Virus record (IMG/VR): IMGVR_UViG_3300033149_000741
Location: 1-29,614 of that record
Origin: a virus
Length of the DNA stretch: 29,614 bases
Strand: one strand, 5' to 3'
The notes beneath the pieces are model-generated. The model saw nothing but the letters and a program-made list of their open reading frames with translations, did no database searches and had not been told where the DNA came from. The translations under genes and the position numbers were made by a program. Positions 1 through 29,614 of the stretch are shown here, one piece after another; within the stretch, counting starts at the first letter, position 1; the number at the start of each line of letters is the position of its first letter.

Positions 1-24
1 AGGGGGAGGATCACGCGTACCTTA

Positions 25-294
25 TCAGAAAAAGCCTGGTTTTGCGACTGATCGAGTTAATGCCATTAAACCTTGTTGTAGATGCGTTTTAGCGATCTCA
101 CGCCAGCGGGACGCTTCGTCTATCACATTGTCATGATCGCGGTCGCCATTTTTACCTTCACAAACATCTACCTCGCGACATTTACCAATAAGCGTTCCAA
201 GTTCGACGCCTTTTTCTTTAATCTCATTCATTAAATCGATTTCTTCCTGATTTAACTCGCGATACCCTTTAATTTTCTGATGCTGATTTTCCAT
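25..294 (-). CDS. acb2: Acb2-type anti-CBASS cyclic-nucleotide sponge (Acb2/Tad1 hairpin family)
   Basis: An 89-residue protein that matches the phage Acb2 family from memory: an N-terminal segment reading KIKGYRELNQEEIDLMNEIK, then a C-terminal helix with IAKTHLQQGLMALTRSVAKP, the family signature. Known Acb2 proteins form small helical hexamers that sequester cyclic di- and trinucleotides made by host CBASS (and some Thoeris) defence, so the effectors are not activated. The middle (residues 38-60) is Cys- and Asp-rich and looks less conserved. A good AGGAG ribosome site sits 8 bases before the ATG. It is the last gene of the minus-strand accessory operon within this window. The family call is confident; ligand binding by this copy is inferred. 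Confidence 0.85.
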   Translation of the reverse strand: MENQHQKIKGYRELNQEEIDLMNEIKEKGVELGTLIGKCREVDVCEGKNGDRDHDNVIDEASRWREIAKTHLQQGLMALTRSVAKPGFF

Positions 295-308
295 ATTGAT
301 TACTCCTA

Positions 309-602
309 TTAGTTAAATGGTATTTTTATACTCAATACCAGACCCGGCAATACGTATAATAATAATATTTCTATTATATCGACCTGAGTTAACGAATAGA
401 TCCGCTGTGTAATGTCCATCCAGACCCATGCAGTAACAATGACACCGACAGCAATAGTCCAGGCAACCGCTTTAACATCGTCTTTATTAGTGCGGATATC
501 CAAGCTTACGAACCAGTCATATACGAATCGCAACCATTTGAAGCGAAAAGCATAATATTCGTGCGGGTAGTAAGCGTGTACCCATAATTTATACCATTTC
601 AT
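309..602 (-). CDS. small two-helix membrane protein, function unknown
   Basis: A 97-residue protein with an aromatic-rich N-terminus (many Trp, Tyr and Phe in residues 3-33) followed by two hydrophobic segments at about residues 46-62 and 74-92, so probably an inner-membrane hairpin. The short loop between them holds MDITQRIYS. It overlaps the end of the upstream gene by 14 bases, which suggests translational coupling. It sits next to the anti-CBASS gene, so a role in host takeover or defence interference is possible but unsupported. I do not recognise a family. Confidence 0.7.
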   Translation of the reverse strand: MKWYKLWVHAYYPHEYYAFRFKWLRFVYDWFVSLDIRTNKDDVKAVAWTIAVGVIVTAWVWMDITQRIYSLTQVDIIEILLLYVLPGLVLSIKIPFN

Positions 603-1248
603 GAATTCTACATAGCTCCTGGTAGACGTGTGTCATTAGCGCGACGCAACAATCGTCGCAGTGATTAACCAAATGGTCGTCCTCGTCGTCGTACTTGCAT
701 TTTGGGCAACCGATTATAAGTTCCATTGGTATCGATACCGATTCGCACGATGGGCAAAATTTATAACGTCGCTCCTTAGTATTAATATTTAAAGCGTCCG
801 AATCGCCAGTTGCGAACACATAATTAATCGGATCGCTTTTGCTTGGCGTGTACCTGATTGGCTTACGAACGATGCTTTCTAATACAGCTTTTCTAGCAGC
901 ATCTAAATACGCACGACCACCAACTATCAGGTTATTTTCTGAAATCACCTTGAGTAGATCGGCGAGAGCTGTTTGTAATGCATCGCGTTCGGTTTCGGCC
1001 CGATCCGCTCGACTGTGGTGTTGTTCGAACAATCTGGAAAATTCGAGCACGGCTTCGCTTGATTTGTCGAGTTCGTCGATCAATCGCAATTTATCCCGAA
1101 CGAGATTGCCGCGCTCGTCAACCAAATCGGTAAAATGTTTATCTTCGCGGTTGAATAGATCGATTATTAAATTCGAAATATCCTCTTCGCCATCGGTATT
1201 CTGATTAAATCGTTTGCTTATATACAACCGTAAGTCTATTTCAGCCAT
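589..1248 (-). CDS. coiled-coil protein with C-terminal zinc ribbon
   Basis: A 219-residue hypothetical protein. Residues 45-125 are charged and heptad-like and probably form a coiled coil. The C-terminus carries CPSC at 165-168 and CPKC at 181-184, a classic four-Cys zinc ribbon, followed by a second Cys/His patch (H192, H196, C197, C200, C201) that could bind another metal. The ATG follows a GGGGGA purine run by about 8 bases. The start is 3 bases after the stop of the upstream 58-residue gene. A nucleic-acid or protein adaptor role is plausible; no named family is recognised. Confidence 0.75.
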   Translation of the reverse strand: MAEIDLRLYISKRFNQNTDGEEDISNLIIDLFNREDKHFTDLVDERGNLVRDKLRLIDELDKSSEAVLEFSRLFEQHHSRADRAETERDALQTALADLLKVISENNLIVGGRAYLDAARKAVLESIVRKPIRYTPSKSDPINYVFATGDSDALNINTKERRYKFCPSCESVSIPMELIIGCPKCKYDDEDDHLVNHCDDCCVALMTHVYQELCRIHEMV

Positions 1249-1251
1249 TGA

Positions 1252-1428
1252 CTAATCCCCCATTGATGGATAATTATAGTTTACGGCGCACTGTTCGTTT
1301 GGGTTTATACCGCCTCGTTTCATATGAGCACGCGCATATTTTCTTATCATCCGACGCATATCACCCGTATTTTTAAAACCCATATTGTGCATTAGGGTAC
1401 GTTGGTTTTTTTCCGCTACAGTTCTCAT
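1252..1428 (-). CDS. small basic protein (58 aa), function unknown
   Basis: A small frame read directly: it starts MRTVAEKNQRTLMHNMGF and ends NYNYPSMGD before a TAG stop. The centre (DMRRMIRKYARAHMKRGG) is strongly basic and predicted helical, suiting nucleic-acid or protein binding. Its ATG overlaps the stop of the upstream zinc protein as ATGA, and its stop is 3 bases from the next start. It therefore fills a gap exactly, as a genuine coupled gene would. No family recognised. Confidence 0.65.
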   Translation of the reverse strand: MRTVAEKNQRTLMHNMGFKNTGDMRRMIRKYARAHMKRGGINPNEQCAVNYNYPSMGD

Positions 1429-1610
1429 TGAGCTAGTACCTCCCGTATTCTACCAAGCCACACCCGCGCAGCCTGTATACCGAATTCTCGGTCTGTCAGG
1501 CACTTGGGCGGCTCTGAGTCGTTCATATCCCACATCAGGCCGCATCGATCGCAATGCATCTGATCGCCGTAACATCGCGCCTGACAGCCTTTACGTTTGG
1601 TCACGCCCAT
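1425..1610 (-). CDS. small Cys-rich zinc-binding phage protein
   Basis: A 61-residue protein with C9, C13, C20, C23 and C37: the arrangement KGCQARCYGDQMHCDRCGL followed by a later Cys suggests one zinc site. Small proteins with this RCYGDQM.C.RCG..WD pattern recur in early regions of proteobacterial phages from memory, with no assigned role. The C-terminal third (FGIQAARVWLGRIREVL) is an amphipathic helix. It overlaps the upstream gene by 10 bases and the downstream one as ATGA. An 18-base segment of this gene recurs with one mismatch at 2112-2129. Confidence 0.7.
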   Translation of the reverse strand: MGVTKRKGCQARCYGDQMHCDRCGLMWDMNDSEPPKCLTDREFGIQAARVWLGRIREVLAQ

Positions 1611-1780
1611 TCATCTATGACAGCTTTCGATGGTGTCACCACGCCTATGCCAGTCGATCCTTTGCTATCGTGTGCAGTATGTAGGTTGTAATCTTGCCAC
1701 CAAGCGTTTAGTGCAAATAATTCTAATGGTGATTCAGGGCTAATTAGTAAAACCCCTCTTTCGTCGATATTAGCTTTCAT
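1601..1780 (-). CDS. small hypothetical protein (59 aa)
   Basis: I place the start at the ATG giving MKANIDERGVLLISPESP, because an AAGAGG ribosome site lies about 9 bases upstream. The alternative GTG eight codons earlier has less support. The sequence has a short beta-like N-terminus followed by PLELFALNAWWQDY, probably an amphipathic helix. It overlaps the C-terminus of the upstream paralogue by 11 bases and the next gene by 10. No family or function is recognised. Confidence 0.6.
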   Translation of the reverse strand: MKANIDERGVLLISPESPLELFALNAWWQDYNLHTAHDSKGSTGIGVVTPSKAVIDEWA

Positions 1781-1931
1781 CGTTAATGTCCTCTTCGATA
1801 TCACTCAACGTTTTATCAAGTACCTTGAAATGGAGGTTTTCAACCATCTTTTCCGCTGCTGGTAAATCATCAGCCACGAAGAGGTTACGATCGTGGCCAA
1901 CATATTCAACAGCGAATTTATATTTATTCAT
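1770..1931 (-). CDS. small protein, copy 2 of the MNKYKF paralogue pair
   Basis: The true start is the internal ATG giving MNKYKFAVEYVGH, because this aligns with the start of a close paralogue at 2128-2358. The frame stays open upstream, but that stretch is antisense to nothing conserved and overlaps the zinc-finger gene. The 53-residue product shares 38 of its first 48 residues with the paralogue, including DLPAAEKMVE and LHFKVLDKTL, and ends in an acidic tail (SDIEEDINDES). It looks like a small alpha/beta fold. It overlaps the upstream zinc-finger gene by 8 bases. Function unknown. Confidence 0.7.
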   Translation of the reverse strand: MNKYKFAVEYVGHDRNLFVADDLPAAEKMVENLHFKVLDKTLSDIEEDINDES

Positions 1932-2112
1932 CACGTTCCCCCGAACCGCCACATTCCGGGCAAGCCTTTTTACCCGAGCAACAAGGACAAGATATATCGT
2001 GTTTCTCTTCCCCCTCACCTTCCCATATTTTTCCATCACCATAGCATTCAGGGCAAACACCAGTACCATTACAATTTTCACACTCTACTATATTGGTCAC
2101 TTGCAATACCAA
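1924..2112 (-). CDS. stand-alone DnaJ-type zinc-finger protein (four CxxCxGxG-like repeats)
   Basis: A 62-residue protein made almost entirely of four cysteine pairs: CENCNGTG (residue 11), CPECYGDG (20), CPCCSGKK (42) and CPECGGSG (51). This is the layout of the Cys-rich domain of DnaJ/Hsp40, where repeats 1+4 and 2+3 each bind zinc and help hold unfolded clients. There is no J-domain here; one is encoded two genes upstream at 2355-2999. The start is uncertain: the longest frame uses TTG, and a GTG four codons later is possible. It begins 15 bases after a paralogue gene and overlaps the next by 8. Confidence 0.75.
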   Translation of the reverse strand: MVLQVTNIVECENCNGTGVCPECYGDGKIWEGEGEEKHDISCPCCSGKKACPECGGSGERDE

Positions 2113-2127
2113 CGTGCCTGACAGCCT

Positions 2128-2358
2128 TTAGTAGTGTTCTTCGGCATCGAAATCACTACGTTGACATAATTGTCCACTTTCAGAACATCCACAATCAGGA
2201 TGATGCGGGCATTGCTCTTCTACATCGATCAACGTTTTGTCGAGTACTTTGAAATGGAGACTTTCGACCATCTTTTCCGCTGCCGGTAAATCAGTAGCCA
2301 CAATTGTAACCTCTTCGTGGCCAACATATTCAACAGCAAATTTATATTTATTCATCAT
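2128..2358 (-). CDS. small protein, copy 1 of the MNKYKF paralogue pair, with Cys/His-rich tail
   Basis: A 76-residue protein whose first 48 residues match the 53-residue product at 1770-1931 at 38 positions. Unlike that copy it continues into a Cys/His-rich tail (CPHHPDCGCSESGQLC) that could bind zinc. The first of two consecutive ATGs overlaps the stop of the J-domain gene as ATGA. The DNA of the two copies is also closely similar, which points to a fairly recent local duplication. Function unknown. Confidence 0.75.
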   Translation of the reverse strand: MMNKYKFAVEYVGHEEVTIVATDLPAAEKMVESLHFKVLDKTLIDVEEQCPHHPDCGCSESGQLCQRSDFDAEEHY

Positions 2359-2999
2359 TGCGCTAACTCCGCCCGCATCTGGTCGCGGGCTTTTAGTAGT
2401 ATCTGAAATTTATCAGCATCACCCCCATGGTCGGGGTGTTCGGCATGTATCGCAACTCTAAATGCTTGTTTCGCATCGTCGATATTATCTCCGTAATATT
2501 TAATAATGTCGCGCCAGCGACCATTCGGGTTATGTTCGAGCGCTGCGAAACCAGTAAACGCACGTTCGAGGATCTTCGCACCGCCCCATCGTTCGATGCC
2601 GCGCAATGCGTCCAGCGTGGCCGCAATCGCTGCCAGGTTATGTTCGACCTTGGTGTACAAATCGATTGCTACTACGAGGGCATTTCCTTCCGCATTCTCC
2701 CAATAGACGGCGGCGCCTGGATCTTCCGGGGCGCGTTGTCCCGACTTGGGTAATCCATCCAAACGAGTTTTTAAATTCGTAGAGATAATAATATCTTCGC
2801 GATCAATACCCATACGATCCAATTGAATCGTTAACCGCTTAGTCGCCTCAGAAACAGAAATATCGCCTTTACGATTCCAGCTATAATCACCAGCACTCGA
2901 ATGCTGTCGGGTCTGTTTACTGAATCGTCCGAACGTTCGATCGTTGTTGTGAGTGCGTGGCCAGCCCTCGGGCCAACTTAGTGGGTATGCTTCAATCAT
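2355..2999 (-). CDS. phage protein with C-terminal J-domain (DnaJ-like)
   Basis: A 214-residue protein. The C-terminal region from about residue 165 is J-domain-like: a helix (DDAKQAFRVAIHAE), the HPD tripeptide at 188-190 in the context HPDHGGDADKF, then a final helix (LLKARDQMRAEL). HPD is the motif that stimulates Hsp70 (DnaK) ATPase. The N-terminus (AYPLSWPEGWPRT) is a signature I associate with phage J-domain proteins. The region between (50-160) is a separate, unassigned helical domain. It probably recruits host DnaK for replication or assembly, as other phages do with host chaperones; that is inference. It is coupled to both neighbours by short overlaps. Confidence 0.8.
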   Translation of the reverse strand: MIEAYPLSWPEGWPRTHNNDRTFGRFSKQTRQHSSAGDYSWNRKGDISVSEATKRLTIQLDRMGIDREDIIISTNLKTRLDGLPKSGQRAPEDPGAAVYWENAEGNALVVAIDLYTKVEHNLAAIAATLDALRGIERWGGAKILERAFTGFAALEHNPNGRWRDIIKYYGDNIDDAKQAFRVAIHAEHPDHGGDADKFQILLKARDQMRAELAQ

Positions 3000-3195
3000 A
3001 GTATCGCCCTATCGCTTCGATTAATGGGTTGACCGGGTGCATTGTGAATAACCCACACTTCGGGCAATGCTCCACGGCGTCCTTGGAATATCGGGTCGTA
3101 TCGCTTTTATGCACCCATTGTTTAGTTACTACATGGCCACACGGTTGATACGAACATTGCAGATCGTAGTTAACGTAATCAGACGCCAGCACCAT
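2992..3195 (-). CDS. small zinc-binding protein
   Basis: A 67-residue protein with C14, C19 and H21 followed by C44 and C47 in HCPKCGLF, a likely zinc ribbon split by a basic linker. An AGGA ribosome site precedes the ATG, 7 bases after the stop of a 25-residue membrane peptide. It overlaps the J-domain gene by 8 bases. Its sequence suggests nothing beyond metal binding. Confidence 0.65.
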   Translation of the reverse strand: MVLASDYVNYDLQCSYQPCGHVVTKQWVHKSDTTRYSKDAVEHCPKCGLFTMHPVNPLIEAIGRYYD

Positions 3196-3202
3196 TATCT
3201 AA

Positions 3203-3280
3203 TCATCCTAGGTCAAACCACCATGCAGCAAATATCAATAAAATTATCGCTGCAGTTATAATCGGTCCAATAGCTGGCAT
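3203..3280 (-). CDS. 25-residue single-span membrane peptide
   Basis: A very short frame read directly, beginning MPAIGPIITAAII and ending AAWWFDLG. It is a single hydrophobic stretch of about 18 residues flanked by a double Trp, typical of a one-pass membrane peptide. Its ATG shares a base with the TAA of the TusE-like gene (TAATG), and its stop is 7 bases from the next start, so it fits the operon's coupling pattern. Possible roles include a holin-like or membrane-stress peptide. Function is unknown and it may be unexpressed. Confidence 0.5.
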   Translation of the reverse strand: MPAIGPIITAAIILLIFAAWWFDLG

Positions 3281-3612
3281 TAGATACAACCCGTCGGAAC
3301 AGGTACGCCAGCATAGCGAGCAAGTTCACCGCCAAGCGCATTGGGGAAAATAGAATACAGGGTTCTATGCTGTCCGAATTTCTTACGAACATGTCGCCTT
3401 ATAGTAGTTGTCGCCGGGAAAATAGAATATTCCTGGTGATACCAACTAATAAATGAAATCACGGAAATTTGCTCGTCGGTTAGTTCAGTACCTTCGGCTT
3501 TGGCCAGCTCTTTGGCAAAGTCAGTATCCCAATCACTTGGGTTTAAAAGGTGGCCCTTTTCGCTAAGATCGTAACTTTTGGTAGCGGTTAATAATATATT
3601 GCTAACGCCCAT
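3280..3612 (-). CDS. tusE-like: TusE/DsrC-family sulfur carrier protein
   Basis: A 110-residue protein colinear with bacterial TusE/DsrC: GHLLNPSDWDTDFAKELAKA, then LTDEQISVISFISWYHQEY, a basic DNA-binding-like helix (TTIRRHVRKKFG), and a C-terminus ending AGVPVPTGCI. The penultimate Cys109 is the conserved persulfide-carrying residue. The second Cys of true DsrC, ten residues earlier, is Arg here, so it resembles TusE, the last relay protein for 2-thiolation of wobble uridine in tRNA. Phage-borne copies are known. It may tune host tRNA thiolation or mimic TusE to bind the TusBCD complex. It overlaps the upstream gene by 11 bases. Confidence 0.85.
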   Translation of the reverse strand: MGVSNILLTATKSYDLSEKGHLLNPSDWDTDFAKELAKAEGTELTDEQISVISFISWYHQEYSIFPATTTIRRHVRKKFGQHRTLYSIFPNALGGELARYAGVPVPTGCI

Positions 3613-3895
3613 GTCGGTATCTATCCTCGTAATCTTCGTCAGTTAATATGCCCTTGTAATGGATGCACCACTTACTACCTTTCGCGTGCGGGAAGTGATA
3701 ACCGTCACAATCGCATCGTCTCTTTTTACTGGCACGCTTAGTCGCTTTATCGTTATATACAATCCCTGCACCACAGCCAGAACATTTAGGTTTGTTTATA
3801 TACCATTCGATTGGATGCTTTAACGTTACCCGCGTATCGCACTGGTCGCCGTCCCTGGCTTTTAGTCGTCGTTTGCATCGATAGTTGTAACTCAT
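3602..3895 (-). CDS. small zinc-binding phage protein (Cys/His-rich)
   Basis: A 97-residue basic protein with the pattern YRCKRR, then KCSGCGAG (C38, C41), then CDCDGYHFPHAKGSKWCIH. The ending DGY.FPH..GS.WC.H is recognisable from many phage genomes as an uncharacterised zinc-binding family, often near replication or recombination genes. Two zinc sites are plausible. It overlaps the stop of the Toprim gene as ATGA. It probably binds nucleic acid, given its charge; no activity is known. Confidence 0.75.
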   Translation of the reverse strand: MSYNYRCKRRLKARDGDQCDTRVTLKHPIEWYINKPKCSGCGAGIVYNDKATKRASKKRRCDCDGYHFPHAKGSKWCIHYKGILTDEDYEDRYRHGR

Positions 3896-4800
3896 TCATC
3901 GTCTAACTGCTGCTTGATCCAGTCCCATTTTTCGCCTATCTGATCCAGCAAATTGCGTTTTTTTCTTTGTAGTTCGCCGATCTCTTCCCACGAATCCCAA
4001 TCGATAAATTGTTTAATCTCTTTCGTGATTAATTTTTCGATAACTTGGGGTTCCAGTGCATCGAGTTCCCACGATGTACGACCAAATTTTTTAATATAGT
4101 CTTTGGATCGACTATCTTTAATTTTCGTAGGGTTCGGTGGCGGCGAGTATTTATCGATCTGGTCCATGTTGAGCGCGATTCGCCGTACATCAACGCCGCT
4201 CATTTCCTCGGTAAATATATCGAGACGGTCGCGATTGTCGCGCGTCATATCAATACCCGATGGGTCGTGGTCGCCAAGATGAATTAGTATGCATTGCTTG
4301 CCATCGTTTAATTTTCTTTGATACCGCATACCTGCGCGCCACGCTTCCGATGCAGATAGATAGCCTTTACACGCCATATAGTTAACCAGCAATGGCGAAC
4401 ATGCTCGTTCGATTACGTTTCCTAATGCTTCTTTTTCAACCCATACCTCGACGTATGTATCTTGTCGATCCCACCGATCAAATCGAATATAACGAGAGAG
4501 TTCGTTAATGGCGTTTAGCTCGTCTTCGTCGTACCAAAAAGCGTGGTGCTCGCGGGTTCGATCTTCGATAGCTTCCCACGATATAAGCCCGGCCATTCGC
4601 GCCTTGGTAATAATGCTACCGAGATTTTTATAACTGCGTTCTGTATTTTCAATAAGGGCTCTCGCGACAAACTGATAATAAAGCTGTCGCAATGTCAGGA
4701 TATAGCCGTCGGTCTCGTACTCTTCGATAATATCATTGGCCGTATTAACCAATACAATCGAGTTGTCGCGGGGGTTCCAGTTCTGGTATTTGATTTTCAT
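3892..4800 (-). CDS. orphan topoisomerase VI-A/Spo11-like Toprim protein
   Basis: A 302-residue protein of a family frequent in phages. Residues 36-45 (TLRQLYYQFV) resemble the winged-helix active-site region of topoisomerase VI subunit A/Spo11, where the first or second Tyr of RxxYY would be nucleophilic. This is followed by GSIITKARMAGLISWEAIED, a second conserved block. A Toprim fold is suggested by VEVWVEKEAL (E122/E124) and LGDHDPSGID (D177, D179) as acidic metal ligands. No B-type ATPase subunit is encoded nearby. This fits the orphan 'Mini-A' proteins described for mobile elements, whose activity is uncertain. It shares TAATG with the upstream gene. Confidence 0.7.
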   Translation of the reverse strand: MKIKYQNWNPRDNSIVLVNTANDIIEEYETDGYILTLRQLYYQFVARALIENTERSYKNLGSIITKARMAGLISWEAIEDRTREHHAFWYDEDELNAINELSRYIRFDRWDRQDTYVEVWVEKEALGNVIERACSPLLVNYMACKGYLSASEAWRAGMRYQRKLNDGKQCILIHLGDHDPSGIDMTRDNRDRLDIFTEEMSGVDVRRIALNMDQIDKYSPPPNPTKIKDSRSKDYIKKFGRTSWELDALEPQVIEKLITKEIKQFIDWDSWEEIGELQRKKRNLLDQIGEKWDWIKQQLDDE

Positions 4801-5063
4801 TATTTTGGACAGCCCGATTTAACATTTAAACCACTGGTATCGACAATCCAATTTCTCGCCTTCATTGCTCTGCAATGCGCTCTCGATTCTTTCAACCCCA
4901 AAGCTACGATTTTAATATCCAGTTCGGCCGTACTGAGAATAGGTTTCGGTTTAAACGCCATAATAGATAAAATGGCCAACACGGCGCCGCATCCCATAAA
5001 GAAAAATGCGGTACTAATAAACCCTTTTGGTATTTTTAATTCGTTCGACTTCGGTCTAGCCAT
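4800..5063 (-). CDS. single-pass membrane protein, function unknown
   Basis: An 87-residue protein: a short basic N-terminus (MARPKSNELKIPKG), one transmembrane helix at about residues 14-36, and a C-terminal part of about 50 residues with two Cys (C63, C85) that may lie in the periplasm. A TAGGAG purine stretch precedes the ATG by about 9 bases. Its stop shares a base with the start of the Toprim gene. No family recognised. Confidence 0.65.
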   Translation of the reverse strand: MARPKSNELKIPKGFISTAFFFMGCGAVLAILSIMAFKPKPILSTAELDIKIVALGLKESRAHCRAMKARNWIVDTSGLNVKSGCPK

Positions 5064-5075
5064 GCTTCCATACTC

Positions 5076-5243
5076 CTAGATTGCGGCGGGTACAAGTTGG
5101 GACTCTTTGAACGGTCCCATTTCCCGGCCTGTTTTTATATCAGTAACGTATATCTGGTCTGTAATAAATTTAACGCGACCCAGGCATTCAAAATCCACTG
5201 ATCGCGCATCTTCATTGACAAAAACTAACTGGTCGTTGTGCAT
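5076..5243 (-). CDS. small hypothetical protein (55 aa)
   Basis: Read directly in the gap between two larger genes: it starts MHNDQLVFVNEDARSVDF and ends FKESQLVPAAI before TAG. The composition is soluble and beta-rich. It starts one base after the stop of the exported protein gene and ends 12 bases before the next start. This tight fit and its ordinary composition support a real gene. No recognisable family. Confidence 0.6.
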   Translation of the reverse strand: MHNDQLVFVNEDARSVDFECLGRVKFITDQIYVTDIKTGREMGPFKESQLVPAAI

Positions 5244-5244
5244 T

Positions 5245-5745
5245 CTATTTCACCTGCCGATTAATAAGTTTAGCGTAGGGTACCAATTCATTTTTATGCA
5301 CCCATTGGGAGTGAAGAAAATAAACACTATAGTAGCCATGGTATAGAATTTCTACGATAGAATCTTTAGGATTCTTTTGAGTTCGGACCGCTGTTAATTT
5401 CGAAGCTCTTATAACCCTGCATGATTTATATCTATTTACGATAATGGGATTATATGTGCCGCCATCTTTAAGTATTTTATTATAAACATGCACGTAATCT
5501 TTTCGTTTCCCACAGGTGAAAGTTTTACGGTTTAAAATGTATGCGCCCTTTGGATTCTTTTTCACACCCAATCTAAAATCCTGATACTTCTTGCAATCAC
5601 TCATTAACCGGGTTCTATCAGACTCGTTAAGATATCCATTTGTAATGATCTGTGCCGATACACCTTCGAAACAGTTAGCGCTACCACCATATGCAACCGT
5701 GGAATTGACGATTAATACAATGAATAATACGTATAGTAATTTCAT
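5245..5745 (-). CDS. predicted exported protein with four cysteines
   Basis: A 166-residue protein with a clear Sec signal peptide (basic start, hydrophobic stretch LLYVLFIVLIV, cleavage likely near residues 19-23). The mature part has exactly four cysteines (C25, C51, C78, C109), consistent with two disulfides in the periplasm, and a Lys/Tyr-rich body. Phage proteins of this kind can block superinfection or modify the envelope, but no family is recognised. A GGAG ribosome site lies within the loop of a small hairpin just upstream, directly after the tRNA-like element. Confidence 0.7.
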   Translation of the reverse strand: MKLLYVLFIVLIVNSTVAYGGSANCFEGVSAQIITNGYLNESDRTRLMSDCKKYQDFRLGVKKNPKGAYILNRKTFTCGKRKDYVHVYNKILKDGGTYNPIIVNRYKSCRVIRASKLTAVRTQKNPKDSIVEILYHGYYSVYFLHSQWVHKNELVPYAKLINRQVK

Positions 5746-5748
5746 GAT

Positions 5749-5765
5749 AATAACTCCATGTTATT
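5749..5765 (-). promoter_or_regulatory. small hairpin carrying the ribosome site of the exported protein gene
   Basis: On the minus strand the arms AATAAC and GTTATT form a perfect 6-bp stem around ATGGA. The GGAG ribosome site begins in this loop, and the hairpin abuts the CCA of the tRNA-like element. It may mark a processing point or tune translation. The stem is AT-rich and weak, so its significance is uncertain. Confidence 0.3.
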
Positions 5766-5890
5766 TGGTGGGAAGGGTGGGACTCGAACCACACATTACC
5801 GACATCCTCTCGGGCATCCCTTTGACGGGTTCCTTTATGTCGTTTGCCGTTTTACCGACTTTCAGCGTCTACCAATTCCGCCACCTTCCC
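5766..5890 (-). tRNA. atypical class II, tRNA-Leu-like element with encoded CCA
   Basis: The 125-base minus-strand RNA has a perfect 7-bp acceptor stem (GGGAAGG/CCTTCCC) followed by ACCA. The 5' part (TGGCGGAATTGGTAGACGC) is the D-arm of tRNA-Leu. A T-loop TTCGAGT sits on a stem that pairs fully only if one base is bulged (GTG-T-GG with CCCAC). The centre is unusual: it is about 40 bases too long, and instead of a canonical 5-bp, 7-base anticodon arm it offers a 6-bp CGACAT/ATGTCG stem around 31 bases. No anticodon can be assigned. It could be a decayed tRNA, one with an insertion, or a tRNA mimic. A consensus promoter lies immediately upstream. Confidence 0.55.
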
Positions 5891-5902
5891 ATTAATAACT
5901 TA

Positions 5903-5931
5903 ATTCTATGCTATCTTGCCTAGACCGTCAA
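5903..5931 (-). promoter_or_regulatory. sigma70-type promoter for the tRNA-like element and region 1
   Basis: On the minus strand TTGACG (5926-5931) and TAGAAT (5903-5908) are separated by exactly 17 bases, 5/6 matches each to the -35 and -10 consensus. Transcription would begin near 5896, a few bases before the tRNA-like element's 5' end at 5890. It may read on into the exported-protein gene and the accessory operon. Confidence 0.7.
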
Positions 5932-5940
5932 TATGGAATA

Positions 5941-8559
5941 TTACCGAAATACCTCGCCTGCAGTCTTAGTATTAGTAGATGCTAATATTCCCTGAGATTC
6001 TTGATATGCTTTAACTACCGCGCCGGCTGTTGTCAGATTGCAGTGTACATGGCCATTTTTAATAAATAATTTCGGCTTGCCTTCGTCGAGCGCTATAAAA
6101 TTATTTACTCGACCCTCGTGTAATGCAGGGTGCCAGTCATACCCGAGCGACTGCAATAATTCTCGACGCTTGTTGTGTGGTATTGCCCGTGTCATGTGCA
6201 TAGATTCTAATATTCGCTGTATTGCCTTTGACGAGATCCAGCCACCGGCGAAGCCTGGGCGCCCCTCGTCGATTGCTTCGATGATCTCCTGCTCAACGCC
6301 ACCCATTGACGCTGTAATCGCCTCGTCGGTGCTGCTGGTCTCTGGTGCACGGTGACAAGCGGTCGCGGGATTAAGTGCGTCTGGTATCAAATAGCTCGTC
6401 AGGAAATCAGCGACAATGGCGTAACCACCCCCACGCAACCATTTGTAAATATCCGGGAAGTAATCACCACTCATGCCGTCGCGCTCAATATCGCTATGGC
6501 TTTGCTGCGCTGTATAGAACACGCAAAATCGACGGTCGTTTCGTGTCTTACGGACTGCATCCTTATGGTTACTGTTGAACATAAAATTACATCGGGTGTC
6601 GTGCATCTTTTGATCGGTTTGCATTGCACGACGGGCCAATCGATCATTGGTAATCATTGGCTTGATTATTTCAATAACTTCGCGTTTTTGATCTGGTACG
6701 TAGATATCTTCGACACCGATAAATAATGTGTTAAATAACCACGCGTTAAATTTCTCCGATATCTCGTGCGCTGGTGGCATGTGGACGTATCTATCGCCGA
6801 TCGCGAACGCTACGCATCGGGTAAATAGTGTCTTGCCGTTACCCTCAACACCCTGCAGCAATGGAGCCCATTGGAATTTAACGCCCTTATGTTGAATACA
6901 CGCGGCCATGTATGCCAGTAAAATAGATTGATCACCTTGATTGGGCAATATCTTGGCAAGGTGTGTTAGGAATGGTGTCGCGTCTCCGACTTGGCGCGGG
7001 GTTTCGATAGGTACATACGTGTTAACTAAAATATGCCCTTCTTGTGCCACGAGTGCGCCCGGTTCCAGTTCTGGACGAAAGCACATCGATTCGGCTTTTG
7101 GATAGCGCACCGCCTGTGACTCGGTGAATGCCTCCCAAGCTTTGCGCGTTGTTTTACCGCTGGCGTCGCCTTCAAGCTGGAAAGAATAACCGCCGTATGT
7201 CGCGTTAAATTGCTCTGATTTTAAAAGCGATCCATTTGGCGTAAATACCCGGTGCTGATCTTGAATATAAACGCAACCTTTAAAATGTTCGATCTGTTGT
7301 GTTGCCCCGAGAAATTGGTATCCGGCTAAAATCTCGGGGCCATCTATATTTCCAAGCGGCTGACCTGCTGAATCAATAGCCGTCACCATTTCGATTAGGG
7401 CCTCGACAGTCTCGCTTCTGTTATTAATCCAAAAGCTAGCGGTAATAACTGACCCATGGCTCGCGCACAGTTTTAGAATTAAACTTTCTTCGCCGGCACA
7501 TTCAATAAGTTTTTGCGCTCGAATATTACTGGCCCATTTAATTTGACCGTCCGATCCTTTCAGTTTCGCGGCGCCGAATTGTATTGCGATCGGATCGTCG
7601 ACAATAGGATCGTTAGCGCTACCACCGGTATAAACAACTTCTTGCATCGATACCGCGCGGGTAATTGTACGAATAAGATAATCTGGTCGGTTCCATTTGT
7701 CGCGAATCAATCCCGAACACCACATTAAATTTAAAATTCGTTCGCAGTTGTTACCCGTCCAGAATGCCAAGTGCTGCGCGAGTGCGGCGTCGGCGCTTGA
7801 TTCGTCGTGATTACCGCTATCGCTACTGTCCGGGCTGTAGGCGGCCGCAAGTGCGTCCTGGTTGCCTGTCCAGAGATCATCGAAGCTGGCCGTATTACCA
7901 AACGTAGCCGCGGCGCTCTTCGTTGCCCGTGCCTTGGCCAATAACTCGTCGTTATCTTCCGTGCCATTCCATTCAGGTACCGGTGCGGTCGTCCATGTTT
8001 GATCTTTCGTTGCAGTTTTCGGCGGGAATAATTCGGCGGTCATGGCCGGTAACATTGCGCTGCAATCTGTTGCTGCCGATCCGATCGCATTCGTACCGGT
8101 GAGCGCTACGAAACGACTGTCGGTATAATACTCAAGATGCAGTGTCGTATTTTTACAGGCGTGATCCGGTGCAATGCCTTGGCCAATAATGTGGAGACCG
8201 CGCCCGGATTGCGATATTTCAACCGCTGCACCTGGAAGCCTTGCCAGTACATCGTTTGCGATCGGCGACCAAGTACCGTCGGATTGTAAACATTCGTCGA
8301 TATCAACAAAAAAGAAAGGATCGTTAACGGTGAATACAAAACCGACACCGTAATCGTCGCCAAATAGATGGGCGGTATTAATGGCCGTATCAGCATCAAC
8401 CCATATCGCAGGATTGTGCGCATTGTCGACGTTCGTTGTCTTACAATCGACTGGTAATTTATCCATTTTGCCCGATTGTTTTTTACTCGGGACTAATTTA
8501 TAGAGAACAAATTGCTTGTACGCCGCCAGTGGGGCGAGCGCATCGGGTAATGAATGCAT
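5941..8559 (-). CDS. primase-polymerase / SF3 helicase fusion (replicative primase-helicase)
   Basis: An 872-residue replication protein. The N-terminal domain (about 1-180) looks like an archaeo-eukaryotic PrimPol of the NrS-1 type: FVDIDE with D86 and D88 as metal ligands, and SGRGLHIIG with H123. A linker precedes an SF3/D5-like helicase domain with Walker A GVEGNGKT near residue 570, Walker B FIGVEDI, and an Asn-type sensor segment (FMFNSNHKDA). The C-terminal 150 residues may hold a winged helix for DNA binding. Such fusions prime and unwind at phage origins. It follows the regulator gene by 9 bases and probably shares its promoter at 9.1 kb. Confidence 0.88.
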   Translation of the reverse strand: MHSLPDALAPLAAYKQFVLYKLVPSKKQSGKMDKLPVDCKTTNVDNAHNPAIWVDADTAINTAHLFGDDYGVGFVFTVNDPFFFVDIDECLQSDGTWSPIANDVLARLPGAAVEISQSGRGLHIIGQGIAPDHACKNTTLHLEYYTDSRFVALTGTNAIGSAATDCSAMLPAMTAELFPPKTATKDQTWTTAPVPEWNGTEDNDELLAKARATKSAAATFGNTASFDDLWTGNQDALAAAYSPDSSDSGNHDESSADAALAQHLAFWTGNNCERILNLMWCSGLIRDKWNRPDYLIRTITRAVSMQEVVYTGGSANDPIVDDPIAIQFGAAKLKGSDGQIKWASNIRAQKLIECAGEESLILKLCASHGSVITASFWINNRSETVEALIEMVTAIDSAGQPLGNIDGPEILAGYQFLGATQQIEHFKGCVYIQDQHRVFTPNGSLLKSEQFNATYGGYSFQLEGDASGKTTRKAWEAFTESQAVRYPKAESMCFRPELEPGALVAQEGHILVNTYVPIETPRQVGDATPFLTHLAKILPNQGDQSILLAYMAACIQHKGVKFQWAPLLQGVEGNGKTLFTRCVAFAIGDRYVHMPPAHEISEKFNAWLFNTLFIGVEDIYVPDQKREVIEIIKPMITNDRLARRAMQTDQKMHDTRCNFMFNSNHKDAVRKTRNDRRFCVFYTAQQSHSDIERDGMSGDYFPDIYKWLRGGGYAIVADFLTSYLIPDALNPATACHRAPETSSTDEAITASMGGVEQEIIEAIDEGRPGFAGGWISSKAIQRILESMHMTRAIPHNKRRELLQSLGYDWHPALHEGRVNNFIALDEGKPKLFIKNGHVHCNLTTAGAVVKAYQESQGILASTNTKTAGEVFR

Positions 8560-8568
8560 TACGAATCC

Positions 8569-9072
8569 CTAATAATTCGATATCAAATCAACGGCTTTAG
8601 CTTTTAAGTCGTCGGGTGCTTTCTTTGCCTGGTTGTCTCCGTTCGCTAATCCTTGCGCGATAATTTCGGGTATCTCTTGAGTAATCGCAGCTCGAACTAT
8701 TGCGCGCCTTAACTGTTTCATGGTTCCAAAATATCGAGTAACCAAACCCATGGAGACGCCCGCACCTTCTGCGATGCTGTCTCGCGTAATTTTATGGTAG
8801 CCAACATCGCGCGCCATGCCCACAGCAGTATTTAAGATATGCTCGCGTCGTAGTTTCGGATCGGCACGGGTTTTACTTACCGGAAATACTGAAACATCCG
8901 CAACCTCGGGTTTCAGCTCTTTGATAAATTCGGAAAAATTATAGCCAACTATGTGGGTAAATGATCCGTCCGGGACGCCGGCTCGCTTGCATAACTCCCG
9001 ACGCGATAAATTAATCAATCCTGATTCCTTGACCATTTCTATCGCGGTTTGTTTTATATGATCTCTTGTCAT
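8569..9072 (-). CDS. regulator with two tandem TetR-type helix-turn-helix domains
   Basis: A 167-residue protein with two TetR_N-like units in series. The first (residues 4-50) has IKQTAIEMVKESG and LCKRAGVPDGSFTHIVG. The second (75-130) has ILNTAVGMARDVGYHKIT and IAEGAGVSMGLVTRYFG. No ligand-binding C-terminal domain follows, only about 40 residues. This suggests a DNA-binding switch or copy-control protein for the replication operon. The ATG coincides with the predicted transcription start and lacks a ribosome site, so the mRNA may be leaderless. A CGTCA-ATA-TGACG palindrome overlaps the -35 box and is a candidate autoregulatory operator. Confidence 0.8.
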   Translation of the reverse strand: MTRDHIKQTAIEMVKESGLINLSRRELCKRAGVPDGSFTHIVGYNFSEFIKELKPEVADVSVFPVSKTRADPKLRREHILNTAVGMARDVGYHKITRDSIAEGAGVSMGLVTRYFGTMKQLRRAIVRAAITQEIPEIIAQGLANGDNQAKKAPDDLKAKAVDLISNY

Positions 9073-9078
9073 GATTTT

Positions 9079-9107
9079 ATATTAACCGTTACTAATATTT
9101 TCGTCAA
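9079..9107 (-). promoter_or_regulatory. promoter for the regulator and primase-helicase genes
   Basis: On the minus strand TTGACG (9102-9107) and TAATAT (9079-9084) are 17 bases apart. The expected start falls at about 9072, the A of the regulator's ATG. The -35 box matches those at 5926-5931 and 12.1 kb. Confidence 0.65.
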
Positions 9108-9114
9108 TATGACG
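9102..9114. promoter_or_regulatory. palindromic operator candidate (CGTCA-ATA-TGACG)
   Basis: A perfect 5-bp inverted repeat spaced by 3 bases covers the -35 box of the regulator promoter, a placement typical of repressor autoregulation. The half-site CGTCA/TGACG also occurs in the arms of the inverted repeat at 12105-12147, so the same protein may control both. Confidence 0.45.
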
Positions 9115-9117
9115 TAT

Positions 9118-9600
9118 TCAGAGGGTGCCCTCGCCAATCGCGAAAGCTGCGTCGCCGCCCATAGCGATAATAATTTCCAAAAATTTAAGCTGCGCGTTTT
9201 CGTGATCGGTATCGGAAAAATTCCAGTAACCTGGTTTAGTCTCTCGCGCCACGAACTGACCAATAACATGCCCGACGTGGTGCGCTTCGATACGAACCGG
9301 GCGTATACCAATCAAATCGGATGATTTAACCTTACTGTTCATTTGTGTGGAATCATTCGCGAGACCCCATCGAATAAAACTGCCATCTTGCATATAACCG
9401 GCACCGGTATTATTACGCCACAACCTGAGACCCAACCGGCTCGCCTCAAGTCGTATATTATTCTGTACGGCTGCCTCGCTATCTCCCGATTTTGGTGTTA
9501 GCGGTGTCGTTCGTATGTTTAGAGTACCGAACTCGCGCCGTAAATCTTCAACCGCTTCGAACGGTACACCCCATTTAATCGCCCATTGATTAAGATTCAT
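9118..9600 (-). CDS. VRR-NUC family nuclease
   Basis: A 160-residue PD-(D/E)XK-type nuclease. VRR-NUC marks in order: SEAAVQNNIRLEA (E43), WRNNTGAG, IRWGLANDS, the metal-binding SSDLIGI (D95), GQFVARETK (E120, K122), and a closing GGDAAFA. Stand-alone phage members are structure-selective nucleases thought to cut Holliday junctions or branched DNA during replication and recombination. About 28 residues at the N-terminus resemble a small helical (possibly HTH) extension. Its start overlaps the upstream 39-residue gene as ATGA. Confidence 0.88.
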   Translation of the reverse strand: MNLNQWAIKWGVPFEAVEDLRREFGTLNIRTTPLTPKSGDSEAAVQNNIRLEASRLGLRLWRNNTGAGYMQDGSFIRWGLANDSTQMNSKVKSSDLIGIRPVRIEAHHVGHVIGQFVARETKPGYWNFSDTDHENAQLKFLEIIIAMGGDAAFAIGEGTL

Positions 9601-9716
9601 ATTCGATACCTATGTGCACACAAAGCCACCATTATTTCAGCAGCGATATCATTCGGGGGAATTGGTACGCCCATTAAAAAAGCATAGACCATCGCTCGTG
9701 CTCGTAAATGTTTCAT
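9597..9716 (-). CDS. 39-residue hypothetical peptide
   Basis: Read directly: MKHLRARAMVYAFLMGVPIP, then PNDIAAEIMVALCAHRYRI. A basic start followed by alternating hydrophobic helices suggests a small helical protein, perhaps membrane-associated or a nuclease partner. Its ATG overlaps the HNH gene stop as ATGA and its own stop overlaps the VRR-NUC start as ATGA, which is strong support for translation as part of the operon. Function unknown. Confidence 0.6.
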   Translation of the reverse strand: MKHLRARAMVYAFLMGVPIPPNDIAAEIMVALCAHRYRI

Positions 9717-10066
9717 GCGAATAACTCCAAAATTTCAAATGGATGATCAGGCCACCATAAGTTTGATTTGCGTAAATTTTCCAGCTCTCCAATAATTTCT
9801 AAATTCCATGGCACATGCAACCCACAAACGATATCAGAACAAATCGGGATAATATGATCGACGTGGACATCTTCGCCAGCCTCCCGCCGTCGTTTCGATT
9901 CTGTATATATCTCTTTGAATCGTGGATCATTAGCGCACCAGTCCGGCCACGCTTGATACAATTTTTTATAATACCGAATCGATCGCCGATAATGTGGATT
10001 CAGGTTCGGGTCGTTTTCATCCTGTAGCGCCAACCATATCGGCGATTGTTTGGTATAGGGTGTCAT
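9713..10066 (-). CDS. HNH endonuclease-like protein
   Basis: A 117-residue protein with an HNH core: VHVDHIIPI (H68, D70, H71), then CGLHVPWNLEIIGELENLRKSN with H84, N88 and N97. The motif DHIIP...VCGLHVPxNL is typical of free-standing phage HNH nucleases that nick or cut DNA with one divalent metal. The N-terminal 60 residues are basic and helical. It overlaps both the helicase and the 39-residue gene as ATGA, so it belongs to the recombination/replication operon rather than being a recent homing insertion. Confidence 0.8.
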   Translation of the reverse strand: MTPYTKQSPIWLALQDENDPNLNPHYRRSIRYYKKLYQAWPDWCANDPRFKEIYTESKRRREAGEDVHVDHIIPICSDIVCGLHVPWNLEIIGELENLRKSNLWWPDHPFEILELFA

Positions 10067-11706
10067 ACCCCCAACCCTCCTAAATGATGGTTCACTTTAT
10101 CAGCCAATATTAATGCGTCTTTCGTGTTCAATGCCTGGGCGCTCATTACATCAATACCGAATGCGAAATAAAATCGTCGATAGCTCTCAGTATCGGGGTA
10201 CCCCTGCGCTCGCTGATAGCCTGCCCACCATGCGATTGATGCTCGTAACGCCTCCTGCGCCTGTTGCTGCTTAACGTGCCATTTAACATGCGCAAGCTGT
10301 CCGATTTTCGGCACATGATTTTTTATTAATTGCTCGCGGTACGCTTCCGGGTGCATATCGACGCGCGCTATCTCGCCCCGCATCGCTGCTAATGTATCTG
10401 CATCTAGTTCGGTTAAATCTCCATCAACAAACTCTGGCCCGGATCTGGCCGCCGGTACCGGTTTATGACCACAGTAAGGGCAAACGTTGTATATCCGTTC
10501 GAACACCGCCGTACATTCCGGGCACGCCCTGACTGGTATTACATCGTCGGGCTTCGATTTAGTGCGTCTCTCGCGGCGATCGAGCGACCATACTCGTGGT
10601 GCATCGGGCAGCCCGTGACGTTCAACGTTCCCAACATGATCGATAATTATTGCTCCCAGTTTTCCATCGAGCAAACGAAGGGCACGACCGAATTGCTGCG
10701 CATATAATGCAAATGATTGGGTCGGCCTGGCCATGCTTACAACTTCGATAGCGGGTAGGTCGAATCCCTCCCCGAATAAATCAACGTTAACGAGCTGTAA
10801 TAATTCGCGTCGTTTGAATTTACGAAGTATAGCGACTCGATCCGCGTCGGATGTTTTCGCGCTGACGACTGCAGCCGGCACGCCCGCGGCATTAAACTGC
10901 GCTGCTGTTTCGACAGCGATATCGACACCAGGTACGAAAGTAATTCCTAATTTACCCGATGCGATCCGTTTGTAATGCGACACGACATCGCCGATAACAT
11001 GCGATTTGCCGACAGCGATTTTTAACCCATGCTTATTATAATCGCCAGTTGTCTTACTGATATTTACATTAGTGAGATCGATATCGGAGGGCGGCGCGAA
11101 TACTCGATAATCGGTTAGATACCCCATGTTAATTAGTTCGCGCATCGATGGCCCTGTAACCATCGTGTCGAATAATCCATCGCTATGCCGACCCAGCCCT
11201 TTACCGTCAGCGCGTCCGGCTGTTGCTGTTACCCCGAGCCCCTTGGCGTTGGGGAACATTGCTGCCGCTTTACCCCATTTATTATCTTTTAATACGTGGT
11301 GGCCTTCGTCTTGCATCCAAAACGTTACGGAATTCAACCAGTTATGCAATTCATTGTAGCGACGCACAAGCGTATCGACACCCGCCACCGCGCAAGGTGC
11401 TGTCGGGTCATAATATGACGTGCCGACCTCTTCCATGTGGATATTAACGGCGAGGCGAACAACTGATTTCGGGCCAATGATCCGGTGCCGAACTTCATCG
11501 CGTGCTAGAGCTAGTGATATTTGAGTTACTAATTCTTGCCGGTGTGCGATTGCGCAACTTGCGCCGACGTGTTCGCGAAAAATATCCGAAACAATTACAG
11601 TTTTACCGCCGCCAGTAGGTAATACGGATAGGACGTTACGTGCTCCGTTACCCCATGCGTCGTAAATGTTTTGTTTATTTTCCGCCTGGTACGGTCGAAG
11701 CTGCAT
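10063..11706 (-). CDS. superfamily 2 DEAD/DEAH-type helicase with zinc ribbon
   Basis: A 547-residue SF2 helicase: Q-like motif RPYQ (4-7), Walker A TGGGKT (31-36), DEGH (133-136), motif III TATAGR (160-165), and a motif VI-like QQFGRALR (about 337-344). A CPEC...CPYCGH zinc ribbon follows at about 397-416, and a C-terminal domain of about 120 residues is specific to phage members. The family resembles RadD/UvsW-type enzymes that remodel branched DNA and R-loops. It is coupled to the HNH gene by ATGA. It likely works with the nucleases to process replication or recombination intermediates. Confidence 0.9.
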   Translation of the reverse strand: MQLRPYQAENKQNIYDAWGNGARNVLSVLPTGGGKTVIVSDIFREHVGASCAIAHRQELVTQISLALARDEVRHRIIGPKSVVRLAVNIHMEEVGTSYYDPTAPCAVAGVDTLVRRYNELHNWLNSVTFWMQDEGHHVLKDNKWGKAAAMFPNAKGLGVTATAGRADGKGLGRHSDGLFDTMVTGPSMRELINMGYLTDYRVFAPPSDIDLTNVNISKTTGDYNKHGLKIAVGKSHVIGDVVSHYKRIASGKLGITFVPGVDIAVETAAQFNAAGVPAAVVSAKTSDADRVAILRKFKRRELLQLVNVDLFGEGFDLPAIEVVSMARPTQSFALYAQQFGRALRLLDGKLGAIIIDHVGNVERHGLPDAPRVWSLDRRERRTKSKPDDVIPVRACPECTAVFERIYNVCPYCGHKPVPAARSGPEFVDGDLTELDADTLAAMRGEIARVDMHPEAYREQLIKNHVPKIGQLAHVKWHVKQQQAQEALRASIAWWAGYQRAQGYPDTESYRRFYFAFGIDVMSAQALNTKDALILADKVNHHLGGLGV

Positions 11707-11875
11707 TTTTATTATAATCGTCCCATTGTTTCCTGGTGAATCGTGCTTGAATCCCGCAATCGTTACAACATACGTGCATTAACGGCACGTCAGCTATTCG
11801 CTTATCCATCGAAAAACGAGGTTCACCACCACGACCACCGTTTGCGATCCAGTTATGAGGGCTTTTATTATCCAT
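11675..11875 (-). CDS. small hypothetical protein (66 aa)
   Basis: I start it at the ATG giving MDNKSPHNWIANGGRGGEP, because a GGAG ribosome site lies upstream and the ATG shares a base with the upstream TAA (TAATG). A TTG start two codons earlier is possible. The middle HVCCNDCGIQARFTRKQWDD looks like half a zinc ribbon. The C-terminal end overlaps the helicase gene by 32 bases. No family recognised. Confidence 0.6.
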   Translation of the reverse strand: MDNKSPHNWIANGGRGGEPRFSMDKRIADVPLMHVCCNDCGIQARFTRKQWDDYNKNAASTVPGGK

Positions 11876-12081
11876 TACCAATTACTCCAAGCTAACGACC
11901 ATGTGAGTGTACACGCAGTTAAAAGGCATATATAAGCAATTAATCGAAGTAGAAATAACATCCATTTTGTTATTACCCAATTTCTACAACGATTACAACT
12001 TTCAATTGACAATATAATCGTTACAGATATGGCAAAAGCCATTATAAAAATTCCAAGCAACAACCACAGGTTAGTATTCAT
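11875..12081 (-). CDS. small two-helix membrane protein, first gene of the leftward operon
   Basis: A 68-residue protein with hydrophobic spans at about 5-26 and 39-62, joined by a short loop with CNRC. It is the first gene read leftward from the divergent promoter at 12.1 kb, with a predicted transcription start near 12111 and only a weak ribosome site. No family recognised; immunity or host-membrane functions are possible for early membrane proteins. Confidence 0.6.
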   Translation of the reverse strand: MNTNLWLLLGIFIMAFAISVTIILSIESCNRCRNWVITKWMLFLLRLIAYICLLTACTLTWSLAWSNW

Positions 12082-12104
12082 GGTGAATTATAGATTTATG
12101 TTGT

Positions 12105-12147
12105 ATTGACGAGTCGGACAATATAGCATAGAGTCGGCATCGTCAAT
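12105..12147. promoter_or_regulatory. divergent promoter pair with mirrored -35 boxes
   Basis: ATTGACGA (12105-12112) and TCGTCAAT (12140-12147) are perfect 8-bp inverted arms, each holding a TTGACG -35 box. Rightward: TTGACG 12106-12111, 17-base gap, TAGAGT 12129-12134. Leftward: TTGACG 12141-12146, 17-base gap, TATTGT 12118-12123. GAGTCGG occurs twice inside as a direct repeat. The two promoters face each other and overlap, so polymerases should compete. Confidence 0.65.
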
Positions 12148-12165
12148 AACCAAAAGGGTACAACA

Positions 12166-12810
12166 ATGGAAACCTCTATTACAATTACCGTCCCACTCGA
12201 ACAGGACGCACTTAACGAAGCGGCCGCAAAACTTACTGACATGGCGTCGAGTATGGGCAAGGATCAAGATGCGACACCACCAGCCGCTACCGTTGCGACA
12301 CCACCAGCCGCTACCGTTGCGACACCACCAGCCGCTACCGTTGCGACACCACCAGCCGCTACGCCTCCGGTCGCTCCTGTAGGCGTCGAACTTGATACAG
12401 ATGGTATTCCTTGGGATTCGCGAATCCACTCGGGCAAGAAAACGAAGCTCGCTAAATCGCAACAATGGAAAAAGAAACGCGGCGTTGATACAGATTATGT
12501 CGCTCAAGTCGAAGCAGAACTTAAAGCAGCCATGGCCGCAAGCCCGGCCGCACCTGTTACCGCTACACCCGCTGTTACACCTCCGCCCCCGGCCGCTGTT
12601 GTTACACCTCCGCCCCCGGCAGCTGTTGTTGTCGGTGTTACTTTCCCCGAATTGATGTCGAAAATTACCAGCGCCCAGCTTACTAACGAAGTTGTGCTGG
12701 CTGCCGTTAATCGACAGGGTTTGCAGTCTTTGGCATTACTCGCAGCTCGCCCGGATCTGATCCCAGCGGTTGACGCCGAACTCTTCCCGGTCGTTGGTGT
12801 TCCGGCTTAA
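12166..12810 (+). CDS. repeat-rich hypothetical protein with a motif shared with the phage DNA polymerase
   Basis: A 214-residue protein. Residues 37-66 are four copies of an 8-residue Ala/Pro/Thr unit (ATPPAATV) and a second Pro-rich repeat (TPPPPAAVV, twice) lies near 138-155, so these are flexible linkers. Between them is ELDTDGIPWDSRI (75-87) then a Lys-rich stretch and KKKRGVD, a motif also present near the polymerase C-terminus. A predicted helical C-terminal domain follows. It is the first gene of the rightward operon, with an AAAGGG ribosome site 8 bases before the ATG. It may be a replication accessory or SSB-associated protein; function unknown. Confidence 0.7.
   Translation: METSITITVPLEQDALNEAAAKLTDMASSMGKDQDATPPAATVATPPAATVATPPAATVATPPAATPPVAPVGVELDTDGIPWDSRIHSGKKTKLAKSQQWKKKRGVDTDYVAQVEAELKAAMAASPAAPVTATPAVTPPPPAAVVTPPPPAAVVVGVTFPELMSKITSAQLTNEVVLAAVNRQGLQSLALLAARPDLIPAVDAELFPVVGVPA
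12271..12362 (+). repeat. 24-base tandem repeat, nearly four copies
   Basis: The unit GCGACACCACCAGCCGCTAC plus CGTT repeats exactly three times and then 20 bases more, in frame, encoding ATPPAATV units. The copies are identical at the DNA level, so copy number probably changes by slippage. Confidence 0.9.
12577..12630 (+). repeat. 27-base tandem repeat, two copies
   Basis: Two adjacent 27-base units encode TPPPPAAVV and differ at one base (GGCCGC against GGCAGC). They form a second flexible linker in the same protein. Confidence 0.85.
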
Positions 12811-13974
12811 ATGAGTCATTCCATAATAGCCCCATCGTCTGCGCACCGTTGGGGTGCGCCAGACGGTTGCACGGGCTGGCCACTCATGGCCCAACAATTC
12901 CCAGACACGGAAGAATCAGAAGATGCCAAAAACGGTACTGCTTCGCATGAAATAGGCGCTTTAATGATTTATCGTGCAGCTCAAGCGCTGCCGGTATTAT
13001 TAAACGATGTGATAGGGCGACCCGCATCGAACGGCGTTATTTTCACGGATGAAATGTTCGAGGCGGCAGAAGTTTTTGCAAATGATGTCGGCGAAGTCAT
13101 GCGCGAAACCCGTGTTTTCGGTAGTGAATATTTCGCAATTGAAAAACTCGTAATGGCTCCACGTATACACGAGCTGTCATATGGCACACCTGATATGGTC
13201 ATTTTCGACCAACACGGTCTTAATCTCTATATATGGGATTACAAATTTGGATACGGCATCGTTGAAGTATTTGAAAACTGGCAGTTAATTAATTATGCAG
13301 CTGGTGTACTTGAAAAATTAGACACCAATGGGCTCGACGATCAAGCAATAACCGTACACCTTAGAATCGTACAACCTCGCGCATTTCATCGCGACGGATC
13401 GATTCGCGAATGGGTTGTTAAGGCTTCCGAACTCCGTCCGTATATTAATATTTTACACACCAATGCGCACGAAGCGCTTGGGCCTAATGCGATTTGTCGT
13501 TCTGGCCCGCATTGTAAAGACTGCAGCGCACGCGCGAATTGCGATACTGCTTTAATAGCCGGCATCAAACTTTACGAGGCCGCATCACAACCCACACCGA
13601 TAGAATTGTCGCTCCATGCGCTCGGTGTACAGTATGCGATAATTGAACGCGCAGCCAAACAACTGGACTATTTAAAATCAGGTTTCGAAGAGCAGGTTAA
13701 GAGCAAAATTCGATCTGGCGCAAATATTCCTGGCTGGATGCTCGAACAAGGTATCGGTCGTGAACGATGGGCCAAACCAATACCAGAAGTTATCGCCCTC
13801 GGTGATATGATAGGTAATGATTTGCGTAAACCCGATCAAGTAATAACTCCCAATCAAGCACGCACCAAGGGTGTCGATGATGCTCTTGTCGCTGCCTACA
13901 GTGAAAAACCCCGTACCGGGCTAAAATTAGTGCCGGATAACGAAAACAAAGCCAAACAGGTGTTTAACTCATGA
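12811..13974 (+). CDS. DUF2800 family protein, PD-(D/E)XK nuclease-like with Cys cluster
   Basis: A 387-residue member of DUF2800, the RecB/Cas4-like family common in phage replication clusters. Seen: an opening SAHRW...C, a conserved GTASHEIGA, the nuclease core GTPDMVIFD (D128) and IWDYKFGYG (D143, K145), ENWQLINYAAG, and four Cys near 229-244 (C-x5-C-x2-C-x5-C) that could hold a zinc or Fe-S cluster. It probably processes DNA ends or acts with the adjacent SSB. It starts directly after the stop of the preceding gene and overlaps the DUF2815 gene as ATGA, a pairing typical of these clusters. Confidence 0.85.
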   Translation: MSHSIIAPSSAHRWGAPDGCTGWPLMAQQFPDTEESEDAKNGTASHEIGALMIYRAAQALPVLLNDVIGRPASNGVIFTDEMFEAAEVFANDVGEVMRETRVFGSEYFAIEKLVMAPRIHELSYGTPDMVIFDQHGLNLYIWDYKFGYGIVEVFENWQLINYAAGVLEKLDTNGLDDQAITVHLRIVQPRAFHRDGSIREWVVKASELRPYINILHTNAHEALGPNAICRSGPHCKDCSARANCDTALIAGIKLYEAASQPTPIELSLHALGVQYAIIERAAKQLDYLKSGFEEQVKSKIRSGANIPGWMLEQGIGRERWAKPIPEVIALGDMIGNDLRKPDQVITPNQARTKGVDDALVAAYSEKPRTGLKLVPDNENKAKQVFNS

Positions 13975-14888
13975 CTACACAAGTAACAGAAATATTAACC
14001 CCGGCCGCTCGTCTCGTAATGGGCGACTGTTTCGAACCGCAAACAAAAGATGCAGAGGGCAACCCGTTAGTTATCAAAAATGGGCCTAATATTGGCAAGC
14101 CTCGTGTCGATTATTATCTGGGTGTCGCCATACCTAAAACGGACCCCGGCTATAATGACATATGGGCTAAAATCCACGGTAAGGCACGAGAGAGTTTCCC
14201 GAGCCTTTTCGATGCTTCCGGCAATTGTCTTAACCCAGCATTCGCGTTCAAGGTTATCGACGGAGATAGCCAGCAACCGAATTCGAAAGGCAAGAAACCG
14301 TGCGATCGTGAAGGCTTCCCAGGTCATTGGATTCTGAATTTTTCAGGCGGTTTTGCACCTAAATGCTACAATCGCGATGGTACTGGTAATCTCGTACAAG
14401 TGGTTGACCCCAACATGATCAAACGCGGGTATTACGTCCGGGTGTACGGTAGTGTTAAGGGTAATGGGTCAGCGCAACAACCAGGCGTATTCCTGAATCA
14501 TTCCATGGTCGAACTGGTGGGTTATGGCGAAGAGATATTTACAGGACCAAGCGGCGATCAAGTATTTGGCGGAACACCCGTGGCATTACCTGTCGGAGCC
14601 AGTGCCACGCCCTTGGCTTCCGCAACTCCTGCACCTGTTGGCATGGCGCCTGCTCCTGTTGTCGCTCCTGCTCCTGTGGCTGTCGCTCCTGCTCCTGTGG
14701 CTCCTGCGGTCCCTACTCCTGCGGCTGTCGCGCCTGCACCAGCTGTACCGGGAGCAATAGCACCCGCCCCGGAGTTTCTGGACCCCGGCGAGCAAAAAGT
14801 CAACGCCAATGGCACGGTGTATACCATCAACCAACTCAAAACTGCCGGTTGGTCTGACGAACAAATCGCACCCCTTCCACGCGTTTAA
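13971..14888 (+). CDS. DUF2815 single-strand DNA-binding protein
   Basis: A 305-residue protein of the DUF2815 family, regarded as phage SSB-like (T7 gp2.5-type OB fold). The N-terminal 190 residues carry the family blocks: PAARLVMGDCFEPQ, YYLGVAIPKTDPGY, FKVIDGDSQ, GHWILNFSGGF and IKRGYYVRVYGSVKGN. A long Ala/Pro/Val linker (about 205-268) follows, then a small C-terminal element (TVYTINQLKTAGWSDEQI) common to such proteins, perhaps for partner recruitment. It should coat template strands for the polymerase at 15.8 kb. It ends just before an 11-bp GC-rich hairpin. Confidence 0.85.
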   Translation: MTTQVTEILTPAARLVMGDCFEPQTKDAEGNPLVIKNGPNIGKPRVDYYLGVAIPKTDPGYNDIWAKIHGKARESFPSLFDASGNCLNPAFAFKVIDGDSQQPNSKGKKPCDREGFPGHWILNFSGGFAPKCYNRDGTGNLVQVVDPNMIKRGYYVRVYGSVKGNGSAQQPGVFLNHSMVELVGYGEEIFTGPSGDQVFGGTPVALPVGASATPLASATPAPVGMAPAPVVAPAPVAVAPAPVAPAVPTPAAVAPAPAVPGAIAPAPEFLDPGEQKVNANGTVYTINQLKTAGWSDEQIAPLPRV

Positions 14889-14893
14889 TCATC

Positions 14894-14920
14894 AACGGCC
14901 GCCCCCGGAGGGCGGCCGTT
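14894..14920 (+). terminator. strong GC-rich hairpin after the SSB gene
   Basis: AACGGCCGCCC and GGGCGGCCGTT form a perfect 11-bp stem with a CCGGA loop, 6 bases after the stop. No T-run follows, so it is not a full intrinsic terminator. It may attenuate transcription, protect the mRNA 3' end or separate SSB and polymerase expression levels. Confidence 0.5.
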
Positions 14921-14936
14921 AACCCTCGGTATCGAT

Positions 14937-15098
14937 ATGGCATACAGCAGACAGGAATTGCGGACAATGGCTCGTCGTGTGTTAGACGCTAAAAGAGTCG
15001 ACGACGTGCGATACATGGTGCTCGTAATTTCAGTTGGTATGAAAGCTCAATTATCAGCCACCGACGTAGAACGTAAAATCGAAGAGTTAGCGAGGTAG
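14937..15098 (+). CDS. small helical protein (53 aa), function unknown
   Basis: Read directly: MAYSRQELRTMARRVLDAKR, then a segment with YMVLVISVGM and a closing VERKIEELAR. It looks all-helical and basic at the N-terminus. A second in-frame ATG (14967) has a better upstream AGGA and could be the true start. It follows the GC-rich hairpin and ends one base before the next gene. No family recognised. Confidence 0.6.
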   Translation: MAYSRQELRTMARRVLDAKRVDDVRYMVLVISVGMKAQLSATDVERKIEELAR

Positions 15099-15099
15099 C

Positions 15100-15360
15100 A
15101 TGTATTACTATTTATTCAGGGGAAAACAACGCCTCGATCTAACTGGCGATTTCATTCTCTCCCATAATACCGACCTTATTAAAGCCCGTGCGAAGAGTGC
15201 CGCGCCAAGGGCAATTAAACGGGGTCGTTACGTGGTCAATATTCCCCGTTTAGGTACCATTGCGAAATTAAAGGTACTTTGGGCTGTAATAGGCTTTATC
15301 TGGGGGCCATCCAAAGAATTGACTGCCGAATCGATAGGTATTGCCGAGGCTGGTAAGTGA
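15100..15360 (+). CDS. small basic hypothetical protein (86 aa)
   Basis: An 86-residue protein opening MYYYLFRGKQRLDLTGDF, basic in the centre (KARAKSAAPRAIKRGRYVV) and with a hydrophobic stretch (LKVLWAVIGFIWG) near residues 57-69 that may be buried or membrane-facing. It begins one base after the previous stop and its own stop overlaps the next start as GTGA. No family recognised. Confidence 0.65.
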   Translation: MYYYLFRGKQRLDLTGDFILSHNTDLIKARAKSAAPRAIKRGRYVVNIPRLGTIAKLKVLWAVIGFIWGPSKELTAESIGIAEAGK

Positions 15361-15758
15361 TCCCAGTAGATCAATCGATTTTGCACGATCCTGATAATGG
15401 TCATTATGGTGATTGTCAACGTGCTTGCATCGCTTCGTTATTGGAAGTGTCCATTAAAGAAATTCCGCATTTTTTTGAGTCTGGTGACGATGAACAGTTC
15501 GAAAAATCATTTAACGATTTTTTAGCAGCGATAGATTTGTTTCATTTAGAAATAACACCGTGGGAAAAATTCCCCATATCTACATCGGTATACCACATGA
15601 TATATGGTAAATCTGAGCGTGGCACACAACATGCGGTTATAGGTCTCAATGGTAAAGTAGTACATGACCCAAGCCCATTTAAAACTGGATTACTCGAAAG
15701 CGATCGAGAAAATTGGACCTACGCATTTTTAATACCTACTTATGAGTGGTCGAAGTGA
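15357..15758 (+). CDS. papain-like/C39-like cysteine peptidase-fold protein
   Basis: A 133-residue phage protein starting at GTG. It has GDCQRACIASLLEV (C20, C24), matching the nucleophile helix of C39/papain-like folds, then QHAVIGLNGKVVHDPSP with H92 and D104 as the other catalytic residues in the expected order. Small phage proteins of this type are common but of unknown substrate; a peptidase, amidase or transglutaminase-like activity is possible. It overlaps the preceding gene by a GTGA and the polymerase start in the same way. Its location in a replication operon gives no direct clue. Confidence 0.7.
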   Translation: MIPVDQSILHDPDNGHYGDCQRACIASLLEVSIKEIPHFFESGDDEQFEKSFNDFLAAIDLFHLEITPWEKFPISTSVYHMIYGKSERGTQHAVIGLNGKVVHDPSPFKTGLLESDRENWTYAFLIPTYEWSK

Positions 15759-17950
15759 GAGGGCGCCGGCAGTGCGATTCGATTAATGGGTGCGGTAAAT
15801 TCTATCAACAACACCTGGCGAATTGTCCATATTGCAATACCCCCGAGGCATTCAGCGATTTCGTACCATTCGACCCCCGCGACTGGATCTACGATATAGA
15901 GACCTACCCGAATATATTTACCGCGTCGTTTAAGCACGTAAACACCGGCACACGGCTAATATTTGAGGTTAGCGACCGTAAAAATCAGTTAGGGGAATTA
16001 ACCGAATTCTTATTCTCATTAAAGTACAGTAATTGTCGGTTAGTGGGATTTAATAATATTGGCTTCGATTACCCTGTAATTCACCTTATTATTGACTACG
16101 CCCATTTATCGCTCACCGTCGAAGATATCTACAAAAAAGCCGCCAGCATCATCGCGACACCATGGCACCGCCGGTTTGACAATGTGATCTGGGATAGCGA
16201 TACACACATTCGACAGATCGATTTATATAAGGTGCACCATTTCGACAACGAGGCTCGGTCTACATCTCTTAAGATGCTCGAATTTAACATGCGTTCGGAG
16301 ACCGTCGAGGATCTACCATTCCCGCCAGGCCACCCCCTGACTATCGACCAGATACAAACATTGATCGAATATAATGACCACGATGTCGATGAAACTGAGA
16401 AATTTTATATTGAATCGATCCCGTTGATTGATTTTCGCGACGAATTGAGCGCGAAGTATTCGCGAAATTTCCTCAATCACAACGATACGAAGATCGGTAA
16501 AGACTATTTTATCATGCGGCTAGAGGAACAACTCCCCGGTTCGTGTTACATGCGCGTAGACGGGAAGCGACATCCCAGACAAACGATTCGTAATTCGATC
16601 AACATTCGCGAGGTTATATTCCCGTATATAAATTTCAAAACGCCTGAATTCGAACGCGTAAAACAATGGCTCGCCTCGCAGATCATCACCGAGACCAAGG
16701 GTGTATTTAAAGGTCTGAGCGCGGAAGTCCGGGGCTTTAAATACGATTTCGGTGTCGGCGGTATCCATGGGTCAATCGATTCCGCGATCGTGTCGTCTGA
16801 CGACGAATATGTAATCTACGATTGGGACGTCGCCAGTTATTACCCTAATCTGGCCATTGTAAATAGATTGTTCCCCCGCCACCTTAGCGACGAATTCTGT
16901 GGTATCTATCAGGACGTGTTCGAACAGCGTCGCCAATACAAGAAAGGGACTCCCGAAAATGCCATGTTGAAACTCGCGCTTAATGGTGTGTACGGTGATA
17001 GCAACAATAAATACAGCCCATTCTATGATTCACAATATATGATGTCGATTACGATCAATGGTCAATTATTGCTTTGTCTGCTTGCTGAATTTTTAATTGA
17101 TATTCCAGATTTGCAAATGATCCAGATCAATACGGACGGCTTGACGATTCGATTACCGCGCCGGCACATCGACCAAATGAATCACATTTGCGAATGGTGG
17201 CAAAAATTTACGTGCTTAGAATTAGAGAGCGCTATCTATTCGCGTATGTTCATTCGTGACGTTAATAATTACATCGCGGAATACGAAGGCGGGAAACTGA
17301 AAAATAAAGGTGCCTACGCACATTTAACCAGGCTATCCGAAGGCTCCGACTGGCACCCCGATCGCTGCATAGATTGGCACCAGAACCATTCGGCACTCGT
17401 GATACCAAAGGCGGCCGAGGCCGCCCTCGTTCACGGTCAGGATATTACTGATTTCATAACGAACCACCCGGATATAATGGATTTCATGTTACGTACCAAG
17501 GTCGGACGTGCCGATCAGCTGATAATAAACGAGGCAGGCAACGAGAGAGCCCTACAGCGCATCACACGGTATTACATCAGCCATGGTGGCGGAACGTTAA
17601 CGAAGGTTAGCGCGCCCGCGAACGGCCATGCTGTCGGCACTTGGAAGCGCGCTAACGGGCTTACGGATTCATTCTACCGCGGCGTTATTGCTGAATTGAA
17701 AGTATTATCTGATCCCCCGTCGTTTGTACCACCGCCTGCGCACGAACTAGATACCACAGGGCTGCCATGGGACGAGCGGATCAATACGAAAAACAAATCG
17801 AAATACGAGATCCGACGCACCGGTCTAAATGTTGGCTGGTTGGCCACGCCCTGCAATGATATGGTCGATGCGCAACGGGTGAATATCAATTACGATTACT
17901 ACATCGCGGAAGCGGAAAAACTCGTTAATCCGCTCTGGGGAATCAAATAA
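15755..17950 (+). CDS. family B DNA polymerase with 3'-5' exonuclease domain
   Basis: A replicative polymerase of about 731 residues. I use the GTG overlapping the previous stop (GTGA); another GTG lies 9 bases earlier, and numbers here count from that one. An N-terminal zinc ribbon (C10, C16, C27, C30) precedes DnaQ-like exonuclease motifs: WIYDIETYPN (D50, E52), GFNNIGFDYP (D108) and YNDHDVDE. The polymerase core has motif A DVASYYPNLAI (near 360), motif B KLALNGVYGDSNN (near 410) and motif C QINTDGLTI (near 462). Motif C has Asn where DTD is usual, but keeps the catalytic second Asp. A motif ELDTTGLPWDERI near residue 667 recurs in the protein at 12166-12810. It works with the SSB and primase-helicase. 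Confidence 0.9.
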   Translation: MRGRRQCDSINGCGKFYQQHLANCPYCNTPEAFSDFVPFDPRDWIYDIETYPNIFTASFKHVNTGTRLIFEVSDRKNQLGELTEFLFSLKYSNCRLVGFNNIGFDYPVIHLIIDYAHLSLTVEDIYKKAASIIATPWHRRFDNVIWDSDTHIRQIDLYKVHHFDNEARSTSLKMLEFNMRSETVEDLPFPPGHPLTIDQIQTLIEYNDHDVDETEKFYIESIPLIDFRDELSAKYSRNFLNHNDTKIGKDYFIMRLEEQLPGSCYMRVDGKRHPRQTIRNSINIREVIFPYINFKTPEFERVKQWLASQIITETKGVFKGLSAEVRGFKYDFGVGGIHGSIDSAIVSSDDEYVIYDWDVASYYPNLAIVNRLFPRHLSDEFCGIYQDVFEQRRQYKKGTPENAMLKLALNGVYGDSNNKYSPFYDSQYMMSITINGQLLLCLLAEFLIDIPDLQMIQINTDGLTIRLPRRHIDQMNHICEWWQKFTCLELESAIYSRMFIRDVNNYIAEYEGGKLKNKGAYAHLTRLSEGSDWHPDRCIDWHQNHSALVIPKAAEAALVHGQDITDFITNHPDIMDFMLRTKVGRADQLIINEAGNERALQRITRYYISHGGGTLTKVSAPANGHAVGTWKRANGLTDSFYRGVIAELKVLSDPPSFVPPPAHELDTTGLPWDERINTKNKSKYEIRRTGLNVGWLATPCNDMVDAQRVNINYDYYIAEAEKLVNPLWGIK

Positions 17951-18150
17951 TGAAAGCGGCTATTGTAGTGGATAATTGGAAACTCTCAATATTTCGGGAA
18001 ACGTTAGACGCTAACGACTACGAATACGAAGAGCTTAAAGGACCGTTCCCTGAATGCACTACTTTAATGGTTCATACCGACGATATAGTTAAATTAGCGC
18101 CGATCGTTGCGAAAATGAATGAAGATGCAGCAAAATCAAAGATGCATTGA
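17950..18150 (+). CDS. small hypothetical phage protein (66 aa)
   Basis: A 66-residue protein, MKAAIVVDNWKLSIFRETLD, with a beta-alpha-beta pattern (IVV strand, helix, TLMVHT strand, C-terminal helix) suggesting a small ferredoxin-like fold. Proteins with IVVDxWKLxIF starts occur in other phages from memory, without a function. Its ATG shares a base with the polymerase stop (TAATG). Confidence 0.7.
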   Translation: MKAAIVVDNWKLSIFRETLDANDYEYEELKGPFPECTTLMVHTDDIVKLAPIVAKMNEDAAKSKMH

Positions 18151-18157
18151 GTAAGCA

Positions 18158-18502
18158 ATGGATATTGAAGGTACACCAAGCCATACGTATAAATTCAGGG
18201 CGCCCCCGTTAAGTAATAACGCTTTTTACTTTACTATTGTCGGCCACTCCGAACCGGAAGCATTTTTCGTTAATAGTAAGGATATGAAGTCATTTCAATG
18301 GATGATCGCATTAATGACTTCATATTCGCGGCAAGTAAAAGCTGGGATTACTGTTAGAGAGATTATCGAAGATATGAAAGAAACTTTCGACCCGAATGGA
18401 ATTTATATTATCCCGAACGGGTCAGGCCAGGAAGTGCATGGCGTAATTCATCACATGGGGCTGATACTCGAAAATCATTTAACGATCGCTATCTCTTCGT
18501 AA
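18158..18502 (+). CDS. NrdJb-like (ribonucleotide reductase C-terminal, TSCPD-associated) protein
   Basis: A 114-residue protein. AFFVNSKDMKSFQWMIALMT, then VREIIEDMKETFDPNGIYII and HHMGLILENHL, parallels the C-terminal segment of B12-dependent ribonucleotide reductase (NrdJ/NrdJb: VFINSKNMEHFQW...ALT...VEELK..FDPRG...IGEVIERH) as I recall it. In split enzymes this segment supports the redox cycle of the large subunit, though no CxxC tail is visible here. It may bind host reductase to raise dNTP supply, which would suit a gene after the polymerase. That role is inference. Its 3' end overlaps the convergent holin gene by 24 bases. Confidence 0.65.
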   Translation: MDIEGTPSHTYKFRAPPLSNNAFYFTIVGHSEPEAFFVNSKDMKSFQWMIALMTSYSRQVKAGITVREIIEDMKETFDPNGIYIIPNGSGQEVHGVIHHMGLILENHLTIAISS

Positions 18503-18802
18503 TGTCTTGCCGTGGTCGTCACGATCCTGTATTTCCTTTGTGCGCCTGGCTTCGCGTCGTTTAATTCCGTCAATCTCTAATTGTATTTTTTTATGCTCAA
18601 GTATCGATTTACGAATCACTACGATAGCTAAAACCAATCCGGCGGCCGAGGCTGTGATACCAATGCCCTGGGAAACCCAATTAAACAATGTACTAATGCC
18701 GGCGCCGCCAGCCAAAACAGATACTACCGCGGAGGCTTTTGGATTGTGCGTTAGCTCCGCGGCGTAGGGTAAAAAACCGTGTTCCATCTTTTTAGTTGTC
18801 AT
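18479..18802 (-). CDS. holin-like membrane protein with basic C-terminal helix
   Basis: A 107-residue protein with two hydrophobic segments (about 23-43 and 46-65) joined by a short Gly/Ser-containing turn, then a long, highly charged cytoplasmic helix (EHKKIQLEIDGIKRREARR). This is the architecture of class II phage holins. It lies directly downstream of a second holin-like gene and the endolysin, overlapping the former as ATGA. It probably forms or regulates the lysis lesion; it might be an antiholin. It is the last gene of the leftward late operon. Confidence 0.7.
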   Translation of the reverse strand: MTTKKMEHGFLPYAAELTHNPKASAVVSVLAGGAGISTLFNWVSQGIGITASAAGLVLAIVVIRKSILEHKKIQLEIDGIKRREARRTKEIQDRDDHGKTLRRDSDR

Positions 18803-19371
18803 TTACGTGTCAGAAGTGTGGATAATATACCGGTAATTCCTGTCGGTGTCGACGCGCCATTAGCAGCGTCGAGTTTATTCTTGTGCTCCTGTTTGAGCAC
18901 ACCGAAATAAGCCCATAGCAATGTAACCAGAGGACCAACGACAGCCATTACAAACGGCCATCCATCCATTACCGCAGCGATCAATTCCGCATCTTGCTTG
19001 ATGATACCGTACGACCACATCGATATCGTTACAACTATCACGAACGCGATAACATGAAACGAATTTTTTGCAATGTAGGGTCGCGTCGTGTGTGGATTCT
19101 GTGCGTCCGAGTCAAGCATGGCACGCACTGTAGAATTAGATTCTTTGATCTGGGTCAACTCGACGTCAAGTTCCTTTGACATGATTGTCGCCTGTTGTTC
19201 AGGCGGCAAATTCGCGATCGCGTTGTTTACATCGTTACCGGTCGCAGTGTTGGGTAGTTTTTTATCGTCTGGTAAAAATCCGTTAACCATGTCGATGATC
19301 ATGCCACCACCTGGAACAGCGGTTTTGATAATTCCAGATCCAACCGTCTTAACAATGTCCCATAATTTCAT
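18799..19371 (-). CDS. GTA-type 3TM holin-family protein
   Basis: I start it at the ATG giving MKLWDIVKTVGSG, because it overlaps the endolysin stop as ATGA; the frame extends 13 codons further upstream. The 190-residue product has a Gly-rich N-terminus (AVPGGGMIIDMVNGF), TTRPYIAKNSF (about 95-105) and two strong membrane spans at about 106-124 and 139-157, then a basic tail. TRPY followed by paired spans is the mark of the holin family first named from gene transfer agents. It should release the peptidase encoded upstream across the inner membrane. Confidence 0.75.
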   Translation of the reverse strand: MKLWDIVKTVGSGIIKTAVPGGGMIIDMVNGFLPDDKKLPNTATGNDVNNAIANLPPEQQATIMSKELDVELTQIKESNSTVRAMLDSDAQNPHTTRPYIAKNSFHVIAFVIVVTISMWSYGIIKQDAELIAAVMDGWPFVMAVVGPLVTLLWAYFGVLKQEHKNKLDAANGASTPTGITGILSTLLTRK

Positions 19372-19817
19372 AGCCCTAAATCCTCTAAGTGAATGTGTGG
19401 ACAATCCCAACCATAGGGAATGCCGTTGATTATCTTAGGCGTTCGTGACTTCCACAACCCACCCCACTCGATTTGATAACCGAGCATCGATGCAGCTTGA
19501 AAAAATGCAGCGGCCACCATGGCTAAATGTTCATACTCCCAGCTCGCGTGCCCATCCACGAACGCATAGAAATCGAGCGCTTCGCCGTAACCTGTGGCCA
19601 CATTGCGCTGGTGCAAACTTAATTTATCGTACCCGTCGGCCTTAGATTTACCAGCACTGAATAATTCAAATTGTCGATCAGCAGTTCGCAAACCAGCGTC
19701 GTCGCCATGACCGTAATCGACCAAGGTTAGCGTTATGGCTAGATCGTCAATCTCGATCAAACGAGGGTCAATACCTTCGCGGTTTCGTTTCGATCGGTTA
19801 CTGAGTGCGAACGCCAT
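19368..19817 (-). CDS. endolysin, L-alanyl-D-glutamate peptidase type (M15-like)
   Basis: A 149-residue peptidoglycan peptidase. Zinc ligands expected for M15C enzymes are visible: SLHQRNVATGYGEALDFYAF (H69, D82) and a C-terminal DCPHIHLED (D138, H141 or H143). WGGLWKS and GYQIEWGG are family context, and the first 60 residues match the usual N-terminal helix region (RTADRQFELF). It cleaves the peptide stem of murein at the end of infection. It has no signal peptide, so it needs the holins encoded just downstream. It follows the tail fibre genes. Confidence 0.85.
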   Translation of the reverse strand: MAFALSNRSKRNREGIDPRLIEIDDLAITLTLVDYGHGDDAGLRTADRQFELFSAGKSKADGYDKLSLHQRNVATGYGEALDFYAFVDGHASWEYEHLAMVAAAFFQAASMLGYQIEWGGLWKSRTPKIINGIPYGWDCPHIHLEDLGL

Positions 19818-20149
19818 TATAACGAATCTCGATATTCGTCGCGGATTGCTTTTAGATATTTCGGCAATGTGTTGTACGCGGTGCGAAGTTCTGCGATAGC
19901 GGCGTAATCAACAGTGGCCTTGGCAATGATTGCTTTTTTCAAGTTGCCCATTTTATCCGCTTCGGCTTCTTTTTCACCACCAGAAGCAATCCAAGCATCA
20001 TGTTCGGCGGTCCATGCGTCTTGATCTTCTTGGGTTGGAATACCTCCAGGAAATTCTACAATAGTCATTGCATCATCTACCATTTTACAACACATCCCTG
20101 GTTGATGGTTATGCTTCCATCCTATTACCACATCAATTGTCATACTCAT
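19817..20149 (-). CDS. XkdW-like / tail fibre-associated small protein
   Basis: A 110-residue protein. The central block EFPGGIPTQEDQDAWTAEHDAW resembles small proteins (XkdW-type) found beside phage tail fibre genes, some of which act as fibre assembly factors. An acidic, helical C-terminal half (KKAIIAKATVDYAAIAELRT) follows. It overlaps the fibre gene as ATGA, supporting a partner role such as a fibre chaperone or cap. The specific function is inferred from position. Confidence 0.6.
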   Translation of the reverse strand: MSMTIDVVIGWKHNHQPGMCCKMVDDAMTIVEFPGGIPTQEDQDAWTAEHDAWIASGGEKEAEADKMGNLKKAIIAKATVDYAAIAELRTAYNTLPKYLKAIRDEYRDSL

Positions 20150-21510
20150 GCCTTATACTCCGTAATAGTTATAGAGGATGCCATAACGCCGCCATATTTT
20201 CCGCCACCACTAACACCATTGAAAGTTACTGTACCAGCCGCATCGGTTCCGGCTCTAATCTTCATTGTTGTTGCTATTACTGTTCCCGCTACCATAACGT
20301 GTCTCATAGAGACTTGTGTCGGTTCATCGGCAGCGTTATCCCTTGTACAAAAATCTGCTGCTAAAGCATTAGCAACAGAATCCTGAAACAATACCATGGC
20401 ACCCCTGCGTTCGGATGACGACCATCCCATATTTACTATGGAGTCAATGACTAAGATATTATCGATATCTGTCGGTATAATATCCAACGTCATAAATTCA
20501 TTGCCTTCTGTATTTTGCGGGATGGTATCGTCGTACGGAATGACGGTTGTGCCGGTTGCTACTGCACCGTCAATCAAAGTCACAACTTGAACAGTTTTAC
20601 TACTCGTATCAATACTAATGAGCGTACTAATATTCGCACCACTATCCGTTTTTAGATATCCACGTCTGCGGAAAGCGGTATAACCTGCAGGAATATTGGC
20701 GGCTGTAATGCTGACATCGTAACCTACATCAATAGAACCGTCTGAATCTTTACGGATTACAAATATATGATAAAAAGTATCTGCCGCTACTGTTCCGCTA
20801 AATAAACCGCCTGCGGCATCACCTACCGCCCAAGCTGCATCTATTTGTTTCGTGAGAGCACTTGATAAACTTAATGAAAATGCATTCGTGCTATCAGTAG
20901 CTTGACCCGCTGCCATGGTAATATCATGATCAGCATCAGCCGCATTTGATAACTCAAGACCAGATTGAAAATCTGGTAAAACTGATACCGGCGCTATTAC
21001 AATTTCAAAGTCACCGCTGCTCGTTCTATAACGTAATTTTACTCGTTCTCCAGCAGTTAACTCGCCGCCATCACTTGTACCAACGATATCTTTAACACCG
21101 AGACCAGCAAGGTTAACAGTTGATGCACCAGTATTTGTATTTCCGACAATAAAATCGGCGATCATTCCATCAAATAAACTAGCCGGTGCCTGTTGATTTG
21201 TTTGTACATCCAATTCGTAAACATCAGCGGCGCCGCTATCGTCATAATTAGTAGCTCGACCCATTGCAAGCTCGATAAGAGCCTGTAAATATTGCGATGC
21301 GATTTGCGTATCAGCATTACCACTCGGAACAATCCCCGATATTTTCAATAATGCTTGCTGTATTCCGAAAACATCATTCGCGCGTGCTTCCTCATACGGC
21401 GTACCATCACCGGCACCTGGCGCGGTTTCGTCTTTAGAACTACCGTAATCATAATTCGCGTCCGATGCAGTGATCCGACCGGGGTATTTCGTTTCTAGAT
21501 TAAGTGCCAT
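20146..21510 (-). CDS. tail fibre protein
   Basis: A 454-residue protein placed where Mu-like phages encode the fibre. The N-terminal part (LNLETKYPGRITASDANYDYGSSKDETAPG) resembles phage fibre starts that attach to the baseplate. The rest is Gly/Ser/Thr/Asp-rich, beta-structured and repetitive in character, with little helix, as in trimeric fibres that bind host surface sugars. The C-terminal 200 residues (RRGYLKTDSGANIST onward) probably form the receptor-binding tip. A strong AAGGAG ribosome site precedes the ATG. Host range determinants lie here. Confidence 0.75.
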   Translation of the reverse strand: MALNLETKYPGRITASDANYDYGSSKDETAPGAGDGTPYEEARANDVFGIQQALLKISGIVPSGNADTQIASQYLQALIELAMGRATNYDDSGAADVYELDVQTNQQAPASLFDGMIADFIVGNTNTGASTVNLAGLGVKDIVGTSDGGELTAGERVKLRYRTSSGDFEIVIAPVSVLPDFQSGLELSNAADADHDITMAAGQATDSTNAFSLSLSSALTKQIDAAWAVGDAAGGLFSGTVAADTFYHIFVIRKDSDGSIDVGYDVSITAANIPAGYTAFRRRGYLKTDSGANISTLISIDTSSKTVQVVTLIDGAVATGTTVIPYDDTIPQNTEGNEFMTLDIIPTDIDNILVIDSIVNMGWSSSERRGAMVLFQDSVANALAADFCTRDNAADEPTQVSMRHVMVAGTVIATTMKIRAGTDAAGTVTFNGVSGGGKYGGVMASSITITEYKA

Positions 21511-21522
21511 TTCCGAGGCTCC

Positions 21523-22335
21523 TTATATGTAAGTTACAAGAATACCCAACCATTGCTGTGTAGGGCAAATTTTCAAGCATAAAGTTTCAAATTCATTACG
21601 ACGCGATGTATCCACATCGGCCTGATCCGGGAAGGTTTCGCCGCCAATATACAGGAAATATGGGTATTTGGTGACATCGGCCGGTAATACATAGATTTTA
21701 GGTGAATAAACGGTTATGTCGGCGCCATCCATCGCAAGCGCGTCGCCATCCTGCATATCAAGCGACCCATCGCTCAGACTGAGTACGACAGATGGTATCA
21801 GTAGTTTATTAACCAGCGGATAACCTGGCGGTTCAGATTGTGCACCATCCATTGCAACAGCTAAATCGCCATCTTGCATGTCGGCGCCGCCATCGTTCGA
21901 AAGAAATGAAAACCCCCCCGTTCCATCATTTAGGAAATCAAACGGATTCCGCGCCGTAGCCGGTCCCTGTGTCCCGACAGGGGGTTCGCTACCCGGTACC
22001 CACCACTCATGCACGAATACATTGAACCCAGCCGCCTGCAATGTATCCTGAATATATCGCGGTGATTGACCGCCCAACGCCTTCCATGTGGCATCTAATC
22101 TATCGCGGCGATCCTGTTCGACTGTGAGCGTATCAGTCAATCCGAATTGTTGCTCCCAGGCATCTAATTCACGAGTAGTTTCGGGAAATATATCGAGCCA
22201 AACTTCGTCGATAAATGTCTTAACATCACTACCGGTACCGGAAAGCCCTTCGAATAGTTCGCGCAATCGTTTATCAATTACGATTCGCCACGCTCGCGCG
22301 TTCGGTAGTAAGTGCTGAAAGATGCGAAAAAACAT
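21523..22335 (-). CDS. DUF2313 (Mu gp48/YmfQ-like) tail protein with internal duplication
   Basis: A 270-residue baseplate/tail protein. The N-terminal 110 residues match the DUF2313 pattern: LLPNARAWRIV, FIDEVWLDIFPETTRELDAWE, EQDRRDRLDATWKALGGQSP and IQDTLQAAGF. The C-terminus has RRNEFETLCLKICPTQQW. In between lies an inserted region with two copies of a DMQDGD...AMDGA motif (about 152-165 and 193-205). Mu gp48 homologues connect the baseplate to the fibres. Its ATG shares a base with the baseplate J stop (TAATG). Confidence 0.8.
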   Translation of the reverse strand: MFFRIFQHLLPNARAWRIVIDKRLRELFEGLSGTGSDVKTFIDEVWLDIFPETTRELDAWEQQFGLTDTLTVEQDRRDRLDATWKALGGQSPRYIQDTLQAAGFNVFVHEWWVPGSEPPVGTQGPATARNPFDFLNDGTGGFSFLSNDGGADMQDGDLAVAMDGAQSEPPGYPLVNKLLIPSVVLSLSDGSLDMQDGDALAMDGADITVYSPKIYVLPADVTKYPYFLYIGGETFPDQADVDTSRRNEFETLCLKICPTQQWLGILVTYI

Positions 22336-22898
22336 TAGATGAATGTTACCGGGGTGGCTAGTTTCGCTTTCTCCCCTTGCTGCAAAATATATATTTCCAA
22401 ACTACCGGCAACTGTAGTCGGCGTAAATGTAACCGTCGTAAATGTGCCATTTTCAGCCGATACGATATCTTCAACCAATCCGATCAATGCTGCACGAGTG
22501 ATACGATCCTGTCGCGGCGGTACGGTGAGACCGTCGATAAATGGTTCGGCATCAAGGAAAAATTCAGTAATAGCCGTTTCAATAGATGCCTGTACAGCGG
22601 CAAGATTATCAACGGCTAAATCGCTGACCGTACTATCAAAACCGACACGGGTAATAGCAATTGTATTCGCCAACGCATTGGCAGGACGTCGACTTGCGAG
22701 CCCGTTTTCATCTAGTTCGATCGAATCTAATACAGCTTGCAATTGCGCTGACGTCGGTAATGCCGTCAGGATCTCCCGAACTCGCAACCGTTGCCTCGAC
22801 ATATACATCAACCTGGCCGGGATCATCACTCGTGTACGGATAAACATTAACGATACCGGCGACCTCTTCACCCCATATCTCATAGTCGGATAGCGCAC
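22335..22898 (-). CDS. baseplate J protein, C-terminal part (separate frame after a +1 break)
   Basis: This frame holds the C-terminal half of a Mu gp47/baseplate J protein: PTSAQLQAVLDSIELDENG, RRPANALANTIAITRVGF and EPFIDGLTVPPRQDRITRAA, ending near VTFI. Only the part after about 22758 is truly coding; the upstream portion to 22898 is an out-of-frame shadow of the N-terminal half, so its apparent ATG is not a credible start. Restoring one frame by skipping a single base near 22756-22761 joins SSGDPDGI to PTSAQLQ, as in intact homologues. Either a real mutation or an assembly error is possible. Confidence 0.75.
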   Translation of the reverse strand: MRYPTMRYGVKRSPVSLMFIRTRVMIPARLMYMSRQRLRVREILTALPTSAQLQAVLDSIELDENGLASRRPANALANTIAITRVGFDSTVSDLAVDNLAAVQASIETAITEFFLDAEPFIDGLTVPPRQDRITRAALIGLVEDIVSAENGTFTTVTFTPTTVAGSLEIYILQQGEKAKLATPVTFI

Positions 22899-23541
22899 CG
22901 CCTTGTGGCCTCTTCTGGAAGCGATCTATTACACGCTGACGATAAACCTCGGTTGCTTCGGCATCGGCACCGGTTGTAACCTGGGAATCTACAACGGCAT
23001 CGCGAGCGACATTCGCAAGCGGATTAGCAAACGAGACGATATCGGCCGGATTCAAATTACCAATAGCCCCTGCGCCGCCTCCGCCTGTTTGATCCGATAC
23101 GGCTCGAATATTCGCTTGCACAGTTGCTGCATTCAATAACACGGCACCGATCGTAATATACGTTACCCCATTGTCGCTATTTACCAACTGACTACCTGAC
23201 GGAAGCGAACCGACTTGATTCTCTACGGTAATATCAATCAATAATTCCGCATTCGTAGCGGCCACGGGATCGCCGACACCAATTAACCGCCCCCATTCAG
23301 TCAATGGATTGAGTACAACACCATTGACGGTAGTGTCGTTCGCGGACGCACTCTGCACGAATATTTGCAGGAACATAAATCCGCCGTATTTATAAAGCAA
23401 TACGAATACGGCAGCCAGAACCTTAGCGAGCACTCGTAAAAATGACTTCGGCAATAATGGGATTGTCTGATTAAACGACGCCTCCATTTGTGCGACGATA
23501 TTTTCGCTAATTTCTTTTGTCGTTAGTGTCGTTAAGCTCAT
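22708..23541 (-). CDS. baseplate J protein (Mu gp47-like), N-terminal part, frame-broken
   Basis: I start it at the ATG giving MSLTTLTTKEISENIVAQ, which overlaps the upstream gp46-like stop as ATGA; the frame extends five codons further. The region carries the baseplate J pattern: an N-terminal helical attachment, GVVLNPLTEWGRLIGVGDP, a Gly-rich bridge (DQTGGGGAGAIGNLNPADIV), YRQRVIDRFQKRPQGGALSDY and VNVYPYTSDDPGQVDVYVEA. After SSGDPDGI the frame runs 16 codons of unrelated sequence to a stop, while the conserved sequence continues in another frame (22335-22758). Baseplate J forms the wedge that triggers sheath contraction. Confidence 0.8.
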   Translation of the reverse strand: MSLTTLTTKEISENIVAQMEASFNQTIPLLPKSFLRVLAKVLAAVFVLLYKYGGFMFLQIFVQSASANDTTVNGVVLNPLTEWGRLIGVGDPVAATNAELLIDITVENQVGSLPSGSQLVNSDNGVTYITIGAVLLNAATVQANIRAVSDQTGGGGAGAIGNLNPADIVSFANPLANVARDAVVDSQVTTGADAEATEVYRQRVIDRFQKRPQGGALSDYEIWGEEVAGIVNVYPYTSDDPGQVDVYVEATVASSGDPDGITDVSAIASCIRFDRTR

Positions 23542-23981
23542 GTTGAAACCTTCCAATTCTCTGCGAATTCAAAGCTAGACTCTTCGCCCTGTGCTTCGAT
23601 ATCAACGGTTATAGTGACCCGATTCAACCCCGGAATGCTGGCAGAAACCACAACGGACGACGCGACTTTCTTCTCAATAAACCAGGCTAAATCACGTTTC
23701 GCGGCATCTTCAATACGGCGTAAATTGGCGGTCGTGGCCGGTAATGATTTTAGCAAAAATTGGGTCTCGCTACGGTATGCAAATGCCGGATCTGTTTCGC
23801 TGAAATTAGCCCACCAGTTAAGCCCATTTTCCGATAGACCGTCGTCATTCTCATTACCACCAAATAACGATACGTAAGCGGCAGTTTCCAGACCGCCGGA
23901 CATTTCCAATAGACCGTTAGCGATGTTAATTTCGCCGCCGTCGTCTGTCTGGAATAATAAAACGTCGCCTGCTTGAGCCAT
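23538..23981 (-). CDS. Mu gp46-like baseplate protein
   Basis: A 147-residue protein of the phage GP46 family: FQTDDGGEINIANGLLEMSG near the N-terminus, AYVSLFGGNENDDG, WWANF, and AAKRDLAWFIEK. In Mu, gp46 lies between the spike and baseplate J, as here, and corresponds to the gp25-like wedge component. It overlaps its neighbours by an ATGA and a shared base. Structural role in the baseplate is inferred by synteny and motif. Confidence 0.85.
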   Translation of the reverse strand: MAQAGDVLLFQTDDGGEINIANGLLEMSGGLETAAYVSLFGGNENDDGLSENGLNWWANFSETDPAFAYRSETQFLLKSLPATTANLRRIEDAAKRDLAWFIEKKVASSVVVSASIPGLNRVTITVDIEAQGEESSFEFAENWKVST

Positions 23982-24502
23982 TAGTTATTCGGTCCTGTAT
24001 CTTGTTCAACGCTACCATCGCTATCATTTCCTTGCGAGTGGTCATGCTCTGCTATTTCCTTACCGTTAAGTACGAGACTTGCCGGAATAATCATATTACC
24101 CGATGAATCAATAATAACGCCATTAATATTAACGCTACCATCTGCGAGCAATTCAATCGACCCGAGCGCGTTCGCTAAAATCGCCGAACCGTCATTTTTA
24201 AGCCACCAACTGACCACCGTTAAACCGGTGTCTGCATCGCGCGCATAGATTCGTTTATCGCCTGGTTGCGCGACGCCTGCATTAAGTGGATCTAAATATC
24301 CGATCGCATTCTCACCACCTGATCGCTCGTTACTATTGATATGTACGTAATCGGTCGTTAATGGGTGTGAATCATCACCTGGCGCCGAATAATGTTCCAC
24401 GGTGACATTATAGCCACCACCGGGATCGACTTTAACGTCGCTTACATTGGCGCCATTCCGGGTAGTCCGTATAAATGACAGTAAATTTGCTATTCGTCCC
24501 AT
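23981..24502 (-). CDS. baseplate spike protein (Mu gp45/P2 gpV-like)
   Basis: A 173-residue central spike. The N-terminal OB-like part includes DPGGGYNVTVEHYSAPGDDS and a triple beta-helix-like middle (DGSAILANALGSIELLADGS...NGVIIDSSGN). Near the C-terminus lies EHDHSQGND with H153 and H155, the HxH pattern that binds iron at the tip of Mu and P2 spikes. It sits at the tail tip and pierces the host envelope on contraction. It overlaps the hub gene by 13 bases. Confidence 0.85.
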   Translation of the reverse strand: MGRIANLLSFIRTTRNGANVSDVKVDPGGGYNVTVEHYSAPGDDSHPLTTDYVHINSNERSGGENAIGYLDPLNAGVAQPGDKRIYARDADTGLTVVSWWLKNDGSAILANALGSIELLADGSVNINGVIIDSSGNMIIPASLVLNGKEIAEHDHSQGNDSDGSVEQDTGPNN

Positions 24503-25728
24503 GGTAACAACTCCGGTATTTGACCACTGAATGAGCCCGGTATCACGAGATCCAAAATCGCAGTTTCCGAATCTCGATCCCTGTTGAACTCAACCGATCG
24601 GACAATAAATTCGTAATCGTTATAAATCATCGCATCCGGTGCTATCAAGGTAATGGTTGTATTCGGCTCCCATAAATTGCCGGCTGGGTCGCGCCAGGTA
24701 TCCACAACGATCGAGTACGCCGCAGTATTGGCAAACATGCGACCCGCTTTAGCTTCGACACCCGTTTTAACGTCTGCGGTTTTGGTGTCTTTCAATTTGA
24801 AGGTGAACGGACGTATAACGCCCTCTAACCTCGGATTTTTAACCGTAAATTGTGAACCGGACAGCCCCACCGATGTGGGCTCCATGCCTGTAATGTGGCT
24901 GTAATACCCTTGTGGATTGAATTTCGCCGATATTGATAAAACCGGGGATTCCCCTTGCTGCAATCGTGCGACAGGGGTTCCAAGCTCGACGGATTTCCAG
25001 AATAACAACGCGCCTCGGGGGGTGCTCGATATGATTAAATTTCGCTGTTTCGCTAGATCAATGAGAAACGACAGGATCGTTTTATTTGATTTTGTTGCGA
25101 CCTGGCCAAATATGGCGCCTTGATCATCACGAAACTCAACACTGAGCCCAAATGGTGCCACTAACGTAGTCGCTATTTCCTGCAGACCTTGGCCTTTAAA
25201 CTCCAATTTATCCGACATACTGGCCGGTACCATGCAGTCGTTGAGTACGCCGGGGAGGGCATAGGAATTTACTGCAATGGTTCGTCGATCGTTCTCTATA
25301 TCAGGATCAACAGCAACCATTGTCCCGGTAAACAACGATTGGCCACCGACAGTAATATCGACGTCCTTGTATTCAAACGGTCGAAATGCAGTACGAAACC
25401 CCGGCATATCCGATTGAAATGGCGCTAAAAAACTAACGGTATCCATGGAATCGATCGCGCGCGTAATACGAATATTACTCCAAAATCTGAATCGATTTTT
25501 ATCGATCAGTATCGCTACCTCGTCGATATTATCCGAATCGGCTTGCTGTATTAAATCCTTGGGGGCGGTTGGCAACAACGGGATTATAATGCTAATCCCC
25601 GGCGTCAACGGTTCCAATAGACCGGGGTTCGCGCGGGCGATTAAATCGGCGTTATCTTCGGCGCCATATTCCTTTCGCGCAATTAAACTGAATGTATCGC
25701 CTGCGACAACTTTATACGTAGTAGACAA
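24490..25728 (-). CDS. baseplate hub (Mu gp44-like) with N-terminal LysM domain
   Basis: A 412-residue protein. Residues 5-48 form a LysM-type module: YKVVAGDTFSLIARKEYG, AEDNADLIARANPGL and a closing PGISIIIP. The remainder is gp44/gpP hub-like: VSFLAPF, FRPFEYKDVDITVGGQSLFTG, IAVNSYALPGVLNDC, ISAKFNPQGYYSHI, RMFANTAAYSIVVDTWRDPAG. Mu gp44 forms a trimeric ring matching T4 gp27, holding the spike. In many phages LysM is a separate protein (gpX) next to the hub; here it is fused. It overlaps the circularization gene by 17 bases. Confidence 0.85.
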   Translation of the reverse strand: MSTTYKVVAGDTFSLIARKEYGAEDNADLIARANPGLLEPLTPGISIIIPLLPTAPKDLIQQADSDNIDEVAILIDKNRFRFWSNIRITRAIDSMDTVSFLAPFQSDMPGFRTAFRPFEYKDVDITVGGQSLFTGTMVAVDPDIENDRRTIAVNSYALPGVLNDCMVPASMSDKLEFKGQGLQEIATTLVAPFGLSVEFRDDQGAIFGQVATKSNKTILSFLIDLAKQRNLIISSTPRGALLFWKSVELGTPVARLQQGESPVLSISAKFNPQGYYSHITGMEPTSVGLSGSQFTVKNPRLEGVIRPFTFKLKDTKTADVKTGVEAKAGRMFANTAAYSIVVDTWRDPAGNLWEPNTTITLIAPDAMIYNDYEFIVRSVEFNRDRDSETAILDLVIPGSFSGQIPELLPWDE

Positions 25729-26959
25729 TATCGCGCCCTCGCGGTATTTCGAGTATTTCGGAACCGCTTAGACCGTTCGAATCAATAAAGAAATCGAGCA
25801 AATCTTCGAACTCTTCGCCATAAAGTTCGGCGGCAAGGTCCAGAGAGGTGCGAGGACGTTCTAAAACGACGTGGCGCTCTTGTTTAAGCGAAAATGATAT
25901 CTGTACCAAGAATCCCGCAGCCAGCGCGACAGCCTCTTGTAGCTGCTGATATGAGCCGCCCGTATCGACTTCGGACAATGACTCGAAATTATCATCGCGC
26001 CAGTTCGTCACATTCTCGAATTGAGTCAAAATAACGTCGGCCGCTGCTATCGCATCCGTCTTAATCGTAAATTGATTATTGATCGCCGAAATTATTTGGC
26101 CGGTGATATAAGTCGATGCGTATAGATCGTCGTTATGAAATTTATTCGAATTCCGCGAATCGTTGCCAGGTGACACCACGGCGCCATCGCCGGTAATAAT
26201 CGACGTCAATAAATTACTATAACCATCGAGCCGGGCTTCTATATTCGTCAGTGCACGCCCAGGAGTCTGTATTAATAGCATTGTTTGAAATGCCAGCGTC
26301 GTAGGTTGGCCGATTAATATATCAATCCCCGTATCAATCGAGTCATTAATCGCATTGAATTGTTGACGTACATCATCCTGAGTATTCGCGATACTCTCCA
26401 ATCCACTAGATGTACCATTGAGCAATGTTTGATATGAATTTTTAAAACTGGCCTGTTCGACGGCACTGTCTAAGCTCGTAACCTCGTCGAATTCAGCAGC
26501 AAACGCCGTGTTAAATTCGCCAACAGCCGCCAACAATGCCGCGCCAGGATCAACTTGCACATTCGAATAGACGATATTCGTCGTTTCCCAGAAAGTAACC
26601 TCGATAACCGCCTGGTTTGCTGCAGTCTTGAGATCGTCGCGCTGGGTTATTGTGCCAAATGGTACGACATCCACAGTGCCGTAAATCGGGTGTTCCAATC
26701 GACCGGTACCCGTTTCAAGCAATACAGCCTCGAATAGTGCTGCCTCTTCGTCATAATCATTGCCCCAAAAGAATACGCGCAAAGGATAACGACGCCCGGA
26801 ATGGCCAAGATCCTGCACGAACGTACCGTTCGCGTCGGGAAACTCGAACCCGGTCGTTTTTTTATCTACTCGTTTGCTGACATTCTCATAGTCGAACGTA
26901 ATTCGAACGCCCGACGGTGATGTATATGCGGCCTCGCGTATTCTGGATTGCCAAGTCAT
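25712..26959 (-). CDS. DNA circularization N-terminal family protein (Mu gp43-like)
   Basis: A 415-residue protein. The N-terminal 120 residues match the DNA_circ_N family: WQSRIREAAYTSPSGVRITF, DANGTFVQDLGHSGRRYPLR and a GTGRLEHPIYGTVDVVP segment. The name comes from an early P22-based annotation; in Mu it is tail protein gp43 and probably sits between tape measure and hub. The centre is helical. The C-terminus (RPRTSLDLAAELYGEEFEDL) is tail-tip-like. It shares a base with the tape measure stop. Confidence 0.85.
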   Translation of the reverse strand: MTWQSRIREAAYTSPSGVRITFDYENVSKRVDKKTTGFEFPDANGTFVQDLGHSGRRYPLRVFFWGNDYDEEAALFEAVLLETGTGRLEHPIYGTVDVVPFGTITQRDDLKTAANQAVIEVTFWETTNIVYSNVQVDPGAALLAAVGEFNTAFAAEFDEVTSLDSAVEQASFKNSYQTLLNGTSSGLESIANTQDDVRQQFNAINDSIDTGIDILIGQPTTLAFQTMLLIQTPGRALTNIEARLDGYSNLLTSIITGDGAVVSPGNDSRNSNKFHNDDLYASTYITGQIISAINNQFTIKTDAIAAADVILTQFENVTNWRDDNFESLSEVDTGGSYQQLQEAVALAAGFLVQISFSLKQERHVVLERPRTSLDLAAELYGEEFEDLLDFFIDSNGLSGSEILEIPRGRDIVYYV

Positions 26960-28332
26960 TAGAACGCCCCCGCCTGTTGTAATGTAAGGCCATTGCCAAG
27001 TTTACCGCCTGTAACCTCCGCTCGTCCCGTGTCGTCCTTTATCGTCACTTCCGCGGTGCTCGTGGTCCGTTGCTCTTCGATACTGCGAGCGACCCTAGCC
27101 TGTGGGCTCACCATCGACGCGCGATCATCATTGAAATCGTCGTCGAAATCGTCGTCGAACTCGTCGCCCTCGTCCTTTGCGGTAGAAAGAGAGCCACGAA
27201 CAGCCTTGACCCATGTCACCAATGACGCAAGAGCCGCTATTAAAGCAATGACGCTAACAACCATTATCGTAATAGGATTAGCGGCCATCACCAAATTAAC
27301 GAGCGTCAATACCCCGACAAGGGTTTTCAATACGACGGCTAATGTGACTACGGTGGCGATAACTTTGAGAATCGTTACCCCATGCTCAGACAGGAATTTA
27401 AACGTAGTAGCCACACCTTGAACGAAATCCAGGAACTTGCCGCGAATTAACTCCTTGTTATTTTTCACCCATTCACGAATAGATTGGGCCAATTTCGTAG
27501 CGTCTCCGATTAATTCTTTGATCGTAGGCGCCAATACCGAACCTAATTCGGCAGCAGTGAGCGATATATTATCTTTGAGGGTCGAAAATAGACCAGTTGT
27601 TGTTTTACTAGCGATCTCCATGCCCTTGAAGAAAACACCGCCTTTATTGGTCATTTTCTCGAAAGCCTTTGTTAATTGCGCAGTCGTAACTTTACCGGCG
27701 CTAATCATCTTGAAAAACGCGGAATTAACCTTAACCCCCATTGAATCGGCCAATTCTGTAAATATGGGTACCCCGGCCTCTGCAATCATGTTTAACGATT
27801 CCATATCGACCTTGCCCTTGAGCATGGCTTTCGTGAATCCTCGGGTGATTGATTCTAATTTTTGAGCATTGCCGCCGGCCGTATCACCCATCATACGAAT
27901 CGTTTTAATAGTATTCTGAATATCGCCATTCATTACAGGCAATAATTGACTAACCGAACTGGCCAAGGTCTCAAATTGGAAAGGGGTCGAGGCGGCAGTA
28001 TCGTTTAACGCCTGCACCAATTCCTTGGCACGTTTCGCACCACCCAATAATGGCGTAAATGCGGCTTCCGCGTCCTCTACTTTAGAAAATTGTCGTATTA
28101 ATAGACCGAGACCAGCAACTACAGCACCAATACCAATCGCACCAACTTTAAGCGCTGTTCTACCGGCACGTTTTAAGCCGCGAATAGTCTTGTCTAAAGC
28201 CCGATTGACTCTCATAAATCCACGGGTCATACCACGGGTAAGTTTCCCGACGCGATTCTGCATCCGAGATACGGGAGCCGTTATACGGTCAACTGCTTTA
28301 AAAACGGCTTCGACACTAAACCGGCCCGCCAT
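26959..28332 (-). CDS. tape measure protein
   Basis: A 457-residue tail length-determining protein. The N-terminus (FSVEAVFKAVDRITAPVSRM) and the tape-measure domain (EAAFTPLLGGAKRAKELVQAL, MMGDTAGGNAQKLESITRGF, LNMIAEAGVPIFTELA) are typical. Hydrophobic stretches at about 58-80 and 320-370 would insert in the membrane during ejection. An unusually acidic run (DEFDDDFDDDFND) lies near residue 393. At about 1.5 Angstrom per residue a tail near 70 nm is expected, shorter than Mu's. It starts just inside the chaperone extension. Confidence 0.85.
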   Translation of the reverse strand: MAGRFSVEAVFKAVDRITAPVSRMQNRVGKLTRGMTRGFMRVNRALDKTIRGLKRAGRTALKVGAIGIGAVVAGLGLLIRQFSKVEDAEAAFTPLLGGAKRAKELVQALNDTAASTPFQFETLASSVSQLLPVMNGDIQNTIKTIRMMGDTAGGNAQKLESITRGFTKAMLKGKVDMESLNMIAEAGVPIFTELADSMGVKVNSAFFKMISAGKVTTAQLTKAFEKMTNKGGVFFKGMEIASKTTTGLFSTLKDNISLTAAELGSVLAPTIKELIGDATKLAQSIREWVKNNKELIRGKFLDFVQGVATTFKFLSEHGVTILKVIATVVTLAVVLKTLVGVLTLVNLVMAANPITIMVVSVIALIAALASLVTWVKAVRGSLSTAKDEGDEFDDDFDDDFNDDRASMVSPQARVARSIEEQRTTSTAEVTIKDDTGRAEVTGGKLGNGLTLQQAGAF

Positions 28333-28336
28333 GTCA

Positions 28337-28579
28337 TTACCTCGATTTCGTATGTTCTATCAATTCGCCTCGTAGCCCTTGATAAAAAAATCGAATCTGC
28401 CGCGCCGTTAATGTTCTAACGTCCGGCAATCCAGAATAATCGCGAGCTACCTGGTACAGCATTTCAGTGTATACCACTTGGAATACATTTTCTCCGTTTG
28501 GTAATTTCGCGTCTGCACCGCTACGGATTAACGGAGTGCAGACTAATCCATTAAAAGTGCGAAAAGTGCCTCGCAGATT
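28337..28579 (-). CDS. tail assembly chaperone frameshift extension (gp41'-like, -1 frame)
   Basis: An open stretch of 80 codons in the -1 frame relative to the chaperone gene, overlapping its end. The conserved-looking sequence (DAKLPNGENVFQVVYTEML, then YQVARDYSGLPDVRTL and RQIRFFYQGLRGELIEHTK) has no ATG or GTG before residue 40, so it is most simply made by a -1 frameshift near the end of the chaperone, in GCACTTTTC GCACTTTTA. If independently started, the ATG at 28462 would give 41 residues. Mu, P2 and lambda use the same arrangement, with the tape measure gene next. It likely wraps the tape measure protein for tail assembly. Confidence 0.7.
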   Translation of the reverse strand, partial: NLRGTFRTFNGLVCTPLIRSGADAKLPNGENVFQVVYTEMLYQVARDYSGLPDVRTLTARQIRFFYQGLRGELIEHTKSR

Positions 28580-28971
28580 TTAACGTCAACACCGACCAGG
28601 CCGGCAAATACGTTCGGGTGAATCTTGCACATATCAGCCATCACCGCATAACTTTTAGCGACATCATGGTTACTTTTTTTACCATCCATGGCCATCAATG
28701 ATGCGCCGGTGCGTTCATGGAATGTAATCGGATCTTTGATTTTCGATTTCGTATTTTGAGGCGTATAGATCGCTTCGCCATCGTCATTAATGACCAATGA
28801 TGCATTTTGAATCGCGCGAATGAGTCGCTTTTTTAGTTTGTTGAACTGAGTCAGGTCGTCCGCATCCATTTCGGACGTATCGACATCGAGATCCATACAG
28901 GTTACGAATCGATCGAATTCGTGCTTTGCGGCATCAAGTGCCACTATTTCTGTCGGTGTTTCGGTTGTCAT
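28543..28971 (-). CDS. tail assembly chaperone (gp41-like)
   Basis: A 142-residue protein between tail tube and tape measure, the conserved position of the tail chaperone. It is acidic at the N-terminus (DLDVDTSEMDADDLTQF) and helical, with a central KDPITFHERTGASLMAMDGK, and ends in the AT-rich GCACTTTTCGCACTTTTAATGG region where a -1 shift would give the longer product. It probably binds the tape measure protein and recruits tube subunits. Its ATG overlaps the stop of a 36-residue frame. Confidence 0.75.
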   Translation of the reverse strand: MTTETPTEIVALDAAKHEFDRFVTCMDLDVDTSEMDADDLTQFNKLKKRLIRAIQNASLVINDDGEAIYTPQNTKSKIKDPITFHERTGASLMAMDGKKSNHDVAKSYAVMADMCKIHPNVFAGLVGVDVKICEALFALLMD

Positions 28972-29078
28972 GAGTTTGCCCTATTTATTTGGTGCCGCGC
29001 CCCGCGTAAACAGGTGAGCCCGCCGTCATGGCAGTAACCAAACAGGCAAGCAAAGGGATAGGGCGACCCGCGCAGCAT
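28968..29078 (-). CDS. 36-residue hypothetical peptide
   Basis: A short frame, MLRGSPYPFACLFGYCHDGG and a basic end. It has an AGGG ribosome site 5 bases before the ATG and overlaps the chaperone start as ATGA, the coupling used throughout this genome. Composition is odd (three Cys, several Gly/Arg), so it may instead be a leader that delivers ribosomes to the chaperone gene. It fills an otherwise empty gap of about 124 bases. Low certainty. Confidence 0.4.
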   Translation of the reverse strand: MLRGSPYPFACLFGYCHDGGLTCLRGARHQINRANS

Positions 29079-29095
29079 ATGAGCCCTAATTAACC

Positions 29096-29479
29096 TTATT
29101 GTTTGGTTAGAATGCCTGGTCCCATCAACGAAACGGCCGCGGTTGCATTCTGGCTACTTGCCTGCATTTCACCGACAAGCTGCGCGGTGCCCTGATAGGT
29201 ATCACCGGACGCGTACGAAATGGCAATCGCGAAATAATCATTCAGATTCGATAGCTCTTGTAAAAATTCTTGGTCGCCGCGACTGTCATCAACTTCTACG
29301 GTCAAACCGTCAATACCCAAAGGCACGCGGGTTTTAATGATGCGAGCCGTACCGTCACCATTCGCCTGAACTTCATTTTCGAAACCGCCAATTTTGCGCT
29401 GCGCTTCCGCATCAGCCGCAACTGCAAAATTACGGCCATTCAATGTAATTGATTCAATACTACCGCCGACTGCTGGCAT
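29096..29479 (-). CDS. tail tube protein (Mu gp40-like)
   Basis: A 127-residue tail tube protein. IESITLNGRNFAVAADAEAQ, GFENEVQANGDGTARIIKTR, LDGLTVEVDD-like (IDGLTVEVDDSRGDQEFLQE) and AQLVGEMQAS match the Mu-type tube family. Hexamers stack to form the inner tube within the sheath. A strong AAGGAG ribosome site stands 12 bases before the ATG, in line with high expression. It follows the partial sheath gene. Confidence 0.88.
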   Translation of the reverse strand: MPAVGGSIESITLNGRNFAVAADAEAQRKIGGFENEVQANGDGTARIIKTRVPLGIDGLTVEVDDSRGDQEFLQELSNLNDYFAIAISYASGDTYQGTAQLVGEMQASSQNATAAVSLMGPGILTKQ

Positions 29480-29498
29480 GGTAATTACTCCTTAATTG

Positions 29499-29614
29499 TT
29501 AGGCTACAACTGTCGCCGTGCCGAAAAAGAATCCAAAATTAAGCAATACGGAAATGATGTTCGTATTACCGCTCAATTGAACCGTAGTGTTCAGATTCAA
29601 ACGCTTGGGATTAC
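29499..29614 (-). CDS. probable tail sheath protein, C-terminal end (partial)
   Basis: Only the last 38 codons are in the window, reading NPKRLNLNTTVQLSGNTNII, then VLLNFGFFFGTATVVA and TAA. Its position directly before the tube gene, and the NPxRL start seen near sheath C-termini, suggest the sheath protein (Mu gp39-like). The identification rests mainly on gene order, because too little sequence is visible for a firm domain call. The gene continues beyond the right edge. Confidence 0.55.
   Translation of the reverse strand, partial: NPKRLNLNTTVQLSGNTNIISVLLNFGFFFGTATVVA

What the first reader, a model, noticed from the sequence alone, without database searches (positions are those of the whole stretch)
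5766..5890. 125-base tRNA-Leu-like RNA with no recognisable anticodon arm
Acceptor stem, CCA, D-arm and T-loop are tRNA-like, yet the centre is about 40 bases too long, lacks a 5-bp/7-base anticodon stem-loop and instead can form a 6-bp CGACAT/ATGTCG stem. The T-stem has a bulged base. GTCGGTAA occurs twice, flanking the odd part, which suggests a duplication or insertion. It could be a tRNA mimic (for example a decoy for CCA enzymes, RNases or leucyl-tRNA synthetase) rather than a translator. A dedicated promoter implies it is expressed.
Basis: partly seen in the sequence, partly recalled or inferred. Interest (0 to 1): 0.6.

Follow-up and report, generated by a model that had tools for sequence, protein, structure and literature searches.

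The report
Phage tRNA-Leu lookalike without decoding arm
This virus carries a small RNA gene that keeps the parts of a leucine transfer RNA that host enzymes recognise but has lost the part that reads the genetic code; hundreds of RNAs built the same way turned up in viral DNA and almost none in bacterial genomes, which suggests an overlooked kind of viral transfer-RNA mimic.

Summary
On the minus strand, 5890-5766, there is a 125-nt tRNA-Leu frame: 7/7 acceptor pairs, Leu-type D-arm, T-loop, A73 and an encoded CCA. Between D- and T-arms lie 70 nt (about 31 in ordinary tRNA-Leu) with no 5-bp/7-nt anticodon arm. Rfam's tRNA model hits it (31.2 bits); ARAGORN does not. A TTGACG-17-TAGAAT promoter ends about 12 nt upstream.
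It is not alone. Pattern scans of viral contigs gave about 280 distinct tRNA-Leu-like RNAs with centres of 26-120 nt. The commonest type matched once in 257 Gb of bacterial and archaeal genomes. Across them no anticodon arm is enriched; a helix ends exactly 2 nt before the T-stem (z=-10); several subfamilies show an H-type pseudoknot with compensatory changes. LeuRS determinants (A15-U48, G18G19, A73) persist. One lies unannotated in cultured Bacteroides phage BS-TP2.
For the window copy itself the centre's structure is inconclusive, the T-stem has a bulge, and no diverged homologue was found. It is probably a member of this mimic class, but decay or an intron-bearing tRNA-Leu(CAA) is not excluded. 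Function is inferred.

The parts
5766..5890 (-). tRNA-Leu-like RNA, 125 nt with CCA
5903..5931 (-). sigma-70-type promoter TTGACG-17-TAGAAT; predicted start a few bases before the acceptor stem
   Evidence: 10/12 matches, best in the region
5884..5890 (-). acceptor stem, 5' strand GGGAAGG
   Evidence: direct reading
5865..5881 (-). Leu-type D-arm GCG-GAATTGGTAGA-CGC (A14, A15, G18G19, A20a, A21)
   Evidence: of the commonest kind in the class
5795..5864 (-). 70-nt centre that replaces anticodon and variable arms; ends in U48 (5795)
5837..5842 (-). CGACAT, 5' strand of the 6-bp helix
5800..5805 (-). ATGTCG, 3' strand of the 6-bp helix (5 nt before the T-stem)
5847..5850 (-). ACGG, possible pseudoknot strand with CCGT at 5828-5825 (4 bp)
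   Evidence: weak
5820..5826 (-). GTCAAAG: alternative reading as a degenerate anticodon loop with CAA (Leu), followed by a variable-arm-like hairpin TGCCCGA/TCGGTA (5816-5810 / 5802-5797) ending 2 nt before the T-stem
   Evidence: 4 of 5 stem pairs, 6.6% of shuffles as good
5777..5794 (-). T-arm GTG(T)GG-TTCGAGT-CCCAC with one bulged T
5766..5776 (-). acceptor 3' strand CCTTCCC, discriminator A73 and encoded CCA

Best explanation
The feature is the gene of a free-standing tRNA-Leu mimic without a decoding arm, one of a large virus-specific set. Shown: the tRNA-Leu frame is intact apart from one bulge; the anticodon arm is absent; about 280 distinct phage RNAs share the design, with a hypervariable pseudoknotted or hairpin insert where the anticodon and variable arms belong. 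Inferred: the RNA is transcribed from its own promoter, folds at the elbow like tRNA-Leu, and is bound and probably leucylated by host LeuRS, which ignores the anticodon; unable to decode, it acts outside translation as a decoy or effector on a host factor that reads the acceptor, elbow or CCA end (LeuRS, EF-Tu, or a tRNA-directed defence toxin). Which target is not known.
For: Frame. Virus-restricted: one hit in 257 Gb of genomes for a pattern met in at least 35 loci of the partial viral scan. No anticodon arm: 2 of 162 non-redundant centres against 0.8 expected. Helix ending exactly 2 nt before the T-stem: z=-10.3, repeated in a separate set with other acceptors, z=-4.5. Pseudoknot with compensatory changes: 3 pairs, none broken; 4 pairs; 6 pairs, none broken, between cultured phage BS-TP2 and L616. 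Leu determinants: U48 in 157/167 and 52/53, A73 in 41/53 of the set with other acceptors, A15 and G18G19 in the D-loops; these are among the E. coli LeuRS determinants, while anticodon and variable arm are not (review PMC9976931). The window copy has all of them, and its Rfam score (31.2) is not far below those of five class members (36-41 bits). Several class members in one phage differ mainly in the insert.
Against: The window copy has no diverged homologue; its only match is the same virus. Its T-stem bulge is not seen in the CCA-bearing class members with an intact acceptor (the pattern did not ask for a perfect stem). Its 6-bp helix ends 5 nt, not 2 nt, before the T-stem and is within chance. 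Several class members show Bacteroidetes-type promoters; this virus uses a sigma-70-type promoter and an encoded CCA. No expression or charging data exist.
Confidence: 0.5

Rival explanations
1. Decaying tRNA-Leu: a phage-acquired tRNA-Leu gene was disrupted by an insertion or duplication and is drifting.
For: T-stem bulge; repeated GTCGGTAA; degenerate CAA loop and variable-arm-like hairpin; relatives by primase lack this element, and two of them have ordinary tRNAs just downstream of the primase, so tRNAs come and go at this spot.
Against: Acceptor 7/7, D-arm, T-loop, A73, CCA, U48 and promoter are all intact while only the decoding part is gone, which random decay would not favour; the same pattern recurs in hundreds of viral RNAs from diverse phages.
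Confidence: 0.25
2. A functional tRNA-Leu(CAA) with a small intron of about 33 nt in the 5' strand of its anticodon stem, removed by splicing.
For: Phage tRNAs with small introns at that place exist in the same collection: 47% of 45 long class I tRNA-like elements restore a perfect anticodon arm when an insert of 42-65 nt is removed, against 3% of shuffles; tRNA introns were reported in Lak megaphages (PMC6784885). Window: U33, CAA, A37 and a variable-arm-like hairpin.
Against: Only 4 of 5 stem pairs can be restored, and 6.6% of shuffles do as well. The Leu-like class with the dominant acceptor shows no intron signal (4% against 3%; 11% against 2% in the smaller set with other acceptors, which may hold a few true introns). 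The insert shows none of the motifs I saw by eye in the class I introns (GTTACTT, ACAGCAA).
Confidence: 0.15
3. Natural tRNA scaffold: the tRNA-like frame protects and presents a variable RNA payload that does the work (binding a protein or RNA), the frame itself being only a stabiliser and processing signal.
For: Within one phage, up to four copies share acceptor and T-arm but carry unrelated inserts of 33-119 nt.
Against: Inserts show no excess of start codons and no excess of matches to the own genome segment; retention of A73 and A15-U48 is more than a stabiliser would need.
Confidence: 0.15

Closest known systems
Bacterial tRNA-Leu (class II tRNA, Rfam RF00005)
   Same: Acceptor, D-arm with A14/A15/G18G19, T-arm, A73, U48, CCA.
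   Different: No anticodon stem-loop; centre of 70 nt; T-stem bulge in the window copy.
tmRNA (RF00023)
   Same: tRNA-like end domain with another structure, including pseudoknots, in place of the anticodon arm (from general knowledge).
   Different: Has a true D-arm and Leu rather than Ala determinants, no tag reading frame, much shorter; no Rfam tmRNA hit on the window.
Phage tRNAs with small introns (Lak megaphages, PMC6784885)
   Same: Phage tRNA-like genes enlarged in the anticodon region.
   Different: In the class I elements of that kind studied here, removal of the insert restores a normal anticodon arm; in the Leu-like class it does not.
Plant-virus tRNA-like structures and bacterial Y RNAs (YrlA)
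   Same: Viral or bacterial RNAs that imitate tRNA for a purpose outside decoding (general knowledge).
   Different: Plant TLS are 3' ends of genomic RNA, several of which build the acceptor with a pseudoknot; Y RNAs are open at another place. Here ends and arms are in the order of an ordinary tRNA gene of a DNA phage.
Theta ribozymes next to phage tRNAs (PMC10879173)
   Same: Small structured RNA associated with tRNAs in gut phages, including tRNA-Leu.
   Different: They are associated with tRNAs as separate downstream ribozymes; these inserts lie inside the tRNA-like RNA, and no ribozyme family was hit.

Membership tests
tRNA-Leu that decodes | 7-bp acceptor, Leu-type D-arm, T-loop, A73, CCA | tested here: met
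tRNA-Leu that decodes | 5-bp anticodon stem with 7-nt loop | tested here: not met
   no such arm directly; best intron reading pairs 4 of 5
tRNA-Leu that decodes | regular 5-bp T-stem | tested here: not met
   one bulged T
Anticodon-less tRNA-Leu-like viral RNA (class described here) | Leu frame with A15, G18G19, U48, A73 | tested here: met
   window sequence
Anticodon-less tRNA-Leu-like viral RNA (class described here) | helix whose 3' strand ends 2-3 nt before the T-stem | tested here: inconclusive
   window: strong helix at 5 nt, weak one at 2 nt
Anticodon-less tRNA-Leu-like viral RNA (class described here) | H-type pseudoknot with covariation | tested here: inconclusive
   class subfamilies yes; window only a 4-bp candidate and no diverged homologue
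Phage tRNA with anticodon-stem intron | removal of the insert restores a 5-bp/7-nt anticodon arm | tested here: not met
tmRNA | Rfam tmRNA match and tag reading frame | tested here: not met
LeuRS substrate | aminoacylation with leucine | not testable with these tools
   needs a biochemical assay; determinants present

The most novel reading that the evidence does not exclude
A widespread, undescribed family of phage non-coding RNAs exists in which a leucylatable tRNA-Leu frame carries a hypervariable pseudoknot or hairpin in place of the anticodon and variable arms; phages keep several versions at once and use them against host tRNA-directed machinery. The window RNA is a member from a phage outside the main group of hosts.
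Probability: 0.45. Interest if true: 0.85.

Novelty: new variant of a known kind. Interest (0 to 1): 0.68.

Why it matters
tRNA genes in phages are usually counted as helpers of translation. If hundreds of phage RNAs that look like tRNA-Leu cannot decode at all yet keep the synthetase determinants, part of the phage tRNA complement has another job, and annotation programs miss or misname it. The design is directly testable (charging by LeuRS, deletion from cultured Bacteroides phage BS-TP2) and could reveal a new route of host takeover or counter-defence.

Tried and rejected
Chance resemblance: rejected by the Rfam score and intact frame. Known RNA family other than tRNA: none at gathering level on the elements. 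Group I intron: insert far too short. Intron in the dominant Leu-like class: no signal. Ordinary anticodon arm in the class: none above chance. HDV-like or theta ribozyme inside the insert: topology is partly similar in the BS-TP2 subfamily, but no family hit and stem lengths do not fit; dropped. Payload as short reading frame, as antisense to the own genome segment, or as second T-arm: no support (two internal T-arms only). Conserved neighbour gene of the class: none; loci belong to diverse phages. tmRNA partner: close in only a few loci. Similar DNA in cultured phages to the window: none. A first covariation count on A5 used a bracket string shifted by one; the corrected one is. Literature searches found no description of such phage RNAs, within an open-access library only.

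Full report
What is there. The minus strand from 5890 to 5766 reads GGGAAGG-TG-GCG-GAATTGGTAGA-CGC-[70 nt]-GTG(T)GG-TTCGAGT-CCCAC-CCTTCCC-A-CCA. The frame is that of a bacterial tRNA-Leu. Rfam's tRNA model gives 31.2 bits, above its gathering score, when the region is searched with permissive filters, with 66 nt left unaligned in the middle; the faster whole-window search and ARAGORN do not report it. A promoter TTGACG-17-TAGAAT ends about 12 nt before the acceptor stem, the best match of the region. The element lies in the 195-nt gap between a DNA primase/helicase gene (5941-8559) and a small exported-looking protein (5245-5745), all on the same strand.

Close relatives. The primase finds 66 related loci. 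Only one, contig 3300033153_003224 (L002/L119), has the element, and it is the same virus without a mismatch. Three relatives with about 60% identical primase (L017, L018, L025) carry a different enlarged tRNA-like element upstream of the primase, and two others (L019, L021) have ordinary tRNA-Arg and tRNA-His downstream of it. The neighbourhood of the primase thus seems to be a place where tRNA-like cargo comes and goes.

A class of such RNAs. In all 283 distinct centres were collected, a few of them ordinary tRNA-Leu. The dominant type matched only once in 257 Gb of bacterial and archaeal genomes, in a Neisseriaceae metagenome bin, so it is a viral RNA. Some copies have a Bacteroidetes-type promoter TAnnTTTG directly upstream (12 of 209 against 1.1 expected), others a hairpin NNNNG-GAAAGA-CNNNN. 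Of 229 locus orientations examined, 36 hold two to four copies; in the examples printed these have the same frame and unrelated inserts.

Structure of the class. In 162 non-redundant centres a 5-bp anticodon stem with a U33 loop is no commoner than in shuffles (2 against 0.8). A helix whose 3' strand ends exactly 2 nt before the T-stem is strongly enriched, z=-10.3, with z=-4.2 at 3 nt and nothing clear at other offsets; the same holds for a separate set with other acceptors, z=-4.5 at 2 nt. In those with such a helix, a second helix that crosses it is modestly enriched (z=-2.9) while nested helices are not. Subfamilies support the pseudoknot by compensatory changes: L470/L504/L649 with three pairs changed on both sides and none broken, a five-member family with four, a three-member family with two (weaker), and L616 against cultured Bacteroides phage BS-TP2 with six and none broken. 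BS-TP2 carries its copy at 19550-19656 between annotated genes, itself unannotated.

Leucine determinants. The base before the T-stem (48) is U in 157 of 167 and 52 of 53 centres although no pattern asked for it; D-loops have A15 and G18G19 (the D-arm was part of the search pattern); A73 holds in 41 of 53 of the set with other acceptors (in much of the dominant set A73 was part of the pattern). A review states that E. coli LeuRS needs A73, the A15-U48 pair, G18G19 and A20a, not the anticodon or the variable arm, and that the anticodon arm is essential for editing but dispensable for aminoacylation (PMC9976931). The window RNA has these bases. That such RNAs are leucylated is an inference.

A different class found alongside. 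Class I tRNA-like elements with long centres often are real tRNAs: in 47% of 45, removal of a 42-65-nt insert from the 5' strand of the anticodon stem restores a perfect anticodon arm, against 3% of shuffles. tRNA introns are known from Lak megaphages (PMC6784885). The dominant Leu-like class shows no such signal (4% against 3%); the smaller set with other acceptors has a few candidates (11% against 2%).

Where the window copy stands. Its frame fits the Leu-like class. Its centre does not decide: the CGACAT/ATGTCG helix ends 5 nt before the T-stem and is matched by 14% of shuffles; a weaker hairpin ends at 2 nt; an intron reading with a CAA (Leu) loop restores 4 of 5 pairs, matched by 6.6% of shuffles; with tRNA arms enforced the nested fold with CGACAT/ATGTCG is 3.6 kcal/mol better than the variable-arm fold. 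The bulged T-stem is unusual. I therefore put membership in the mimic class at about 0.6, and the whole explanation, with its inferred mechanism, at 0.5.

Limits. Sequences were found by pattern, which fixes D- and T-loop motifs. Shuffle tests treat centres as independent after removal of near-duplicates. The literature library is open-access only.

Noticed in passing
L187, L193, L206, L237, L241, L275, L297, L617, L638, L646 and others: A conserved element TTGAC-N-hairpin NNNNG-GAAAGA-CNNNN-AACAT with covarying stem sits directly upstream of many tRNA-like RNAs in viral contigs; possibly a hairpin promoter of a phage RNA polymerase.
   Followed up: partly
L309, L313, L327, L340, L355, L359, L376, L382, L405: Phage tRNAs with introns of 42-65 nt in the 5' strand of the anticodon stem, in at least two kinds (ending GTTACTT, or holding a hairpin and ACAGCAA); splicing mechanism unclear.
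   Followed up: partly
L244 and L631: Class II tRNAs with Leu-type D-arm, a covarying anticodon arm with loop CTGTTTA (anticodon GUU) and a very long variable arm.
   Followed up: no
L018:4342-4465 (also L017, L025): A 124-nt class I tRNA-like element in relatives of this phage, with a long extended hairpin in place of the anticodon arm, upstream of the primase.
   Followed up: partly
L433, L209, L555: Phage contigs with a tmRNA gene within a few kilobases of an anticodon-less tRNA-Leu-like RNA.
   Followed up: no
window 5746-5768 and 5890-5900: AGTTATTA flanks the element on both sides; on the 3' side AATAAC/GTTATT can form a hairpin with the likely ribosome-binding site of the next gene in its loop.
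   Followed up: no
window 1791-1933 and 2215-2357: A direct repeat of about 143 bases, 83% identical.
   Followed up: no
window 12166-12810: Protein with tandem ATPPAATV-type repeats next to the exonuclease gene.
   Followed up: no
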